64,000 nucleotides of DNA from an uncultured Paracoccaceae bacterium. GTDB taxonomy: Bacteria > Pseudomonadota > Alphaproteobacteria > Rhodobacterales > Rhodobacteraceae. Positions 1 through 64,000 of this stretch are shown here, piece by piece. The translations under genes and the position numbers were made by a program. Every line of letters starts with the position of its first letter. Position 1 is the first letter of the stretch. Location: NCBI GenBank assembly GCA_947501555.1, contig CANMWG010000001.1, positions 1,178,001 to 1,242,000 of the forward strand. Direction: 5' to 3'. The notes below the pieces were generated by a model that made no database searches, was not told where the DNA came from, and was given only the letters and a program-made list of their open reading frames with translations.

Positions 1-383
1 TCTTCCGCGTCAACGATCTGGGTCACCGCACCCCAAGTGACGCGCAACACATCCGCGTCCAGCACGTCAGGGGCCACAGAAAACCGACCAACCTCCATCA
101 TAGGAGACCGGATCGATACCAAACGCGACAGGTCGTAGTAACGGGCCGCATAGCCACGCTCAACCTCTGCCCCGGACGGCATATGGAACAATCGCAGCGT
201 GGCGACCAAACGACCGGTCTGGTCTTCAACCATCAAATGGCGGCAAACATCGTCAAACGAATCAACGTCCAACCCCGGTCGGCCAAAAAAACACAAATTG
301 CGCAAGCGACGGCAGGCCATCAGATCGGCAGCATCAGCAGCCAGCCTGGCGTGGTATCGACCTTTAAATATCGGAATTGTCAT
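1..383 (-). CDS. olsB: L-ornithine N-alpha-acyltransferase-like GNAT (partial, C-terminus outside window)
   Basis: Reading the minus strand from an ATG at 383 gives an open frame that runs off the left edge after about 127 codons. The N-terminus (KGRYHARLAADAADLMACRR) and the later MMEVGRFSV segment resemble the Acetyltransf_5/OlsB family, which transfers a 3-hydroxyacyl group from ACP to ornithine to start phosphate-free ornithine lipid synthesis. Paralogous GNATs of the same fold exist and the C-terminus is missing, so the substrate is inferred. It is divergent from msrB, with about 70 bases between the starts. Confidence 0.72.
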   Translation of the reverse strand, partial: MTIPIFKGRYHARLAADAADLMACRRLRNLCFFGRPGLDVDSFDDVCRHLMVEDQTGRLVATLRLFHMPSGAEVERGYAARYYDLSRLVSIRSPMMEVGRFSVAPDVLDADVLRVTWGAVTQIVDAE

Positions 384-453
384 CTTTTCTCACCTTGGCG
401 ATACCTGCCCTACACCCTAGATATAGGGCGATCACGGGGAAAAGGAGTGCAGA

Positions 454-846
454 ATGGCCAAAATTGAGAAAACCGATGCGGAATGGCGGGCGCAACTTTC
501 TGATCTGGCCTTTAAGGTCACACGCAAACACGGAACCGAACGGGCGGGCAGCCACGAAGATTTCCCCAAAGAGGCCGGAACCTATAAATGCGTCTGCTGC
601 GCGGCCCCGCTGTTTGATCAAGCCACAAAATTTGAAAGCGGAACAGGCTGGCCCAGTTTCTATGCACCCATCGACACCGAAATGGTGGGCGAAAAAACCG
701 ACCGGAGCTTTTTCATGAAACGGACGGAAGTGCACTGCAATCAATGCGAAGCCCATCTAGGGCATGTCTTCCCTGACGGGCCACAGCCCACAGGGCTAAG
801 GTATTGCATCAATGGGGTCGCCTTGGCATTTGAGCCCGAAGACTGA
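454..846 (+). CDS. msrB: peptide-methionine (R)-S-oxide reductase MsrB
   Basis: A 130-residue protein that reduces the R-epimer of methionine sulfoxide in oxidised proteins. Two CxxC pairs are visible (CVCC near residue 47 and CNQC near 96), the usual structural zinc site. The catalytic cysteine is in the RYCINGVAL motif near the C-terminus. TGWPSF is the substrate-pocket signature. Length is normal for a stand-alone MsrB with no MsrA fusion. A GGGGAAAAGGAGTGCAGA stretch just upstream supplies the ribosome site. No signal peptide, so it acts in the cytoplasm. Confidence 0.95.
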
Positions 847-984
847 ACTCAATTGTCGCACTGCGCATCGTCCCTACGAAATATCAGCCACTGCTGCGAA
901 GATAGCATGCGAGATCTCCCCCCCTGACACCCTAACCAATATGGTGAGGATCAATCGGGCGGCACTTGTGCCTCAGGGGATGGG

Positions 985-1404
985 CTACTGATCGATGAAG
1001 TCGCATCGATCGCTTGCGAGCGCACGCCTGCTTGTATGACTTGAATACAAGCGCGGACAGTTCTGCCCCTGGCAACTGCGGGTCGGCCTATCCACCAGAA
1101 AAAAGCGGATCTCGGTATCAAGAATAAGCGGATCTGCGGAATTTCTTTCCTGAACAAACGGAATGCAATCAATTGAAAGTGTTATCGCGCCGGTCCCATC
1201 AAGCTGCGAAACGAGCGGGTGCGCAACCTGCCGCCGCCAAACATGAAAGTACGGAGCCATGCGATAGTCTATTTCTACAGTCGGGCCAGGGACCTCGGCC
1301 GACGGATCGCCGGAGCTGGCCGCCGATCCGCCCAAGACACTTTCAAACGTTATCTCGTTGTCTTGGTCTCGTGCTGTCAAAGCCCAAGCCCCCCCAAGAA
1401 CCAC
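985..1404 (-). CDS. hypothetical protein, possibly the degenerate partner of the upstream secreted protein
   Basis: A 139-codon frame beginning at a GTG directly after an in-frame TGA (1405-1407), on the same strand and about 60 bases after the gene at 1466-2440. The segment CIPFVQERNSADPLILDTE faintly matches RIPFMIDGSDPVPAIAET in that upstream protein, which hints at duplication. There is no convincing signal peptide or start: the hydrophobic stretch is cut by the TGA. It may be a 5'-truncated gene or a decaying paralogue. No family recognised; function unknown. Confidence 0.4.
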   Translation of the reverse strand: MVLGGAWALTARDQDNEITFESVLGGSAASSGDPSAEVPGPTVEIDYRMAPYFHVWRRQVAHPLVSQLDGTGAITLSIDCIPFVQERNSADPLILDTEIRFFLVDRPTRSCQGQNCPRLYSSHTSRRALASDRCDFIDQ

Positions 1405-1465
1405 TCATTTACAGTCTTGTATCAATAGCGTGGCAGACAGGTATGCAGAGACAAGATTGCGTCTT

Positions 1466-2440
1466 TCATCGGCAAGCGTCCCAATCCTCATCAAAAAGCC
1501 CGATCTGATCAGCCAACGCACAACCGCCCTCTGGACACCATGTTTGTCCCTCAGCCACTGGGTAGAAATAAGCCACAGTTTCGGCGATGGCGGGAACCGG
1601 ATCAGAACCATCAATCATGAATGGGATGCGGTCAGCCCACATGCGATAGTAGGTGGCGGGCATCATACGCGGGAACGTTGCACTGAAACGATGCGCTTCC
1701 GGCCAAGATACAGACGATGTTCCGGTAAGCGAGATACTCATGCCGGCGCGCGGTACAACAGTGTCTGGCGCATCACCGCAACGACCGGGATGTTCGCGTA
1801 AAATATCCTGAGTGGTCACATATTCCTGATCGTCGATCTGCAGGGTCGCCGTCCATTCTCCGTCAACAACGCGAAAACTGGCAAGCGTTTGGCACATGGT
1901 CGCCTGTGCAGTGATATCCAGCCGTGCCGAAACACCGCGCATGGCTTCGTTCAGATCAATTGGTGGACGATCATCATCGCAAGCGACGGGTAACTGCATG
2001 ATCTCAGTGCCTTTCCTTTCGGTAATGAAACACTGCCGAGGCGCAAGTAAGATAGGCCTCTGGTCCGGACTGGTCCCCGCGTCGTCACCGCGCGATACAT
2101 TCGTCTCATAGTCGCCATATCTCGCGCGGTACGTAACCGAGCACCTGTCGTCGTCTGCAACGGAGGTCTTGTTCTGATCACCGCCCAAATCAACTGTCCC
2201 GGACCAATTGTCCCCGCCAATCCGAAACCGCAAGTCCTCGGCAATCATAGTGAGGTTAAAGGCGCGGGCATGGGCCCCTTGGCACTGCGGATGATCCGCG
2301 AGAACCGTCATCGGAGCCAGATACGCATTTGTCCCACTTTCGGGGTCTGTCTGGGCAAAACCTGGCGCAGAAAATGTGAAACAAAAAATGGTAGCTAATA
2401 GGTTTGCAGGGCTCAGAAATAGGGGCAAATCAAACTCCAT
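1466..2440 (-). CDS. hypothetical secreted protein
   Basis: A 324-residue protein with an N-terminal signal peptide (hydrophobic core near residues 9-26, likely cut after PGFAQ). The mature part is acidic and has about ten cysteines spread over its length, suggesting a disulfide-bonded periplasmic or secreted fold; WCPEGGC lies near the C-terminus. No catalytic motif or known family is apparent. It probably has its own promoter in the gap before ribN, and the weak relative at 985-1404 follows it. Confidence 0.65.
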   Translation of the reverse strand: MEFDLPLFLSPANLLATIFCFTFSAPGFAQTDPESGTNAYLAPMTVLADHPQCQGAHARAFNLTMIAEDLRFRIGGDNWSGTVDLGGDQNKTSVADDDRCSVTYRARYGDYETNVSRGDDAGTSPDQRPILLAPRQCFITERKGTEIMQLPVACDDDRPPIDLNEAMRGVSARLDITAQATMCQTLASFRVVDGEWTATLQIDDQEYVTTQDILREHPGRCGDAPDTVVPRAGMSISLTGTSSVSWPEAHRFSATFPRMMPATYYRMWADRIPFMIDGSDPVPAIAETVAYFYPVAEGQTWCPEGGCALADQIGLFDEDWDACR

Positions 2441-2497
2441 AATGGTTCAATTTAGACCTTTCATATGGGTAAGCAATGCTGACATTTCAATAGTTAT

Positions 2498-2523
2498 GTA
2501 AGATGGGTTTAAACCCATCTTAC
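2498..2523 (-). terminator. perfect 26-bp palindrome at the 3' end of ribN
   Basis: The arms GTAAGATGGGTTT and AAACCCATCTTAC are exact complements with no loop. The ribN stop codon lies inside the right arm. No long T-run follows, so it may terminate with Rho or act as a 3' stabiliser. Confidence 0.55.
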
Positions 2524-3377
2524 GCCTCCTCACGCATGATCCACCCACTGGCAACCACGATCACCCCTGCCCCCAGCCACATCAATCCAGGCGGAGCGAA
2601 ACCAAAAAACAGCAATCCCAAACCCACATTCAACGGAAGTTTCAAATGGTCAAAAGGCTGCAAATAGGCCGCATCGGCAACCACATAAGCGCGCACTAAC
2701 AGAAATTGCGCAGCAGCGATCAACAGGCCGGACAAGGCCACGAGCCACAAGGCCTCAGGTGCGACACGCACGCCGGCGCCCAGCAAACCAATCGCATTGA
2801 TAGGCAGCAGCAAGACCAGCAGATACAGGGTAAGGGTCCCCGCGCTCTCGGTCTTGGTCAGGCGTTTGGCCACCAATGACGACCCGCCCCAAAACGTCGC
2901 AGCCCCCAGCGGTAAGACCGCAGCCCAGCTGAACGCATCCTGCCAAGGCGCCAAGACCAAAACGCCCCCGGCCCCACCGGCCAAAACGGCCAAAACGCGG
3001 GTACGGGTAAGCGGCTCGCCCAGAAACACACCTGCACCAAGGGTGACAAACAAGGGCGAGGTCAGGATCAAGGCAATGGCCTGCCAGATCGGAACAACCG
3101 CCAGACCGGCAACCCACAACTGCACCCCAATGGCGGCCAAGCCCACACGGATCACATGCAACACCGGGCGATCCGTCCGCCATGACGCACGCCAGACCAG
3201 CGGCAAGATAGCCAGCAAAGCAATGGAATATTGCCAGAAAGCAATCGTAGGCGACGGCACGCCGTGCAGCATCCCTGCCCCCTGCACCGCCGTATTGGCA
3301 CCAGCAAACAACGCGCCTGCAGTCACAAAATACACCGGGCCCATGATGGCCCCACTTTTCATATCCAACTGGATCAC
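2520..3377 (-). CDS. ribN: riboflavin importer RibN-type, EamA/DMT superfamily
   Basis: A polytopic protein of about 285 residues with ten predicted membrane segments arranged as two EamA repeats. Roseobacter and rhizobial RibN proteins of this type take up riboflavin. The substrate call rests mainly on the FMN riboswitch directly upstream on the same strand. The frame is open to 3743, but that extension translates the riboswitch and is not real. I start at GTG 3377, about 9 bases after an AGGAGGAAAGG ribosome site; ATG 3362 is the alternative. Ends in a perfect palindrome. Confidence 0.85.
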   Translation of the reverse strand: MIQLDMKSGAIMGPVYFVTAGALFAGANTAVQGAGMLHGVPSPTIAFWQYSIALLAILPLVWRASWRTDRPVLHVIRVGLAAIGVQLWVAGLAVVPIWQAIALILTSPLFVTLGAGVFLGEPLTRTRVLAVLAGGAGGVLVLAPWQDAFSWAAVLPLGAATFWGGSSLVAKRLTKTESAGTLTLYLLVLLLPINAIGLLGAGVRVAPEALWLVALSGLLIAAAQFLLVRAYVVADAAYLQPFDHLKLPLNVGLGLLFFGFAPPGLMWLGAGVIVVASGWIMREEA

Positions 3378-3454
3378 CGCAATTGTCCTTTCCTCCTCGC
3401 GATTGACCCAAGGCAAAACAGGGCAGACCGGGCGCATAAGCGCACCCAGATCAA

Positions 3455-3605
3455 ACCCGCTCTCTTTCATCCGGACTATGACCGTCGGCTCAGGCGTCGC
3501 ACCTGATCTGCTAGACCCCGGCCATTGACCGGGCGCTCGCGGGCTCGTTTTTGCAAACATACCGCCGGTGGGGAATTTCACCCCGCCCTGAGAACGTGCC
3601 GCCCG
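3455..3605 (-). promoter_or_regulatory. FMN riboswitch (RFN element)
   Basis: On the minus strand the conserved RFN blocks appear in order: CAGGGCGGGGTGAAATTCCC, then ACCGGCGGTAT, AGCCCGCGAGC, a variable arm with TCAGGTGCGACGCCTGA, GCCGACGGT and finally AGTCCGGATGAAAGAGAG. This is the aptamer that binds flavin mononucleotide. It ends about 90 bases before the ribN start, so FMN would be expected to repress importer expression, through transcription or initiation control in the stretch before the GTG. Confidence 0.95.
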
Positions 3606-3849
3606 ACACCGGACGACAAGGGCAAGACTAGTGTCTGCCTGCAGATATATCAATAGTGTATCAATATGAAAATAGCCGATCACGCCTGTCGGATATGCCC
3701 CACTTAACTGTGCCGGGACGACGCCAATACGCGCCGCACTCACAACGATCAGGCTTGTTGCTGCTTAAAGAACATATCGCCTGCTCAGCCCGAGGATATC
3801 AAAAGCTATTGTCTTGCAAATCGGTCACAAAAACGCGTTGTTCTGTGCG

Positions 3850-4992
3850 TCAAATGTCCGTACGAAAAACAGGTTCGCCTGCCTTTATCGCCCGAACCAT
3901 TTCACTTGAGTCAACATAGGCTCTATCTTCATCCTCCTCGATCTCGATAAAGGCATCAAGCAGCACAGTGGCCGGGTCCCCCTTGCTGCGATCATAGCTG
4001 TAATCCACAACAATCGTAGCCCCATCGAGATTTGTGTCATGGGTATAATACCCGTCTGAATCCGTGTAAACGAAAGGCGCTTCAATGGCGGCAATCTCAA
4101 CCGGACCGCCGCTTCCGCCATGAACGTGCACAGAACGTTTGGCATGGATCGTTCCGCTGACAAAGAACGTCGTTGTGCCCAAAAACAAACTATCAACATG
4201 CATATCGCCCAGCACAAACAGACAGGCGTCTGTATCCAAATCGCAGTTCCCCTGCACTGTCAGATTACCCAGAACGATGAAACTGCCGTATTCAAACACC
4301 TGCGCGTCTTCGGGCTGAATCGTCAGATCGCCCTCAAGCAGGTGCCAGCCTGCTGCGCTTAGTCTTTTTGCCAAAGCGAAACGATGTCCGTCCATCACAG
4401 CATGGTATTTTTCGGCTGGAATTTCCTTGAAACCCATCTTGTCAATTTGCGGCTGGATGCGTGGGGTCGGATCGATATTGGTGTAGCATCGCATTTCGCC
4501 TATTTCATGAAACGCGAGCTTTCCATCGATGAAATAGAGGTTTTTCAGCTCGATTGAGAACGTATGAGAATCCCCGTTCTGCGCAATTTCTGGCTCCGCC
4601 CGCACAACGATTGATCCGACAGTAATCAACTCGGCATCTGATTCAGCCAGACGCTCGGATGCCTGCACCCCGTACAGGTTCGAGTTTTCCGGGCGCATCG
4701 TTGCCAGTTGCGCGGCATGTTTGGTCAATTGCTCTTCATGCAACTCAAAGATCAACCGCGGTCCGTGGATCTTGTTTTCTTCAAATTCTTCTGCCGTGAC
4801 AAAGCTATAATTGGGATTGGCTGGGTCGCGCTGATCGTCGCCAGGGATAATTGGGACACCCAGTACCGTCAGGTATTCTTCAAAGGTCGGAAACAGGCTG
4901 GCCATGCCTTCGCGTGATCGTTCTTGCAAGGCGGCGATGAATGTCTTCGCAAAGCGATGCTTTTCTTTCACCCGGTGTTCTTTGTCTGTCAT
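3850..4992 (-). CDS. hypothetical protein with beta-helix-like C-terminal half
   Basis: A 380-residue cytoplasmic protein with no signal peptide. Residues 1-190 are mixed alpha/beta with no known motif. Residues about 215-290 show short repeating strands (GDLTIQ, GSFIVLGNLTVQGN, ACLFVLGDMHVDS, TTTFFVSGTIHAKR, SVHVHGG) like the stacked turns of bactofilins and other right-handed beta-helices. An acidic segment IEIEEDEDRAY follows near the C-terminus. Not recognised as a named family; an immunity-like or scaffold role would be speculation. It stands alone between ribN and bamE. Confidence 0.7.
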   Translation of the reverse strand: MTDKEHRVKEKHRFAKTFIAALQERSREGMASLFPTFEEYLTVLGVPIIPGDDQRDPANPNYSFVTAEEFEENKIHGPRLIFELHEEQLTKHAAQLATMRPENSNLYGVQASERLAESDAELITVGSIVVRAEPEIAQNGDSHTFSIELKNLYFIDGKLAFHEIGEMRCYTNIDPTPRIQPQIDKMGFKEIPAEKYHAVMDGHRFALAKRLSAAGWHLLEGDLTIQPEDAQVFEYGSFIVLGNLTVQGNCDLDTDACLFVLGDMHVDSLFLGTTTFFVSGTIHAKRSVHVHGGSGGPVEIAAIEAPFVYTDSDGYYTHDTNLDGATIVVDYSYDRSKGDPATVLLDAFIEIEEDEDRAYVDSSEMVRAIKAGEPVFRTDI

Positions 4993-5345
4993 ACGCGCAA
5001 TCTGCGATACCGCAGCCCCCTGTTTCTTTCGCCGATTTGCTTTTGCCGTCGCCCTTGGCGACCCAAACCGACACGCGCAGGTCTAACCGCCACGCGGCAC
5101 TCCAAAAACATCTGATTTCACATGATAGCCCTGTTGAATCTGCACGGATGAAGATCAGAACGGCGACATCTCATGTCATCAGTCACCCTTGCAACGCACG
5201 GTTCGTTCATCCGGGCCATTATACGAGGTTATACATACCCATTCTGTACGCAAACTGTACGGCATGCATAACAGACAAGCACCTGTATTTTATGGCGTTA
5301 ACTGATGATTCGGTCTGATCACCGAAAATACGGCCACGCGTTGCG
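4993..5345. other. 353-base intergenic region
   Basis: Lies between the start of the beta-helix-like gene (minus) and the 3' end of bamE (minus). A plus-strand open frame covers part of it but has no coding character. The notable content is the three-unit 11-bp repeat array at 5233-5265. A promoter for the downstream minus-strand gene is expected here, but none is clear enough to place. Confidence 0.6.
5233..5265. repeat. three tandem 11-bp units (candidate OmpR/PhoB-type operator)
   Basis: Contiguous units ACATACCCATT, CTGTACGCAAA and CTGTACGGCAT keep a TAC at the same position of each 11-bp period. The unit CTGTACGCAAA recurs exactly in the four-unit array at 54676-54719. Winged-helix response regulators commonly bind 11-bp direct repeats; which regulator binds here is unknown. 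Confidence 0.55.
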
Positions 5346-5831
5346 TTAAGGCGTGGTGCCGTCTTCGCCCAACAAAGCGCCCGCATCGACCCGGCCGAAG
5401 GATCCCAAGAGCTGCCCCAAGAAGGTCACATCGTTGATACCGTCCTCTGTCACCCGGCGGTCGAGCGCCACAACACGGCCGTCCTCCAGCGTGTAGCGGC
5501 TGACGTTTTGAACCCGGTCCCTGGCATCAAACTGAATAGCGACAATCTGGCGATCCACCTCTTCCGGGGCCAATGCACCAAAGTAACGAAACTGGCTCGA
5601 GACATAGTAAATCGCGTTGTTTTCAAGGCTTCCGTCCGAAAACGGCGGGCCAAAATTCGCGATGACAGCGTCTTTTGTTGATTGCCCAACCTGCACCGAC
5701 GAAAGATCAGTGTCAGAGGGCGCAAACCCATGGAAACGGTCAATCCGGGTGCAGCCAGATGCGGCAGCCAAAACCAACACAAAACCCAAGCAGCGGGCGC
5801 TTTTGTGGAAATTCAGTCTCGAACCGATCAT
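5346..5831 (-). CDS. bamE: outer membrane protein assembly factor BamE (lipoprotein)
   Basis: A protein of about 161 residues with a lipoprotein signal (VLVLAAASGC), so the mature chain starts at the lipobox cysteine near residue 27 and is anchored in the outer membrane. The SmpA/OmlA domain follows: VQVGQSTKDAVIANFGPP then paired strands ending in RYTLEDGRVVAL. BamE stabilises the BAM complex that inserts beta-barrels. I use ATG 5831; the longer frame lacks a better signal peptide. Divergent from yceD with about 70 bases between starts. Confidence 0.88.
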   Translation of the reverse strand: MIGSRLNFHKSARCLGFVLVLAAASGCTRIDRFHGFAPSDTDLSSVQVGQSTKDAVIANFGPPFSDGSLENNAIYYVSSQFRYFGALAPEEVDRQIVAIQFDARDRVQNVSRYTLEDGRVVALDRRVTEDGINDVTFLGQLLGSFGRVDAGALLGEDGTTP

Positions 5832-5900
5832 GATAGGCCTCTTGCTTTGGCGTCGCGCGCCTTTTATCCCCACTACAGTACACCCCGCCCCTGTTCAAGA

Positions 5901-6458
5901 ATGGAAGCACACTTGGCCGAACTGCCACAATCACACTTGCGTTTGGCCGATCTGACGAACCGGAAGGCCACCGATTTTGACCTGACCCCAACTCCATCGG
6001 AACGGCAGGCCATCGCTGCGGCGCTTGATCTGTCAGGCGTGAAAAAATTGCGCTTTTCCGGGCACTTAGAACCCTTGGGCCGGACGGACTGGGGCTTGAC
6101 CGCAACGCTTGGCGCAACCGTGGTGCAGCCTTGCGTGGCCACATTGACCCCTGTGACGACGCGCATTGATGAACCCGTCAAACGCAGTTACGTGGCGGAA
6201 TTTCCTGAAATCGAAGCCGCCGAAACCGAAATGCCAGAGGACGACACAGTCGAACCCCTGCCCGCCAGCCTTGATCTGGCAGCCGTGATGATCGAGGCGT
6301 TGACGCTGGCCTTGCCGCTTTATCCACGCAGTCCCGATGCCGATCCGGCGGATGTGGTTTTTGCAGGCCCCGGCGTCACCCCAATGACGGATGAGGATGC
6401 AAAGCCCTTCGCAGGCTTGGGCGCGCTGCGCGAACAGCTTGAAAATAAAGACAAATAG
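5901..6458 (+). CDS. yceD: YceD/DUF177 family protein
   Basis: A 185-residue acidic protein with the DUF177 pattern: hydrophobic N-terminal strands, FSGHLEPLGRTDWGL, a single cysteine in VVQPCVATLTPV and an acidic stretch. In bacteria and plastids this family is tied to 23S rRNA accumulation and usually sits directly before rpmF, as here. The frame is open further upstream, but ATG 5901 gives the family's usual length and leaves room for the divergent promoters. Cytoplasmic. Confidence 0.88.
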   Translation: MEAHLAELPQSHLRLADLTNRKATDFDLTPTPSERQAIAAALDLSGVKKLRFSGHLEPLGRTDWGLTATLGATVVQPCVATLTPVTTRIDEPVKRSYVAEFPEIEAAETEMPEDDTVEPLPASLDLAAVMIEALTLALPLYPRSPDADPADVVFAGPGVTPMTDEDAKPFAGLGALREQLENKDK

Positions 6459-6486
6459 TGGATTTCCACGATCTCAGGGAAAAGGC

Positions 6487-6514
6487 TTGCACAAATACGG
6501 AATCGCAGTATGTT
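6487..6514 (+). promoter_or_regulatory. candidate sigma70 promoter for rpmF-plsX-fabH
   Basis: TTGCAC (6487-6492) and TATGTT (6509-6514) with a 16-base spacer, about 110 bases before rpmF. It would let rpmF and the lipid genes be transcribed independently of yceD. Confidence 0.45.
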
Positions 6515-6621
6515 CGCGGCCTCTTTTACATCGTGTCTCGACAGGGCTGCCAGATTGGCGTAGGACCCCCCGAGACGCAAGAAATCAGGGCCAAGCGCCC
6601 TTTATATCATAGGGTTGAGAC

Positions 6622-6828
6622 ATGGCCGTCCAGCAGAATAAAGTATCCAAATCCCGCCGCAACAACCGGCGCGCACATGACGCACTTGTTGCAGCAAACC
6701 CAAACGAGTGTGACAACTGTGGTGAGCTCAAGCGCCCTCACCACGTCTGCCCCTCATGCGGACACTATGCGACACGTGAAGTGATCGCTGACACGACCGA
6801 AATCGATCTGGACGACGACGCAGCGTAA
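6622..6828 (+). CDS. rpmF: 50S ribosomal protein L32
   Basis: A 68-residue basic protein with the L32 N-terminus ([20 protein letters not shown]) and a zinc ribbon formed by CDNC and CPSC. It sits near the peptidyl-transferase exit region of the large subunit. The C-terminus has the acidic tail DLDDDAA. The yceD-rpmF-plsX-fabH order is classic. A zinc-binding form such as this is often swapped for a zinc-free paralogue under zinc starvation; none is in the window. Confidence 0.97.
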
Positions 6829-6853
6829 GTCGTAGCACGAAAGTGACTGCAGC

Positions 6854-7978
6854 ATGACATCAGCCCAGACGGACAGCGATCCGACGCAGGCGCATGCTTC
6901 TGCACACGTGCTTTCTGTCGATGCTATGGGTGGCGATAAAGGGCCTGCAACTGTTGTTGCGGGCCTTTCGAAGTTTCTGCGCAAATCGCCCGATGCCAAG
7001 GTTATCATCCACGGACCCGAAGCCGAGCTTAAGCTGTTGCTTTCAAAGCATAATATCAGCGATCGTGTCACCGTCCATGATGCGTCTGATGTGGTCGAAA
7101 TGACCGACAAGCCCAAGGTGGCCTTTCGCAAAGGCGACATCACGTCCATGTGGTCGGCCATCGAAGCGGTACGCTCGGGGCATGCGTCGGTCTGTGTGAG
7201 CTGCGGCAACACGGGCGCCTTGATGCTGATGTCCACGATCCGGCTGCGCAAGACCGACGGGGTCAACCGCCCCGCGATCGCCTGTCTTTGGCCATCGCGC
7301 AATCCATCGGGCTTCAACGTCATGCTGGACGCTGGCGCCGATATCAGCGCCGATCAGGATGATCTGTTGACCTATGCGTTGATGGGGGCCTCCTACGCAC
7401 GCAACGGGCTTGATATCATGCGCCCACGCGTGGGCCTGCTGAACGTCGGGACCGAGGATCACAAGGGCCGGGCGGAACTGAAGGTTGCAAATGAATTGAT
7501 CGCAAATGCCGCTGATTCTGGTGATTTTGATTATGTCGGCTTTATCGAAGGCGGCGATCTACCCTCGGATAAGATTGACGTGATTGTCACGGATGGGTTC
7601 ACCGGCAATGTTGCGCTCAAAACCGGTGAAGGCACCGCCTCGCTGATCAACGAATTCTTGCGCAGCGCATTATTTCGCAATCCTCTGTCGATCTTGGGGG
7701 CGTTGCTGGCACGTGGATCGCTTAAGCGGTTAAGCAAACGCATTGACCCGCGCCGGGTAAACGGCGGCGTATTTTTGGGGCTGAACCAAACCGTCGTCAA
7801 AAGTCATGGGTCTGCAGATGCAACCGGGGTCGCGGCGGCTTTGCATCTGGCCTACCGACTGGCGGAAAGCGGATTCTCGGATAAACTGGCTGCACGGGTT
7901 GCATCCGCAGCGTCACTTGCCCAAGATGGCGCGCAACATAATGGGACGGGCAGTCCCAACACAGAAACGGGCAAATAA
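6854..7978 (+). CDS. plsX: phosphate acyltransferase PlsX
   Basis: A 374-residue soluble enzyme that converts acyl-ACP to acyl-phosphate, the donor for PlsY in phospholipid synthesis. VDAMGGDKGP near residue 22 is the family hallmark, followed by GNTGALM and the glycine-rich VLNVGTEDHKG region. The first 20 residues extend beyond E. coli PlsX, and the C-terminus has a short polar tail. 25 bases separate it from rpmF and 2 bases from fabH, so it is cotranscribed. Confidence 0.97.
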   Translation: MTSAQTDSDPTQAHASAHVLSVDAMGGDKGPATVVAGLSKFLRKSPDAKVIIHGPEAELKLLLSKHNISDRVTVHDASDVVEMTDKPKVAFRKGDITSMWSAIEAVRSGHASVCVSCGNTGALMLMSTIRLRKTDGVNRPAIACLWPSRNPSGFNVMLDAGADISADQDDLLTYALMGASYARNGLDIMRPRVGLLNVGTEDHKGRAELKVANELIANAADSGDFDYVGFIEGGDLPSDKIDVIVTDGFTGNVALKTGEGTASLINEFLRSALFRNPLSILGALLARGSLKRLSKRIDPRRVNGGVFLGLNQTVVKSHGSADATGVAAALHLAYRLAESGFSDKLAARVASAASLAQDGAQHNGTGSPNTETGK

Positions 7979-7980
7979 AC

Positions 7981-8952
7981 ATGGCACGTCGCGCAGTCGT
8001 CAAGGGGGTTGGACACTACCTGCCCGAACGTATTGTCCCGAACACGGAATTTGAAAAAACGCTGGATACTTCTGACGAATGGATCAAGTCACGCTCGGGC
8101 ATTGAGCGGCGCCATTTCGCAGCCCCCAATCAGACAACATCGCAGCTTGCCACCTATGCGGCCAATGAAGCGCTAAAGATGGCCGGCATGGACGGATCGC
8201 AGATCGACGCGATCGTATTGGCGACCTCAACAGCCGATAACACTTTCCCTTCGGCTGCGACCATGGTGCAACATGCCATCGGTAATACGTCAGGCTATGC
8301 CTTTGATGTACAAGCGGTTTGTGCTGGTTTTGTCTATGCTTTAGCCAATGCAAATGCGCTTATCGCCTCTGGTCAGGCCGACCGGGTTCTTGTCATCGGG
8401 TCCGAGACCTTTAGCCGGATCATGGATTGGACGGATCGAAGCACATGCGTGCTGTTTGGGGACGGTGCTGGCGCCTTGGTCCTGGAGGCTGAAGAGGGCC
8501 AAGGCGACACGACAGATCGCGGTATTCTATCCACCGATCTGAACTCAGACGGACGCTACAAGGACCTGCTTTACGTGGACGGTGGGGTGTCCACCCAAAA
8601 CACCGGCATGTTACGCATGGAAGGCAAAGAGGTCTTTCGGCACGCGGTCGAAAAGCTCGCCAAGACAGCTGACACAGCATTAGAGAAGGTTGGCCTTGGT
8701 CCTGAAGATGTTGACTGGGTGGTCCCGCATCAGGCCAATATTCGGATCATTCAGTCCACCGCCAAGAAACTGGGTGTGGGCATGGACCGGGTCGTTGTGA
8801 CGGTTCAAGACCACGGAAATACCTCTGCTGCATCGATTCCCTTGGCCTTGTCCGTCGGTGTGGCCAGTGGCCAAATCAAGCAAGGCGACCTGATCGTGAC
8901 CGAAGCCATCGGCGGCGGATTGGCCTGGGGCGCTGTCGTTCTGCGCTGGTAG
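7981..8952 (+). CDS. fabH: beta-ketoacyl-ACP synthase III
   Basis: A 323-residue condensing enzyme that joins acetyl-CoA to malonyl-ACP to start fatty acid synthesis. The Cys-His-Asn triad is visible: cysteine in VQAVCAGFVYAL, histidine in VVPHQANIRI and asparagine in DHGNTSAAS. SRSGIERR lies in the CoA-binding N-terminal region. Length is standard. It follows plsX after 2 bases, linking fatty acid initiation to phospholipid acyl transfer in one transcript. Confidence 0.98.
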   Translation: MARRAVVKGVGHYLPERIVPNTEFEKTLDTSDEWIKSRSGIERRHFAAPNQTTSQLATYAANEALKMAGMDGSQIDAIVLATSTADNTFPSAATMVQHAIGNTSGYAFDVQAVCAGFVYALANANALIASGQADRVLVIGSETFSRIMDWTDRSTCVLFGDGAGALVLEAEEGQGDTTDRGILSTDLNSDGRYKDLLYVDGGVSTQNTGMLRMEGKEVFRHAVEKLAKTADTALEKVGLGPEDVDWVVPHQANIRIIQSTAKKLGVGMDRVVVTVQDHGNTSAASIPLALSVGVASGQIKQGDLIVTEAIGGGLAWGAVVLRW

Positions 8953-8993
8953 GCAGAAATAACCTGCCAACACCGAATGCCAAGTCATTGTTA

Positions 8994-9023
8994 TTGACTC
9001 TGAATTTGGCCCGCGACTATGCT
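8994..9023 (+). promoter_or_regulatory. candidate sigma70 promoter for ihfA-merR
   Basis: TTGACT (8994-8999) and TATGCT (9018-9023), spacer 18 bases, in the 99-base gap after fabH. The predicted start of transcription lies just before the ihfA ribosome site, so the leader would be short. Confidence 0.5.
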
Positions 9024-9051
9024 TCGAGGAAATTTATTAGGGAGTATGGTG

Positions 9052-9354
9052 ATGACAGCGAAAACACTGACACGAATGGATCTTGCAGATGCAGTACACA
9101 GTCAGGTTGGGCTGTCGCGCAACGATAGCGCGGACCTTGTAGAAAGTGTCCTATCGCATGTCTCAGATTCGCTCGTGAAGGGTGAAACAGTAAAAATCTC
9201 ATCCTTTGGCACTTTTTCCGTCCGCGAAAAGGCCGCGCGCGTCGGCCGCAACCCCAAAACCGGCGAAGAGGTTCCTATCCACCCACGCCGCGTTCTGACG
9301 TTCCGTCCGTCGCATCTGATGAAAGATCGCGTAGCCGCCGGAAACAAGCGCTGA
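9052..9354 (+). CDS. ihfA: integration host factor subunit alpha
   Basis: About 100 residues of the HU/IHF family. The DNA-bending beta-arm is seen as [20 protein letters not shown], with the intercalating proline in it, and [14 protein letters not shown] precedes it. IhfA pairs with IhfB to bend DNA at specific sites in recombination and sigma54 promoters. TAGGGAG at 9038-9044 is 7 bases from ATG 9052, which decides this start over the upstream ATG at 9046. Followed after 3 bases by merR. Confidence 0.95.
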
Positions 9355-9357
9355 TCC

Positions 9358-10002
9358 ATGGCCAAAGCCAAGGACGCCTTTCGCACCATTAGCGAAGTCG
9401 CTGAATGGCTGGATACGCCGACCCATGTGTTGCGTTTCTGGGAAAGCAAGTTTGCGCAGATCAAACCCGTCAAAGGGGCCGGAGGCCGCAGGTACTACCG
9501 CCCCTCCGACATGGATTTATTGGGTGGAATCAAACAGCTGTTGCATGAAGATGGGCTGACCATCAAAGGCACCCAAAAGCTTCTGCGCGAAAAAGGCGTA
9601 AAATACGTGGTCACCTTGGGGGCCTCGACGAATGTCGCAGCGGCCGCCAAGCCACCAGCAAAAGAACCCGAGGCCGCGAAGCCGCTCCCCAAGTCAGAGC
9701 CTGTAGCGGCCAAAACCCCGCCAAACCCCGCGCCCGCGTCTGAACCGATACAGGATATGTTTCCGTTTGAGGACACGCCGCCAGCTGCAGAGCCAAAGCC
9801 GGTGCCCGCACCAACACCCGCAGCGGCGGCCACCCCAAAAGAAATCTCACTGCCTGACTTCCCAGACGAGGTGAAGTTCATGCCTGGCAGGTTGATAGGC
9901 GTTACACCTGCTGACCTCTCTGCATTGCACGGGCGCGCAGCCGAGATTGCCCCCCTTCTCGCGCGGCTCAAAATATTGCGCGAACAGTTGCGAAGTCAGT
10001 AA
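9358..10002 (+). CDS. MerR-family transcriptional regulator
   Basis: A 214-residue protein. Residues about 8-80 form a MerR winged helix-turn-helix ([32 protein letters not shown]). A long Pro/Ala/Lys-rich linker follows (about residues 95-165), then a short conserved C-terminal tail. No effector-binding cysteines are present, so it is not a classical metal or oxidative-stress sensor. Alphaproteobacteria keep this gene next to ihfA; its targets are unknown. The linker's GC-rich repeats create a false antisense frame. Confidence 0.88.
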
Positions 10003-10023
10003 TGGGTACGTTGCTTTTCGGGC

Positions 10024-10051
10024 TTGCCAGCCCAAGCAAATCCGTTATGAA
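10024..10051 (+). promoter_or_regulatory. candidate promoter for tRNA-Pro
   Basis: TTGCCA (10024-10029) and TATGAA (10046-10051) with 16 bases between them, ending 11 bases before the mature tRNA. Confidence 0.4.
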
Positions 10052-10061
10052 AGCGCAGGTT

Positions 10062-10138
10062 CGGGCTATGGCGCAGCCTGGTAGCGCGTCCGTCTGGGGG
10101 ACGGAAGGTCGCAGGTTCGAGTCCTGCTAGCCCGACCA
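10062..10138 (+). tRNA. tRNA-Pro (anticodon GGG)
   Basis: A 77-base cloverleaf. The acceptor stem CGGGCTA pairs with TAGCCCG, the D-arm is GCGCAGCCTGGTAGCGC, the anticodon stem TCCGT/ACGGA encloses loop CTGGGGG with anticodon GGG, and the T-arm is GCAGGTTCGAGTCCTGC. The discriminator and CCA end are encoded (ACCA). It reads CCC and CCU proline codons. Confidence 0.97.
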
Positions 10139-10200
10139 ATCATAACCGCCCGCTTGTGCAACCGCACGGCGGGCGTTTTGATATCCGAGGGGATGGGGAT

Positions 10201-11289
10201 ATGACCACTTCAGGCGTATTGGCAGATCATCAAATCAGCGCATTGATCGCTGATGGTAGTATCGCGGCCAGCACAGCCATCGCTGCCGAACAAATTCAGC
10301 CTGCTTCGCTTGATCTGCGTCTGGGAACAACTGCTTACAGGGTTCGCGCATCATTCCTAGCCGGTCGCCAACGGACTGTGAAAGAACGCCTGAATGACTT
10401 TCAAATGCATGCGGTGGACCTGACCGGTGGTGCGGTGCTGGAAAAGGGCTGCGTCTATGTCGTGCCCTTGATGGAAAGCCTGTCGCTGCCCGCCGGCATG
10501 ACTGCCGCCGCAAGTGCGAAGTCCTCAATCGGGCGGCTGGACTTGCTCACGCGCATCATTACGGACCACGGCGTCGAATTCGACCGGGTGCCTGCCGGAT
10601 ACACCGGCCCGCTTTACGTTGAGATTTGCCCACGCTCATTTTCAGTCGTCGCCCAACCCGGTCAGATGCTGAACCAGATTATCTTTCGCCAAGGTAAAAC
10701 CTGGATGTCAGACGATGATCTACGCGCGCTGCACGCAAAAACGCCGATTGTCTCGGGCGATCCTGTGATCTCGGACGGGCTGGGGTTTTCGGTCGATCTG
10801 AAACCTGCAAAGGGTAATCTGGTCGGCTACCGCGCCAAACCCCATACCGGCGTTGTCGACCTGTCTAAACTGAACCACTACGACCCAGCTGATTTCTGGG
10901 AACCTGTGCATACAGACGATGGTTGGATCATCCTTGACCCCGGCGCCTTCTATATTTTGGTCAGCCGCGAGGCGATTGTGATCCCGCCTATGCAGGCCGC
11001 CGAAATGGCCCCTTATCTGGCCATGGTTGGCGAATTCCGGGTGCATTACGCAGGCTTTTTCGATCCGGGCTTTGGCTACGCCGAAGCAGGCGGATCCGGG
11101 TCACGCGGCGTGCTGGAAGTGCGCTGTCACGAAGCACCTTTTGTCTTGGAGCACGGACAGGTCGTCGGACGTTTGGTATATGAAAACATGGCGGCCATGC
11201 CAGATGCGCTTTATGGGCGCGAGATCAAATCAAACTACCAAGGACAAGGGTTGAAGCTATCAAAACACTTCAAGACCGGCCCGAGTTAG
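10201..11289 (+). CDS. dcd: 2'-deoxycytidine 5'-triphosphate deaminase, long form
   Basis: A protein of about 362 residues related to the dCTP deaminase/dUTPase fold; alphaproteobacteria carry this double-length version. The N-terminal half has IQPASLDLRLG, ASAKSSIGRLDLLTRI and GYTGPLYVEI, motifs of the trimeric deaminase active site. The C-terminal half repeats the fold (GFFDPGFGYAEAGGSGSRGV). It converts dCTP to dUTP for dTMP synthesis. ATG 10201 follows a GAGGGG ribosome site; the longer frame from 10156 runs into the tRNA trailer. Confidence 0.88.
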   Translation: MTTSGVLADHQISALIADGSIAASTAIAAEQIQPASLDLRLGTTAYRVRASFLAGRQRTVKERLNDFQMHAVDLTGGAVLEKGCVYVVPLMESLSLPAGMTAAASAKSSIGRLDLLTRIITDHGVEFDRVPAGYTGPLYVEICPRSFSVVAQPGQMLNQIIFRQGKTWMSDDDLRALHAKTPIVSGDPVISDGLGFSVDLKPAKGNLVGYRAKPHTGVVDLSKLNHYDPADFWEPVHTDDGWIILDPGAFYILVSREAIVIPPMQAAEMAPYLAMVGEFRVHYAGFFDPGFGYAEAGGSGSRGVLEVRCHEAPFVLEHGQVVGRLVYENMAAMPDALYGREIKSNYQGQGLKLSKHFKTGPS

Positions 11290-12488
11290 GTTTGCACTTC
11301 TAGCACTGGTTTTTTGTTCAAGGCATGACGCCGGAAAAGTTGGCGCTGTTTGCTGTTTGACGGGATCAATGCGGCTGTTGCGACAGGTAGTTCGGGGAAT
11401 AGCGATAATACCTCCTCGCGGGCCTCGGGCCCCAAATTTTGCAGCGCTTCTGGACCTGGGTAGAGGCTTTCAACCGGCGCCCCCTCTGCATAGATCACCT
11501 CATGTTGATCAAACATCAGGTGGATGTACGTCACCTCTTGTTGTCCGTTGTCGATCCTGATCCCCGGCAAGCCTACCAGCCGGATTGCGGCGATCAAAAC
11601 CTGATCGGTCGCAAACATCCGGGATACAATGCGTGAAGACACCAATATGCGGTGCTGCCTGGACACAAGTAAATCACGTTCCGGAAATCCTGAACCCAGT
11701 GCACCGGCGTTGATCCGCACTGGCCGTAGTTTGGGAAATACGCGGAGCTCCACCCCGGACAGTCTTCTGCGTCCGATCCATCGTATTGGCTGCGCGCAAT
11801 TGGCCGCTGTCTGCACCATGTCGCCGACAGACAATTCCTCAATAGCCCGATCGTCGCCACCTGGCGTTTGGATTAAGGTCCCCGCCGCAAAACAAATTGG
11901 TGCCTGATCGAGGATGTCGACATAGTCACCCACATAAAAATCAGAGTTTCCAACCTCTACCGTCCCGCTATCAATCGCCCCATCTTCGTCAATGTCAAAG
12001 TCACTGTAGCGATCCAACGTGACAGAGCCTGTTGCATTCGCGATATTCGTGCCTGGAGCAATAGTCAGCGTATTGTTCAGGGTGGGACCGCCGTCCTGCG
12101 GTTGCAGAATGTTTGCGTTAAATCGCACGTAACCGTCACCAAGTCCCGAAATGTCAGTCTGTACGGTCGCTGTTTGACCGGCGTTTTGCGGCGCATAGTC
12201 AAATTTAATCAATGTGGCGTCCGGTGTTCCCGCATCTACGCTGGTCAAATAGGCCTGATAGTCCGCATAACTATCAAAAATGGTAAGGTCGGAAATGCTG
12301 CTACCAGTACCGATTTCCCCGGCAGCCGAAGGATCTTGCACTTCAAAAACAACGATATCGTCGTCATCGAAAATGGCCGAGCCTCCGTTGAAGCTCACTT
12401 CGCCCAATCCATTCGAACCACCATTTGAATTGGTGTTAATGTTACCGCCCTGAATGACGTCTGATCCAAGAACTGCGAAAGACGCCAT
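11286..12488 (-). CDS. Hint-domain protein (paralogue of 48940-50097)
   Basis: A 400-residue protein with no classical signal peptide. Residues 1-195 are Gly/Asn/Asp-rich beta-structure, including a calcium-loop-like DIDEDGAID near 165. A Hint_2 (Hedgehog/intein) domain starts at C199 (CFAAGTLIQTPGG) and includes the block SRQHRILVSS (276-285) and FDQHEVIYAEG (326-336). Hint domains can self-cleave at the first cysteine; in Roseobacter-type proteins this is unproven and the splicing-type HN end is absent. An exact 20-bp palindrome lies upstream. The last 4 bases overlap the dcd stop region tail to tail. Confidence 0.85.
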   Translation of the reverse strand: MASFAVLGSDVIQGGNINTNSNGGSNGLGEVSFNGGSAIFDDDDIVVFEVQDPSAAGEIGTGSSISDLTIFDSYADYQAYLTSVDAGTPDATLIKFDYAPQNAGQTATVQTDISGLGDGYVRFNANILQPQDGGPTLNNTLTIAPGTNIANATGSVTLDRYSDFDIDEDGAIDSGTVEVGNSDFYVGDYVDILDQAPICFAAGTLIQTPGGDDRAIEELSVGDMVQTAANCAQPIRWIGRRRLSGVELRVFPKLRPVRINAGALGSGFPERDLLVSRQHRILVSSRIVSRMFATDQVLIAAIRLVGLPGIRIDNGQQEVTYIHLMFDQHEVIYAEGAPVESLYPGPEALQNLGPEAREEVLSLFPELPVATAALIPSNSKQRQLFRRHALNKKPVLEVQT

Positions 12489-12530
12489 ACATCTACTCCA
12501 ACTATCTCAGAACAATCTCCGCAGGCTACG

Positions 12531-12550
12531 TTTTTCTCATATGAGAAAAA
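12531..12550. promoter_or_regulatory. perfect 20-bp palindrome upstream of the Hint gene
   Basis: TTTTTCTCAT followed directly by ATGAGAAAAA, centred about 52 bases before the Hint start, in a 135-base AT-rich gap. It could be a dimeric repressor site or an RNA hairpin in the leader. Confidence 0.45.
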
Positions 12551-12623
12551 TAAAATTTATCGCAATAAATCATTCCCTTGGCTGCAAAGTCCCATAAGTG
12601 CTTGCTCAGCACAAGATCAAACA

Positions 12624-12800
12624 CTAAACACTGCGGTCATCGTCTTGCGAGGGCGAAATCTGGTCCTGGTTGTCTGCAGGCGGATTATTTTGGGTGCTCC
12701 CCCGGCCACGAAACATATTCATGCCCTGATTTATCCCGGCATTGATACCTTTACGCATGATGATGCGCATCGCCATGTTGATGACTTGGTTCATGTTCAT
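12624..12800 (-). CDS. small conserved hypothetical protein
   Basis: A 58-residue protein starting MNMNQVINMAMRIIMRKGI, followed by a Gly/Arg/Asn segment (NMFRGRGS) and a polar acidic tail. The first 25 residues form an amphipathic, methionine-rich helix that could touch a membrane. An AGGA ribosome site precedes ATG 12800. It follows scpB after 45 bases on the same strand and may be the last gene of that run. Function unknown. Confidence 0.55.
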   Translation of the reverse strand: MNMNQVINMAMRIIMRKGINAGINQGMNMFRGRGSTQNNPPADNQDQISPSQDDDRSV

Positions 12801-12845
12801 TGCAAAATCCTTTTCGCCTACTCTCAGCAAGATAGTGTTTCTGGG

Positions 12846-13487
12846 TCAGTCTTCAAACAACTCCGTCTGATTTTCATCTTCGTCGGCCTCATCTGTGTCG
12901 GCCAAGACAGCCGCCCCTGGGGGCGGCCGGTTTTCCAGCAGTCCAGCGGCGCGTAGGTCTTTGAGGCCAGGAAGATCTCGCGCATTCTCTAGTCCGAAAT
13001 GATCAAGAAACCCTTGTGTGACAACAAATGTCACCGGTCGCCCCGGTGTCATCTTACGCCGACCAAACCGAATCCATTCCATTTCAATCAACTGATCCAC
13101 AGTGCCCCGACTGACGCTAACACCGCGGATTTCCTCTATCTCGGCCCGTGTCACAGGTTGGTGATAGGCCACAATCGCCAGTGTTTCGATGGCAGCGCGC
13201 GACAGCTTGCGGGTCTCAACGGTTTCCTTTTGCATCAAAAAACCAAGGTCAGGTGCCGTCCGGATCGCCCAAGCATCCCCAACCTTGACGACATTCACGC
13301 CCCGCCCTTCATAGCGTTTGCGCAGATGGGCCAAGGCCTCGGCAGGATCACAGCCGTGGGGCATACGTCCGATCAATTCATTGACGCTGACCGGGTCGGC
13401 TGTGGCAAACATGATCGCTTCGACCATACGTTCCTGTTCGCCCATAGGCGGGGCTTCAAACAGGCTGTCATTTTCAGGTTTACTCAT
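12846..13487 (-). CDS. scpB: segregation and condensation protein B
   Basis: A protein of about 213 residues with two winged-helix modules: MVEAIMFATADPVSVNEL, then AAIETLAIVAYHQPVTRAEIEEIRG with GVSVSRGTVDQLIE. ScpB dimers bind ScpA and stabilise the SMC condensin complex. ATG 13487 overlaps the scpA stop by 8 bases, which fixes the start; the longer frame runs inside scpA. The acidic C-terminus is typical of alphaproteobacterial ScpB. Confidence 0.93.
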   Translation of the reverse strand: MSKPENDSLFEAPPMGEQERMVEAIMFATADPVSVNELIGRMPHGCDPAEALAHLRKRYEGRGVNVVKVGDAWAIRTAPDLGFLMQKETVETRKLSRAAIETLAIVAYHQPVTRAEIEEIRGVSVSRGTVDQLIEMEWIRFGRRKMTPGRPVTFVVTQGFLDHFGLENARDLPGLKDLRAAGLLENRPPPGAAVLADTDEADEDENQTELFED

Positions 13488-14274
13488 CACGCGGGGCCTT
13501 TTTACGTATTTGGATCGGGGCAAAAATCTCGCCCTGCCTGATCTCAATCTTGCCTTCCTTTGCAAGCTCCAGACTGGCGGCAAAGGTGGCCGCTGTCGTC
13601 GACCTGCGCCGTTGTGGATCAGCGTCCCATCCGTCGGGCAGGTAGCTATGGATATCCGTCCAATCTCCTGCGAAGCCGATTAAGCTGCGCATCCGTTCCA
13701 GCGCCTGCTCCATCGTCATCACATGCTGACGATCCATTACAAAGGGGCGGAAATCATCACGGGTGCGGATACGGGCGTAGCCTTGCATCAGGTCCAGCAA
13801 AGTGGCGCTATAGGTCACCTTGCGGACGCGTTGGACATCTTCCGTGATCCCACGGGCAAAGAAGTCACGGCCCAATTGGTCACGCGCCATCAGCTTGGCG
13901 GCGGCATTGCGCATCGCCTCGAGCCGTTCCAGCTGGAAAGCCAGATGCGCGGCCAGTTCTTCGCCAGATGGCCCCTCTTCGGTGGGATCAGGGGGCAGCA
14001 ACAAGCGCGATTTCAGAAAGGCGAGCCAGGCCGCCATCACAAGATAATCCGCCGCCAATTCCAACCGCAGCTGTTTGGCCTTTTCGACAAAGAGCAGATA
14101 CTGCTCGGCTAAGGCCAGGATAGAGATTTGGCGCAGATCCACCTTCTGCGTGCGTGACAGGGTCAGCAACAGATCAAGCGGCCCCTCAAAGGCCCCAACG
14201 TCCACGATCAGAGCCTCAGCGGCCACACGCTCGCTGACACTGATCGTATCTTCCTGAAACTCTTCGCCCTGCAT
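13480..14274 (-). CDS. scpA: segregation and condensation protein A (kleisin)
   Basis: A 264-residue kleisin. FEGPLDLLLTLSRTQKVDLRQI near residue 29 is the conserved N-terminal block that contacts the SMC neck, followed by LAADYLVMAAWLAFLKSRLLLP. The C-terminal winged helix, which contacts the other SMC head, covers the last 80 residues. It starts 7 bases after nagZ and overlaps scpB by 8 bases. Confidence 0.95.
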   Translation of the reverse strand: MQGEEFQEDTISVSERVAAEALIVDVGAFEGPLDLLLTLSRTQKVDLRQISILALAEQYLLFVEKAKQLRLELAADYLVMAAWLAFLKSRLLLPPDPTEEGPSGEELAAHLAFQLERLEAMRNAAAKLMARDQLGRDFFARGITEDVQRVRKVTYSATLLDLMQGYARIRTRDDFRPFVMDRQHVMTMEQALERMRSLIGFAGDWTDIHSYLPDGWDADPQRRRSTTAATFAASLELAKEGKIEIRQGEIFAPIQIRKKAPRDE

Positions 14275-14281
14275 GCGCCCC

Positions 14282-15271
14282 TCAGTCTAATAGCGTCGTA
14301 AGTTCCGCTTCTAGCCCAAGGATGTCAATATTTGTGGGGGTTTTTCGCTGGCTCAACGCGTGATTTGCGCGTGTGATGGCCGCGGGGGTCATTTCCCCGG
14401 CTGCGTCAGCCACCGCTTGCATCTCATTCTGCTTGCCATTGCAATGCAGAATGATGTCGCAGCCCGCCTGAATTGCCACTGTCGCCCTGTCTGAAATCGT
14501 GCCCGAGAGCGCTTCCATCGACAGATCATCCGTCATGATGAGCCCGTCAAAACCAATTTTCGTCCGGATATAGTGCATCATCGCAGGCGACGTCGTCGCC
14601 GGAGCTTCAGGATCAATTGCGGGCACAACCATATGCGCTGTCATCCCCATGGCAATGTCATTCAGCGCCTTGAAGGGCGCAAAATCCCGCGCCTCTAAGT
14701 CTGCCAGCGGGAAGTCCATCACAGGCAAGTCCTTGTGGCTATCTACATGTGCTCGCCCGTAGCCTGGAATATGTTTCAACACCGGCAGAACGCCCCCGTC
14801 CAGATGTGCCTCGGCGCATATACGGGCAGCCTGGACCACGTTGTCGATATCGCTGCCATACAAACGATTGCGCAAAACCGGATGCGTCTGGTCCTCAACC
14901 AAATCGGCCAGCGGCGCACAGTTGACGTCAATGCCAACGTCATAAAGTTCCGCAGCAATCAGGCGGTTTCTGATCCATTGGGCACGCATTGGATCACGCG
15001 CTTGCTGCATCTGATCCAATGCGGGTAAATATTCGCGCCAATGAGGGCTGCGCATACGCTGAACACGCCCGCCCTCTTGATCAATCAGGATCGGTGCATC
15101 GCGCCCGACCACCTCACGTAGGTCAGAGGTCAGCCTGTGGACTTGTTCCGGTCTCTCGATATTGCGGGCGAAGACGATAAACCCCAAAGGATCAGCGTCA
15201 CGAAAGAAGTCCCGCTCCCATGCGGTTACCTCTGGTCCTTCTGGGCCAAAAATAGCCGCCGTATTGGGCAC
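14282..15271 (-). CDS. nagZ: beta-N-acetylhexosaminidase NagZ (GH3)
   Basis: A 329-residue glycoside hydrolase family 3 enzyme that removes GlcNAc from 1,6-anhydro-muropeptides during cell-wall recycling. The signatures LIDQEGGRVQRM, KHIPGYGRAHVDSHKDLP (with the flexible catalytic loop His/Asp) and the nucleophile in MTDDLSMEALSG are present. The start is GTG 15271, immediately after the TAA of the SPOR gene, so translation is probably coupled. Cytoplasmic. Confidence 0.94.
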   Translation of the reverse strand: MPNTAAIFGPEGPEVTAWERDFFRDADPLGFIVFARNIERPEQVHRLTSDLREVVGRDAPILIDQEGGRVQRMRSPHWREYLPALDQMQQARDPMRAQWIRNRLIAAELYDVGIDVNCAPLADLVEDQTHPVLRNRLYGSDIDNVVQAARICAEAHLDGGVLPVLKHIPGYGRAHVDSHKDLPVMDFPLADLEARDFAPFKALNDIAMGMTAHMVVPAIDPEAPATTSPAMMHYIRTKIGFDGLIMTDDLSMEALSGTISDRATVAIQAGCDIILHCNGKQNEMQAVADAAGEMTPAAITRANHALSQRKTPTNIDILGLEAELTTLLD

Positions 15272-16177
15272 TTAGTCAACCACCACTGAGATACAATCCG
15301 CGCCTTCAGCGACCAAGGCCGCACAGAAGCGCTTGGCATCGGCCCGGTCTTCAAACCCGCTGGCGCGTAGACGGTACCACGTATTTGTCGCTTGATTGCT
15401 GACTTGGATCACGCGAAACCGGTTGGCCATCAGACCACCAAACTGGTCCTGCAACCGCTCCCATTCGGTTGCGGCAAGGGCGGGTGAGGTGAAGGCGCCC
15501 AGTTGCACCAAATTGGTGCCCGCGGGGAAGGAGGCAGTGGTGACGGCAACCTCGCCATCGTTGACCGCAGGTGCCGCCGGGGCTGCAACAGGTGCCACAC
15601 GCAAGCTGGCTGGGCGGATTTGCGGACGCAACGACAAGGAAACACCGGGCACAGAGGCCGGGATGATCTCAATCTGCGGTGGGGCTTCGGCGAAAGGTTC
15701 GGCATCCGCCGTGACCTGATCTGCCAATGCAAGGATATCATCGGTGGTCAGCGGGGTTTGGGTGTCTTCGATGGCCTCCAAAAGCGGTGCGTCGGTCGTG
15801 ACGCTCGCCGGAATGATTTCAGCCTCTTGTGCAATTGGCTGTGCCTCAAGGTCTTCTTGGGCCAAACCAGAGGTGACCGGGGCCAGAACCAAGCGATCCT
15901 CGGGCCCGCCTGCCTCACCCAAGGCGGCAACTTCGTTCACGGCAAGGCCTGTGTGCAGGGCCACGTCGCCGCCCGGATTATCGGGCAGAACGCGCATATC
16001 GCCTTCCATCGCGCGCACGACGGGAATGCCGCTCACGTCGCGCATGATGAGCTTATAACCCCAGAAACTGACGCCGATGATCAAGGCGAGCGATAGGGCT
16101 GCCCCTGCATAATTTACAAGAATCCCGGCGCGCGACGCACCATTTGCGGGCGCAAAGCCCTCATCATAAACTGCCAT
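15272..16177 (-). CDS. SPOR-domain inner-membrane protein
   Basis: A 301-residue bitopic protein: a short cytoplasmic N-terminus, one membrane helix at about residues 24-45 (AALSLALIIGVSFWGYKLIM), a long Pro/Ala/acidic linker, and a C-terminal SPOR domain (NLVQLGAFTSPALAATEWERL through RLRASGFEDRADAKRFCAAL). SPOR domains bind glycan strands lacking stem peptides at the division septum. Being directly upstream of nagZ fits a cell-wall role. Related in layout to FtsN and DedD. Confidence 0.9.
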   Translation of the reverse strand: MAVYDEGFAPANGASRAGILVNYAGAALSLALIIGVSFWGYKLIMRDVSGIPVVRAMEGDMRVLPDNPGGDVALHTGLAVNEVAALGEAGGPEDRLVLAPVTSGLAQEDLEAQPIAQEAEIIPASVTTDAPLLEAIEDTQTPLTTDDILALADQVTADAEPFAEAPPQIEIIPASVPGVSLSLRPQIRPASLRVAPVAAPAAPAVNDGEVAVTTASFPAGTNLVQLGAFTSPALAATEWERLQDQFGGLMANRFRVIQVSNQATNTWYRLRASGFEDRADAKRFCAALVAEGADCISVVVD

Positions 16178-16247
16178 CTTTGCCTCACTGCCCGTGCCAT
16201 TTTGGCTTTATGGGTCTGTTACTACTGCTCGTTTCGGCGTGGGTGCG

Positions 16248-17987
16248 TTAGCGCATCTCTTCTGCCGGTGTAACGCCAAGAATACCAAGACCGTGCAAAA
16301 TAACAATCGCTACGGCACGGATCAGGGCAATTTTCGCCTGTGTGGTATCTGAGTCACCCTCTTGAACGAAGCGCAACGCCTCATTCGCATTGCCCTGATG
16401 ATAGAGCGCGTGGAAATCTGAGGCCAAATCATAGAGATAAAAGGCGATCCGGTGCGGCTCGTGTCCTTTCGCGGCGATTTCCACCAAACGCGGCCATTCG
16501 GCCAGCTTTTTGATGACGGTGAGCTCTGCGTCATGGGTCAGACCAGAGATGTCCAAATCCACGAGCGTCGCATCCGCTACATCCGTAAATTCCGCAGCCT
16601 TGGCCACGGCTGAATTGATCCGCGCATAGGCGTAGTTGACGTAGAAAACCGGATTGTCCTTGGACTGTTCCAGCACTTTGTCGAAGTCAAAATCCAGCGG
16701 CGCGTCGTTCTTACGTGTCAGCATATGGAACCGGGTGACATTCGGCCCCACCTGATCCACCACATCGCGCAGGGTGATAAAGTTCCCGGCGCGTTTGCCC
16801 ATTTTGAACGGTTGACCATCTTTATAGAGCCGCACCATCTGAGTTAGCTTCACATCCAGTGGCACCTTACCGTCAGACAGCGCGCTGACGGCAGCCTTCA
16901 TCCGTTTCACATAGCCACCATGATCGGCGCCGAAGACATCGATCAGCTGATCATAACCACGCTGTACCTTGTCATAATGATAGGCGATGTCGGGCGCGAA
17001 ATAGGTCCAGGAGCCATCGGATTTTTGCACAGGCCGATCCACATCGTCGCCATGTTCCGTGGATTTGAACAAAGTCTGTTCACGCGCCTCCCAATCTTCC
17101 GGCACCTTGCCTTTCGGAGGCTCCAGCGTGCCCCGATAGATCAAACCCTTCTCATCCAACTCCGCGATCGCTTTCTCGATCAAGCCGGTGCCATAGAGCG
17201 ATTTTTCGGAATAGAAATTGTCCATCACCACGCCAAGCTGCGCCAGATCCTGCCGGATCAGGTCCATCATGGCCTCGGTCGCAAATTCGCGGATTTCTTC
17301 CAGCCAGAACTGCTCGCCCTTGTCGATAAAAGCATCTCCGACCTTGGCTTTGAGTGCCTCGCCCACTGGTTTGAGATAATCGCCCGGGTATGTACCATCG
17401 GGAAAAGCCACCTCTTGCCCATGTGCTTCCAGATACCGCAGGTAGACGGACCGGGCGAGCACATCGACCTGCGCGCCACCGTCATTGATGTAGTATTCTT
17501 TGGTGACGTCATAGCCCGCGTAATCCAGCAAACGCGCCAAAGCGTCCCCGAACACAGCCCCCCGCGTATGCCCCACATGCAGCGGGCCTGTCGGGTTGGC
17601 CGACACATATTCGACCATCATCTTCTGGCCTTGCCCCAATACGGATTTGCCAAAACTTGGGTCGGTTAACGCGGCTTTGACCACACCGTGCCACACATCT
17701 GGCACAAGACGCATATTCAGGAACCCAGGCCCTGCGACCTCGGCTATGGCAATATGCGGGTGTTCCAAAAGCTTTGCGGCCAGCGCCTCTGCGATCATGC
17801 GCGGGTTCATCTTGGCAGGCTTCGCCAAAACCATCGCTGCATTTGTCGCCATATCACCATGCGCCGCGTCTCGGGGTGGCTCAACCGTGATAGCGGCGGT
17901 GGCCAGCCCATCAGGCAGCGTGCCTTCGGCGACCAGTTGGTCAAGACAAGACAGCACAAGCGTACGGATATCGGTGAAAAGGTTCAT
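16248..17987 (-). CDS. argS: arginyl-tRNA synthetase
   Basis: A class I synthetase of about 579 residues. HVGHTRGAVFGDALARLLD is the HIGH region and FKMGKRAGN is the KMSKS-equivalent loop. The C-terminal DALR-type anticodon-binding domain contains FYLYDLASDFHALYHQGN. ATG 17987 gives the family length; the extended frame reads the upstream twin hairpin. It leads into the SPOR-nagZ-scpAB run after about 70 bases. Confidence 0.96.
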   Translation of the reverse strand: MNLFTDIRTLVLSCLDQLVAEGTLPDGLATAAITVEPPRDAAHGDMATNAAMVLAKPAKMNPRMIAEALAAKLLEHPHIAIAEVAGPGFLNMRLVPDVWHGVVKAALTDPSFGKSVLGQGQKMMVEYVSANPTGPLHVGHTRGAVFGDALARLLDYAGYDVTKEYYINDGGAQVDVLARSVYLRYLEAHGQEVAFPDGTYPGDYLKPVGEALKAKVGDAFIDKGEQFWLEEIREFATEAMMDLIRQDLAQLGVVMDNFYSEKSLYGTGLIEKAIAELDEKGLIYRGTLEPPKGKVPEDWEAREQTLFKSTEHGDDVDRPVQKSDGSWTYFAPDIAYHYDKVQRGYDQLIDVFGADHGGYVKRMKAAVSALSDGKVPLDVKLTQMVRLYKDGQPFKMGKRAGNFITLRDVVDQVGPNVTRFHMLTRKNDAPLDFDFDKVLEQSKDNPVFYVNYAYARINSAVAKAAEFTDVADATLVDLDISGLTHDAELTVIKKLAEWPRLVEIAAKGHEPHRIAFYLYDLASDFHALYHQGNANEALRFVQEGDSDTTQAKIALIRAVAIVILHGLGILGVTPAEEMR

Positions 17988-18043
17988 TTGCAGGTCCAAA
18001 ATAACGATTAAGAGCGGTTTACCACCCCAATGCGGCAGAGCAA

Positions 18044-18091
18044 GCAGACTTTTGGCAAAAGTCTGCGTCCAAATCCTTTCAAAGGATTTGG
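18044..18091. repeat. 48-bp twin-hairpin element, copy 1
   Basis: Two 23-base hairpins separated by 2 bases: GCAGACTTTT/AAAAGTCTGC around GGC, then CCAAATCCTTT/AAAGGATTTGG around one base. It lies just after the antiporter stop codon and before argS. The same architecture recurs at 30278-30325. Confidence 0.7.
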
Positions 18092-18093
18092 CA

Positions 18094-19929
18094 CTACTTG
18101 GCTGGCGGCTGCGCATCCTCATCAGAACCGGGTGGTCGCAAGGCGATAATCCGCACGTCTGGAGCAGCCCCCACGTCTTCGTCTTTGCGGATCAATTTAA
18201 GTGCACCTTTTGGCGCGATGCGCGCGATCAAATGCGCATCCGGCTGTTCCGCACGCCAGTCTTCCAGCGTGAACGCATCGGTCAGCCGGGTGATCCGAAA
18301 GGTCCAGCCCGCCGAGACCAGCCGGTCCATCCCCTCGTGGGTTTCGTCAGGGCCAAACTTGCGCCCGCCCAAGGTGCGCGGCAACTGGTGCCTTGTGTTA
18401 TCGCTTTTCTCGCGGGTGATTTGAAAGACATTGTCCCTGCCAAATTCAGGGGCAAGATCAGTCGCCACAAGCGTATTATACGCATCATTGTCCGTCGCCG
18501 CGACAAGCGTGGCGTAGCTCACAAGTTCCAGCCGTTGTTCCGCCGCCTCTGACAGAATGTCGCCAGAGAACGTGGCAATCCCGGCCGCACGTGCCCCGCG
18601 CAGATGCCCATAGTTGGGGTCCGTCATCAGCACCGGCACCTCAGCCTTTTCCAATGCTTCAGCAAAGGCTGTTGTCCATGGCGACCCACCGATGACGATC
18701 ACACCGGGCGTGTCGGACCCGGTCAACCCCAACCAACGTCCGAAAGGCGCAAGAGTGAACCCGTGCAGCACAACGGTTGTCGCCACCAGCAGAAAGGCCA
18801 GCGGGCCAATCAGTCCGGCATCCTCAAACCCAAGGGTCAGCAGCCGATCCCCGAACAACCCCGCAACCGCGATCAACACAACGCCGCGCGGGCCGGTGAA
18901 GGCGACCAAGGTCTGCTCGGCATATGGCACACCGGATCCCATCAGCGACACAAACACCGTCAAAGGCCTTGCCACGAAAATAACCAACAAAACAAAGACC
19001 GCCGCACGCCAGTCCAAAGCCCCGAGCGCCGCCACGTCCAGCCCCGCCGCAAGCAGGATGAAAACCCCCGAGACTAAAAGCACGGTCGCATGTTCCTTGA
19101 ACCTGCGCAGTTCTTCATAACTCGGCAAATTGGCGTTTGCGATGACGATTCCCATGACCGTGACAGCCAAGAGCCCACTTTCATGCAAAACCATGTCAGA
19201 GACGGCAAAGATGGCGAGAAGCAATGCAAAGAGCACGGGCACTTTCATGAATTCCGGCACCCAACCGCGCTTGAATGACTGCGCCAGCCCAAAGCCCGCC
19301 ACGCCGCCCAAGACCCCGGCCACCGTGATGCCCACGATCAGTTCGATTACGGCGGCCTGGATCGTTGTCGCTGTATGCAGGACCAGCACGACCGAAAACG
19401 CCAACACGGCCGCCAAAGCGCCAATCGGGTCGTTCACAATGGCCTCCCATTGCAGCAAGGCGGCGGGTCGTTTGGACAGGCGTGCCGTCCGCAGCAGGGG
19501 GGCGATCACCGTCGGGCCCGTCACAATCATGATTCCACCAAACACCGCCGCACTTTCCCAGCTGAGCCCGGCTGCGTAGCGCAACGCTAAGGTCGATGTC
19601 AGCCACCCCAGCGGTGCACCAACAAACACAAGCCGTTTCACCCCTTTCGCGGCATCATTCAACGTATGAAAGTTGAGCGTCAGCCCCCCTTCAAACAGAA
19701 TTATGGCGACGGCGATTGAAATGATCGGCCCCATCAGACTGCCGATGTCCCGCGCCGGATCAAAGACCCCCGTCACCGGACCAATCAGAATGCCTGCCAC
19801 CAGCATCAAAACAATGGCCGGCATCCGTAAACGCCAGGCCAGCCATTGCGACCCCACGCCCAATGCACCCACAAGGGCAAAGGCCACGACAGGTGCCATC
19901 GCTCCGGCTTCGGTTTCAATGGCCATCAA
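18094..19929 (-). CDS. Na+/H+ antiporter of the CPA family with C-terminal RCK/TrkA-N-like domain
   Basis: A 611-residue protein. Residues about 10-410 form some 12 membrane helices of a Na_H_Exchanger domain, with the transport-site pair in EAIVNDPIGALAAVL (an ND motif as in CPA1 NhaP-type exchangers). Residues about 415-540 carry a Rossmann-like TrkA-N domain (VIVIGGSPWTTAFAEALEKA, LVAATDNDAYNTLV) that probably senses nucleotide or redox state. It exports Na+ or K+ in exchange for protons. The start overlaps the dgt stop by about 14 bases. Confidence 0.9.
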   Translation of the reverse strand: MMAIETEAGAMAPVVAFALVGALGVGSQWLAWRLRMPAIVLMLVAGILIGPVTGVFDPARDIGSLMGPIISIAVAIILFEGGLTLNFHTLNDAAKGVKRLVFVGAPLGWLTSTLALRYAAGLSWESAAVFGGIMIVTGPTVIAPLLRTARLSKRPAALLQWEAIVNDPIGALAAVLAFSVVLVLHTATTIQAAVIELIVGITVAGVLGGVAGFGLAQSFKRGWVPEFMKVPVLFALLLAIFAVSDMVLHESGLLAVTVMGIVIANANLPSYEELRRFKEHATVLLVSGVFILLAAGLDVAALGALDWRAAVFVLLVIFVARPLTVFVSLMGSGVPYAEQTLVAFTGPRGVVLIAVAGLFGDRLLTLGFEDAGLIGPLAFLLVATTVVLHGFTLAPFGRWLGLTGSDTPGVIVIGGSPWTTAFAEALEKAEVPVLMTDPNYGHLRGARAAGIATFSGDILSEAAEQRLELVSYATLVAATDNDAYNTLVATDLAPEFGRDNVFQITREKSDNTRHQLPRTLGGRKFGPDETHEGMDRLVSAGWTFRITRLTDAFTLEDWRAEQPDAHLIARIAPKGALKLIRKDEDVGAAPDVRIIALRPPGSDEDAQPPAK

Positions 19930-21088
19930 TCACACTTTCCGGGATCTCTTGACCACCAATCAGCCGCTTATGTTCCTGAATTGCGAACCTGTCCGTCATC
20001 CCTGCGATGTAGTCCGCAACGATCCGGGCCAAGGTCGTTTGATCCGGCGCATCGGCGACATCCTTGCGCCATTGCTTGGGTAATTCATGTGTGTTTTCGA
20101 GGAAAAATGGGAATAGCTCGTTGACCATTGTGGTGACGACCTCCCGCATCTCAACCACGGCGGGCGCACGGTACATGCGGGTAAACAGGAACTTGCGGAT
20201 GACCTTCAAATCAGCCCAAAGCGCGGGCGAAAACTGTACCATCATCCGGCCTGCATGGCGGATGTCATGCACAGATGTCGGCGCAAGTTCCGCTAAATTG
20301 CGTCGGCTGACGTCAATCACATCCTCGACCAGCACGCCAAAGAAGCGGCGCAATGCTTCATGCCTGCGACGGTAGTAGTTCAAGCCCGGATATTTGGCAT
20401 CCACGCGCGCAAAGCAATCGGACAAAACGGGCAACTCGGCCAATTCATCCGTGCTAAACAGTTCCGCCCGCAAACCATCGTGTAGGTCGTGATTGTTGTA
20501 AGCAATGTCATCGGCCAATGCTGCGGCTTGGGCTTCGGCACTGGCGTGGGTGTGCAGTTCTAAATCATGCCGGGCATCATAGGCGGCCAAAGCATAGGGA
20601 ATATCGCCTGTTACAGGGCCGTTGTGCTTGGCGATCCCTTCAAGGCTTTCCCACGTCAGGTTCAGCCCGTCCCATTCCGCATAATGCCGTTCCAGATTAG
20701 TCACGATATGCAAAGCCTGGGCATTGTGGTCAAACCCGCCGTATGGGGCCATCAACGCATCCAAGGCCTCTTCGCCCGTGTGACCAAAAGGGGTGTGACC
20801 CAGATCATGGGCCAGCGCCACGGCCTCAGTCAATTCGACATTTAGGTCCAAAGCTGCTGCAACCGTGCGTGCGACCTGCGCCACCTCAATCGAATGGGTC
20901 AGCCGGGTGCGAAAGTAATCCCCTTCATGCTCAATAAATACTTGTGTCTTATGCTTCAATCGCCGAAAGGCGGATGCATGGATGATCCGATCCCGGTCCC
21001 GTTGAAAGGGCGAGCGAAACGCGCTTTCTTCTTCTGGATAAAGCCGCCCACGTGGATTGGTAGGGTCGGTCGCATAGGACGCTGCCAT
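19916..21088 (-). CDS. dgt: dGTP triphosphohydrolase-like HD-domain protein
   Basis: A protein of about 390 residues of the type-2 dNTPase family, which splits dNTPs to the nucleoside and triphosphate. The HD metal site is seen as RLTHSIEVAQVART and AHDLGHTPFGHTGEEAL. HASAFRRLKHKTQVF is the N-terminal signature. ATG 21088 is 8 bases after an AGG site; the frame also opens at 21121. Divergent from erpA with 74 bases between starts. Confidence 0.93.
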   Translation of the reverse strand: MAASYATDPTNPRGRLYPEEESAFRSPFQRDRDRIIHASAFRRLKHKTQVFIEHEGDYFRTRLTHSIEVAQVARTVAAALDLNVELTEAVALAHDLGHTPFGHTGEEALDALMAPYGGFDHNAQALHIVTNLERHYAEWDGLNLTWESLEGIAKHNGPVTGDIPYALAAYDARHDLELHTHASAEAQAAALADDIAYNNHDLHDGLRAELFSTDELAELPVLSDCFARVDAKYPGLNYYRRRHEALRRFFGVLVEDVIDVSRRNLAELAPTSVHDIRHAGRMMVQFSPALWADLKVIRKFLFTRMYRAPAVVEMREVVTTMVNELFPFFLENTHELPKQWRKDVADAPDQTTLARIVADYIAGMTDRFAIQEHKRLIGGQEIPESVIDGH

Positions 21089-21162
21089 TTTTATTGCCTG
21101 TCTTGTTCGTCTTGCCTGCACGCCTTATATTGCAACTATCCCAGAACCGATAGGTTACAATC

Positions 21163-21489
21163 ATGCTGACGATCCCCCCTAAGGTCACACCCCGCGCCTT
21201 CGAACGACTGGCCGAGATTGGCGCATCGGCGCAAGGCAAAGCCCTACGTGTCGCCGTTGAGGGGGGCGGCTGCTCGGGGTTCCAGTATGAAATCGACCTG
21301 GATGATCCCAAGGATGATGATTTGGTCCTATCGGAACAGGGTGAAACCGTGGTGATCGACAGCGTCTCCCTGCCCTTTTTGGCGGACGCCGTGATCGATT
21401 TCAGCGAAGAGCTGATCGGCGCGCGCTTTGTCATCAACAACCCCAATGCAACGTCATCTTGCGGCTGCGGCACCTCCTTTTCGATGTAG
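21163..21489 (+). CDS. erpA: A-type iron-sulfur carrier protein (ErpA/IscA family)
   Basis: A 108-residue HesB/IscA-fold protein that passes Fe-S clusters to apo-enzymes. The three ligand cysteines are in GGGCSGFQYE and SSCGCGTSFSM. Length and the C-terminal CGCGTSFSM favour ErpA over IscA. No other isc/suf genes are in the window. xthA follows after 55 bases. Confidence 0.92.
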   Translation: MLTIPPKVTPRAFERLAEIGASAQGKALRVAVEGGGCSGFQYEIDLDDPKDDDLVLSEQGETVVIDSVSLPFLADAVIDFSEELIGARFVINNPNATSSCGCGTSFSM

Positions 21490-21544
21490 GCTTGCGCCCC
21501 GCCTTTCGCTGCGGCAAAACCAAGGGCAACCAAAGGGGTGGCCC

Positions 21545-22345
21545 ATGAAAATCGCGACGTTCAACATAAACGGTGTCAAAGCCCGGATCGGCGCGCTGAC
21601 CGATTGGCTGACCGAAAGCCAGCCGGATGTCGCCTTGTTGCAGGAAATCAAATCCGTTGACGAAGGTTTCCCGCGCGCGGCCTTCGAAGACATGGGCTAC
21701 ACCGTCGAAACCCATGGGCAGAAAGGGTTTAACGGTGTGGCAATCCTGTCCAAGCTACCCTTGGAGGACGTCACGCGCGGCCTACCGGGTGCGGAAGGCG
21801 CCGGACGCGAAGGCATTGACGACATCGAGGCCCGCTATATCGAAGCGACAGTCATGGGGGATGTGCCGGTGCGCGTCTGTGGGCTGTATCTACCCAATGG
21901 CAACCCCGCACCAGGCCCAAAGTATGACTACAAACTGCGCTGGATGGAGCGGCTTTATGCCCGCGCCCAAGAACTGATGGCACTTGAGGAACCTGCCCTA
22001 ATGGCCGGTGACTACAACATTATTCCGCAACCTGAAGACGCCGCGCGGCCCGATGCGTGGCGTGATGACGCGCTGTTCCGGTTGGAAAGCCGCGATGCCT
22101 TCCGGCGCATCCAGAACCTTGGGATGACCGAAGCCTTTCGCATGTGCGAAGCTGGCGCAGGCCATTATTCCTTCTGGGATTATCAGGCGGGCGCGTGGGA
22201 CAAGAACGATGGCATCCGGATCGATCACTTTCTTTTGACCCCGCAATGTGCCGACCTATTGAACAACTGCTGGATCGAATCCGAGGTGCGCGGCCGCGAA
22301 AAGCCATCCGACCATGTCCCCGTCTGGGTTGACCTAGCGGCCTGA
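21545..22345 (+). CDS. xthA: exodeoxyribonuclease III (AP endonuclease)
   Basis: A 266-residue EEP-superfamily nuclease for base-excision repair. Motifs run in order: ATFNINGVKAR, LQEIK with the metal-ligand glutamate, YLPNG, AGDYNI (Asp/Asn pair), RIDHFLL and SDHVPVW with the catalytic His. ATG 21545 starts exactly at the conserved MKIATFN; the longer frame overlaps erpA. Confidence 0.96.
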   Translation: MKIATFNINGVKARIGALTDWLTESQPDVALLQEIKSVDEGFPRAAFEDMGYTVETHGQKGFNGVAILSKLPLEDVTRGLPGAEGAGREGIDDIEARYIEATVMGDVPVRVCGLYLPNGNPAPGPKYDYKLRWMERLYARAQELMALEEPALMAGDYNIIPQPEDAARPDAWRDDALFRLESRDAFRRIQNLGMTEAFRMCEAGAGHYSFWDYQAGAWDKNDGIRIDHFLLTPQCADLLNNCWIESEVRGREKPSDHVPVWVDLAA

Positions 22346-22410
22346 ACCACGGATATTACGTGCAATAAAAAAATCGGGCGGCAACTTATAACGGTAAGGA
22401 ACGGTACCTG

Positions 22411-22731
22411 ATGCGCGTTCGAGTTTTTGTGACGATGGTTTTGATGGCCACAATTCCGGCGTCGGTCCACGCCCAATGCCGCATGGCGGTGGCGGGCACC
22501 GCCTGTGTTACAGTGCCCCAGTCAAGTACGCCCGCCCCCGGCCCAGTCAATGTTGGCGAGATCCTAGAGCGCGGTCAGTATTCAATGTTGATGAATGCGC
22601 CCTACTACGGACTGCCTCGGGTCAGCGATGGCTGGGTCTATATGCGGATTGAAGATGATATCTACAGGGTTGACTGGCGCAGCCACAAAGTGCTGGAACG
22701 GGTCACCCATCTGGCCAGCCGTAACTGGTAG
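22411..22731 (+). CDS. small secreted protein with RcnB-like C-terminus
   Basis: A 106-residue protein with a signal peptide (MRVRVFVTMVLMATIPASVHA). The C-terminal 50 residues (YYGLPRVSDGWVYMRIEDDI then YRVDWRSHKVLERV) match the pattern of the periplasmic RcnB/YraM-like fold, whose founder modulates nickel/cobalt homeostasis. Two cysteines near the mature N-terminus may form a disulfide. Its role is not established, and no metal transporter is adjacent. Confidence 0.65.
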   Translation: MRVRVFVTMVLMATIPASVHAQCRMAVAGTACVTVPQSSTPAPGPVNVGEILERGQYSMLMNAPYYGLPRVSDGWVYMRIEDDIYRVDWRSHKVLERVTHLASRNW

Positions 22732-22734
22732 CAA

Positions 22735-23919
22735 TCAAGCGGTCACATCGTGGTCGTAGAGCCACCCCATCCGGTTGATGAAAGCATTCGGCGCAATTTT
22801 TCCCATGGTCCGCAACGCGGTGTGGGCTGCGATGCGTTGCGGTCCCTGTAAGTGGTAGTTTCGGGCATTTTTGTTGGCCGCATTGATGGCATGAATAACG
22901 CGGGGACGCCGGAGGTTTTGATATTGCCGCAGTGCATCCGCAATCGATGCATTCTCATTACAGCAGCGCGCGAGCACATAGGCATCCTCAATTGCCAGAT
23001 TTGCCCCCTGCGCGAGGAAGGGCAATGTCGGATGGGCCGCATCGCCTAAAATTGCACTTGATCCCACGAACCAATTCGCGGCAACAGGATGACGGAACAG
23101 CCCCCACAGATTGACGTAATCGACCTTTGCAAGGATCTCTTTGAGCTCCCAGCATGTGTCGGCAAAGGCTGCCTGCAAATTTGCTGGATCATCAGCGTGA
23201 TGCCACCCTTCGTCGGCCCACTGACCACGCTTTTGCACCGCGACGATATTCAGCCGGTTGTTGGGCAACGGATAGGTGACAACGTGACGGCGTGGCGCCA
23301 TCCAGATGCGAGCGACAGCTGGCATATCGGGGGCGTTGATCATAGCGCGCCAAGCGACATGACCCGTAAAGAATGGCTCGCGCGGTTTATTCAATCCAGC
23401 TCTGACCACAGACCGCAAACCGTCCGCGCCAATAGTCAGTGTTGGCCGCACGACACCAGCGCCTGCTGTGAACGACCCGTCAGGTGCAATCTGCAATACC
23501 CGTGCATCTAAGACGACCTTTACACCCTTCGCCTCGCAAGCGCGGGCCAAAAGATCAATCAATGCGGCACGGTGAAGAAACCGATAGGAAGGGTCCTGCC
23601 CAGTCAGATCAAACTGCGCAATGGTGCTACCTTTGACGGCATCCATGGGGATAACGGCCTGCGCTTTCAGGCCGGACACCTGCAACGCGTCGCGGAGCCC
23701 CAATCGGTTCAACGCACGCGCACCATTTGGGGTAATCTGCACACCAGCACCGACTTCCGTCAGGGCTGGGGCTTGTTCATAGACTGTAACGTCAGCGCCC
23801 TTGCGGGCAAAACCCAAAGCGGCTGTCAGACCGCCGATACCACCTCCAATAATGGCAATATCGCGACCAGCGTTATGATCGATCTCAGTCGTCGCGATGG
23901 ACCTTTTCACGGCGCTCAT
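22735..23919 (-). CDS. FAD-dependent monooxygenase, salicylate-hydroxylase/UbiH-like
   Basis: About 394 residues. The Rossmann FAD site is DIAIIGGGIGGLTAALGFAR, GADG appears as TIGADGLRSVVR, and the second FAD motif is ILGDAAHPTLPFLAQGANLA. It would hydroxylate a small aromatic or other ring using NAD(P)H; the substrate is unknown. The N-terminal start is uncertain: ATG 23919 overlaps the dksA end by 35 bases, and no better start lies closer to the FAD motif. Probably cotranscribed with dksA. Confidence 0.82.
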   Translation of the reverse strand: MSAVKRSIATTEIDHNAGRDIAIIGGGIGGLTAALGFARKGADVTVYEQAPALTEVGAGVQITPNGARALNRLGLRDALQVSGLKAQAVIPMDAVKGSTIAQFDLTGQDPSYRFLHRAALIDLLARACEAKGVKVVLDARVLQIAPDGSFTAGAGVVRPTLTIGADGLRSVVRAGLNKPREPFFTGHVAWRAMINAPDMPAVARIWMAPRRHVVTYPLPNNRLNIVAVQKRGQWADEGWHHADDPANLQAAFADTCWELKEILAKVDYVNLWGLFRHPVAANWFVGSSAILGDAAHPTLPFLAQGANLAIEDAYVLARCCNENASIADALRQYQNLRRPRVIHAINAANKNARNYHLQGPQRIAAHTALRTMGKIAPNAFINRMGWLYDHDVTA

Positions 23920-24310
23920 GACGTTCTTGGGCTTCAAGGCTCATGGTCGCGATCGGACGGGCATCAAGACGCTTGAGCGAAATCGGTTCGCCCGTCTTTT
24001 CGCAATAGCCGTATTCACCTTCGTCAATCCGGCGCAGGGCGGCGTCAATCTTGTTGACCAGCTTGCGTTGCCGGTCACGGGTGCGCAGCTCCAGCGACCG
24101 ATCCGTTTCTTCAGAAGCACGATCAGCAACGTCAGGGATGTTGCGTGTTTGGTCCTTCATGCCGGCCACGGTATCGCGGCTATCCTCCAGCAATTCACTT
24201 TTCCAGTTCAGCAGTTTGCGACGGAAATACTCTGTTTGGCGTTCATTCATGAACGGCTCATTGTCGGCGGGGCGATAATCGTCCGGAAGAAACACTTCTG
24301 CTTTCATCAT
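23885..24310 (-). CDS. dksA: RNA polymerase-binding regulator DksA, zinc-finger-less type
   Basis: About 141 residues. A coiled coil (about residues 20-95) carries the tip motif PDVADRASEETD, then the globular end YGYCEKTGEPISLKRLDARPI. DksA enters the RNA polymerase secondary channel and, with ppGpp, tunes rRNA and amino-acid promoters. The classical CxxC...CxxC zinc site is reduced to one cysteine: CEKT and SLEA replace the two pairs, as in the Rhodobacter-type protein. GAAGGG precedes the tandem ATGs at 24310 and 24307. Confidence 0.92.
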   Translation of the reverse strand: MMKAEVFLPDDYRPADNEPFMNERQTEYFRRKLLNWKSELLEDSRDTVAGMKDQTRNIPDVADRASEETDRSLELRTRDRQRKLVNKIDAALRRIDEGEYGYCEKTGEPISLKRLDARPIATMSLEAQERHERREKVHRDD

Positions 24311-24486
24311 GATACCCTTCAATTCCGGCATTTACAGGCCAGCACCCCACGCCGATATGCTTGATTTTGAGGCGGGTTTACTCCGTTGATCGTCCGCTGT
24401 CACCCCCTCTTTTTGGCCACATCGCGGGGTGTTGATGATCCGGAACGACCTGCTAGGTTGCCGTTAAAATCAAAGGGTTTGACATC

Positions 24487-25326
24487 ATGCAATTCACCGG
24501 CACTGAAACCTATGTCGCAACTGACGATCTAACGATGGCTGTGAACGCTGCGGTGACGTTGGAACGACCATTATTGGTCAAGGGCGAACCAGGAACAGGC
24601 AAGACAGAACTGGCCCGTCAGGTCAGCGCAGCATTGGGCCTGCCGATGATTGAATGGCACGTCAAGTCCACAACCAAAGCGCAACAAGGCCTCTATGAAT
24701 ATGACGCCGTCAGCCGGTTGCGCGACAGCCAATTAGGCGACGCGCGTGTGCAGGACGTGGCCAACTACATTAAAAAGGGCAAGCTTTGGCAGGCTTTCGG
24801 CGCGGACGGCAAAGTTGTTTTGCTGATTGACGAGGTCGATAAGGCCGACATCGAATTTCCCAACGATCTGTTGCAAGAACTCGACCGGATGGAATTCCAC
24901 GTCTACGAGACCGGCGAGACCGTCAAAGCCATTCACCGCCCCATTGTCATCATTACATCCAACAACGAAAAAGAGCTGCCTGACGCGTTTCTGCGCCGGT
25001 GCTTTTTCCACTACATCCGCTTTCCTGACATCGACACGATGCGCAAAATCGTTGAGGTCCACCATCCAGGTATAAAGGATGCCCTACTGACGGCCGCCCT
25101 GACCCAATTTTATGAAATCCGCGAGACCACAGGCCTCAAGAAAAAGCCCTCTACATCCGAGGTGCTGGATTGGCTCAAACTTCTGCTTGCTGAAGATCTC
25201 ACCGCAGACGATTTGAAACGGGATGGGGCCAATGCGCTACCCAAGCTGCATGGTGCGTTGCTGAAGAACGAACAAGACGTTCATCTGTTCGAGCGTCTTG
25301 CGTTTATTGCCCGGTCGGGGCGCTAA
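24487..25326 (+). CDS. MoxR-family AAA+ ATPase
   Basis: A 279-residue AAA+ protein: Walker A GEPGTGKTELAR (about 37-48), Walker B VVLLIDEVDKAD (about 117), sensor 1 IITSNNEKELPDAF and arginine finger in FLRRCFFHYI. MoxR ATPases work with a VWA-domain partner to remodel or mature target complexes; that partner is encoded at 27397-28584 in the same run. It starts an eight-gene same-strand block. Confidence 0.93.
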   Translation: MQFTGTETYVATDDLTMAVNAAVTLERPLLVKGEPGTGKTELARQVSAALGLPMIEWHVKSTTKAQQGLYEYDAVSRLRDSQLGDARVQDVANYIKKGKLWQAFGADGKVVLLIDEVDKADIEFPNDLLQELDRMEFHVYETGETVKAIHRPIVIITSNNEKELPDAFLRRCFFHYIRFPDIDTMRKIVEVHHPGIKDALLTAALTQFYEIRETTGLKKKPSTSEVLDWLKLLLAEDLTADDLKRDGANALPKLHGALLKNEQDVHLFERLAFIARSGR

Positions 25327-25414
25327 GCCATAAATGACCGACCGCACATCCATTTGATTGGTCACCCGCCCAGTCGGAGCTATTATCTGGTCGATCCAAG
25401 AAAGAAGAAGAAAC

Positions 25415-25864
25415 ATGACAGGCAGCACGATCAGGCCGCTACGGCAATCAGACAGACCCCATTGGGAACGGCTATGGACAGGATATCTGGAATTCTACAA
25501 GACATCCGTGCCTGCCGCAGTCTATGACACGACTTTCGCACGTCTTTTGGGGGATGATCCTCAGGATTTTCACGGCCTCATTGCAGAGGTTGAAGAAAAA
25601 CCAGTCGGGCTCGTGCACTTTGTCTTTCATCGGCACTGCTGGCGCATTGAAAATGTATGCTACTTGCAAGACCTATTCGCTGACCCAAACATGCGCGGCC
25701 AAGGCATCGGGCGTAAACTGATCGAAGGTGTTTATGCGGCTGCAGATACCGCTGGTGTCCAAAACGTCTATTGGATGACAAGCGAAGACAATCACGTCGG
25801 TCGCAGACTGTATGACCGTGTTGGGCAAGTGAGCAACTTTATCAAATATCAGAGGCCCGCATGA
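25415..25864 (+). CDS. GNAT-family N-acetyltransferase
   Basis: A 149-residue GNAT. The acetyl-CoA loop is MRGQGIGRKLIEG, preceded by the strand VCYLQDLFADP and followed by VYWMTSEDNHVGRRLYDRVG. The acceptor (small molecule or protein) is unknown. ATG 25415 follows a GAAGAAGAAAC purine-rich ribosome site. Its stop overlaps the next start in ATGA, tying it to the DUF2927 lipoprotein. Confidence 0.9.
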   Translation: MTGSTIRPLRQSDRPHWERLWTGYLEFYKTSVPAAVYDTTFARLLGDDPQDFHGLIAEVEEKPVGLVHFVFHRHCWRIENVCYLQDLFADPNMRGQGIGRKLIEGVYAAADTAGVQNVYWMTSEDNHVGRRLYDRVGQVSNFIKYQRPA

Positions 25865-27207
25865 AGCGTTTTGCTGCACTCGCCCTATCGCTTTTCGCGG
25901 CCTGCGCCGAAGTGCCCGTAGGACCCGAACCTATTCGCCTAGAGTTTACCGAAATGCGCAGCTTTGCTGCACAAAGCCCCGGGCCATCGCAGCGCCCAAA
26001 TTCGGAGATTGCGCTCGATTTCATCGACCTGGCTTTTCGGATGGAAAGCGGGCGGGAACTGCCCGTCTTTACCCGCTTTGAAGAGCCCATCACTGTCCGC
26101 GTTGCCGGTGAAGTCCGCCAATCCATGCAAACCGACCTTTCGGCCCTGCTGAAACGGCTGCGCGATGAGGCGCGCATCGACATTCGGATGACCGAAGACC
26201 CTGAGGCCAACATCGTGATCGAAGCGGTGCCCTCACGCGCCTTGCAGCGGGTCGCACCCAATGCTGCCTGTTTTGTGGTACCCCGTGTGAGCAGCTGGGC
26301 AGAGCTGAGGGCTGCACGAAATTCAGGCGTTCTGGATTGGGCTACCTTGCGGCAACGTGAAAAGGCCGCAATCTTTTTGCCCGCAGACGCCGCGCCACAG
26401 GAAATTCGGGACTGTCTGCACGAAGAACTGGCCCAAGCGCTTGGGCCACTTAACGATCTCTACCGGCTGCCAGACTCGGTGTTCAACGATGACAATATCC
26501 ATGCCGTTTTGACGGGTTTTGATATGCTGATCCTGCGGGCTTACTACGCGCCCGAGCTGCAAAGCGGGATGACAGAAGCCCAAGTCGCCGAACGGTTACC
26601 GCGAATCCTGGCGCGGCTGAACCCGCGCGGCCAACGTGCCGGCGGAGAGATCCCCTCAAGCACATCACGCGCATGGATCACGGCGATTGAAACTGCGCTC
26701 AGCAACGCATCGTCCGGGGCAAAACGCAGGCAAGCGGCCGCGCGGGCCATCGCGATCGGTCAAAGTTTAGGGTGGACTGGCGCGCGTGAAGGATTTGCCA
26801 ATTATGCCTTTGGGCGGCTCCAAATCGGCAATGATGCAACACTGGCCCTCGGTGCGTTTAACGCTGCAGGGCGGGCCTACGGGCAAAGTGCGGTTACAAA
26901 CATCCACTCCGCCCATATCGCCGTGCAATTGGCCGCTTTCACACTCATATCTGGGGATACAGAGGCCACAATCGTCATCACCGACGACGCCATTGCAATC
27001 GCGCGTCAGCACGAGAACGCAGCCCTTCTAGCACTGTTGATGATGTTCAAGGCCGAAGCGCTGGACCTGCAAGGCAAGACCGAAGAAGGTACAGCACTGC
27101 GACTGGACAGCCTTGGCTGGGGGCTCTATGGCTTTGGGTCGCGACAGGAAGTGATTGACAGGCTCAATGAAATCGCCTCGCTGCCACCGCAGATACCGCC
27201 AAGTTAA
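25861..27207 (+). CDS. DUF2927 lipoprotein with TPR-like C-terminus
   Basis: 448 residues. The lipoprotein signal MKRFAALALSLFAAC places the acyl-modified cysteine at residue 15. The DUF2927 core contains NAACFVVPR, DCLHEELAQALGPLNDLYRL and DSVFNDDNIHAVL; the HEE-like motif recalls a metallopeptidase but activity is unproven. About residues 280-440 are helical repeats like TPRs. Positioned between GNAT (ATGA overlap) and a small membrane protein. Confidence 0.88.
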   Translation: MKRFAALALSLFAACAEVPVGPEPIRLEFTEMRSFAAQSPGPSQRPNSEIALDFIDLAFRMESGRELPVFTRFEEPITVRVAGEVRQSMQTDLSALLKRLRDEARIDIRMTEDPEANIVIEAVPSRALQRVAPNAACFVVPRVSSWAELRAARNSGVLDWATLRQREKAAIFLPADAAPQEIRDCLHEELAQALGPLNDLYRLPDSVFNDDNIHAVLTGFDMLILRAYYAPELQSGMTEAQVAERLPRILARLNPRGQRAGGEIPSSTSRAWITAIETALSNASSGAKRRQAAARAIAIGQSLGWTGAREGFANYAFGRLQIGNDATLALGAFNAAGRAYGQSAVTNIHSAHIAVQLAAFTLISGDTEATIVITDDAIAIARQHENAALLALLMMFKAEALDLQGKTEEGTALRLDSLGWGLYGFGSRQEVIDRLNEIASLPPQIPPS

Positions 27208-27220
27208 CAAGGTCTTCACC

Positions 27221-27397
27221 ATGATTTATCCACTCGCAGGTCTTATCTTCGGCGCGCTGTTCGGGGCTTTTCGGGCCAAATTGCGCGGTGGCAAGGTCAA
27301 GGACCTGCTGCAATGGGGGGCCGCTTTTGCAATCATGTTCGGGCTGATCGGGTTATTTGCACTGATCTTCATTGAACGCAGTTACGTCTCGGGCTAA
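27221..27397 (+). CDS. small two-helix membrane protein
   Basis: 58 residues with two hydrophobic helices (IYPLAGLIFGALFGAF and AAFAIMFGLIGLFALIFI) joined by a basic loop RAKLRGGKVKD. Starts 13 bases after the DUF2927 gene, and its TAA overlaps the ATG of the VWA gene. Conserved position suggests it anchors or assists the MoxR/VWA machinery; unnamed. Confidence 0.78.
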   Translation: MIYPLAGLIFGALFGAFRAKLRGGKVKDLLQWGAAFAIMFGLIGLFALIFIERSYVSG

Positions 27398-28584
27398 TGT
27401 TTCTTCCCTTCTTTGACAATCTACGCGGCCAAGGCATCCCGGTGTCGCTGCGCGAATTCTTGTCATTTCTGGAAGGGATGAAGGCCGGATTGGCGACTTA
27501 CGACATTGAAGCCTTCTACTTCCTTGCCCGCACGATCATGGTCAAAGACGAACGGCACCTGGACAAATTTGATCGGGCCTTTGCGGCCACATTCGAAGGG
27601 CTAGAAGCGATCCCCGATGAGGCTGTGCTGAACGCGGTCGACATTCCCGCAGAATGGCTTGAAAAGCTGGCGGAAAAACACCTGACCGAAGCAGAGAAAG
27701 CCGAAATCGAGGCCATGGGCGGTTTCGACAAGCTGATGGACACGCTGAAAAAACGGCTTGAGGAACAAAAGGGGCGGCACCAAGGCGGGTCCAAATGGGT
27801 GGGCACGGCAGGAACCTCACCCTTCGGGGCTTATGGATACAACCCCGAAGGGGTGCGGATCGGCCAGAACGAAAGCCGCCACCAGCGCGCAGTCAAGGTT
27901 TGGGACAAGCGTGAATTCAAGAACCTCGATGACACAGTTGAGCTGGGCACGCGCAATATCAAAGTCGCCTTGAAACGCCTGCGCTCATGGGCGCGCGACG
28001 GGGCGGCAGAAGAGCTTGACCTGAACGGCACCATCCGGGCGACAGCGGAACATGGCTACCTTGACGTGCAAACCCGACCCGAGCGGCGCAACGCGGTCAA
28101 GGTGCTGCTTTTTCTTGATATCGGCGGCTCAATGGACCCGCATATCAAAGTCGTTGAAGAACTGTTCAGCGCGGCCAAATCAGAATTCAAGCATTTCGAA
28201 TATTTTTACTTCCACAACTGCCTTTATGAAGGTGTGTGGAAAGACAACCGGCGGCGCTGGGACGCGCAAACGCCAACATGGGACGTGTTGCGGACCTATG
28301 GATCTGATTACAAATGCATATTTGTCGGGGATGCGAGCATGTCGCCCTACGAGGTCGCTTTTCCCGGCGGTGCCAATGAGCATTGGAACGAAGAAGCCGG
28401 GCAAACCTGGCTGACCCGCGCGCGCGATAAATGGCCAAACCATCTGTGGATCAATCCGCTCGATGAACGCTATTGGCGCTACACCCAATCCATCCAGATG
28501 ATACAAGAAATTTTCGGTGCAGACCGGATGGTGCCCATGACACTTTCGGGTATCGACGCCGGAATGCGGCTCTTGGGGCGTTAG
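27397..28584 (+). CDS. VWA-domain protein of the CoxE-like, MoxR-associated type
   Basis: 395 residues with an N-terminal helical region (LPFFDNLRGQGIPVSLREFL) and a C-terminal VWA domain. The metal-ion-dependent adhesion site appears as FLDIGGSMDPH, a DxGxS variant. YFYFHNCLYEGVW and VGDASMSPYE follow. It is the expected partner of the MoxR ATPase. A basic linker (about 150-200) precedes the VWA. Starts on the stop of the small membrane gene. Confidence 0.92.
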   Translation: MFLPFFDNLRGQGIPVSLREFLSFLEGMKAGLATYDIEAFYFLARTIMVKDERHLDKFDRAFAATFEGLEAIPDEAVLNAVDIPAEWLEKLAEKHLTEAEKAEIEAMGGFDKLMDTLKKRLEEQKGRHQGGSKWVGTAGTSPFGAYGYNPEGVRIGQNESRHQRAVKVWDKREFKNLDDTVELGTRNIKVALKRLRSWARDGAAEELDLNGTIRATAEHGYLDVQTRPERRNAVKVLLFLDIGGSMDPHIKVVEELFSAAKSEFKHFEYFYFHNCLYEGVWKDNRRRWDAQTPTWDVLRTYGSDYKCIFVGDASMSPYEVAFPGGANEHWNEEAGQTWLTRARDKWPNHLWINPLDERYWRYTQSIQMIQEIFGADRMVPMTLSGIDAGMRLLGR

Positions 28585-28587
28585 GAG

Positions 28588-28959
28588 ATGATGATGTGGC
28601 TTCGCATAAAAGACCTCTGGCGGCACAACCGTCTGGCGCTGTTGGCCTTTGTGGGGGTCGTATGCGTAGCGGGGTTCTTTGGTTTCAAATCTGCCAGCCA
28701 ATTCATCTATTGGAACGATCCCCGGCACCAGGATCAACCGCTCGCCGGCTGGATGACGCCGCGCTATGTTGGACAATCCTACAACATTCCGCCTGAAATC
28801 GTGCTGCAGGCCCTTGATATTGTAAATGACGGGCCGCCACGCCGGATCACCCTTGATCGCCTCGCAGATGAACAAGGGATAACATTAGATGAGATGCAGA
28901 CACGCGTAGAATCCGCAGTGCAAGATTGGCGTGACGCATCCCAAAGGGCTGACCAATGA
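28588..28959 (+). CDS. hypothetical single-pass membrane protein
   Basis: 123 residues: a basic N-terminus, one helix (RLALLAFVGVVCVAGFFGF), then an outside domain with GWMTPRYVGQSYNIPPEIVLQ and a helical C-terminus. The periplasmic part looks like a small recognition domain. It starts 3 bases after the VWA gene and ends in an ATGA overlap with the DedA gene. Unnamed; the context is the MoxR run. Confidence 0.75.
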   Translation: MMMWLRIKDLWRHNRLALLAFVGVVCVAGFFGFKSASQFIYWNDPRHQDQPLAGWMTPRYVGQSYNIPPEIVLQALDIVNDGPPRRITLDRLADEQGITLDEMQTRVESAVQDWRDASQRADQ

Positions 28960-29588
28960 CCGAGGCAATTCTGGCGCTTGCAGTTGACTACGGCATACCG
29001 CTCTTGTTCTGCGTTACATTCCTCAGTTGTCTGGCCCTACCCGTCCCGTCATCTTTGCTCATGCTGGTCATGGGTGGGTTCGCCGCCACCGAGGATTTTT
29101 CGCTTGAGGTCGTTGCCGCTGCGGCATTTTGCGGTGCGGTGATTGGCGACAACACCGGTTACTGGATTGCTCGCGGCCTTGGCGAGCGGTTGAATGATTG
29201 GCTGACTGCCCGACCCAAACGTGCTGCGTTGCGTAACAAAGCCGAAGCCTTCATGCAAAAATGGGGCGGATCAAGCGTGTTCTTTTCTTGCTGGCTCGTG
29301 GCTCCACTTGGCCCAACGGTCAACTATGTCAGTGGTCTGTCGCGGTTCAGTTGGCCACGTTTTGCCCTTTGGGGCATGATTGGTGAAGTGTTCTGGGTCA
29401 CGATCTACGTCGGGCTTGGCTATGCATTTGCCGATCAAATCACAGAAGTCTCAAGCCTTTTGGGCAATGTGTCAGGCTTCATCGTTGCAGTTGTTGTGGC
29501 CATCGGGTTGGGGATATGGTTGCTGCGTGCGAGTAAAGCGCGTGACAAGACGAGGGCTGGCAAAACAAATCCGGGATCCCATATTTAG
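28956..29588 (+). CDS. DedA-family (VTT-domain) membrane protein
   Basis: 210 residues, about five membrane segments. VTT motifs: FLSCLALPVPSSLLML, then GAVIGDNTGYWIARGLGERL and FFSCWLVAPLGPTVNYVSGL with the conserved Arg region. DedA proteins are linked to lipid-carrier flipping and proton-dependent envelope homeostasis. Starts overlapping the preceding gene and lies 3 bases before the M48 peptidase. Confidence 0.88.
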   Translation: MTEAILALAVDYGIPLLFCVTFLSCLALPVPSSLLMLVMGGFAATEDFSLEVVAAAAFCGAVIGDNTGYWIARGLGERLNDWLTARPKRAALRNKAEAFMQKWGGSSVFFSCWLVAPLGPTVNYVSGLSRFSWPRFALWGMIGEVFWVTIYVGLGYAFADQITEVSSLLGNVSGFIVAVVVAIGLGIWLLRASKARDKTRAGKTNPGSHI

Positions 29589-29591
29589 GTC

Positions 29592-30275
29592 ATGGCGATC
29601 CTGCTACCCATTCTTTTGGCCGTTCTCTATGGCCTGGCAAGCTACCGCTTTTCGGTCTGGCGGTCGTCTGCGAGATTGGACAGTCAATCCACCGAATTGA
29701 TCGACGCCGACCTTAACGAACTGGCAGATCAAATGGCAGTTGCGATCGATCTGCCCAGGATCACGGTCTATATCTATGAAATTGAGCCGGTGAACGGGTT
29801 CGCCTCTGCCGATGGGCGGATCTTCATCACGCGGGGGTTTTTTGACAGACATAAGCGTGGTGAATTCACATCGGAAGAAATGGCAAGTGTAATCGCCCAC
29901 GAGCTGGGACATGTTGCACTGGGGCATTCCCGGAGGCGGATGGTCGATTTTACCGGGCAAAATGCGGTGCGCGTAGCCCTTGGGATGTTCATCAGCCGCT
30001 TCATCCCGGGTGCGGGCCCATGGATTGCCGGTCAATTGATGCGTCTGATGTCGGCACGTCTATCGCGCAGTGACGAATTTGAGGCAGATGCCTACGCCTC
30101 GGCGCTCTTGATCAAGGCGGGCATCGGGACGGGGCCGCAAAAGAATTTATTCGCAAAATTTGAGAAAATGAAAGGGCCGCATGCAGCGTCACCACCTGCA
30201 TGGCTGCGTAGCCACCCCAAATCCCATCAACGCATTGCTGCAATAGAGGCCAATGACGCCAGGTGGCAGGCCTAG
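29592..30275 (+). CDS. M48-family metallopeptidase (HtpX/Oma1-like core)
   Basis: 227 residues with an N-terminal membrane helix. The zinc motif is VIAHELGHVALGHS (HExxH with L), and the third ligand glutamate is in SDEFEADAYASAL. No TPR or second membrane hairpin as in HtpX or BepA; this is a compact form. It would act on envelope proteins. It ends the block that starts with moxR and is followed by the twin-hairpin element. Confidence 0.88.
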   Translation: MAILLPILLAVLYGLASYRFSVWRSSARLDSQSTELIDADLNELADQMAVAIDLPRITVYIYEIEPVNGFASADGRIFITRGFFDRHKRGEFTSEEMASVIAHELGHVALGHSRRRMVDFTGQNAVRVALGMFISRFIPGAGPWIAGQLMRLMSARLSRSDEFEADAYASALLIKAGIGTGPQKNLFAKFEKMKGPHAASPPAWLRSHPKSHQRIAAIEANDARWQA

Positions 30276-30277
30276 AG

Positions 30278-30325
30278 TCAAACTTTCTTGGAAAGTTTGA
30301 ACGCAAAATCTCACAGAGATTTTGC
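30278..30325. repeat. 48-bp twin-hairpin element, copy 2
   Basis: TCAAACTTTC/GAAAGTTTGA around TTG, a 2-base spacer, then GCAAAATCTC/GAGATTTTGC around ACA. It sits between two convergent genes and encodes the last codons and stop of the PIN gene. Same length and order of hairpins as at 18044-18091. Confidence 0.7.
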
Positions 30326-30862
30326 CACCAGTGCCTTTCCAAAGCGCGGCAATCTGGCCTTTTTCATCAAGGCGCGCATGGTCCAAGGCATCTCTGACAG
30401 CCGGTTCGCCTCGCGCAACACTGAATTGGCCACAGCCGTCATGGGCTCGGGCCAATCTTGTAGCAGGTCCCGTGCAAACCCATCTGGGTCCAGACGCAAA
30501 AGCCCCTCATCACCCAAGATATTCTTTGGAAAATCCTTGGCATTCATTGTCAGAATCGCATCGCAGGACCCGGCAACCGCCGCCGTCAGAACATGTATGT
30601 CTGCCGGATCAGGCAACCAATAGTGTCTTTCGATTGCCAGATCATAGCGCACCTCACCTTGTGGAAACTGCGCCTTAAGCGCCGCGATCTCGCCCCGCGC
30701 CCAAACCTCTTGATCCGCACCCAGCTTTCCTGCCGCACGCGCCCATTCTTCCAAAATACGTTCCGACCAGCGGGGTTCAAACACGCCAGCTGATGCGCAT
30801 CCCAAAAAAACTTCGCGCATCACAGTCGGGTAAAGCACGCAAGCGTCGATCATCACCCTCAT
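30311..30862 (-). CDS. PIN-domain protein (RSP_2648 type)
   Basis: 183 residues with a PIN ribonuclease fold: MRVMIDACVLYP gives the first Asp, WSERILEEWARA the acidic helix, LPDPADIHVLTAAV and ILTMNAKDFP the later acidic residues. No antitoxin-sized gene lies upstream; it starts inside an ATGA overlap with the rRNA methyltransferase. Function is probably RNA processing or cleavage rather than a toxin-antitoxin pair. The stop codon lies in a hairpin. Confidence 0.82.
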   Translation of the reverse strand: MRVMIDACVLYPTVMREVFLGCASAGVFEPRWSERILEEWARAAGKLGADQEVWARGEIAALKAQFPQGEVRYDLAIERHYWLPDPADIHVLTAAVAGSCDAILTMNAKDFPKNILGDEGLLRLDPDGFARDLLQDWPEPMTAVANSVLREANRLSEMPWTMRALMKKARLPRFGKALVAKSL

Positions 30863-32067
30863 AGGCGATACACAAGTGCCTTCAGATATCCGCTTTCCGC
30901 CAAATGTGGCATCAACGGATGGTCAGGCCCTGCGAACCCTGTATGAATGATCTGGCCACGGCGCCCGGCCCGACCGATCCCCCGCGAGCAGGCATTCCGG
31001 AACTTGCTCAGGTCGGCGGCATGCGAACATGAACACAAAACCAGATAGCCTCCCTCGGCAACCAACGGGGCAGCAAGCCTTGCAACACGCTCATAGGCGC
31101 GCAGGCCTGCGTCCATTGCTTTCTTAGAGGGCGCAAATGCGGGCGGATCGCAGACCACAACATCGAAGGACTGCCCCTCATCCGCCAAGGCGGCCAATGT
31201 ATCAAACGCATCGCCTTTGCGGGTCTCGAAACGGTCATCTGCCCCCATCGCAACTGCCCCTTGCGTGGCCAATGCTAATGCGGGCTCGGACCCGTCAACG
31301 GCTAATGCGGATGCAGCCCCACTGGCCAAAGCCGCCAACCCAAAGCCGCCGACATGTGCGAAGACATCCAAAACGCGCGCATCCCTTGCCAATCCTGCCA
31401 CAAAAGCATGGTTAGGACGTTGATCGTAAAATAGCCCTGTCTTTTGCCCCCCCATGACATCAGCCATATAGATGGCCCCGTTCATTGGAACCGGGACAGG
31501 ACCATCGGGCGCTGTCCCTGCAAGTATCTCAGTCTTTTCCTCAAGGCCTTCCAAACTACGCGTCCGCCCGGTGCCGTTCATGATCACGGTCGTGACGTCT
31601 GTCACCTCTTGCAAAGCCGCCACCAAGGGCGTGATCATCGCATCGGCCCAGGCCGCATTGGGTTGAACCACGGCCAGATCACCAAACCGGTCAATGATGA
31701 CGCCGGGCAAACCATCCACTTCGGCATGGATCAAGCGGTAGAAAGGCGCATCGTAAAGGCGTTCGCGAAGCGCAAGAGCACGGCGAAAACGGGCTGCAAA
31801 CCAGTGCTGGTCAATCACCGCATCCGGGTTTTGATCAAGCATCCGGCAAATAATCCGCGAAGCCGGGTTCACGGTCACGACACCCATAGGCACACGCCCG
31901 GCGTCTTCGAGACGGGCGATTGTACCAGGGGTTAGGTTGCGGGTGCGCCTATCGGTGACCAACTCATTGGCATAAACCCAAGGAAAACCGTGGCGAATTG
32001 CACGGGCTTCGGCCTTTGGTATCAGGCGGACTGTTGGCAGATCGGGATTGGGGGATGCATCATTCAT
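30859..32067 (-). CDS. class I rRNA cytosine-C5 methyltransferase (RlmI-like)
   Basis: 402 residues. An N-terminal PUA domain (IRHGFPWVYANEL) leads to a Rossmann methyltransferase: VLDVFAHVGGFGLAALASGA is the SAM motif, VVCDPPAFAPSK motif IV and LVLCSCSHAADL motif VI with the catalytic cysteine. This is the COG1092/RlmI architecture, which methylates 23S rRNA C1962 in E. coli; the exact target here is unverified. Confidence 0.9.
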   Translation of the reverse strand: MNDASPNPDLPTVRLIPKAEARAIRHGFPWVYANELVTDRRTRNLTPGTIARLEDAGRVPMGVVTVNPASRIICRMLDQNPDAVIDQHWFAARFRRALALRERLYDAPFYRLIHAEVDGLPGVIIDRFGDLAVVQPNAAWADAMITPLVAALQEVTDVTTVIMNGTGRTRSLEGLEEKTEILAGTAPDGPVPVPMNGAIYMADVMGGQKTGLFYDQRPNHAFVAGLARDARVLDVFAHVGGFGLAALASGAASALAVDGSEPALALATQGAVAMGADDRFETRKGDAFDTLAALADEGQSFDVVVCDPPAFAPSKKAMDAGLRAYERVARLAAPLVAEGGYLVLCSCSHAADLSKFRNACSRGIGRAGRRGQIIHTGFAGPDHPLMPHLAESGYLKALVYRL

Positions 32068-32131
32068 GACGCACTCCTACCCCCAATCAAACCAACTTAA
32101 AAGAGATGGCACGCCCTTCTCTAAAGCCGTT

Positions 32132-32689
32132 TTATGAAAGCTCTGCGCGCAGCAGTGAGGTCAAATAGCTGGTCACCCGCACTTTCTGCGTCAGACCATC
32201 GCGCTCCAGTGCAACAGCGCGCGATCCACCCGGCGCATCGAGGTTTCCAACAACACGTCGCGTTGGCTCAAGCAAAGTCCCTGTCCGCGCGTCCGTGACA
32301 GTCAAATCAAAGACGATGTTGTAGTTCCCGCCAACCGAATAGCGTGTACGGTCAGTCACGCCGTGAAACCGCAGCAGCCTGACTTGAACGGCCACCGGCG
32401 TATCACCCTGCAGAACACCTTTGTTACGATCAATAGCCGTTTCAAACATTGTGCTAATCTGGGGAATGCGCGCACCCTGCGGGTCGCCCCGCCAGACAAT
32501 ATCGGCAATAGGATAATACCCTTCCGCTTCCGACACCTTCAGATCCTCGGATGCAGTGAAGCTGAATGAGTCGATGCTATATGACCGCTCGACCCGCGTA
32601 GACGCCTCCGACGCGGCAAAGGGCGTTTGCGCGCTGCATGCGGTCAACGCAGCGGCGCCAATCATCAGTGCGAGTATTTTTCCAATCAC
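32132..32689 (-). CDS. DUF6778-like lipoprotein
   Basis: 185 residues, lipobox LTACSAQ with the cysteine near residue 18. The rest is predicted beta-rich (YSVGGNYNIVFDLTVTDARTG, PTRRVVGNLDAPGG). Rhodobacteraceae have this as a common outer-membrane or periplasmic lipoprotein of unknown role. It stands alone between the rRNA methyltransferase and edd. Confidence 0.75.
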   Translation of the reverse strand: MIGKILALMIGAAALTACSAQTPFAASEASTRVERSYSIDSFSFTASEDLKVSEAEGYYPIADIVWRGDPQGARIPQISTMFETAIDRNKGVLQGDTPVAVQVRLLRFHGVTDRTRYSVGGNYNIVFDLTVTDARTGTLLEPTRRVVGNLDAPGGSRAVALERDGLTQKVRVTSYLTSLLRAELS

Positions 32690-32804
32690 AATATTCGTCC
32701 CAAACTTGTTAAATTTCAGCCTAACAACCTATGCTCTTAAGGTTAACTGATACTTACTAACGGGCAATCCGGCAGCAATATGGCGCTCATTGGCCCTTCC
32801 GACT

Positions 32805-32818
32805 TGTTAGCGCTAACA
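32805..32818. promoter_or_regulatory. perfect LacI-family operator upstream of edd
   Basis: TGTTAGCGCTAACA is an exact 14-bp palindrome with the central CpG typical of LacI-family sites. It ends 42 bases before the edd start, so a bound repressor would block the promoter or early elongation. No LacI gene is in the window. Confidence 0.75.
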
Positions 32819-32860
32819 TTGTGTGGTATGTGACGACAAAATCGCTCGATGAGGACCATC

Positions 32861-34666
32861 ATGCCGTTGCATCCCAAAATCGCCCAAGTCACAGACCGCA
32901 TTCGCGCCCGGTCTGAACAGACCCGTGGCAAGTATCTTGATACAATGACACGCGCCGCTGCCGAAGGGCCGCGCCGGTCGCATTTGACATGTGGCAACCA
33001 GGCTCACGCCTATGCTGCGATGGGGGATGACAAGGACGCATTGACCGAAGCACGCGCGCCCAACGTCGGAATCATCACGGCCTACAACGATATGTTGTCT
33101 GCCCATCAGCCGTTTGAGCGTTATCCAGATCTGATCCGCACTGCAGCCCGCGCAGCAGGGGGCACCGCCCAAGTCGCAGGTGGCGTTCCCGCGATGTGTG
33201 ACGGTGTCACACAAGGCCAGACCGGTATGGAACTGTCGCTTTTTTCGCGTGACGTCATCGCCTTATCCGCAGCCGTTGGCCTTTCTCACAATGTCTTTGA
33301 CAGTGCGATCTATCTGGGTGTCTGCGACAAGATCGTGCCAGGTCTGGTGATGGCCGCTGCCACCTTCGGCTATATTCCCAGCCTCTTCATGCCTGCGGGG
33401 CCGATGGTTTCGGGCCTACCCAACGATGAAAAAGCCAAAGTGCGCCAGCAATTTGCCACCGGCGAAGTAGGCCGCGATGAACTGATGGCCGCTGAGATGG
33501 CCTCTTACCATGGCCCTGGCACATGCACATTCTACGGGACAGCCAACTCAAACCAGATGCTGATGGAATTCATGGGGCTGCACTTGCCCGGTGCGTCTTT
33601 CGTCAATCCGGGCACGCCGTTGCGGGATGCTTTGACCACCGCAGGCACAGAACGGGCGCTTGAAATCACCGCATTGGGTAATGATTTCCGCCCCGTTTAC
33701 GAAATTCTGGATGAGCGGGCCTTTGTCAACGGAATCGTCGGGCTGATGGCCACCGGTGGGTCGACCAACCTTGTGCTGCATTTGCCTGCGATGGCCAAAG
33801 CCGCTGGAGTGATCCTTGATCTGGAAGACTTTAGCGATTTGTCTGAAGTGACCCCTTTGATGGCCAAGGTCTATCCAAACGGTCTGGCCGATGTGAACCA
33901 TTTCCACGCCGCTGGTGGGCTGGGTTATATGATCGGAGAGTTGCTCAAAGACGGGCTACTGCATGATGACACCAAGACTGTGGCAGGCGACGGGCTTGAG
34001 CTTTATACCCAAGAACCCAAGCTGAAAGACGGGCGGGTCAGCTATGCGCCGGGTAGCGGCAAGACATTGAATGACAAAATCCTGCGACCCAGCAGCGATC
34101 CGTTCCACAAAACTGGCGGGTTGACCCAATTGGTCGGGAACCTTGGCCGCGGTGTCATCAAGACCTCCGCCGTCGCTGAAGAGCGGCACATCGTCGAGGC
34201 CCCTGCCCGCGTCTTCCACACCCAAGACGCCGTCAAAGAGGCGTTTAAAGCAGGTGAGTTTACGACGGACACGATCATCGTCGTGCGGTTCCAAGGGCCC
34301 AAATCCAATGGGATGCCCGAACTGCACGGGCTCACACCAACGCTGGCGGTCTTGCAAGACCGGGGGCTCAAAGTGGCACTGGTCACTGATGGACGGATGT
34401 CGGGCGCTTCGGGCAAAGTCCCTTCGGCGATCCATGTCTGCCCAGAGGCGGCCGACGACGGACCAATTGCCAAACTGCGCGATGGTGATGTTGTGCGCCT
34501 TGACGCGACGACCGGATCAATAGATGTGCTTGGCGTAGATCTTGATACACGTACGCTCGCAACGGCAGATCTGACTGGCAATGGAAACGGTGTTGGCCGC
34601 GAATTGTTTGAAGTCTTCCGTCAGTCTGTCGGACTTGCAGCGGATGGTGCCGGGGTCGTCGTCTGA
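32861..34666 (+). CDS. edd: phosphogluconate dehydratase
   Basis: A protein of about 601 residues of the IlvD/Edd family, converting 6-phosphogluconate to KDPG in the Entner-Doudoroff route. It has [40 protein letters not shown] and [19 protein letters not shown], with cysteines for a [4Fe-4S] cluster. A GAGG ribosome site favours ATG 32861 over 32849. eda follows after 44 bases. Confidence 0.96.
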
Positions 34667-34710
34667 ACGAACCGATAGAATGCAACATACTCTGCTAAGG
34701 AAATCTTCCC

Positions 34711-35349
34711 ATGACCCCACAAGACGCGTCATCTGCTGCCGCCAAAATCTGCCTAATGGCGCCAGTTGTCCCCGTACTTGTTGTCGATGATGCAAGCTTG
34801 GCTGGCGATCTTGCAACGGCACTGATCGCAGGCGGATTGCCCGCACTGGAAGTCACACTGCGCACACCCGCAGCCTTGGATGTCATCCGCGAAATGGCCA
34901 AAATACCGGGCGGCGTTGTTGGGGCGGGAACGCTTTTGACGCCAAAAGATGTGGAAGATGCCAAAGCCGCAGGTGCCACTTTCGGCGTAGCCCCCGGTGC
35001 CACGGATATCCTGTTGGACGCCTGCGAGGCGAACGACATGCCACTGCTGCCCGGGGTTGCGACAGCGACGGAATCGATGCGGCTGCTGGAACGGGGCTAC
35101 ACCGTGCAGAAATTCTTCCCGGCTGAGGCCAACGGCGGCGCATCCGCCCTGAAAGCCATCGGCGCGCCCATCCCGCAGGTCAAATTCTGCCCGACCGGCG
35201 GTGTGAGCCTTGCCAATGCAATGGACTACCTGTCGCTGAGCAACACGCTTTGCGTCGGCGGGTCGTGGGTTGCGCCAAAAGACAAAGTGAATGCGAAAGA
35301 CTGGGCCGGGATCGAAGCGCTGGCCAAAGAAGCTGCAGCGCTCGGCTAA
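34711..35349 (+). CDS. eda: KDPG/KHG aldolase
   Basis: 212-residue class I aldolase that splits 2-keto-3-deoxy-6-phosphogluconate into pyruvate and glyceraldehyde-3-phosphate. The Schiff-base lysine is in TVQKFFPAEANGG, a glutamate in LEVTLRTPAALD, and the phosphate loop is FCPTGGVSLANAMDYL. With edd it completes the Entner-Doudoroff route. It overlaps the small gene on the other strand by 4 bases at its 3' end. Confidence 0.96.
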   Translation: MTPQDASSAAAKICLMAPVVPVLVVDDASLAGDLATALIAGGLPALEVTLRTPAALDVIREMAKIPGGVVGAGTLLTPKDVEDAKAAGATFGVAPGATDILLDACEANDMPLLPGVATATESMRLLERGYTVQKFFPAEANGGASALKAIGAPIPQVKFCPTGGVSLANAMDYLSLSNTLCVGGSWVAPKDKVNAKDWAGIEALAKEAAALG

Positions 35350-35612
35350 GACTGCAAGCGGCCTTGGCGACCACCCCTGCGCTTTGCAGGGACCGTATCC
35401 GCCAAGGCCTCTTTCAAAGTCGCGATCATCGGGTGATCTTGTGGTTCAGCCGCATAGGTTTCCAACAACGCCGCAACGGCTTGCTGCGTATCTGCAGAGG
35501 GTGGCACACCCAATGCCCAATCCAGAAATATGGTCCGGCATTCCGGTGCGCCGATCCCATCCATGCGAAAGGCTTCACGTATCAGCCCTCTGGGGTCATT
35601 TAGGTCCATCAC
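35346..35612 (-). CDS. small hypothetical protein downstream of glnE
   Basis: 88 residues, helical, starting VMDLNDPRGLIREAFRMDGI and containing the block CRTIFLDWALG; the tail is basic (KRRGGRQGRL). The GTG at 35612 overlaps the glnE stop (GTGA), or ATG 35609 may be used. Same-strand coupling suggests a role with GlnE, but the family is unnamed. Confidence 0.65.
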   Translation of the reverse strand: MMDLNDPRGLIREAFRMDGIGAPECRTIFLDWALGVPPSADTQQAVAALLETYAAEPQDHPMIATLKEALADTVPAKRRGGRQGRLQS

Positions 35613-38374
35613 TTCGCAGCCCTTTCCAGCCGTCTTGCGATCACATTCGCTGCAGCCAATTGCGTATCGTTAAGTTGCGCCAATAAGGCCTCCAGATCAT
35701 CGCAGCCCGTCTCACGCAAGACGAAACGCTTGGCCCCTTCCCCTAAAATTTCAGGATCCAAGATACCACCCGTCAGTAGCCCGGCTGCTGCCTGTACCTT
35801 CCACAAAAGCGCAGACCCGGCCGTCAGCGCCTGCGCATCAGCGGCATCAAGCCAACCCACTGCGACACCGGCCGCAATTTGATCGACAACGGGCCGCGCA
35901 GCAGAGCATGCGCGTAACGCCGCAGTCTGTGCCAACAATTCGATATCTTGCAAACGACCGGGGCCGATTTTGGCATCCCACGCCCCCTGCGGTGGCTTCG
36001 CTTCTGCAAGACGGGCGCGCATGTCGGCAACATCGGCCAAAACAGTTTCACCATCCGCCTTACTGGCCAGCAAGGTCTGGCGAAACGTCTCAACCTCGGC
36101 CATCAATCCTGGATCACCGACAATGCAGCGCCCGCGTGTCAACGCCAGATGCTCCCACGTCCAGGCCTGGGTCTGCTGGTAGTCCTTGAAGGCATCAAAC
36201 GAGGTGGCGACAGGGCCTTGCCGGCCCGAGGGGCGCAGGCGCATATCAACCTCATAAAGCCTGCCCTCGGCCATCGGCGCACTAAGCGCAGTGACCAAAG
36301 CCTGTGTCAGCCGGGCAAAATACGGGCGCGTCGCCAAGGGGCGCGGGCCATCCGAGGCCTCAGAATCCGCTGGATCATAGACCATGATCAAATCCAAATC
36401 GGAGCCCGCATTCAATCGTCCAGCCCCCAACGAGCCCATGCCAACCACAACGCCCCCACGGCCCGGCATGGGGCCGTGTTTGATTGAAAACTCAGCAGTG
36501 ATAACGGGCCACAGACCCTGCAATACGGCCTCAGCCAATTCTGCATATTGACACCCGGCGATATCCGCATCGATCAATCCCCGCAGATGATGCACTCCAA
36601 TCCGAAAGTGCCATTCCTTGGCCCAACGACGGGTCGCAATTAGCTTGGATTCGTAGTCATGAAGCGCGCCCAAAGCCTTGGACAATTCTGCAGCCAAAGC
36701 TGGCACCCCCGGCCAATCGCTAAAGAACGCTCCCCCAATCACGGCATCCAAAACGCCCGCGTTGCGAGACAAATGTTGGGACAAAGCAGGTGCTGTCGCA
36801 GCAATGTCGATGATCAACTTCGTCAGTTGTGGGTTCGCCTCAAACAGTGAAAACAACTGCACCCCGGCGGGAAGACCTGCAAGAAATTGGTCGAACTGTG
36901 CCAACGCCTCATCCGGGCGGGCAGCCTCTTGCAGGCGGGTCATGATCTCAGGGGTAAGGCGATCAAATATCTCAGTCGCGCGTGCCGAACGCAAAGCAGG
37001 GTAACTGTGCCAACGGTCAATCACCTCGGCACCCCATTGCGTCGGAACAGCTGCTGCAGGTTCGGGGGCAAAAAACCCTTCGGTCAATTCATGCACTTCC
37101 TCCAAGCGCGATATCAAATTAGCACGTAAAGGGTCCACTTCCTGACCCATAAAAGCAGCAAGGCGTTCAAAACCGGCATCATCATGTGGCAGATCATGGG
37201 TCTGCGCATCATTGATCATCTGCACCCGATGCTCGATCTCGCGATGGGCTTTGTAGTGATCATAGAGCGTCACCGCGGTCTCTTCAGACAACCAACCAGC
37301 GGCAGCGACGCGGGCCAAGCCGTCCTGTGTGGTGCGCACGCGCAAGCTTGGATCGCGGCCGCCCGCAATCAGCTGCCGGGTTTGAGTGAAAAATTCAATC
37401 TCGCGAATACCGCCACGGCCCAGCTTCATATTGTGACCTTCCAAGGTCAAAGGACCGCCCAACCCCTTATGGTCGCGGATCTTCAGACGCATATCATGGG
37501 CGTCCTGAATGGCGGCAAAATCCAGATGCTTGCGCCAAACAAATGGGGTGAGCGTTTGTAAGAACCGATCCCCGGCAACCTTATCGCCTGCACAAACACG
37601 GGCCTTAATATAGGCAGCCCGCTCCCACGTCCGGCCCACGCTTTCATAGTAGCGCTCGGCGGCTTCCATCGACAAACAAACCGGCGTGACAGAGGCATCG
37701 GGACGCAAGCGCAAATCTGTCCGAAAGACATAGCCACCTTTGGTCACATCCGACAGCATTGCAGCCATCTTGCGAGTGACACGAATGAACGCCGCGCGGA
37801 CATCGTGATAATCGTCTGGATCAAAGCGGGTCTCATCAAACAGACAAATCAGATCGATATCGGACGAGAAATTCAGCTCACCTGCGCCCATCTTGCCCAT
37901 CGCCAAGACAGCCATCCCAGCACAGTCTTGCGGGTCGGTTTCTGAAGGCAGTTTGCCCCGGGCAACCTCTGCTGCCACCAATGCAGCGACACTGGATTGC
38001 ACCGCCGTATCCGCCAAATCTGTCAACGTCTGTGTCACCTGCTCTAACGGCCAGACGCCCCCCAGATCAGCGAGCGCCGTGATCAGTGCAACGCGCCGCT
38101 TGACCCGCCGCAATGCCAGATTGAGACCATCCAAAGGAACGTCCGACAAAGAACAAAGCTCCGCTGCAACCGCCTCTCTGGGATCCTCAAACGCGGGAAC
38201 CAGCCACGCCGCCTCAACCCTGATCAAGTCTGCCAGATACGGGCTGCACCCTGCAGCCCCCTTAATCAACTGGGCAAGTTCACCCTGCACCTCCGGCACC
38301 GATTGCAGGGCATCCGCCCCACGATCAAGGTCAAACGGACGGGGGCAACGGGTCATGGAACGGTGAAACGACAT
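35609..38374 (-). CDS. glnE: glutamine synthetase adenylyltransferase/adenylyl-removing enzyme
   Basis: 921 residues with two nucleotidyltransferase domains: FSSDIDLICLFDE near residue 168 (adenylyl-removing half) and GSDLDLIMVYDPADSE near 658 (adenylylating half). KIGPGRLQDIELLAQ marks the C-terminal helical region. It controls glutamine synthetase activity by covalent AMP addition and removal, in response to PII. Slightly shorter than the E. coli enzyme. Confidence 0.95.
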   Translation of the reverse strand: MSFHRSMTRCPRPFDLDRGADALQSVPEVQGELAQLIKGAAGCSPYLADLIRVEAAWLVPAFEDPREAVAAELCSLSDVPLDGLNLALRRVKRRVALITALADLGGVWPLEQVTQTLTDLADTAVQSSVAALVAAEVARGKLPSETDPQDCAGMAVLAMGKMGAGELNFSSDIDLICLFDETRFDPDDYHDVRAAFIRVTRKMAAMLSDVTKGGYVFRTDLRLRPDASVTPVCLSMEAAERYYESVGRTWERAAYIKARVCAGDKVAGDRFLQTLTPFVWRKHLDFAAIQDAHDMRLKIRDHKGLGGPLTLEGHNMKLGRGGIREIEFFTQTRQLIAGGRDPSLRVRTTQDGLARVAAAGWLSEETAVTLYDHYKAHREIEHRVQMINDAQTHDLPHDDAGFERLAAFMGQEVDPLRANLISRLEEVHELTEGFFAPEPAAAVPTQWGAEVIDRWHSYPALRSARATEIFDRLTPEIMTRLQEAARPDEALAQFDQFLAGLPAGVQLFSLFEANPQLTKLIIDIAATAPALSQHLSRNAGVLDAVIGGAFFSDWPGVPALAAELSKALGALHDYESKLIATRRWAKEWHFRIGVHHLRGLIDADIAGCQYAELAEAVLQGLWPVITAEFSIKHGPMPGRGGVVVGMGSLGAGRLNAGSDLDLIMVYDPADSEASDGPRPLATRPYFARLTQALVTALSAPMAEGRLYEVDMRLRPSGRQGPVATSFDAFKDYQQTQAWTWEHLALTRGRCIVGDPGLMAEVETFRQTLLASKADGETVLADVADMRARLAEAKPPQGAWDAKIGPGRLQDIELLAQTAALRACSAARPVVDQIAAGVAVGWLDAADAQALTAGSALLWKVQAAAGLLTGGILDPEILGEGAKRFVLRETGCDDLEALLAQLNDTQLAAANVIARRLERAAK

Positions 38375-38454
38375 CCCGCTACAGTGATCCGCTCAGCCGG
38401 TCTGGTCAATCATCTGTAGCGCGGTAAAGTAGCGCAAAACGAAAGGTTCCCTTG

Positions 38455-38928
38455 ATGAGCAAAAGTCTCAAACGTGTGGTGCGCGCCCTTGCGGATGCGG
38501 GATTGACAGTACGCCCACTTGAGATGGGCGCAGAAACAAGGACTGCCCAGCAGGCTGCGGATGCCGCTGGATGCGCATTAGACCAGATCGCAAAATCGAT
38601 CATCTTTGCGGGGCAGACTAGCGGACAGGCGATCTTGTTCATCACCGCAGGTGGCAATCAAGTGGACAGTGAAAAGGCGACAACCGTTGCTGGTGAACCA
38701 CTGGGCAAGGCTGACGCGGCGCAGATCCGGGCCCAGACCGGTTTCGCCATTGGTGGCGTCTCCCCTGTCGGGCACTTGAACCCGATCCGGGCATTCATCG
38801 ACCCACGCCTGTTGGAATTCGACAAGGTCTTTGCCGCCGCCGGAACCCCACGGCATATCTTTCCCATCGATCCAACGACCTTGGTGGAAATATCTGCGGC
38901 CCAGGCGGCTGACTTCACCATAAACTGA
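38455..38928 (+). CDS. ybaK: YbaK/EbsC-family aminoacyl-tRNA deacylase
   Basis: 157 residues of the YbaK/ProX fold. The editing lysine appears in IAKSIIFAG, and GGVSPVGH plus IDPRLLEFDKVFAAAG are family blocks. YbaK clears Cys-tRNA(Pro); related proteins have other targets. GAAAGG is 8 bases before ATG 38455. One base is shared with the next gene. Confidence 0.85.
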   Translation: MSKSLKRVVRALADAGLTVRPLEMGAETRTAQQAADAAGCALDQIAKSIIFAGQTSGQAILFITAGGNQVDSEKATTVAGEPLGKADAAQIRAQTGFAIGGVSPVGHLNPIRAFIDPRLLEFDKVFAAAGTPRHIFPIDPTTLVEISAAQAADFTIN

Positions 38929-39500
38929 TGCGGCGCCTTGCTCTTCTCATAATCCCATTCTTCAGCATCGGGACCGTGAGCATCGCTCAACAAGTTGTTT
39001 ACAGTCCGACCGACCCCAAGCCGTTCCCATCGATCCTGACCCAGGCAGTGATTGCAGCCGAAGATCCTAGCTTCCAAAGCCGAGGACTATGGCGCAGCCC
39101 AATTACGGCTCAGGTTGTGCGCCTGCTGGAACCCTCAAAGCAAACCAACCATCTGGATCAGCTCATCGATGCGATAGGGCTCGATTGGAAGTACAGCCAC
39201 ACTCAAATCCTCGCGCTCTATCTCAACAACGCCTATTTCGGTCGGGGCTGTTACGGCGCGCCTGCGGCAGCTATGGCGCTATTTGACAAGAGCATCATGG
39301 AAATCGACCTGTCAGAGGCGGTAACGGTCGCTTCGCTACTCAGAAGACCAGCAGGCGGCTATGGTGATGATGTCTACATGCAGGCAGCCGCCAACCAAGT
39401 GGCATCTCAAATGCTGGAAATGGGAATGATCAACGCAGAACAACAGCAACAAGTGATCAAGGAAGTTTCAAACAGAAACATGACTTTAAGCGGTTGCTGA
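38928..39500 (+). CDS. reduced, secreted GT51 transglycosylase-like protein
   Basis: 190 residues with a signal-like N-terminus (RRLALLIIPFFSIGTVSIA). It carries GT51 motif 1 with the catalytic Glu (AVIAAEDPSFQSRG), motif 4 (SHTQILALYLNNAYFGRG) and motif 5 (EIDLSEAVTVASLLRRPAGG). Motif 2, normally GxSTITQQ, is degraded to SPITAQVVR, and the membrane anchor is replaced by a short leader. It may be an inactive or altered peptidoglycan polymerase domain. Starts on the ybaK stop codon. Confidence 0.78.
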   Translation: MRRLALLIIPFFSIGTVSIAQQVVYSPTDPKPFPSILTQAVIAAEDPSFQSRGLWRSPITAQVVRLLEPSKQTNHLDQLIDAIGLDWKYSHTQILALYLNNAYFGRGCYGAPAAAMALFDKSIMEIDLSEAVTVASLLRRPAGGYGDDVYMQAAANQVASQMLEMGMINAEQQQQVIKEVSNRNMTLSGC

Positions 39501-39505
39501 TCTCG

Positions 39506-39530
39506 TTAATGTAAAAAAGATTTACATTAA
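39506..39530. promoter_or_regulatory. operator palindrome 1 (upstream of DUF2852)
   Basis: TTAATGTAAA and TTTACATTAA are exact complements around 5 bases. It lies directly before the -35 of the predicted promoter and is paired with the palindrome at 39565-39589. Confidence 0.6.
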
Positions 39531-39533
39531 CTC

Positions 39534-39562
39534 TTGAACTTGGTGTGGCGACCTCCGATATC
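39534..39562 (+). promoter_or_regulatory. candidate promoter for the DUF2852 gene
   Basis: TTGAAC (39534-39539), 17 bases, GATATC (39557-39562). It lies between the two palindromes, so their occupancy could block or bend it. Confidence 0.45.
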
Positions 39563-39564
39563 TC

Positions 39565-39589
39565 TTAATGTGAAAGGCATTCACATACA
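39565..39589. promoter_or_regulatory. operator palindrome 2 (upstream of DUF2852)
   Basis: TTAATGTGAA and TTCACATACA match 8 of 10 pairs around 5 bases, with the same half-site TTAATGT as palindrome 1. Its centre is 59 bases from that of palindrome 1. Confidence 0.55.
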
Positions 39590-39614
39590 CACAGATAGAA
39601 ACAAGGAGCCCATA

Positions 39615-40043
39615 ATGAACACCGCCACTACCCATTCCCCGATGGCCTACGAAAACCGCCCCGGCTTTTTCGCCCGTGCCGAGGCATGGCTTGATGAACG
39701 CGGCAAAGGCGCTTGGATCGCCGCCATGGTTCTGGGCTTTATCTTCATCTGGCCCGTTGGCCTCGCCCTTCTCGCCTACATGATCTGGAGCAAACGCATG
39801 TTTAACAAATCCTGCAAATCAATGACCCGCACGCGGCACATGTCCAAATCATCCGGCAACAGCGCTTTTGACGCCTACAAGCAAGAAACGCTACGCCGGT
39901 TGGAAGACGAACAGGACAACTTTGAAGCCTTCCTCAAACGGCTACGGGATGCCAAAGACAAAGCCAAGTTCGACCAATTCATGAACGACCGCGCCAAAGC
40001 GGCAAATGGGGACGACACTGACCCCAGCAGCGCAGCAGCCTAA
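39615..40043 (+). CDS. DUF2852 membrane protein
   Basis: 142 residues. A membrane helix with the DUF2852 signature FFARAEAWLDERGKGAWIAA and GFIFIWPVGLALLAYMIW is followed by a basic, helical C-terminal half (ETLRRLEDEQDNFEAFLKRL) likely to form a coiled coil. Function unknown; widespread in Rhodobacteraceae. AAGGAG lies 7 bases before ATG 39615. It has a regulated upstream region with two palindromes. Confidence 0.85.
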   Translation: MNTATTHSPMAYENRPGFFARAEAWLDERGKGAWIAAMVLGFIFIWPVGLALLAYMIWSKRMFNKSCKSMTRTRHMSKSSGNSAFDAYKQETLRRLEDEQDNFEAFLKRLRDAKDKAKFDQFMNDRAKAANGDDTDPSSAAA

Positions 40044-40058
40044 TTGCCACGCACAATT

Positions 40059-40085
40059 GGATGACCCTAACCCTGGGGGTCATCC
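40059..40085 (+). terminator. hairpin after the DUF2852 gene
   Basis: GGATGACCC and GGGTCATCC pair over nine bases with a 9-base loop, 15 bases past the stop codon. No T-run follows. A second small dyad, CACAATC/GATTGTG, lies at 40114-40130. Confidence 0.55.
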
Positions 40086-40226
40086 GGCATTCTGACAATA
40101 ACAGAACCAGAAACACAATCTTTGATTGTGCACAGCATTTCTTCTCCCGTTAACTTTGGGTTAAAGCTGGGGCTTGGCGAATGCAGGTCGCGTTGCTAAG
40201 CTCTGGTAAACCATACGGAAAGATCT

Positions 40227-41033
40227 ATGCGCCACACGCTTCCAATTGCACCGCAGTTCTATGTCACTGCCCCGCAGCCTTGCCCTTATTTAGAAGGCCG
40301 GATGGAACGTAAGCTCTTTACTGCACTGCAAGGTGACACAGCCACAAAACTAAACGATTCACTGTCGAAACAAGGGTTCCGGCGGTCGCAAAATGTGCTT
40401 TATCGGCCATCTTGCGCGGAATGCTCGGCCTGTATGTCAGCCCGCATTGACGTTTCAAAATTCGCACCCACCCGTAGTCAGCGCCGGGTGATTAAGCGGG
40501 CAAAGCACCTAGCGCGTCGGGCCACATCCCCTTGGGCAACGGAAGAGCAATACGCATTGTTCCGGGAATATCTTGACGGGCGCCATGCAACTGGCGGTAT
40601 GGCGGACATGGATATGTTCGAATTTGCCGCGATGGTTGAAGAAACGCCGATCCGGTCCCGATTGATTGAATATACAGAAGACTCAGAACTCCAAGCAGTC
40701 TGCCTGACAGATATACTCGATGATGGGCTGTCGATGGTCTACTCCTTCTTTGATCCCGCACTTGAGCGGCTGTCGCTGGGTACTTTCATCATCCTCGATC
40801 ACATCGCCATCGCACAGGAACTGGGATTGCCCTATGTCTACCTAGGCTACTGGGTGCCGGGCAGTCCGAAGATGGGTTACAAGGCCAAGTTCAAAGGGAT
40901 TGAGGTCTACCGGGGCGGCCAATGGACCCCTCTTGGCGATCCCGAAAGCTATGATGCCAATGTGCATCCGCTTTCAACAGATCCAATTGCAGAACAAGTG
41001 GCTCAGATCAACCTGCCGGACGGGCGCAGCTGA
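40227..41033 (+). CDS. bpt: aspartate/glutamate leucyltransferase (Bpt)
   Basis: 268 residues of the arginyl/leucyl-tRNA-protein transferase family (R-transferase). The N-terminal cysteine-rich site is seen in [14 protein letters not shown] and [19 protein letters not shown]-terminal motif: [20 protein letters not shown]. Bpt adds leucine to proteins with N-terminal Asp or Glu, marking them for ClpS/ClpAP degradation. Standard length. Confidence 0.93.
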
Positions 41034-41090
41034 TAAAGGCCTGTATTCGGCACCAAGTCCCAGTCCGTGGCCGAATGAAAAGTTGTTGGC

Positions 41091-41741
41091 GTGTGTAACC
41101 TCTATTCAATGACAAAGACCCAAGACGCCATGCGCGAATTGGCTAAGGCATGGGACGACCAAGCCGGCAACCTTCCTGCGATGACAGGGATTTTTCCTGA
41201 TTATGCGGCCCCTGTTGTGCGTAATGCAGACAGCGGACGGATGCTGACAAGGATGCGCTGGGGGATGCCCTCTCCGGCTTTTGCATTAAAGGGCAAAAAA
41301 ACCGACAAGGGCATCACCAATATCCGCAACACCGCCTCACCCCATTGGCGCAGATGGCTGGGCGTTACCAACAGATGCGTGGTCCCTTTCACCAGCTTCT
41401 CAGAATATCAGCACAGGCCGGGTCAGGCCCCCGAACCAGTCTGGTTCGCATTGGATGACGACCGGCCGCTTGCGTTTTTTGCGGGCATTTGGACCCCATG
41501 GACATCTGTGCGAAAGCTGAAGGAAGGCGAGACAACAAATGACCTCTACGGCTTCCTGACAACCGACGCCAATGCCGTGGTAGGTGCGGTCCACCCCAAG
41601 GCCATGCCAGTTGTGTTGCGCACAGCCGAGGAGATCGACGTCTGGATGACCGCACCGGTGGAAGAGGCACTGACGTTGCACAGGCCACTGCCCGATGATG
41701 CGCTCAAAATCGTCGCACGAGGCCGTTTAGAAGACAGCTAG
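41091..41741 (+). CDS. SRAP-family (YedK/HMCES) abasic-site protein
   Basis: 216 residues. Translation starts at GTG 41091 so that cysteine is residue 2 (MCNLYSMT), the residue that forms a thiazolidine crosslink with abasic sites in single-stranded DNA; this fixes the start. [20 protein letters not shown] (the active Glu) and [10 protein letters not shown] are the other SRAP motifs. It shields stalled-fork lesions. Confidence 0.93.
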
Positions 41742-41758
41742 AAAAAATGGGCGTAGGC

Positions 41759-41790
41759 GGCACGCGAAACCCAACAGGGCTCCGCGTGCC
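41759..41790. terminator. hairpin between SRAP and TRAP genes
   Basis: GGCACGCG pairs with CGCGTGCC over a 16-base loop, and A-rich sequence flanks it on both sides. It lies between convergent genes and could end both transcripts. Confidence 0.55.
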
Positions 41791-41798
41791 AAAAATGA

Positions 41799-44153
41799 TT
41801 AGTTCAGCAGGTTCGGCACGATCGTCACAACAGCCGGGAAGAAGGCCAATAGCAACAAGCCAAATACCTGAATGCCAATGAACGGCAGCACACCTTTGTA
41901 TATCTGTCCCGTCGTGATGGTCTTCGGCGCCACGCCGCGCAGATAAAACAGCGCGAAACCAAATGGCGGGGTCAGGAACGACGTTTGCAGGTTCACCGCA
42001 ATCATGATCGTCACCCATTTGGGATCAAACGTTCCGCCGTAAATCACCGGCCCAACAATCGGGATCACAATGTAAATGATCTCAAGGAAATCAAGCACAA
42101 AGCCCAACACGAACAGCACAAGCATGACCAGCAAGAACACCTGCCATTCGTTGTCAAACGAGCGCAGGAACTGCTGGATATAATGCTCGCCCCCGAATGA
42201 AATCAGGACCAGATTCAGCAGTTGCGATCCGATCAGGATGGTAAAGACCATCGAGGTCACCTTGGCCGTCTCACGCACAACTGGTGCCAAAACACCGCCC
42301 GAGATCAGCACCCAACAGGACCACACAAGACCAAACATCGCAAACAGGAAGCTTGCAAAGGCCACCAGATAGGCGAGCTTGTTTTCAAACAACACCACCT
42401 CTTGACCCAGACGCATGTCAAAGTTGGTCCCAACGATCAGCATCAGCACAATGGCCCCGGCGGTCCACAGAACCATTTTGCCTGACAAACCTTGATCCTT
42501 ACGCTTGCGGTAGGTGGCCAGCAAGATGGCACCCCCTGCCCCCAAGGCTGCAGCCGGGGTTGGGTTGGTAATCCCACCCAGGATTGAGCCGAGGACTGCA
42601 ACAATCAAAACCAACGGTGGGAAGACGACCCGCAAGATTTCATTTGATGCAAGGAATGCTGTCGCGCGCTTCAATCCAATGAAGGCCACGGCCAGCGGGA
42701 TCAGAATGATCACGGTGGTGAAGCCTGGTGTGGTTAGCGGTGAGATAAACAGAATATCCGCCAAAAGTAGCAATCCAATGCCAACCACGCCGACAATCAA
42801 AAGGCGATGGTCCGCACTTGGGGCAACACCGCGGGCAATGGCCAGCATCAAACCCATCAGCATGGCCGTGATCCCAATACCTGTCCCGATTGGGGCAGCA
42901 GCTTCCACGCGCTCCAACACCAGCGCAGACCGCTCTTCGTCAGACAGTGCCCGCGCCTCAGTCACGCCGCCAGCTTCGTCGATGGCGGCTTGCTCGGCCA
43001 CGGCAGTATTCCAGACGTCTTCACCGTGCAGTTCAATCATCGCGGCCTGACAGCTTTCGCTGACCCTTGTCCGCAAAGATGCGGTCTGACCGGCGTCCGT
43101 GAAACTGTCCACGATAACAGATTGGTTGCCAATCAAGTTGGCCTGCCCCATTCCGATTGCCAATCCGATGATACCTACGGGAACGGCAAGGAACCAAGTA
43201 AAGCTCTCATTGCGGGTGATAATTTCCTTGGATGCACCCGTCTCAAACTGCACAGGTGGGGCCTTTGAGGGGTTAATCATTGCAAAGATAAACGCATAGC
43301 CCGCATAAAGCACGGCCAGCATGATCCCTGGCAACAATGCGGCTTGGAAAAGCGTTCCCACAGACACGACCGCAGGCTCGCCCAAATACGTCAGTGCATC
43401 AGAACAGCCCACAAGCTGGGCACGGTCTTCTTGGGCGGCAGAGTAAAGATCACCCGCCAAAGTACCCAAAAGAACGATCACGATGGACGGTGGAATAATC
43501 TGCCCCAAGGTACCCGAGGCAGCAATCACACCGGTCGATAACTCTGGCGAATAGCCGTTCTTCAGCATGGTCGGCAGCGCCAGCAGCCCCATGGTCACAA
43601 CGGTTGCACCGACGATCCCGGTCGACGCCGCAAGGAATGCGCCGACGATCACGATGGACACAGCCAAACCGCCCGGCAGCGGGCCGAAAACCTTGGCCAT
43701 TGTGGTCAGCAATTCGTCGGCGATGCGGCTGCGTTCCAGCACGATGCCCATCATGACGAACATGACAACGGCCAGCAGGGTCTCAATCGATTGGCCTGCC
43801 AAGACCCGTTCGTTCATCCGGTTGACCATAAAGCCGATGTTGCGATCCAGCGCCTGTTCCCAGCCATTGGGGAACAGCACATTCTCATACCGGGGTAAGT
43901 CGGGGTATCGGAAAACAGATATCGCATCCGGCCTGACGCCTTCGGCGATCAAGGTCGCATAGTCCGCTGAACTGGTGTCAACGGCTGCATGGATCAACAA
44001 ACCAGAGCTGTCCAATGCCGCGATCACCGCAAATGAAATCACAGCCGAGCCACTGATCGCAAACGCGACAGGGAAACCTGAAAGAATACCAGCAAACAAC
44101 GTCAGAAAGACGATAATGATGCCGACTTCGATGCCATCTAGTCCGAAAAGCAT
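41799..44153 (-). CDS. TRAP transporter large permease (DctM type), enlarged
   Basis: 784 residues, while ordinary DctM subunits are about 430. The core is recognisable (GIIIVFLTLFAGILSGFPVA, ASGTLGQIIPPSIVIVLLGT, and the C-terminal block TSFLTPPFGFALFYLRGVAP). Two polar insertions of about 60 and 80 residues sit at about 50-108 and 343-420, and extra membrane helices follow the second. It carries the transport channel for the TakP-like system. 18 bases after dctQ. Confidence 0.9.
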   Translation of the reverse strand: MLFGLDGIEVGIIIVFLTLFAGILSGFPVAFAISGSAVISFAVIAALDSSGLLIHAAVDTSSADYATLIAEGVRPDAISVFRYPDLPRYENVLFPNGWEQALDRNIGFMVNRMNERVLAGQSIETLLAVVMFVMMGIVLERSRIADELLTTMAKVFGPLPGGLAVSIVIVGAFLAASTGIVGATVVTMGLLALPTMLKNGYSPELSTGVIAASGTLGQIIPPSIVIVLLGTLAGDLYSAAQEDRAQLVGCSDALTYLGEPAVVSVGTLFQAALLPGIMLAVLYAGYAFIFAMINPSKAPPVQFETGASKEIITRNESFTWFLAVPVGIIGLAIGMGQANLIGNQSVIVDSFTDAGQTASLRTRVSESCQAAMIELHGEDVWNTAVAEQAAIDEAGGVTEARALSDEERSALVLERVEAAAPIGTGIGITAMLMGLMLAIARGVAPSADHRLLIVGVVGIGLLLLADILFISPLTTPGFTTVIILIPLAVAFIGLKRATAFLASNEILRVVFPPLVLIVAVLGSILGGITNPTPAAALGAGGAILLATYRKRKDQGLSGKMVLWTAGAIVLMLIVGTNFDMRLGQEVVLFENKLAYLVAFASFLFAMFGLVWSCWVLISGGVLAPVVRETAKVTSMVFTILIGSQLLNLVLISFGGEHYIQQFLRSFDNEWQVFLLVMLVLFVLGFVLDFLEIIYIVIPIVGPVIYGGTFDPKWVTIMIAVNLQTSFLTPPFGFALFYLRGVAPKTITTGQIYKGVLPFIGIQVFGLLLLAFFPAVVTIVPNLLN

Positions 44154-44171
44154 GTGTCTACCGTCCTATAT

Positions 44172-45173
44172 CTAGTGAATTTCTGCGACAAGTTCGGCGG
44201 TCTGATCGCCCAACATGTCTTTATCAAGATGCTTGCCCTCACTCTCAGGGCCCTCCTTCCACTCAAGGTACGAGCGGTAGAAGAACGCGACGGCCTGCAA
44301 CAGCACCATGGCCGTGAAGGTCACCAGCAAGATCTTGAACAGGAAATAAGCGTTAAAGCCGTTTGGTGAGAAACCAATCGTTTCAATGTTCCAACGCAAC
44401 GCACGGGCTTTGCTCAACAAACGGTCCAACGTGTCAGATGCCGAAGGGTTGGGGACCACAAGGTGGCGCCACAGGAAGAACCAGCCATAAAGCCATGTGA
44501 TAATCGCGGCTGGCACCATCAGCACTAGCGACCCGACCATATCAATAACGCGCTTTGCCCGATAGCTGATCGCGGAATAGACAAGATCAACCCGCACATG
44601 GCCGCCTTGGACAAATGTGTATGAGGCACAAAGGCAAACGATGATCGCGTTGTAGAATTTCAGCTCTTCTGACCACCAGCTCACGTCCTTGGCAAAGGTG
44701 ACGCCAAAGCCCACGCCGATCTCAGAAACGGCAAAAACGCGCTGCATGAAGATGATCACAATTTGCTGCAAAACCATAAGCAAACCAGCCCAGGCAGCGG
44801 TGCGACCAACGATATTAGCAAACCGTTCAAGGCCACGCACGCAGCCCCACATGAAACGATTGTTGACGAAACCGATGACGGTAACGACAAGAAAGACAGT
44901 CAGTATGACAAAGAAGAACTCAACCGAGGCACCAAAGTAGATAAAGCGCATCAATGCTTCTTTGGCAGCATCTTCCATGGGGCCGTTGACTGTGGGCAAC
45001 CAGGCCAGCCAAGCACTTGGGGTCAGCAGAGCATCAGCAATGTTGTAAGGGGCTTCTAGCAAGTTGCCGGTTATGAACTGCCACCAACCATTGTCCTGAA
45101 ATCCATCCAGACAGCTGATTGTATCTTCCACGTTAGGACGGAAAAACCCACTGCATACTACGTCTTCTTCCAT
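44172..45173 (-). CDS. TRAP transporter small permease (DctQ type), enlarged
   Basis: About 333 residues with four membrane helices of the DctQ domain (the block GHVRVDLVYSAISYRAKRVIDM is the family core), plus an unusual extra N-terminal region of some 90 residues and an insertion of about 45 residues before the last helix. It is the partner of the DctM subunit. GGGGGGA 6 bases before ATG 45173 chooses this start over 45194. Confidence 0.88.
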   Translation of the reverse strand: MEEDVVCSGFFRPNVEDTISCLDGFQDNGWWQFITGNLLEAPYNIADALLTPSAWLAWLPTVNGPMEDAAKEALMRFIYFGASVEFFFVILTVFLVVTVIGFVNNRFMWGCVRGLERFANIVGRTAAWAGLLMVLQQIVIIFMQRVFAVSEIGVGFGVTFAKDVSWWSEELKFYNAIIVCLCASYTFVQGGHVRVDLVYSAISYRAKRVIDMVGSLVLMVPAAIITWLYGWFFLWRHLVVPNPSASDTLDRLLSKARALRWNIETIGFSPNGFNAYFLFKILLVTFTAMVLLQAVAFFYRSYLEWKEGPESEGKHLDKDMLGDQTAELVAEIH

Positions 45174-45228
45174 AGAAGTCCCCCCAAGCGTCATCTTCAG
45201 AATTTGGTGCCCACCCGACACCGATAGG

Positions 45229-45266
45229 TGCAAGGGCCCTCATGCGTGACGCATTGGGCCCTTGCA
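45229..45266 (-). promoter_or_regulatory. stable hairpin between TRAP genes P and Q
   Basis: TGCAAGGGCCC and GGGCCCTTGCA pair over 11 bases, and ATGCGT/ACGCAT extends the stem inside. It sits between the binding-protein stop and the small-permease start. Such hairpins protect the upstream mRNA and lower read-through, giving more binding protein than membrane subunits. Confidence 0.65.
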
Positions 45267-45304
45267 TTGATCTAGATCATCGCGGAATGATCCGGCTGCA
45301 GGCC

Positions 45305-46387
45305 TTAGCCCATCACGCGGTCACGCTGTGCACGGTACGCACCTTCGGACTGTGTGATCCAGCCAGAAGACGCCGCCATAGAGGCGTTGTAGCTGGCGCG
45401 CAGGCGATCATAGATGTCGTCGCCGGAATATTGATCCATCGTTTCGCGTGCAGCCACACCCATCGCATCCCAAACAGTGTCAGGGAATTCCAGAACCTTA
45501 ACACCACCAGCCTGCAAACGCTGCAGAGCGGCACCATTGTTGTCCATGAACTGGGCAAGGTTCCACTGGTGGGCTTCACCAGAAGCGACTTCAATGATCT
45601 TCTGATGCTCAGGTGACAAGCTGTCCCAAACGTCAAGGTTTGTGGCCAGCGAGAGAGCTGCACCTGGCTCGTGCATACCGGCTGTGTAGTAGAACTTGGT
45701 GATTTCCTGGAAACCGGCTTTTTCGTCAGCCCATGGGCCAATCCACTCGGTCCCATCGATGGCACCAGAGGCCAGCGCCTGGTACACTTCTGCACCTGGA
45801 AGGTTCTGAACAGAGGCACCCATACGGCCCAGCGCTTCGCCGCCAAGACCAGGCATGCGGAACTTGAGACCTTGGAAGTCTTCTGGACCTGCGATTTCCT
45901 TGGCAAACCAGCCACCAGCTTGTGGGCCTGTGTTGCCGGCAAGGAAGGATTTCAGACCAAAGATCGAGCCAAGCTCGTCGTGGAAGCCACGGCCTTCGCC
46001 CTGATAGTACCAGTTGCAAATCTCTTGCGGCGTCATGCCAAATGGCACAGACGTAAAGAACGCATAGCCTGGGTGCTGACCAACAAAGTAATAGTCTGCA
46101 CCGTGGTACATATCGGCCTGACCAGAGGTCACAGCGTCAAACACTTCAAACGCACCAACCAATTCGCCAGCGGCTTTCAGATCAATAGTCAAAGACCCGC
46201 CGGACATAGCTGTAATCGTATCAGCAGCACGCTGTGCAGCATCATGCACACCAGCAAGGCCGCGCCCCCAAGTTGTAACAAGTGTCAGCGTGCGGTTGCC
46301 CTGTGCGTAAGCAGGTGCAGCCAGTGTGGTTGCCGCAGCTGCGGTACCACCAAGCGCTGATTTCTTCAAAAACGAACGACGATCCAT
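45305..46387 (-). CDS. TRAP substrate-binding protein, TakP-like
   Basis: About 360 residues. The Tat signal peptide is MDRRSFLKKSALGG, ending near PAYAQ. The TakP-type motifs are YYFVGQHPGYAFFTSVPFGM, NTGPQAGGWFAKE (substrate carboxylate region) and DGTEWIGPWADEKAGF. The closest described family binds alpha-keto acids and sodium in Rhodobacter; the true substrate here is unknown. GGAGG is 8 bases from ATG 46387. It is the first gene of the P-Q-M operon. Confidence 0.9.
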   Translation of the reverse strand: MDRRSFLKKSALGGTAAAATTLAAPAYAQGNRTLTLVTTWGRGLAGVHDAAQRAADTITAMSGGSLTIDLKAAGELVGAFEVFDAVTSGQADMYHGADYYFVGQHPGYAFFTSVPFGMTPQEICNWYYQGEGRGFHDELGSIFGLKSFLAGNTGPQAGGWFAKEIAGPEDFQGLKFRMPGLGGEALGRMGASVQNLPGAEVYQALASGAIDGTEWIGPWADEKAGFQEITKFYYTAGMHEPGAALSLATNLDVWDSLSPEHQKIIEVASGEAHQWNLAQFMDNNGAALQRLQAGGVKVLEFPDTVWDAMGVAARETMDQYSGDDIYDRLRASYNASMAASSGWITQSEGAYRAQRDRVMG

Positions 46388-46486
46388 GTAAGTATCCTCC
46401 CAGTTGTAACTCTTCATTGCCGCGCCCAAAGGGCCGCAATGTCGGATTTCGTGCGGGCACACTAGCGCGGTGAAACAAAAGGTAAA

Positions 46487-46510
46487 ATACGTAGTACTGC
46501 GTAGTACGCG
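46487..46510. promoter_or_regulatory. tandem candidate NarL/LuxR-type sites
   Basis: CGTAGTAC occurs at 46490-46497 and 46500-46507, exactly one helical turn apart, and GCGTA/TACGC at 46499-46509 is a perfect palindrome around one G. This is the divergent TRAP/kinase intergenic region, so the response regulator at 48062 is the obvious candidate to bind. Confidence 0.6.
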
Positions 46511-46631
46511 CGAATTTGCCTAAAATATGACCGGAAAAAATACGGATATAGGCGTCAACAGCCTGAAATCCCGATCACGCGCCAAACCAAGTTATTTGAT
46601 TCGGAAGCGATTCCCGCGTAACGATCAGACC

Positions 46632-48065
46632 ATGAACGGACCGCTGTCACGCCTACGAGATTGGATAAGCATCAGCTACGGACAGAAAGTCTTTCTTCTG
46701 GCCACCTTGCCTCTTATCGTCGCGGTTTTCCTGATTTTTTTGGTCGTCACGACGCAATCGCGACAATTGGCCGAGCGCGAAATCCAAGCGCTTGAGGCGC
46801 AGTTGATCGCAACCAAACGTGCGGAACTGAAGAATTACCTGTCGATTGCGCGGACGGCGGTCATAAACACCTACGGGCGGGCAGCGCCAGACGATGACGA
46901 TGCCAAGCTGGCTGTGAGCCGCGAACTGGCCGCAATGCTTTATGGGCAGGACGGATACTTCTTTGTCTTCGACTATGACGGGACGAACCTCGTGGCACCA
47001 AGGCAGACCTATCTGATCGGCAAGAATTGGACCGGGATGGAAGACCTCAACGGCACCCCCATCACCGATGAGCTGATCCGGATCGCGCGGACAGGCGGCG
47101 GATACCACAGCTTTGATTGGCCCAAACCCTCAACGGGTGCGACAGAACGGATGATCGTCTACGTGAACGGGCTGCAAGACTGGCGATGGGCAATTGGCAC
47201 GGGCGTGTTCATCGACGACATTCTTGAAAACGTGGCCGTCGCGCGGGCAGACGTGGAAACACGTATCAGAACAACGTCCTACTATATGGTTGCAATTGCG
47301 GTGGCCGCACTTCTTGGGGTGTTCATGACAGGGATGGTCATTACGATCCGGGAACGGCGACTGGCCGATGCCAAGCTGAAACAGCTGGCCCAACGGATCA
47401 TCGACACACAAGAAGAAGAACGCGGGCGGGTGGCACGCGAACTGCACGATGGGATCAGCCAAATGCTGGTTGGGGTGCGCTATGCGCTGGAACTCACGCG
47501 GCGCAAACTCAGCCATGACCCGGCATCGACAACTAGCCTGAACAAAGGGATCGATGGGCTTGGGTCCACCATCCAAGAGGTACGACGGATCAGCCGCGAC
47601 CTGCGGCCGGGCGTTCTGGATGACCTTGGGCTTGGACCCGCTCTTCAGGCGCTCACAGATGATTTCAGCGCACGCACAGGGATCGAAACAAGCTTTGAAA
47701 CCGTGGTCTTCCGGAACCGGCTGGATCAGGAAGCACGGATCGCACTCTACCGGGTCGCACAAGAGGCGCTGACCAATATCGAAAGGCACGCACAGGCCAA
47801 ATCGGTGTTTATGGCGCTAAAAGGACACCGGACCGGAGCCATGTTGCGCATTACGGACAACGGGGTGGGCATGGTCTGGCCACGCCCTTCACGGCGACAC
47901 ACGAGCGGGTTAGGACTGCGGAACATGCAAGAACGGATCGAGCAACTTGATGGGACACTGCGTATCCTCTCCGCCCGCACAGGCAAAACAGGTACAGTGA
48001 TTGAAGCCCATGTACCACTAACGCATATGCTCAGCCCACAGAAAAACGCAAAGGAAAGCGCATGA
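46632..48065 (+). CDS. Cache-domain sensor histidine kinase (HisKA_3 family)
   Basis: About 477 residues. One membrane helix (KVFLLATLPLIVAVFLIFLV) is followed by a periplasmic Cache-like domain (about 50-210; YFFVFDYDGTNLVAPR, DWRWAIGTGVFIDDIL), a second helix, HisKA_3 with the phosphorylated His in EERGRVARELHDGISQML, and HATPase (NIERHAQAK, DNGVGM, GLGLRNMQERIEQL). It probably senses a ligand such as the substrate of the TRAP system. The start is uncertain; the frame also opens at 46527. Confidence 0.9.
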   Translation: MNGPLSRLRDWISISYGQKVFLLATLPLIVAVFLIFLVVTTQSRQLAEREIQALEAQLIATKRAELKNYLSIARTAVINTYGRAAPDDDDAKLAVSRELAAMLYGQDGYFFVFDYDGTNLVAPRQTYLIGKNWTGMEDLNGTPITDELIRIARTGGGYHSFDWPKPSTGATERMIVYVNGLQDWRWAIGTGVFIDDILENVAVARADVETRIRTTSYYMVAIAVAALLGVFMTGMVITIRERRLADAKLKQLAQRIIDTQEEERGRVARELHDGISQMLVGVRYALELTRRKLSHDPASTTSLNKGIDGLGSTIQEVRRISRDLRPGVLDDLGLGPALQALTDDFSARTGIETSFETVVFRNRLDQEARIALYRVAQEALTNIERHAQAKSVFMALKGHRTGAMLRITDNGVGMVWPRPSRRHTSGLGLRNMQERIEQLDGTLRILSARTGKTGTVIEAHVPLTHMLSPQKNAKESA

Positions 48066-48694
48066 AGACCCGCGTTCTGATCGTCGATGACCACCCAATG
48101 GTAACCGAAGGAATCCAGGCGATCCTTGAAAGCTACGACGACATCGTGGTTGTCGGCACGCTGTGCAGCGGGCAAGAGGCGGTGGACCGGGTGAATGAAC
48201 TGGCCCCCGATGTGATCTTGCTTGATCTGAACATGCCGGGGCTGTCAGGACTAAACGCAACCGAAATGATCCTCGAAGTTCGGCCCGATACCCGCATCCT
48301 GATCCTGTCGATGCATGACAGTCCGGAATATATCTCAACCGCGCTGAACCATGGGGCGCGGGGGTACATTCTGAAAGATGTGCCAACTGATGAGATCAAG
48401 ACAGCCATCGAAACCGTCATGGCTGGCGAAGAATACATGTGTACGGGGGCCAAAGGGGCGCTGATGCCAAAAATCAGCGACGGGCGCGAGGCACTGACCA
48501 CCCGCGAACAGACAATCCTTCTGGAACTGGCACAAGGACAGTCAAACAAAGATGTGGCGAACACGCTCAACATCTCGGTGCGCACAGTTGAGACGCACCG
48601 CAAGAATATAAAACGCAAACTCGGGATCAGCTCAACCGCAGGTCTGACCCGCTACGCGATGGAGCACGGGGTACTGCAAGGGACCGGGATTTAA
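48062..48694 (+). CDS. LuxR/NarL-family response regulator
   Basis: 210 residues: receiver domain with DDHPMVTEGIQ and the phospho-Asp in ILLDLNMPGLSG, then a LuxR helix-turn-helix (LTTREQTILLELAQGQSNKD, LNISVRTVETHRKNIKRKL). It overlaps the kinase gene by 4 bases (ATGA) and is its partner. Likely controls the divergent TRAP operon. Confidence 0.95.
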   Translation: MKTRVLIVDDHPMVTEGIQAILESYDDIVVVGTLCSGQEAVDRVNELAPDVILLDLNMPGLSGLNATEMILEVRPDTRILILSMHDSPEYISTALNHGARGYILKDVPTDEIKTAIETVMAGEEYMCTGAKGALMPKISDGREALTTREQTILLELAQGQSNKDVANTLNISVRTVETHRKNIKRKLGISSTAGLTRYAMEHGVLQGTGI

Positions 48695-48700
48695 GGGCAT

Positions 48701-48913
48701 CTAGGGGAAGCGGATATGCGCATCAAGTTCTTGATGCATTGAAGCACTGCGATCACACCAAAGGTCAAACCCTGCAGGCATGTCTACCCCGATCCGAACA
48801 TCTGTCTCTTTGTGGCCAATTTCTGCTGTGTGGGGCTTTCCGAACCATCGCCGATCAATCGTAAATGGCTGGTTTGATGTAATGCGATAGATGAGATGCG
48901 GCGGGGTGCGATG
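48701..48913 (-). pseudogene. orphan open frame without start codon
   Basis: About 70 codons ending at a TAG (48701-48703) read HRTPPHLIYRITSNQPFTID and later GVDMPAGFDLWCDRSASMHQ on the minus strand, with natural-looking residue composition but no start codon. It may be the 3' remnant of a deleted gene. No family recognised. It lies in the 245-base gap between the regulator and the Hint gene. Confidence 0.35.
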
Positions 48914-48939
48914 CTTTAATAAGAAGATAGACCCGTGAG

Positions 48940-50097
48940 CTAAGCCAACTGAAATAGCTTCTCGTTTTTAACATGTCGGTCTACCAGTGCAGACTGTCTT
49001 TTGCCGCGAGGAATATAGGCTGCCGGCTGAGGCAAAAACTTAGGGTCCAAAATTTCCGGAAAAAGCGCTCTAATTTCCTGCACAGCTTCAGGGCCAACCG
49101 CCTTAATTGCCTCTGGACCAGCAAACAGGCTCTCAGACAACGCCAAATCAGCGTAAATAATTTCGTGTTGATCGAAAAGAATGTGGAAATAGGTCACCGT
49201 ATCCAGCCTGTCTTGTACGCAGATACCTGGAACCTTTGTCAATCGATGTGCAGCGACCAAGACAACGTCTTCATCAAACATGCGTTTCGCAATTTGCGAT
49301 GATACGAGCATTCTATGTTGACGAGACACTCTTAGGTCGTTTGCAGGTATACCGTTACCCAATGCGTCTTTCGGAATAAGGACCGGGCGCAGCTTGGGAT
49401 TCAACATCAAATCCTGTCTGCTCAATTTACGTTTTCCAATCCAGCGAACCTTTTGCGGTCCATGCTGCAAAGTCATCACCTCGTCGCCAATAGATAAATC
49501 CTCTATCAAACAGCTACCGCCAGCCGTAGTAATTCTTGTCCCTGCGCAAAAACAAGGCACAATTGCGTCTCCAGGCGTTCTTGGGCCGGAAACGTTTGCT
49601 CCGGTATAGTCAAATTGAACGGAGTTTCCGCTAGTAACTGTACCGTAAGCGGTGCCCGAAACTGCACCATCAGCGGCGCCGCCAGATAGCGTTTCAACAC
49701 CGTTAGACCCGATGCCAACGATTTCCACGGCTCCAGTTGATGTGTTGGTTAAGGTGACGTAGTTGGCTTCGTCTGCCGGGTTGCTGTCGGTTGCGTTAAT
49801 CAACTTGCCGTTGGCGGCCGTGGAGGTAATCGTATAAATTGTGTACCCGGGATTGTCCGGGTCAGGAACCGCAGTAATAGCGGCGTTGTTTAGTGTAACT
49901 TCGGCCCCAGACACGCCGGAGGCCTGAATGTTGTCCCCAGTATCGTCCATCAAAGCGCCGTCAGTACCATAGAAGGACACAACGAAATCAGCAGGGTCTT
50001 CTCCGGGCGCCAGAGTGATTTCGACAAATTCGTAGGTAGAAGGATCAGATGTATTAATATCGCCGGTTCGATAGTGAACTTCTGAGAAAAACGCCAT
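48940..50097 (-). CDS. Hint-domain protein (paralogue of 11286-12488)
   Basis: 385 residues, no classical signal peptide. The N-terminal 170 residues (MAFFSEVHYRTGDINTSDPS, YEFVEITLAPGEDP) look like a lamin-tail-type beta-sandwich. The Hint_2 domain starts at C182/C184 (PCFCAGTRITTAGG) with SRQHRMLVSS (258-267) and FDQHEIIYAD (308-317). It shares most Hint-core motifs with the first copy, though the N-terminal regions differ. Probably secreted without Sec; self-cleavage unproven. ATG 50097 is 10 bases from an AAGAAGGA site. Confidence 0.85.
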   Translation of the reverse strand: MAFFSEVHYRTGDINTSDPSTYEFVEITLAPGEDPADFVVSFYGTDGALMDDTGDNIQASGVSGAEVTLNNAAITAVPDPDNPGYTIYTITSTAANGKLINATDSNPADEANYVTLTNTSTGAVEIVGIGSNGVETLSGGAADGAVSGTAYGTVTSGNSVQFDYTGANVSGPRTPGDAIVPCFCAGTRITTAGGSCLIEDLSIGDEVMTLQHGPQKVRWIGKRKLSRQDLMLNPKLRPVLIPKDALGNGIPANDLRVSRQHRMLVSSQIAKRMFDEDVVLVAAHRLTKVPGICVQDRLDTVTYFHILFDQHEIIYADLALSESLFAGPEAIKAVGPEAVQEIRALFPEILDPKFLPQPAAYIPRGKRQSALVDRHVKNEKLFQLA

Positions 50098-50448
50098 CTT
50101 ACAAGATTCCTTCTTTGATAGTGCGACACAACTTAAATATCTGGACTGGTCTGACATGTCCACTTGACCCCACAATATCCTTCATCGCTGAGATGGGTCT
50201 ATTTGGGCCGCCGCCGCGCACGCCTTTCGTACGTGGTGCAACATCTGCTTCATCGGACTCGGTCCAGTCATTCACGACATTGCCCCGTAAGATCGGTCCG
50301 GCCAAATCTAGGGATCAGACCCATCTGACATTTACCAACTTGCCATAAACGCACGATCACAAAATATTTGATCCAGCCTCGGGTGGTTGCGGCAGCGACG
50401 TGACACCCCTAACTGTCGGCCATACACACTCATAGCCGGAGCCTCCTA
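50098..50448. other. 351-base intergenic region with possible IS remnant
   Basis: Between the divergent Hint and GST genes. It holds a weak minus-strand frame (50099-50305) that I do not accept. Most of it is a 142-base segment with inverted ends (see 50189-50330). Confidence 0.55.
50189..50330. mobile_element. possible IS3-type miniature remnant
   Basis: TGAGATGGGTCT on one side and AGACCCATCTGACA on the other share the 10-bp inverted repeat AGATGGGTCT with TG/CA termini, and ATTTGG-CCG is repeated in inverted order inside. No transposase or target duplication is seen. Low certainty. Confidence 0.3.
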
Positions 50449-51321
50449 ATGACCGACACGCCTGAATACACACCCCCCAAAGTCTGGACTTGGGACGCTG
50501 AGAGCGGCGGCAAGTTCGCCAGCATCAACCGGCCGATCGCTGGTCCCACACATGACAAAGAGTTGCCCGTGGGCAAGCACCCCCTGCAGTTACACTCATT
50601 GGCGACACCCAATGGCGTCAAAGTCACCGTCATGCTCGAAGAACTGCTCGCGGCCGGGCATGACGCAGAATATGACGCATGGCTGATCGACATCCAGGAA
50701 GGCGATCAGTTCGGCAGCGGCTTTGTGGACATCAACCCCAATTCCAAGATCCCTGCCCTGTTTGACAAGGACACCGGATCACGTGTCTTTGAAAGCGGTG
50801 CTATCTTGCTCTATCTGGCCGAAAAGTTCGGAGCCTTCCTGCCAACGGACCCCAGAGGGCGGACCGAAACGCTCAATTGGTTGTTCTGGCTGCAAGGGTC
50901 CGCGCCATACTTGGGCGGTGGGTTTGGACATTTCTACGCCTATGCGCCCGAAAAATTTGAATACCCGATCAACAGGTTCGCGATGGAGACCAAGCGACAA
51001 CTCGATGTGCTTGAACGGCGACTGGCCGAAGTGCCCTACTTGGGCGGCGACACCTACTCAATCGCCGATATTGCAACCGCACCTTGGTACGGCGCGGTCG
51101 TCAAAGGGTTGATCTACGATGCCGCTGAATTCCTTGACGTAGGGTCATATACGCATGTGAACCAATGGGCGGATACGGTGATGCTGCGGCCTGCGTACCT
51201 CCGGGGCAAGATGGTCAACCGGGCATGGGGTGACGATTCGGGGCAGCTGCGCGAACGGCACGACGCGGGTGACTTCGATACGCAGACTTGGGACAAGATC
51301 AAACCCGAAAACGCGGACTAA
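50449..51321 (+). CDS. yghU: glutathione S-transferase, YghU-type
   Basis: 290 residues. The N-terminal extension and thioredoxin fold include LHSLATPNGVKVTVMLEEL and NPNSKIPALFD with the GSH-site pair ESGAILLYLAEK. The C-terminal helical domain has YSIADIATAPWYG. YghU/YfcG relatives have disulfide reductase activity using two glutathione molecules. Standard length. Confidence 0.9.
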   Translation: MTDTPEYTPPKVWTWDAESGGKFASINRPIAGPTHDKELPVGKHPLQLHSLATPNGVKVTVMLEELLAAGHDAEYDAWLIDIQEGDQFGSGFVDINPNSKIPALFDKDTGSRVFESGAILLYLAEKFGAFLPTDPRGRTETLNWLFWLQGSAPYLGGGFGHFYAYAPEKFEYPINRFAMETKRQLDVLERRLAEVPYLGGDTYSIADIATAPWYGAVVKGLIYDAAEFLDVGSYTHVNQWADTVMLRPAYLRGKMVNRAWGDDSGQLRERHDAGDFDTQTWDKIKPENAD

Positions 51322-51353
51322 GGGCGCCCGTTTAAACATCTAAAATCACAGCA

Positions 51354-51376
51354 TAATCCCGGCTTTGCTCCGGGAT
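51354..51376 (+). terminator. hairpin after yghU
   Basis: AATCCCGG pairs with CCGGGATT around a 7-base loop, about 30 bases past the stop. No T-run; probably ends or shields the transcript. Confidence 0.5.
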
Positions 51377-51567
51377 TGTGCACGTCCATTCTTCGCCGCG
51401 GCGCTTTTTCGCCGATCATTGTCTCTGCGACAAATTGTACTTTTTCAGAACCATCAATTGCGCGAAACTTATACGTGTGAGGGCCAGTGATACAGTTCCC
51501 CCTGTGTTGCAATTAATGAAACTAGGTCTGCGGGGAGGCGGATCCAAACGAAACGAGACGGGTCCAT

Positions 51568-52212
51568 ATGCAATTGACCGAAGTAATCACCGCATTAACC
51601 AGCGAACCAGATCAAATGATGCGCGCGGTTCTCCGAGTTTTCCACTTTGTCGGCCTGACGCTTGGGCTGGGTGCAGCCACCCTGCTTGACCTGATGATCA
51701 TCCGATTCTTCCTCGGGCGACCGATGACAGAGCAAAGTGTTGAAGTCTTTGAATTCCTCTCAAGCCTTGTGTCAGTCGGATTGAAGCTGCTTTGGGTTAC
51801 CGGCTTTGGGTTCCTCTTCTACTATTGGCTGCATGAGCCTGTGAAACTCGGGAATGAAAAAGTATGGGCCAAGATGGTCATCGTTGGCATCCTGACAATC
51901 AACGGTATTTTCATCCACAAGACGGTCCTTCCTTTCATGAGCGGGCAAATCGGCCTGACGATGCTGCAGGGTGTCAGCCTTCGCAAGAAATTCTGGTTCG
52001 TCACGACAGGCATGATTTCCTTCGTGTCTTGGTATGGACCCTTGGTCATCGCCAATGTGCCGCAACTTAATTTCCAGGTGCCGATGGTACAAATTCTGAT
52101 TGTTTACGCCCTTGTGCTGGCCTGCGTTATGGTAGTGGCGCATCTGGTGCTCTTCGGCAGCGAAATCGCAAACGCAAGCCGGAACTGGCTTTACCGGCAA
52201 CGCAGTATCTAA
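51568..52212 (+). CDS. hypothetical polytopic membrane protein
   Basis: 214 residues with about six membrane helices (LRVFHFVGLTLGLGAATLLD, SVGLKLLWVTGFGFLFYYWL, FWFVTTGMISFVSWYGPLVI and others). A histidine in the first helix and several conserved glycines suggest heme or quinone contact, but no firm family is visible. Alone in its strand segment, followed by a perfect hairpin. Confidence 0.65.
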   Translation: MQLTEVITALTSEPDQMMRAVLRVFHFVGLTLGLGAATLLDLMIIRFFLGRPMTEQSVEVFEFLSSLVSVGLKLLWVTGFGFLFYYWLHEPVKLGNEKVWAKMVIVGILTINGIFIHKTVLPFMSGQIGLTMLQGVSLRKKFWFVTTGMISFVSWYGPLVIANVPQLNFQVPMVQILIVYALVLACVMVVAHLVLFGSEIANASRNWLYRQRSI

Positions 52213-52220
52213 AGGACCCG

Positions 52221-52246
52221 TTTCGCGCCAGTTTACTGGCGCGAAA
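52221..52246 (+). terminator. hairpin after the membrane protein gene
   Basis: TTTCGCGCCAG and CTGGCGCGAAA pair exactly over 11 bases around TTTA, 9 bases past the stop codon. Confidence 0.65.
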
Positions 52247-52309
52247 ACCTCCCGCGGAAAGAAAGTTGCAAAAAGTCGTCCCAAAACGACACTTTCTCCA
52301 CATAAGCGG

Positions 52310-52338
52310 TTGACCCTCCAAAACCGGACCATTAGTGT
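52310..52338 (+). promoter_or_regulatory. candidate ilv promoter
   Basis: TTGACC (52310-52315), 17 bases, TAGTGT (52333-52338), upstream of the leader peptide at 52361. Confidence 0.5.
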
Positions 52339-52360
52339 CGTCGCACGCAAAGGAACTCCG

Positions 52361-52408
52361 ATGAACAACGTCGTACTAATTGTGGATGAAACGCGCATGG
52401 GCCGGTAA
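52361..52408 (+). CDS. ilv leader peptide
   Basis: A 15-residue leader reading MNNVVLIVDETRMGR with three Val, one Leu and one Ile codon in a run of five (VVLIV), behind an AAAGGA ribosome site. Starvation for branched-chain amino acids would stall the ribosome on these codons and alter the downstream hairpin choice. Too short for routine gene finders. Confidence 0.85.
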   Translation: MNNVVLIVDETRMGR

Positions 52409-52461
52409 CGGTAAGTTCCATAACGATCCCATGCGCCCCCGACATCCTCGGGGGTTTTTTT
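52393..52461 (+). terminator. ilv attenuator: antiterminator and terminator
   Basis: The terminator is CCCCCGA (52436-52442) with TCGGGGG (52448-52454), then seven T. GCGCATGGG (52393-52401, inside the leader frame) can instead pair with CCCATGCGC (52428-52436), next to and one base into the terminator's left arm. A stalled ribosome leaves GCGCATGGG free; a ribosome at the stop codon covers it. Confidence 0.8.
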
Positions 52462-52500
52462 GTGACTGAACGAAACATATACGCGAAGGACGCGAAGCAA

Positions 52501-54252
52501 ATGACAAAAGCCATGACGGGCGCAAAAATGGTCGTACAAGCACTGATTGATCAGGGCGTGGACGTCGTCTTTGGATATCCCGGCGGCGCCGTCCTACCGA
52601 TTTACGACGAGATCTTTCAGCAAAACAGCATCAAACACGTGCTGGTCCGCCACGAACAGGGTGCTGTGCATGCCGCCGAAGGCTATGCGCGCTCCACGGG
52701 CAAACCCGGCGTGGCGCTGGTCACCTCCGGCCCCGGGGCAACAAACGCGGTCACCGGGCTGACAGATGCGCTGATGGACAGCATCCCGATCATCGTTTTG
52801 ACGGGCCAGGTTCCCACCTTCATGATCGGGTCAGATGCGTTCCAAGAGGCCGATACCGTTGGCATCACCCGCCCCTGCACCAAACATAACTGGCTGGTCA
52901 AGGAAACCGACAAGCTGGCCCCCACCCTGCATGAGGCATTCCACATCGCCACCTCAGGTCGCCCCGGCCCGGTTGTGATCGACATCCCCAAGGACGTGCA
53001 GTTCGCCACTGGCACCTATACCGAGGCCCGGCAGGTTGAGACCCATTACAACCCGCAGGTCAAAGGCGACATGGAAATGATCACCGAACTGGCCAAGGCA
53101 ATGGAGACCGCGAAAAAGCCGGTTTTCTACACCGGCGGCGGTGTCATCAACTCTGGCCCGGCAGCCAGCCAATTGCTGCGCGAACTGGTTGCCGCGACGG
53201 GCTTTCCAATCACCTCAACCCTGATGGGGTTGGGATCTTACCCGGCGTCCGGCGACAACTGGATCGGCATGCTGGGCATGCATGGTCTGTATGAGGCGAA
53301 CATGGCGATGCATGACTGCGACCTGATGATCAACATCGGCGCGCGGTTCGACGACCGGATCACCGGACGACTCGATGCCTTTAGCCCGGGATCCAAGAAG
53401 GCGCATATCGATATCGACGCGTCTTCGATCAACAAAGTGATCAAGGTCGACATGCCGATCCTGGGTGATTGTGCCCACGTCTTGGAAGACCTGCTGAACG
53501 TCTGGAAATCGCGCGGACGCAAAACCGATAAAGAGGCTGTGGGCCAATGGTGGCACCAGATCAACGACTGGCGCAAAGTCGACTGCCTGTCCTTCAAACA
53601 GGAAGGCAAGATCATCAAACCGCAATACGCGCTGCAACGGCTTGAAGAACTGACCAAAAAGCACGACCGTTACATCTGCACCGAAGTCGGTCAGCACCAA
53701 ATGTGGGCAGCGCAATATCTGGGGTTCGAAGACCCCAACCGCTGGATGACCTCTGGGGGCCTCGGCACCATGGGCTACGGCTTCCCTGCCTCTATCGGCG
53801 TGCAAATGGGCCACCCTGACGCGCTGGTGATCAACGTCGCGGGCGAAGCGTCTTGGCTGATGAACATGCAGGAACTGGGCACGGCCATGCAGTACAACCT
53901 GCCCGTCAAACAGTTCATCCTGAACAACGAACGTCTGGGCATGGTGCGGCAATGGCAGGAACTGTTGCACGGCGAACGCTACTCCAGCAGCTGGTCCGAA
54001 AGCCTGCCCGATTTCGTCAAACTGGCTGAGGCCTTTGGTACCAAGGGCATCCAATGCCACGACCCCGACACCCTTGATGATGCAATCATGGAGATGATCA
54101 CCTACGACGGGCCGGTTCTGTTCGATTGTCTGGTGGAAAAGCACGAAAACTGCTTCCCGATGATCCCGTCAGGCAAGGCGCACAACGAAATGCTGCTGGG
54201 TGACGCGGATACGTCTAATGCTATTCAGGCTGGCGGGGCGGTGCTCGTCTAA
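52501..54252 (+). CDS. ilvB: acetolactate synthase large subunit
   Basis: About 583 residues, a ThDP enzyme making acetolactate for valine and leucine and acetohydroxybutyrate for isoleucine. The catalytic Glu is in VRHEQGAVHAAEGYAR. The ThDP-metal motif reads AGEASWLMN, where the usual GDG/GDA aspartate is Glu. The frame is open to GTG 52462 just after the attenuator, but ATG 52501 has the GAAGGA site and matches the usual N-terminus. Expression is controlled by the leader. Confidence 0.95.
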   Translation: MTKAMTGAKMVVQALIDQGVDVVFGYPGGAVLPIYDEIFQQNSIKHVLVRHEQGAVHAAEGYARSTGKPGVALVTSGPGATNAVTGLTDALMDSIPIIVLTGQVPTFMIGSDAFQEADTVGITRPCTKHNWLVKETDKLAPTLHEAFHIATSGRPGPVVIDIPKDVQFATGTYTEARQVETHYNPQVKGDMEMITELAKAMETAKKPVFYTGGGVINSGPAASQLLRELVAATGFPITSTLMGLGSYPASGDNWIGMLGMHGLYEANMAMHDCDLMINIGARFDDRITGRLDAFSPGSKKAHIDIDASSINKVIKVDMPILGDCAHVLEDLLNVWKSRGRKTDKEAVGQWWHQINDWRKVDCLSFKQEGKIIKPQYALQRLEELTKKHDRYICTEVGQHQMWAAQYLGFEDPNRWMTSGGLGTMGYGFPASIGVQMGHPDALVINVAGEASWLMNMQELGTAMQYNLPVKQFILNNERLGMVRQWQELLHGERYSSSWSESLPDFVKLAEAFGTKGIQCHDPDTLDDAIMEMITYDGPVLFDCLVEKHENCFPMIPSGKAHNEMLLGDADTSNAIQAGGAVLV

Positions 54253-54254
54253 CG

Positions 54255-54659
54255 ATGGATCAAATTATCACATTCCAGTCGGCGAGGTTTCGACCAACAC
54301 CCGGGGAGCTGAACCCGCAAAGCGACGAACATATTAATGACGGGATCTTTGGAAAAGAACTAAGTGATTTTCTCGTGGCCGAGCTGGATAAGATCGGCGT
54401 TAACGTAACTTTTCGCTGTGCCGAAGACTGGGGATGGTATCATGAAATCAAACATGACGAGCCCTACCGGCTCGGTTTTGGGTGCCAAAATTACGAAGGC
54501 GAAGATCATTTGATCCAGTTCATTCCCAAGTCACCTTCCGTTCGGAGATGGTTCAAAAAATATCATGCTTTGCCCAAGATCGTTTTGCTGAAGGATCAGA
54601 TCATGAACATTCTCAATACAGCTGACGACATCGACAACATAAAGATCGAAGAAGCATAG
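54255..54659 (+). CDS. hypothetical protein inside the ilvB-ilvN region
   Basis: 134 residues. EHINDGIFGKELSDFLVAEL and the block CAEDWGWYHEI are the recognisable features; a similar EDWGW pattern occurs in small uncharacterised proteobacterial proteins. It starts 2 bases after ilvB and would be translated from the same message. The two subunits are normally adjacent, so its insertion is odd. Function unknown. Confidence 0.75.
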   Translation: MDQIITFQSARFRPTPGELNPQSDEHINDGIFGKELSDFLVAELDKIGVNVTFRCAEDWGWYHEIKHDEPYRLGFGCQNYEGEDHLIQFIPKSPSVRRWFKKYHALPKIVLLKDQIMNILNTADDIDNIKIEEA

Positions 54660-54675
54660 TCAAAAAGTCTAATGT

Positions 54676-54719
54676 ACATACGCCATCAGTACAGCTTCTG
54701 TACGCAAAACATACGCTAG
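54676..54719. repeat. four tandem 11-bp units upstream of ilvN
   Basis: ACATACGCCAT, CAGTACAGCTT, CTGTACGCAAA and ACATACGCTAG, each with TAC at the same place. The third is identical to a unit at 5244-5254. They end 15 bases before the ilvN start, suggesting a second, regulated promoter for the small subunit. Confidence 0.6.
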
Positions 54720-54734
54720 AATAAGGGACATCCC

Positions 54735-55301
54735 ATGTCACCGCTCAAAATCAAAAAAGGTTCCACCAGCCACTCGGCCTACGAACTTCGACCCAATTTT
54801 TCGGACACCGAAGAAAAACATACACTGGCAATTCTTGTTGAAAACGAACCCGGTGTTCTGGCCCGCGTCATTGGGCTGTTTTCCGGGCGGGGCTATAATA
54901 TCGACAGCCTGACAGTGGCGGAAGTCGACCATCTTGGGCACCGGTCCCGGATCACGATTGTGACCACCGGAACCCCGCAAATTATCAATCAAATAAAGGC
55001 GCAGCTGGGCCGGATCGTTGATGTGCACAAGGTCAACGACCTGACCGTTGAAGGGGCCTCAGTCGAACGTGAACTTGCTCTATTTAAGGTTGTAGGATCG
55101 GGCGATCAACGGATCGAAGCAATCCGGCTTGCCGACATATTTCGCGCCAATGTTGTCGATAGTACGCTGGAATCATTCGTTTTTGAGATCACCGGCACGT
55201 CCGAAAAGATTGACGCCTTCGCGGAATTGATGCAACCATTGGGGTTGCAGGAGATTGCACGAACCGGTGTGGCGGCGCTGTCACGCGGTGCAATGACCTG
55301 A
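54735..55301 (+). CDS. ilvN: acetolactate synthase small (regulatory) subunit
   Basis: 188 residues with an N-terminal ACT domain (ILVENEPGVLARVIGLFSGRG through IDSLTVAEVD) that binds valine and gives feedback inhibition, then the IlvN C-terminal domain (GSGDQRIEAIRLADIF). It activates IlvB. Its start is 75 bases after the hypothetical gene, with the 11-bp repeat array in the gap. Confidence 0.95.
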   Translation: MSPLKIKKGSTSHSAYELRPNFSDTEEKHTLAILVENEPGVLARVIGLFSGRGYNIDSLTVAEVDHLGHRSRITIVTTGTPQIINQIKAQLGRIVDVHKVNDLTVEGASVERELALFKVVGSGDQRIEAIRLADIFRANVVDSTLESFVFEITGTSEKIDAFAELMQPLGLQEIARTGVAALSRGAMT

Positions 55302-55309
55302 AACGAAAA

Positions 55310-55342
55310 CGCTCGGTCACTGGGAGGAAACCTGACCGAGCG
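55310..55342 (+). terminator. ilvN terminator hairpin
   Basis: CGCTCGGTCA pairs with TGACCGAGCG over ten bases, 9 bases past the stop codon. A second, perfect hairpin follows at 55391. Confidence 0.6.
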
Positions 55343-55390
55343 TCGACGCAGCCCTCGCATCTAGTTGGGGCATGACGCGAGAGATGCTGC

Positions 55391-55424
55391 GCAGCGGAAG
55401 GTCAGGGGGCTGACCTTCCGCTGC
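55391..55424. terminator. perfect 15-bp stem between convergent genes
   Basis: GCAGCGGAAGGTCAG and CTGACCTTCCGCTGC pair exactly around GGGG, 9 bases before the EF-hand gene's stop. It probably ends both transcripts. Confidence 0.7.
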
Positions 55425-55432
55425 ATCACGCT

Positions 55433-55675
55433 TTAGCCCGGCAGTAGACCGGCTTGTGTCGCAACAGTAATTTCATCTGCATCCAACAGGCCATCGCCAG
55501 ACGCATCCAGCGCCGTGAACTGATCTTCCGTCATTTCAGGCATAACGGCCTGTACTTCAGGAAAGCTGTACATCCCGTCGCCGTTGATATCGATTGCGGC
55601 GTCCTGAGCTACAGCTGGAACAGCCAGAACAGTTAGAACAGCGAATGGAGCCATCAGCTTAGTTGTACGTGTCAT
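55433..55675 (-). CDS. secreted EF-hand protein
   Basis: 80 residues with a signal peptide (MTRTTKLMAPFAVLTVLAVP) and two EF-hand loops, DINGDGMYSFPEV and DASGDGLLDADEI, each with the Asp and Gly pattern for calcium. Periplasmic or secreted small calmodulin-like protein; partner unknown. Confidence 0.85.
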   Translation of the reverse strand: MTRTTKLMAPFAVLTVLAVPAVAQDAAIDINGDGMYSFPEVQAVMPEMTEDQFTALDASGDGLLDADEITVATQAGLLPG

Positions 55676-56009
55676 GTTAGTTCTCCTCGTTAGGATATGA
55701 AGAAGGCTTGTTTGCCTTCAACGCTTAGATGGGCTTGTCGCACATTCCTTTCCATGGGACCCAACAAAATAAAAGAAAAACGGCGCGGTTGCGCCAGATT
55801 TTGGCGAAGTGATGCGCTAAAGCACGCTCAAGAATCGCGGCCTTTGGGCAACAGGCAAGAGTTGTCCTATGCAGGTCTGCGCCACTCGGCAATTATTAGC
55901 GCAAATGCCACATCGCGCCATGTCGCTGTGGGAAAAGCGATCGTCGCGCGCAGAACGGATCGGCCTGCGTACCCTGTGTTACCATTTCTTTAGAAACACG
56001 AGGTGTAGA
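55676..56009. other. 334-base intergenic region
   Basis: Between the divergent EF-hand and Rieske genes. Two plus-strand open frames cross it, but their residue composition is unnatural. No clear promoter, repeat or structured RNA was found. Confidence 0.55.
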
Positions 56010-57161
56010 ATGGCAAAAGACGCGGTTTCAGACATGCTTGGTGCAGTGCAGCAACCCATTGAACACGCGCGCGGTCTTGCAAACGCCCACTACACTGACC
56101 CCGCCCACTTCGCGGAAGAAAAAAATGCCGTTCTGTTTTCAAGTTGGGCCGGGTTGGCAGTCGCCTCCGACGTCCCGCATGTGGGCGATGCAAAGCCGCT
56201 CACCTTCTTAGGTATCCCACTGCTTTTGATCCGCGATCGCACAGGTCAAGTCCGGGTCTTTCAAAACATCTGCCGTCATCGTGGCATGATCTTGGTTTCG
56301 GAACCAAAAAACATCCAAGGAGCGATCCGCTGCCCCTATCATTCCTGGTGCTACGGTACGGACGGCGCGCTGGTCTCAACCCCGCATGTAGGCGGACCGG
56401 GCCACAACACCCATGAGGCTATCGACAAATCCACCCTAGGCCTGTCCGAGGTGCGCAGTCATGTTTGGTTTGACACGGTATTCATCAACATCGACGGCAC
56501 AGCTCGGCCCTTTGAAGATGTCCATGCCAACCTGATCGCCCGCTGGTCCATTTTTGACCAGCCCTTGCACCACGGGGGTGCCGACAGCCGCTTTGTGCTG
56601 GATGTCCAAACCAACTGGAAACTTGCGGTTGAGAATTATTGTGAAAGCTACCACCTGCCTTGGGTGCATCCCGGGCTGAACAGTTATTCCCGGCTTGAGG
56701 ATCACTATAATATCACCGAACAAGGCTGCTATTCCGGTCAAGGCACGTTGGTCTATCGGCAGCTTACAGGTGAAGAAGGGCAAGTTTTTCCGGATTTCGA
56801 AGGCCTTAGTGACCATTGGATTTCGGGCGGAGAATACGTGGCCATCTATCCAAATGTTTTGCTAGGTGTGCAACGCGACCATGCTTTTGTGATCGTGTTG
56901 GAACCGGTTTCCTTGGATCAAACCTGCGAACATGTGCACCTCTACTACGCAGCCCCAGCGGTGGACGACAGTTTGCGTGCCCGGAATGCCGCCCAATGGC
57001 GCGACGTTTTTGAAGAAGACATCTTTGTCGTCGAAGGGATGTACAAAGGCCGCTCTGCCCCCGCATTTGACGGTGGACGTTTTAGCCCGGTGATGGATGG
57101 CCCCACCCATTGCTTCCATGACTGGGTGGCAGGCCGTATTGCTGCACATCGGGCCAGATGA
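56010..57161 (+). CDS. Rieske non-heme iron oxygenase, alpha subunit
   Basis: About 383 residues. Rieske [2Fe-2S] ligands are in CRHRGM and CPYHSWCYG. The mononuclear iron site is ENYCESYHLPWVHPG (two His). The family resembles those acting on quaternary amines (glycine betaine, carnitine or stachydrine types), but the substrate is unknown. No reductase gene is nearby. GAGG precedes ATG 56010; the longer frame enters the intergenic region. Confidence 0.88.
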   Translation: MAKDAVSDMLGAVQQPIEHARGLANAHYTDPAHFAEEKNAVLFSSWAGLAVASDVPHVGDAKPLTFLGIPLLLIRDRTGQVRVFQNICRHRGMILVSEPKNIQGAIRCPYHSWCYGTDGALVSTPHVGGPGHNTHEAIDKSTLGLSEVRSHVWFDTVFINIDGTARPFEDVHANLIARWSIFDQPLHHGGADSRFVLDVQTNWKLAVENYCESYHLPWVHPGLNSYSRLEDHYNITEQGCYSGQGTLVYRQLTGEEGQVFPDFEGLSDHWISGGEYVAIYPNVLLGVQRDHAFVIVLEPVSLDQTCEHVHLYYAAPAVDDSLRARNAAQWRDVFEEDIFVVEGMYKGRSAPAFDGGRFSPVMDGPTHCFHDWVAGRIAAHRAR

Positions 57162-57364
57162 CACTGGAACAGGCTCTTCTGGATGCGCATGCAAGGCATG
57201 ACGCCCCTGCCCTTGTCGGGCTTTACACACAGGCCGCGGATGTGACTGCCGACAATCAGGCCGCCTGCTTTTATCTGACCCAAGCCTATGTCTATGCTCT
57301 CGAGCAAGGTGACCCCACGGCAACCGCACTTTATGATCGATTAAGCTCCCAAGGACGCGTCTGA
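57158..57364 (+). CDS. small helical protein following the Rieske oxygenase
   Basis: 68 residues (MTLEQALLDAHARHDAPALV, then FYLTQAYVYALEQGD), two or three helices like a single TPR pair. ATGA overlap with the oxygenase stop indicates coupling. Not a ferredoxin or reductase. Function unknown. Confidence 0.7.
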   Translation: MTLEQALLDAHARHDAPALVGLYTQAADVTADNQAACFYLTQAYVYALEQGDPTATALYDRLSSQGRV

Positions 57365-57422
57365 GCGCTTGCCCCTGTCGTAAATGCCACGCAAGTTAGC
57401 GGTAACAATACAAGGAAGAAAA

Positions 57423-58364
57423 ATGGCACCCCGCAAGATCATCATCGATACCGACCCTGGCCAGGACGACGCAGTCGCTATTCTACTTGCGCTCGCATCG
57501 CCCGACGAAATTGATCTGTTAGGGATCACGGCGGTTGCGGGTAACGTGCCACTTCCCCTTACACAGAAAAACGCCCGGATCGTTTGTGAGCTCGCTGGAA
57601 AACCAGAAACCAAGGTCTTTGCAGGCTGTGATGCCCCTTTGAGCCGGACACTTATGACGGCAGAGCATGTACACGGCAAAACCGGTCTCGACGGCCCTCC
57701 GATGGTTGAACCTACAATGCCACTGCAAGACCAACACGGCGTCGACTTCATCATTGAAACCCTTCGGTCAGAGCCGAGCGGCACCGTCACGATCTGCCCA
57801 ATTGGTCCGATGACAAACATCGCCACGGCCTTAGAACGCGCGCCGGATATCGTTCCGCGTATCCAGGAAATCGTGTTGATGGGCGGTGCGTATTTTGAAG
57901 TAGGTAATGTTACACCTGCTGCTGAATTCAATATCTACGTGGACCCTGAGGCAGCCAAGATCGTCTTTGATTCCGGTGCGCCGCTTACCGTTATGCCGCT
58001 TGATGTGACCCATAAGGCACTGACGACAAAGACACGCATCGATGCGTTCCGTGCGTTGAATACCAAGGTGGGCGACGCCGTCGCCGCTTGGACAGACTTC
58101 TTCGAGCGGTTTGATATGGAAAAATATGGATCAGAAGGTGCGCCGCTGCACGACCCCTGCACCGTCGCTTATTTGATCAAGCCTGAATTGTTCCAAGGGC
58201 GCCATATCAACGTGGAAATCGAAACCTCCTCGGAATTGACCCGTGGCATGACGGTCGCCGATTGGTGGCGCGTCACAGACCGCCCAGCGAATGCGATGTT
58301 CATGAAGGATATCGATGCGACAGGGTTTTATGATCTTTTGGCCGAGCGACTGGCACGGTTTTAG
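57423..58364 (+). CDS. inosine-uridine-preferring nucleoside hydrolase
   Basis: 313 residues. The calcium-binding motif is DTDPGQDDAVAILLAL, followed by TICPIGPMTNIATAL and the DVTHK-like block PLDVTHKALT; the C-terminal His is in LHDPCTVAYLI. It splits nucleosides to base and ribose. AAGGAAG lies just before ATG 57423. 58 bases after the small gene; possibly in one operon with the Rieske enzyme. Confidence 0.92.
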   Translation: MAPRKIIIDTDPGQDDAVAILLALASPDEIDLLGITAVAGNVPLPLTQKNARIVCELAGKPETKVFAGCDAPLSRTLMTAEHVHGKTGLDGPPMVEPTMPLQDQHGVDFIIETLRSEPSGTVTICPIGPMTNIATALERAPDIVPRIQEIVLMGGAYFEVGNVTPAAEFNIYVDPEAAKIVFDSGAPLTVMPLDVTHKALTTKTRIDAFRALNTKVGDAVAAWTDFFERFDMEKYGSEGAPLHDPCTVAYLIKPELFQGRHINVEIETSSELTRGMTVADWWRVTDRPANAMFMKDIDATGFYDLLAERLARF

Positions 58365-58499
58365 CATAGCGGCTTAGGCCCAAAACCACCTGAAATTTTG
58401 TTGTCAAAGCGTCTACTCGCAGGAGCCAGTGGACTTTTGCGCGTTTTTGTGGTAACAATACAGCATTATTGAAAAGACTTTTTAACGATTGGATACAAT

Positions 58500-58730
58500 A
58501 TGTGTGTATTGAAAACGTGCCTTTGTGGCACGGTGTTTTGCTGTTTGGCCTCTTTGTCATTTGCACAGAATGCGCCGCCTGAACAACAAGCCCCCCAGAG
58601 CTTTCCACCCCATGCACCCGGCACAATCTGCATTACGCCTGAAGGCTGGTGCAAGGTTGACCAAGGAACTGTAGGGACCCCATGTGGCTGTGGCACCCCC
58701 AACGGATATATTGAGGGCACCCATGGATAA
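58500..58730 (+). CDS. small secreted cysteine-rich protein
   Basis: 76 residues with a signal peptide (MCVLKTCLCGTVFCCLASLS), then a Pro-rich piece and a Cys-rich end ICITPEGWCKVDQGTVGTPC with CGCGTPNGYIEG. Similar C-TP-G-C/TPCGC patterns occur in small Rhodobacteraceae proteins. It overlaps the next gene by 8 bases, indicating linked expression. Confidence 0.65.
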   Translation: MCVLKTCLCGTVFCCLASLSFAQNAPPEQQAPQSFPPHAPGTICITPEGWCKVDQGTVGTPCGCGTPNGYIEGTHG

Positions 58731-60123
58731 GCGCATAGACCCTGTGCCCCCCTCAGACACCGACCAGATCGACGAGGACTACATCAACGAATTGGTGAAC
58801 GACGCCTTGCTATACGCCACCTATGGCCGTTACGCGGGTTCGTTCAAAGATGAACAGCTTTTTCAAACAATTGCCGATAGCTTACGTGAACGTCCGATCA
58901 GCAATGACTTGGTCGTCGAATTACACCGTATTCTGAATGAAACAGCGCGCGATATCCCGTTTTCGACAGTCGCAGCATTGAAGGCAGGGTGGACGCCGGG
59001 ACGGGCACCGATTTTGATCAAATGCATTACCTTTGGATTGGTGATCGCATCAATCGTATTAATGGTGGTCGTGGCGCGTTTGACGCTGGTACACAATCAG
59101 GGCACGGGCCTTATCACACAGGCCGAAGAGTTGATGGAAGATCGCCCGCAACAATCAATTGACCGGTTGGTCCGAGAACATGTGTTGGCCCGGTTGCAAT
59201 TGGAAGAACGCGCCAGTGAGAACCCAACAAGGCTGCCGTTGAATGATACGGTCTCGCTCTCACTTCTTGAGGCAAACGAAGCCGAGCTGAGCGAAATTAC
59301 CCGCCGCATGACAAACCTGCGCGGCGAAATCGGCAATTACATTGCGATCAAAGCAGTCTTCCCGCTGATCGGCATGAAAGAGATTTACTGTTTCTCAGGC
59401 AGGCTCTTGTCCAGTGACGGAGCAACGTTCAAAGGCCATTGCCCTGACGCCACCACCATTGCAACGGCGCAAAGCAAGCAATTTGTTGAGCTTTCATCTG
59501 AGCCGTCTTGCCGGGACCCGTTGCTCCCAGATCCAACTGCGACGAATGGCACCGCCTTCACACGCTGGCGTGACATGCTAGAGGCTGAGCGAACATCGCT
59601 GGAATGCAATGGTGTGATCGCCTCGACTGATTTTCGGGGTGTGCAATTTGCCAAAAACGTTGAACAGCTTCGCTGGCATGTTGGATATTATGCCCTGTGG
59701 ATTTTGCCCGCCATGTATGGGGCGATGGGGGCCGTGATGTACCACATGCGCTATGTCTTGGATCCACTCTTACCCCATCCATCCTTGATCCGCTTGTTGC
59801 ACCGCGTCGTTCTGGCCTCACTGGCAGGGATCGTATTGGGATGGTTCTATGCCCCCGGTTCGGCCATTGAACAGGCTGCCACAGGCGTGGGCTTTTCGCT
59901 CTTTGTGGTGTCGTTCTTATTTGGGTTCAGTCTAGATGTGTTCTTTGCCATGCTCGACAGGTTTGTGGCTTTCTCGGAACGCTCTGTGCGTGCGGCAACC
60001 AAACGCGGTACCGGCGACACCGCAACCTTTGCGCGACGGAAGCTAAGCAGAGATGAGATCGTGTTTGGAGCGAAAAAATCAATTGAACCAGACTTATCGC
60101 CCCCGGCCCCTTCCGGGGTTTGA
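58723..60123 (+). CDS. hypothetical membrane protein
   Basis: 466 residues. An N-terminal cytoplasmic region of about 105 residues, one helix (FGLVIASIVLMVVVARLTLV), a large outside domain with several cysteines (IYCFSGRL, GHCPDA, PSCRDP, LECNGV), then four more helices from about residue 320. It ends in a basic cytoplasmic tail. No family recognised. It overlaps the Cys-rich peptide gene. Confidence 0.72.
   Translation: MDKRIDPVPPSDTDQIDEDYINELVNDALLYATYGRYAGSFKDEQLFQTIADSLRERPISNDLVVELHRILNETARDIPFSTVAALKAGWTPGRAPILIKCITFGLVIASIVLMVVVARLTLVHNQGTGLITQAEELMEDRPQQSIDRLVREHVLARLQLEERASENPTRLPLNDTVSLSLLEANEAELSEITRRMTNLRGEIGNYIAIKAVFPLIGMKEIYCFSGRLLSSDGATFKGHCPDATTIATAQSKQFVELSSEPSCRDPLLPDPTATNGTAFTRWRDMLEAERTSLECNGVIASTDFRGVQFAKNVEQLRWHVGYYALWILPAMYGAMGAVMYHMRYVLDPLLPHPSLIRLLHRVVLASLAGIVLGWFYAPGSAIEQAATGVGFSLFVVSFLFGFSLDVFFAMLDRFVAFSERSVRAATKRGTGDTATFARRKLSRDEIVFGAKKSIEPDLSPPAPSGV
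60101..60118 (+). terminator. GC-rich hairpin over the stop of the membrane gene
   Basis: CCCCGG pairs with CCGGGG around a 6-base loop and a TTT follows. Weak terminator; selO begins 36 bases later. Confidence 0.4.
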
Positions 60124-60153
60124 TCTTGGCTGGCGCAGCCTGTAGGCAAAGGC

Positions 60154-61566
60154 ATGCGCCAGTCCATTCCCTTTGATAACAGCTATGCCCGACTTCCCAA
60201 CCGGATGTTCGCGGCCATCAAACCGACGCCCGTCAAAACACCAGCACTGTTCACCGTGAATAGCGATCTTGCGGCGTTGCTTGGCATTGATCCGCACATG
60301 CCAAATGCCGCTGAGGTCTTTGCTGGCAACACCATCCCCGAGGGCGCAGAGCCGCTGTCACAGGTCTACGCGGGCCACCAGTTTGGCAACTGGAACCCGC
60401 AATTGGGCGATGGCCGTGCGGTTCTTTTGGGTGAGGTGATCGGCACCGATGGCCTCCGGCGCGACATTCAATTGAAAGGATCCGGTCCCACTCCCTATTC
60501 CCGCAGTGGCGACGGGCGCGCCTGGCTAGGTCCAGTGATGCGCGAATACCTTGTCAGTGAGGCGATGCATGCCCTGGGCGTGCCCACCACCCGCGCCCTT
60601 GCCGCCGTCACAACCGGCGAGCCTGTTTACCGCGAAAATGTCTTGCCCGGCGCGGTTATCACCCGTGTCGCCCAAAGCCATATCCGCGTGGGTACGTTTC
60701 AATTCTTCGCAGCGCGCGGAGATATTGAAGCCCTGCAAGCACTAACAGACCATGTGGTAGCCCGGCACTATCCGGAGGCAAAGGGCCCCGCTGATCTGCT
60801 GGATCAGGTGGTTGCCCGCTATGCCCAGCTGATTGCAAAATGGATGGCTCTGGGTTTCATCCACGGGGTGATGAATACCGACAACGTCGCGATTGCGGGT
60901 GAGACGATTGATTATGGCCCATGCGCCTTCATGGATACGTTCCACCCCAACGCCGTGTTTAGCGCCATTGATCAGCAAGGGCGTTACGCCTATTCTAATC
61001 AGCCTGCCATTGGCACTTGGAACATGGCGCAATTCGCCACTGCCCTAATCCTGCTGATGCCTGATCGGGACCAAGCGATTGAGGACTTCACCGTCGCGAT
61101 TAACAAGATGCCCGCGCTTTATGAGGCTGCTTGGTTAGACGCGTTTGGCCGCAAAATAGGTCTAGCCGATGCGACCGAGGAGGATCGGCCGCTGATCGCA
61201 GATTTGCTTGACCTGATGACCCGCGAAGGCGCGGATTTCACCAACACATTTGCTACCCTCGGCACGTCTGCGGCCCGCGACCAGTTTGTTGACCGTTCGG
61301 GGTTTGACGATTGGCAGGTCCGCTGGGACGACCGTAAATCGCCTGATGCTTTGCACATCATGACCGCGGCCAACCCGCAAATTATCCCCCGCAACCACCG
61401 CGTTGAACAGGCCATTGCGGCCGGGGTTGATGGGGATTTCGGCCCGTTTCATGCAATGCTGGATGCGGTCACCAAACCCTTCGCCCCTTTGACAGACGAC
61501 ACCGCCTATTTTGCCCGCCAACCCAGTAATGACGAACGTGTCACACGGACGTTTTGCGGGACTTAG
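60154..61566 (+). CDS. selO: protein adenylyltransferase SelO
   Basis: 470 residues of the UPF0061/YdiU pseudokinase family, which transfers AMP to Ser/Thr/Tyr residues of proteins. YAGHQFGNWNPQLGDGRAVL and GSGPTPYSRSGDGRAWLGP are the nucleotide-binding block, and GVMNTDNVAI carries the metal ligands. The conserved redox cysteine is in the C-terminal TFCGT. It overlaps the 3' end of the convergent EamA gene by 26 bases. Confidence 0.95.
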   Translation: MRQSIPFDNSYARLPNRMFAAIKPTPVKTPALFTVNSDLAALLGIDPHMPNAAEVFAGNTIPEGAEPLSQVYAGHQFGNWNPQLGDGRAVLLGEVIGTDGLRRDIQLKGSGPTPYSRSGDGRAWLGPVMREYLVSEAMHALGVPTTRALAAVTTGEPVYRENVLPGAVITRVAQSHIRVGTFQFFAARGDIEALQALTDHVVARHYPEAKGPADLLDQVVARYAQLIAKWMALGFIHGVMNTDNVAIAGETIDYGPCAFMDTFHPNAVFSAIDQQGRYAYSNQPAIGTWNMAQFATALILLMPDRDQAIEDFTVAINKMPALYEAAWLDAFGRKIGLADATEEDRPLIADLLDLMTREGADFTNTFATLGTSAARDQFVDRSGFDDWQVRWDDRKSPDALHIMTAANPQIIPRNHRVEQAIAAGVDGDFGPFHAMLDAVTKPFAPLTDDTAYFARQPSNDERVTRTFCGT

Positions 61567-62437
61567 ACCTGTTAATCAGCAGGATTCCTGCGGCGACCAG
61601 AACCAAGGCCCCAATCAGGCTTGGGCCGATCTGTTCGCCCAGCAGTAACCAACCCAAACCAACGCTGAGCACCGGTGACAAAAAGCTGAACGACGCCACG
61701 CCCGAGGCCGGATAAATCGACAACAGCCAAAGCCAGAAAATAAACCCGGCGCTGACAACCACGACGATTTGAAAGAGCAATCCTGCGATGTGGATGGGCT
61801 GCAAATCCCGGATAAGCGGCCCAAAGAACAGTGCTGCAATCAACAGGATCGGGGCGGAGACTGCGACTTGCCAAAACAGTTGTATCTCTGGGCGGACACG
61901 CGCAAGGGGCGATGCCTTGGCCAGCATCGCAGCCCCTGCCCAGCCGATCGCGGCCCCCAAGGCGGCAAGGTCCCCCCACAGGCTACCCGCCCCGTCTGAC
62001 CGGGTCAGAATAGCCAAGGCAACCCCGGATACCGCCAAACCCAATCCGACCGCTTTTGCCAATGTGATCTTATCATCCGGCATGATGAAATGGGCCATCA
62101 ATGATAACCAAACGGGCATGGAATAGAAGATGACACTCGCGCGGCTGACCGCTGTTAGGTCCAACGCAATAAAGAGGCACAGAAACTCGAACGCAAAGAC
62201 GAACCCGATGGTAAATCCTGCAATCCGTGTGCCGGGGACGAACTGTAACGGGATGCCGCGCCACCGCAGCCACAGCCAAATACAAAGGACCGCACCTGCG
62301 GATCGGACACCTGCGAAGAACACAGGTTGCAACCCGCCATTGGTAACTTTGATCACAACTTGATTGAACGCCAAAAGCAGCGCAAATCCGATCAGTGCTC
62401 CGGCACCAAAAAGATCGATCTGCGGCTTTTTTTCCAT
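61541..62437 (-). CDS. EamA/DMT-family transporter
   Basis: 298 residues, ten membrane helices in two EamA repeats (GALIGFALLLAFNQVVIKVT, YSMPVWLSLMAHFIM, FLSPVLSVGLGWLLLGEQIG). Unlike ribN it has no riboswitch. Substrate not predictable; amino acid or metabolite export is common. ATG 62437 gives normal length; the frame extends to 62524. Confidence 0.88.
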   Translation of the reverse strand: MEKKPQIDLFGAGALIGFALLLAFNQVVIKVTNGGLQPVFFAGVRSAGAVLCIWLWLRWRGIPLQFVPGTRIAGFTIGFVFAFEFLCLFIALDLTAVSRASVIFYSMPVWLSLMAHFIMPDDKITLAKAVGLGLAVSGVALAILTRSDGAGSLWGDLAALGAAIGWAGAAMLAKASPLARVRPEIQLFWQVAVSAPILLIAALFFGPLIRDLQPIHIAGLLFQIVVVVSAGFIFWLWLLSIYPASGVASFSFLSPVLSVGLGWLLLGEQIGPSLIGALVLVAAGILLINRSKSRKTSV

Positions 62438-62505
62438 CGCTGCACATGACGTCTCGGTGAGGCGAGTGTCAAGGCAACGCCCCAAAGTGGCGCTTGGGAT
62501 GTGAA

Positions 62506-62534
62506 TCCCAGCCCCCGCATGCAAGGGGGGCTGG
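62506..62534 (-). terminator. terminator of the cyclophilin pair
   Basis: CCCAGCCCCC and GGGGGGCTGGG pair over ten bases just past the ppiA stop on the minus strand. It separates the cyclophilins from the EamA gene. Confidence 0.6.
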
Positions 62535-62542
62535 GCTTCCGA

Positions 62543-63088
62543 TTATTCCGTCACGCGAACGGCGGCCATCATATCGGGTTCACCGATCACAGCACCGTTG
62601 GCGCCCAAACCGCGTTTGAGCTCGTCGACGACTTCCATGCCTGATGTGACTTCGCCGACCACGGTATATTGACCGTTCAGAAAGTAGCCTGGCTCAAACA
62701 TGATAAAGAACTGGCTATTGGCCGAATTTGGGTTCTGCGACCGGGCCATGCCGACCACCCCACGTTCAAACGGCAATTCTGAGAATTCCGCCGGAATATC
62801 GCCAAATTCAGATCCACCCGTGCCGGCACGCGACAGGTCGCCCCCCATCACGCCGTTCTGTACGTCGCCGGTTTGCGCCATGAAACCATCGATCACCCGG
62901 TGAAACACAACGCCGTCATAATCGCCCGCCGCCGCAATTGCGGTGATTTGGGCTGCGTGCAGTGGTGCAGTTTCTTCAAACAGATCGATGACGATGGTCC
63001 CATTGGCCTCGCCCGTGACATCGATCTCTAAACCATCGGCCAGCACAGGGGCGGCCAAAAGTGTCAGAGCCGCGGCAAGCTTATACAT
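62543..63088 (-). CDS. ppiA: periplasmic peptidyl-prolyl isomerase (cyclophilin)
   Basis: 181 residues with a signal peptide (MYKLAAALTLLAAPVLA). Cyclophilin motifs: VVFHRVIDGFMAQTGD (catalytic Arg/Phe), SQNPNSANSQFFIMF and FLNGQYTVVGEVTSGMEVVD. It speeds proline isomerisation in exported proteins. It overlaps the cytoplasmic paralogue by 8 bases and shares its ancestry. Confidence 0.93.
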   Translation of the reverse strand: MYKLAAALTLLAAPVLADGLEIDVTGEANGTIVIDLFEETAPLHAAQITAIAAAGDYDGVVFHRVIDGFMAQTGDVQNGVMGGDLSRAGTGGSEFGDIPAEFSELPFERGVVGMARSQNPNSANSQFFIMFEPGYFLNGQYTVVGEVTSGMEVVDELKRGLGANGAVIGEPDMMAAVRVTE

Positions 63089-63587
63089 CTGCGGCCACCT
63101 TTACGCTGATCATCCGATCCGGGTTCATCGGCGGCACGCCCCGGTTGACCGCGTCCACATGCTCCATCCCGGATGTGACCTGACCGTAGACAGTATATTG
63201 CCCGTTCAGAAAATCATTGTCCGAGAAGTTGATAAAGAACTGGCTATTGGCGGAGTTCGGGTTCTGCGACCGTGCCGCCCCCAAAGACCCGCGCGCATGG
63301 GGGACCTTGGAGAACTCAGCAGGCAGATCAGGCAGGTCAGAACCGCCTGTGCCAGCACTACCGATGTTAAAGTCCTTTTCCATATTTCCGTTAGCCACGT
63401 CGCCGGTTTGCGCCATGAACCCGTCAATCACCCGGTGGAAACAGACGTTGTCATAGGCACCTGCACGGGCCAGCTCTTTCATCCGGGCCGTATGCGCCGG
63501 GGCCACGTCGGGCAGCAGCTCGATGACAACATCGCCGCCTTTCAACGTCATGATGATTGTGTTCTCTGGATCTTTGATCTCGGCCAT
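63081..63587 (-). CDS. ppiB: cytoplasmic peptidyl-prolyl isomerase (cyclophilin)
   Basis: 168 residues, no signal peptide. Motifs VCFHRVIDGFMAQTGD, SQNPNSANSQFFINF and FLNGQYTVYGQVTSGMEHVD match the downstream periplasmic copy closely, indicating tandem duplication with a leader gained by one copy. First gene of the pair; divergent from pgk. Confidence 0.93.
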   Translation of the reverse strand: MAEIKDPENTIIMTLKGGDVVIELLPDVAPAHTARMKELARAGAYDNVCFHRVIDGFMAQTGDVANGNMEKDFNIGSAGTGGSDLPDLPAEFSKVPHARGSLGAARSQNPNSANSQFFINFSDNDFLNGQYTVYGQVTSGMEHVDAVNRGVPPMNPDRMISVKVAADV

Positions 63588-63718
63588 TGGGCGCTCCTTT
63601 ATTGGCGTTTGCGCACTGACATATGGTGCTCAGCCGCAATTGCCAAGCCGGTCCGGTTGACGCGGGCCCCGCATTGCCGCAACAAAGCGCCGAAGCGGAC
63701 ATCACATAGGAGCGCAAA

Positions 63719-64000
63719 ATGGCTTGGAAAACACTCGATGATATGGATTTTGCAGGCAAGCGTGCGCTGGTCCGGGTTGATATTAACGTGCCGGTGGAAA
63801 ACGGTGTCGTCACGGACACGACGCGCATTGACCGTATTGCCCCCACCGTTGACGACATTCAGGCCAAAGGCGGCAAGGTGATCTTGATGGCCCATTTCGG
63901 TCGTCCCAAAGGTCAGGTTGTCCCCGAGATGTCATTGGAAATCATCGCCCCTGCCGTGGCCAATGCTCTGGGGCTGCCTGTCACTTGGGTCAATTCCGAC
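63719..64000 (+). CDS. pgk: phosphoglycerate kinase (partial, C-terminus outside window)
   Basis: The first 94 residues of Pgk before the right edge. [17 protein letters not shown] carries the conserved RxDxNVP substrate motif, [11 protein letters not shown] follows, and [11 protein letters not shown] is the HxGRP block that contacts 3-phosphoglycerate. AGGAGC 6 bases before ATG 63719 supports the start. Pgk produces ATP in lower glycolysis, downstream of Entner-Doudoroff glyceraldehyde-3-phosphate. Confidence 0.96.

Follow-up and report, generated by a model that had tools for sequence, protein, structure and literature searches.

Separately inherited units probably make up a MoxR/VWA gene block in Rhodobacterales

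The closest described counterparts of the locus studied here are couples of a MoxR-family AAA+ ATPase and a VWA protein. According to the accessible parts of PMC9976466 and PMC13036017, NorQ/NorD of Paracoccus denitrificans is such a MoxR AAA+/VWA chaperone, encoded in one gene neighbourhood. CoxD/CoxE serves CO dehydrogenase maturation, and the accessible part of PMC7159879 derives MoxR-vWA conflict systems, which join an ATPase and a VWA protein of this type, from CoxD-CoxE.

We compared these systems with an eight-gene block in a window of 64,000 nucleotides from an uncultured Paracoccaceae bacterium. As in NorQ/NorD, a single-module MoxR ATPase of ~30 kDa has a VWA partner with which it obligately co-occurs, and the VWA protein carries a MIDAS-like site in its C-terminal half. 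The window VWA protein differs in size (395 aa, against a 70-kDa NorD) and in its MIDAS, where the second Ser is Gly (DxGxS), and nor genes are absent among the window's annotated neighbours. The likeness to CoxD/CoxE lies in the VWA protein, which scored 33.5 bits against PF05762 (VWA_CoxE; cut-off 26.4). However, no cox structural genes lie among the block and flanking genes identified (no CO dehydrogenase gene was found among the eight block genes and two flanking proteins scanned), and the window-type pair occurs across very different genome sizes, 1.4 to 6.5 Mb (a survey of 289 genomes of the class detected the VWA protein in 121). The conflict systems differ in having a third component, which was not found at the window locus, and the window MoxR fell under the Pfam bpMoxR cut-off (20.4 vs 27). 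A defence role was also considered and rejected: PADLOC found no system, gave the MoxR protein only weak AAA+ matches (best IetA, 6.9e-8, 30 bits) and the M48 protein a single weak CapP match (5.2e-5), and NCBIfam MadB_ATPase was far under its cut-off (118 vs 475).

An eight-gene block around a MoxR-VWA pair

The earlier note on this DNA had described eight same-strand open reading frames with three overlapping junctions, and both descriptions held. All eight lie on the + strand (Table 1), and the junctions are ATGA at 25861 (GNAT/DUF2927), TAATG at 27395-27399 (58-aa gene/VWA) and ATGA at 28956 (123-aa gene/DedA). The MoxR-GNAT gap of 88 bp is the largest in the block; the remaining gaps are 13, 3 and 3 bp. 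Neither terminator-like sites (6 vs a shuffle mean of 7.5) nor promoter-like sites (1 vs 3.3) were in excess in the block.

Table 1 Features of the block, in window positions.
Feature	Position	Strand	Evidence
MoxR-family AAA+ ATPase, 279 aa	24487..25326	+	Pfam AAA_5/AAA above curated cut-offs
GNAT acetyltransferase	25415..25864	+	Pfam Acetyltransf_1 9.5e-16
DUF2927 lipoprotein	25861..27207	+	Pfam DUF2927 1.9e-51
DUF2927 residues 181-201, degenerate zinc-site helix and loop, CLHEELAQALGPLND	26401..26463	+	
58-aa membrane protein	27221..27397	+	two hydrophobic segments by eye; nothing above Pfam cut-off
CoxE-like VWA protein, 395 aa	27397..28584	+	Pfam VWA_CoxE 3.7e-8
123-aa single-pass protein	28588..28959	+	nothing above Pfam cut-off
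DedA/VTT-family membrane protein	28956..29588	+	Pfam VTT_dom 5e-15
M48 peptidase	29592..30275	+	Pfam Peptidase_M48 1.7e-23

The Walker A (GEPGTGKT) and Walker B (LLIDE) motifs of MoxR were at least 90% conserved in 94 aligned sequences, the window's included, and MoxR matched Midasin (1e-8) in a sequence search of solved structures. The VWA profile gave no relevant match among solved-structure sequences, and the structure model of the protein was poor (pLDDT 54.7). Its MIDAS-like site reads D241-x-G-x-S245, with Gly243 in place of the second Ser of the DxSxS-T-D motif as defined in the accessible part of PMC9976466. D241, S245, T300 and D312 were invariant in 24 orthologues (T300 and D312 were assigned by eye).

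Among 149 near-complete genomes of the order (Rhodobacterales), 144 encode both MoxR and VWA (one of them, G343, counted on a partial MoxR match), five encode neither and none encodes one alone, which bears out the earlier view of the two as a true pair. In 117 of the 144, the two genes are no more than 8 kb apart; in up to 27 MoxR lies elsewhere, and some of these cases, such as G425, may reflect a contig break. Since co-inheritance holds even in these genomes, it is independent of linkage. Outside the order, MoxR was found within 210 bp of VWA at 39 of 57 MoxR/VWA loci. On this sequence evidence, MoxR and VWA are an obligate functional pair of the NorQ/NorD and CoxD/CoxE kind. By analogy with NorQ/NorD, a cytosolic AAA+ ring (MoxR) with a VWA adaptor would remodel or metallate a client using ATP.

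No such neighbourhood was seen around the pair beyond the order: tblastn (>40 bits) at the 57 loci detected none of the remaining block genes near MoxR-VWA, and no DUF2927 was seen by eye among the matches listed for open reading frames between MoxR and VWA in distant genomes. Clustering of open reading frames at 60 loci of the class returned, where an extra partner was sought, only housekeeping neighbours (AlaS 12, RecA 10, DksA 7 and isocitrate dehydrogenase 7, named by eye), a weak negative because the picking favoured antisense frames in GC-rich DNA and recovered VWA itself at 45 of 60 loci. Literature searches for MoxR with DedA or M48 returned nothing relevant by title and abstract.

Linkage and independent loss of the other block genes

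DUF2927 was linked to VWA in 132 of 135 genomes of the order, tighter than MoxR itself. We nevertheless found that each is lost without the other. DUF2927 (present in 140 of 149 genomes at E<=1e-35) was kept in all five genomes that lack MoxR/VWA, in place between DksA and PIN, and all nine genomes without recognisable DUF2927 retain MoxR/VWA. Eight of these nine have no DUF2927 near VWA, and in the ninth (G395) a diverged copy still occupies the usual site. Only a few independent losses underlie these counts: about four for MoxR/VWA, and three genera, counted from genus labels, for DUF2927. On the DUF2927 tree the absence of MoxR/VWA requires four changes, at least three of them forced by well-supported branches. 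The idea that constraint on DUF2927 relaxes once MoxR/VWA is gone was considered and rejected: long tree branches were suggestive, but identity corrected for DksA, PIN and RlmI gave no sign of it, with no acceleration at the four testable loci (+0.75 to +1.98 sd). DUF2927 is thus tightly linked to VWA yet not tied to it by inheritance.

Further neighbours were counted in a survey of 102 VWA loci (where MoxR was counted only above 300 bits, leaving out the partial MoxR in L290). GNAT is optional, present at 57 loci; it stays with DUF2927 in all three relocated g234 loci and is missing from eight of the nine loci without recognisable DUF2927. The 58-aa gene was detected at 68 loci and at three of the five loci that lack MoxR/VWA. 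At L102, DUF2927 and VWA have been turned round together, as a single unit. GNAT-DUF2927 and the 58-aa membrane protein would form one unit. Within the Rhodobacterales lineage it has moxR on one side and vwa on the other, and it is linked to vwa without depending on it.

The 123-aa protein was found in 52 of 149 genomes of the order, in 51 of them with DedA directly downstream; DedA (E<=1e-25) was itself found in 51, always preceded by the 123-aa protein (51/51), and 15 of these pairs lie away from VWA. The two genes are a separate unit. Compared with what we take to be the usual family motif, the window DedA keeps the acidic residue of GDxxGY, has Ser for the first-tip Glu, and has no Arg in its second re-entrant tip, WLxxPLGPxxN (26 aligned proteins, the window's included, all by eye). 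UndP-flippase DedA proteins have, in the accessible part of PMC10127716, an acidic pair at the tip of the first re-entrant helix and an Arg pair at that of the second. The window protein resembles the DedA/VTT family treated there (COG0586, COG0398, COG1238) in its VTT domain, which scores above cut-off, and its conserved GDxxGY acid; it differs in lacking the paired Arg that UndP flippases use and in being preceded by the 123-aa protein. The pair may be an optional lipid-transport unit, often placed after vwa.

The M48 peptidase lies on the VWA strand at 84 of the 102 loci and is a loose, frequent neighbour. Its HELGH and DExEAD motifs were at least 90% conserved in 99 aligned proteins (the window's included), and a downstream Glu is presumably a ligand. 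The peptidase would be a fourth unit, usually staying beside vwa.

A predicted metzincin-like DUF2927 domain with substituted zinc ligands

The earlier note had suggested structure prediction of DUF2927, and the model (pLDDT 90.2) showed a predicted metzincin-like domain (residues ~45-265) followed by a TPR tail (~267-445). Foldseek matched the model to MMPs (prob 1.00, best E 8.7e-3), and 18 of the 50 matches listed were metzincins (MMPs or myroilysin). The tail was found by VIA-align, whose listed matches were all TPR structures; no metzincin was among them, an absence that does not count against the fold. Searched against matrixins, the DUF2927 family profile scored 86.5%, compared with no more than 0.74% for unrelated controls, 0.21% for the reversed profile and 16.5% with the motif columns removed; the repeat profile test took in five HExxHxxG members. 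The majority-type profile alone reached an unconvincing 14.9% against metzincins, unchanged without the motif columns, and the window-type profile alone 0.99%. The profile gave no relevant match among solved-structure sequences, and DUF2927 was not found by name in the literature searched.

Model, family alignment and profile together place a degenerate metzincin motif in this predicted fold. The domain resembles metzincins (MMP, astacin) in its helix, where E189 stands in for the catalytic Glu, and in the G195 and loop that follow, and some members of the family carry HExxHxxG, namely five divergent relatives (including L140 and L142); three others (L131, L134, L136) lack the full majority motif. 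It differs in that the zinc-motif columns read EExxQxxGxxND in the window protein, against HExxHxxGxxH in metzincins, and in having the TPR tail and a lipoprotein signal (by eye).

HEELAQALG had been proposed in the earlier note as the mark of a hidden metallopeptidase; the metallopeptidase-like fold is indeed predicted, but the motif does not appear to be an active one. An active enzyme that uses the HE of this motif to cleave envelope substrates is consistent with the fold, with the HExxHxxG relatives and with the invariance of H187-E188 in 60 orthologues. However, family and profile alignment put E188, not H187, in the first ligand column, with Q192 and N198/D199 in the others; elsewhere in the family the H187 column holds V, L, I, Y or A; and Phe occupies the position of the Met-turn Met (by eye). 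Because H187 lies outside the ligand columns, catalysis by DUF2927 is unlikely, and the active enzyme is, of all readings weighed here, the one to which we give very little credence. Most likely, DUF2927 is an envelope lipoprotein whose metzincin-like domain has no zinc and which, with its TPR tail, would serve binding or scaffolding as a pseudopeptidase.

Units, neighbours and a single system

The order of the block genes exceeds chance, though unequally across the eight. The earlier note had read them as one envelope-remodelling module, and the parts of that idea that survive are the MoxR-VWA pair and the DUF2927-VWA linkage. In its full form, a cytosolic MoxR/VWA motor would use the small membrane proteins to reach DUF2927, DedA and M48 at the envelope, with coupled translation setting the stoichiometry. 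The overlapping junctions agree with this, as does the retention of block genes beside VWA at 17 loci that have lost both flanks (M48 at 12, the 58-aa gene at 11, DUF2927 at 8; six genera only), and such persistence in many relocated loci hints at a shared role or shared expression. A single system is nonetheless unsupported, because DUF2927 and MoxR/VWA are lost separately and the DedA pair, present in about a third of the genomes (51/149), moves alone. The other block genes were not found near MoxR-VWA at the 57 loci outside the order, DUF2927 is not accelerated after MoxR/VWA loss, and in the gene-order comparison that the earlier note had proposed DUF2927 stays beside VWA but as many as 27 of the 144 genomes have moxR apart from the rest (some perhaps contig breaks), close to the separation from the rest that it had named beforehand as counting against itself. 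Already weakened by these natural losses, the one-system reading is decidedly improbable.

Slowly changing Rhodobacterales gene order could by itself account for the neighbourhood, since flanking genes are conserved much as M48 is (DksA 73, FMO 61, PIN 60 and RlmI 60, vs M48 66, of 80 loci). This would leave unexplained the genes that stay at the 17 loci whose flanks are gone, and MoxR/VWA co-inheritance, which is independent of linkage; regional synteny alone is unlikely, if less so than a single system. We consider it probable that the block does not encode one machine but is pieced together from units with separate inheritance, and most likely that a cytosolic AAA+/VWA client-remodelling chaperone sits inside a loosely conserved envelope-gene neighbourhood. 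A more daring extension, which we hold jointly as a long shot, has three parts: DUF2927 proteins would be secreted zinc-less metzincins in which a new, strongly conserved set of Glu, Gln and Asn-Asp has taken the place of the three zinc His, so that a former peptidase serves, with its TPR arm, as an envelope receptor or scaffold; the Rhodobacterales DUF2927 receptor would be genetically tied to VWA and signal envelope state via the 58-aa protein to the cytosolic AAA+ chaperone; and the 123-aa protein would be a subunit, so far undescribed, that a DedA subfamily always requires.

Natural gene losses here separate truly coupled genes (MoxR-VWA; 123-aa protein-DedA) from mere neighbours. DUF2927 gains a testable identity as a predicted ligand-substituted metzincin-like domain, joined in the window protein to a TPR tail. 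The MoxR-VWA chaperone pair occurs in 121 of the 289 class genomes surveyed, some of which are small (1.4 Mb), and because MoxR and VWA are perfectly co-lost, the five genomes that lack them are a ready-made set in which to search for the client.

Gene content of the block across Rhodobacterales

All eight genes of the block were confirmed in the window as the earlier note had described them, together with the three overlapping junctions; the widest intergenic gap is the 88 bp between moxR and the GNAT gene. The closest VWA matches on named contigs belong to Yoonia and Loktanella. Most of the leading ones share 86-93% identity with the window protein, so the window falls within this part of Rhodobacterales or close to it. 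Among the best 80 by VWA similarity of 573 confirmed loci, some on short contigs, tblastn found VWA in 80, DUF2927 in 79, MoxR in 76, M48 in 66, the 58-aa gene in 52 (under-detected because it is short), GNAT in 50, the 123-aa gene in 19 and DedA in 17, and the flanking genes DksA in 73, FMO in 61, PIN in 60 and RlmI in 60. Conservation of M48 is thus little above that of the flanks, and the DedA pair is optional. In an Antarcticimicrobium locus (L102), DUF2927 and VWA are flipped as a unit with respect to MoxR, M48 and the flanks on either side.

Features of the window and related DUF2927 sites
Feature	Position	Orientation	Remarks
Eight-gene block	24487-30275	+	MoxR, GNAT, DUF2927, 58-aa, VWA, 123-aa, DedA, M48
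DksA (upstream flank)		divergent
FAD monooxygenase, FMO (upstream flank)			named by eye
RSP_2648-type PIN protein (downstream flank)		convergent
RlmI-like methyltransferase (downstream flank)			named by eye
dksA-moxR	23885-25326	divergent	arrangement common in Rhodobacterales loci
Perfect inverted repeat TCAAACTTTC/GAAAGTTTGA	30278-30300		by eye; just past the M48 stop codon, in the gap separating the convergent genes M48 and PIN; absent from terminator-like sites found in computed scan
FMN riboswitch	3455-3599	-	111.7 bits
Second DUF2927 gene, own genome	C3 around 246645; L001 44-2199		319 aa; directly downstream of 396-aa gene, TelA-like by eye
DUF2927 cluster in one genome	G160:C1:46652-66787		seven matches within about 20 kb

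Natural deletions and linkage

Across 149 Rhodobacterales genomes (completeness 99-100%), VWA was present in 144 (E<=1e-40) and MoxR in the identical set (E<=1e-60; a partial match in G343). Five genomes lack both (G293, G348, G366, G372 and G427): in four the top MoxR matches are paralogues of 33-36% identity, and G366 has no MoxR match at E<=1e-10. Full-length DUF2927 (E<=1e-35) was found in 140 genomes, 135 with VWA and all 5 without. The nine below this threshold (six of genus g226, plus G370, G402 and G395) all carry VWA and MoxR, and G395 keeps a diverged DUF2927 copy (38%) in place. The Pfam DUF2927 model has at least one match in 148/149 genomes and two or more in 139, since in most of them a further DUF2927 gene sits elsewhere.

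In the five MoxR/VWA-less loci, moxR and vwa are gone from either side of DUF2927; DksA and PIN are kept in 5/5, DUF2927 in 5, M48 in 4, and GNAT and the 58-aa gene in 3 each. When 118 DUF2927 proteins were placed in a tree (quick method, long branches flagged), the MoxR/VWA-less label required four changes, at least three of them forced. On this tree G372 is sister to a Psychromarinibacter locus (L086) with the entire block except the 58-aa gene, which was undetected. When DUF2927 identity was regressed on DksA/PIN/RlmI identity over 65 VWA-bearing loci, the four testable MoxR/VWA-less loci fell at +0.75 to +1.98 sd, that is, DUF2927 was more alike than expected, so it shows no acceleration there. 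Other rearrangements include G370 and G402, ordered MoxR, 58-aa, VWA, M48 with neither DUF2927 nor GNAT, and the three genomes of genus g234, where MoxR, VWA+123-aa+DedA and GNAT+DUF2927 occupy separate sites.

DUF2927 lies upstream of VWA on the same strand within 5 kb in 132/135 genomes, and MoxR within 8 kb of VWA in 117/144; some of the other 27 may be contig breaks (MoxR of G425 is 197 bases from a contig end). A further set comprised 102 VWA loci with 5 kb or more of sequence to either side, an uneven sample that includes loci fetched for a missing or diverged gene. Both flanks had been lost in 17 of them; these come from six genera and so are not 17 independent events. Of the 17, 12 keep M48, 11 the 58-aa gene, 8 DUF2927, 8 DedA, 7 the 123-aa gene and 2 GNAT; none has a MoxR above 300 bits (one, L290, has a partial MoxR). 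MoxR thus mostly keeps to the side of DksA, and VWA to that of the envelope genes. This linkage is the best remaining evidence for some shared role or expression.

In 289 sampled alphaproteobacterial genomes, VWA occurs in 121, MoxR in 122 (lists compared by eye; in the extra genome, G052, a contig end truncates the locus) and DUF2927 in 40. DUF2927 and VWA lie close together in none of the 26 genomes outside the window's family that carry both (coordinates by eye; draft contigs). Of these 121 VWA loci we retrieved 60, 57 of them outside the family. In 39 of the 57, MoxR precedes VWA by no more than 210 bp; in another 12 it is encoded on the same strand 0.7-5.6 kb ahead of VWA, and in 6 it is not so placed within the fetched stretch. 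Searches with the window proteins (tblastn, over 40 bits) found DUF2927, GNAT, DedA, 123-aa and M48 at 0/57. Separately, DksA lies inside the fetched stretch in 8/57 of these loci, and MoxR over 300 bits occurs in 0/18 VWA loci without DksA and FMO, L290 again holding the partial one.

DUF2927 fold and motif

The AlphaFold model of the window DUF2927 (pLDDT 90.2) bears out the TPR-like tail proposed earlier, at residues about 267-445 (VIA-align Z 14.0 to 17.9 among the matches listed). The N-terminal domain has MMP-13 as its rank 1 fold match (E 8.7e-3, prob 1.00), and metzincins make up 18 of the best 50 matches, none of which reaches E<=0.001. The motif was surveyed in 31 DUF2927 loci, comprising two own-genome copies and 29 among the class best-match loci listed: 22 read EExxQxxGxxND, one (L131) EExxQxxGxxGD and five (L138-L142) HExxHxxG, with HELAHGFGFAH in L142; L134 and L136 are otherwise degenerate, and L137 is unassigned. 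The five HExxH members are drawn in by the Pfam DUF2927 model at 49.8 to 58.7 bits (cut-off 26.2).

Profile-profile comparison of the whole family with 27 matrixin domains gave 86.5% (E 4.6e-6), falling to 16.5% once the matrixin motif columns were taken out (controls: M48 0.74, MoxR 0.15, GNAT 0.09, VWA 0.21 and reversed matrixin 0.21%). The five HExxH members alone gave 96.8% against matrixins, 23.8% against M48 and 43.4% without motif columns. Majority-type DUF2927 alone gave 14.9% (E 1.8e-3) and 14.8% without these columns, which means that the motif is not the source of its score. A profile of the window type gave 0.99%, no better than its own MoxR control at 1.00. The DUF2927-metzincin link therefore rests on the fold search and the HExxH members. 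In the alignment register, E188, E189, Q192, G195 and N198 fall on H, E, H, G and H. The hidden metallopeptidase proposed from HEELAQALG has some support in the predicted fold, but E188, Q192 and N198 occupy the ligand columns, and the histidine of that motif (H187) sits one column before the ligand column, where other members have V, L, I, Y or A. DUF2927 would most likely act by binding, not cutting. All 60 orthologues compared have both C137 and C185, consistent with a possible periplasmic disulphide.

The DedA unit and a possible mechanism

The 123-aa protein occurs in 52/149 genomes (E<=1e-3) and block-type DedA in 51/149 (E<=1e-25). In 51/51, DedA lies downstream of the 123-aa gene in the same orientation, the two matches being separated by -1 to 318 bp; the sole 123-aa match without it, in G303, is weak (E 6.9e-5). 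These pairs follow VWA in 36 cases and lie elsewhere in 15, one of the 15 being in G372, which lacks MoxR/VWA. Todor and co-workers (PMC10127716) assign UndP binding to an Arg pair; our conservation analysis found this pair missing in the window DedA, which we therefore do not call an UndP flippase.

In the published account of NorQ/NorD (PMC13036017, PMC9976466), a finger of the VWA protein occupies the pore of the AAA+ ring, and twisting powered by ATP opens the client for metal insertion. By analogy, the window MoxR/VWA pair most likely would act in a NorQ/NorD-like manner on a putative client; the window neighbourhood holds no gene pointing to one. M48 retains HELGH and may be an active peptidase.

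The earlier note had proposed that the eight genes form one envelope-remodelling system. The block is a real, partly conserved cluster, yet it is mosaic, with separate losses and with DUF2927 kept in 5/5 MoxR/VWA-less genomes. What makes it interesting is mostly the natural-deletion evidence, which is clean, along with the identity of DUF2927 and the partner of DedA, rather than a new machine.
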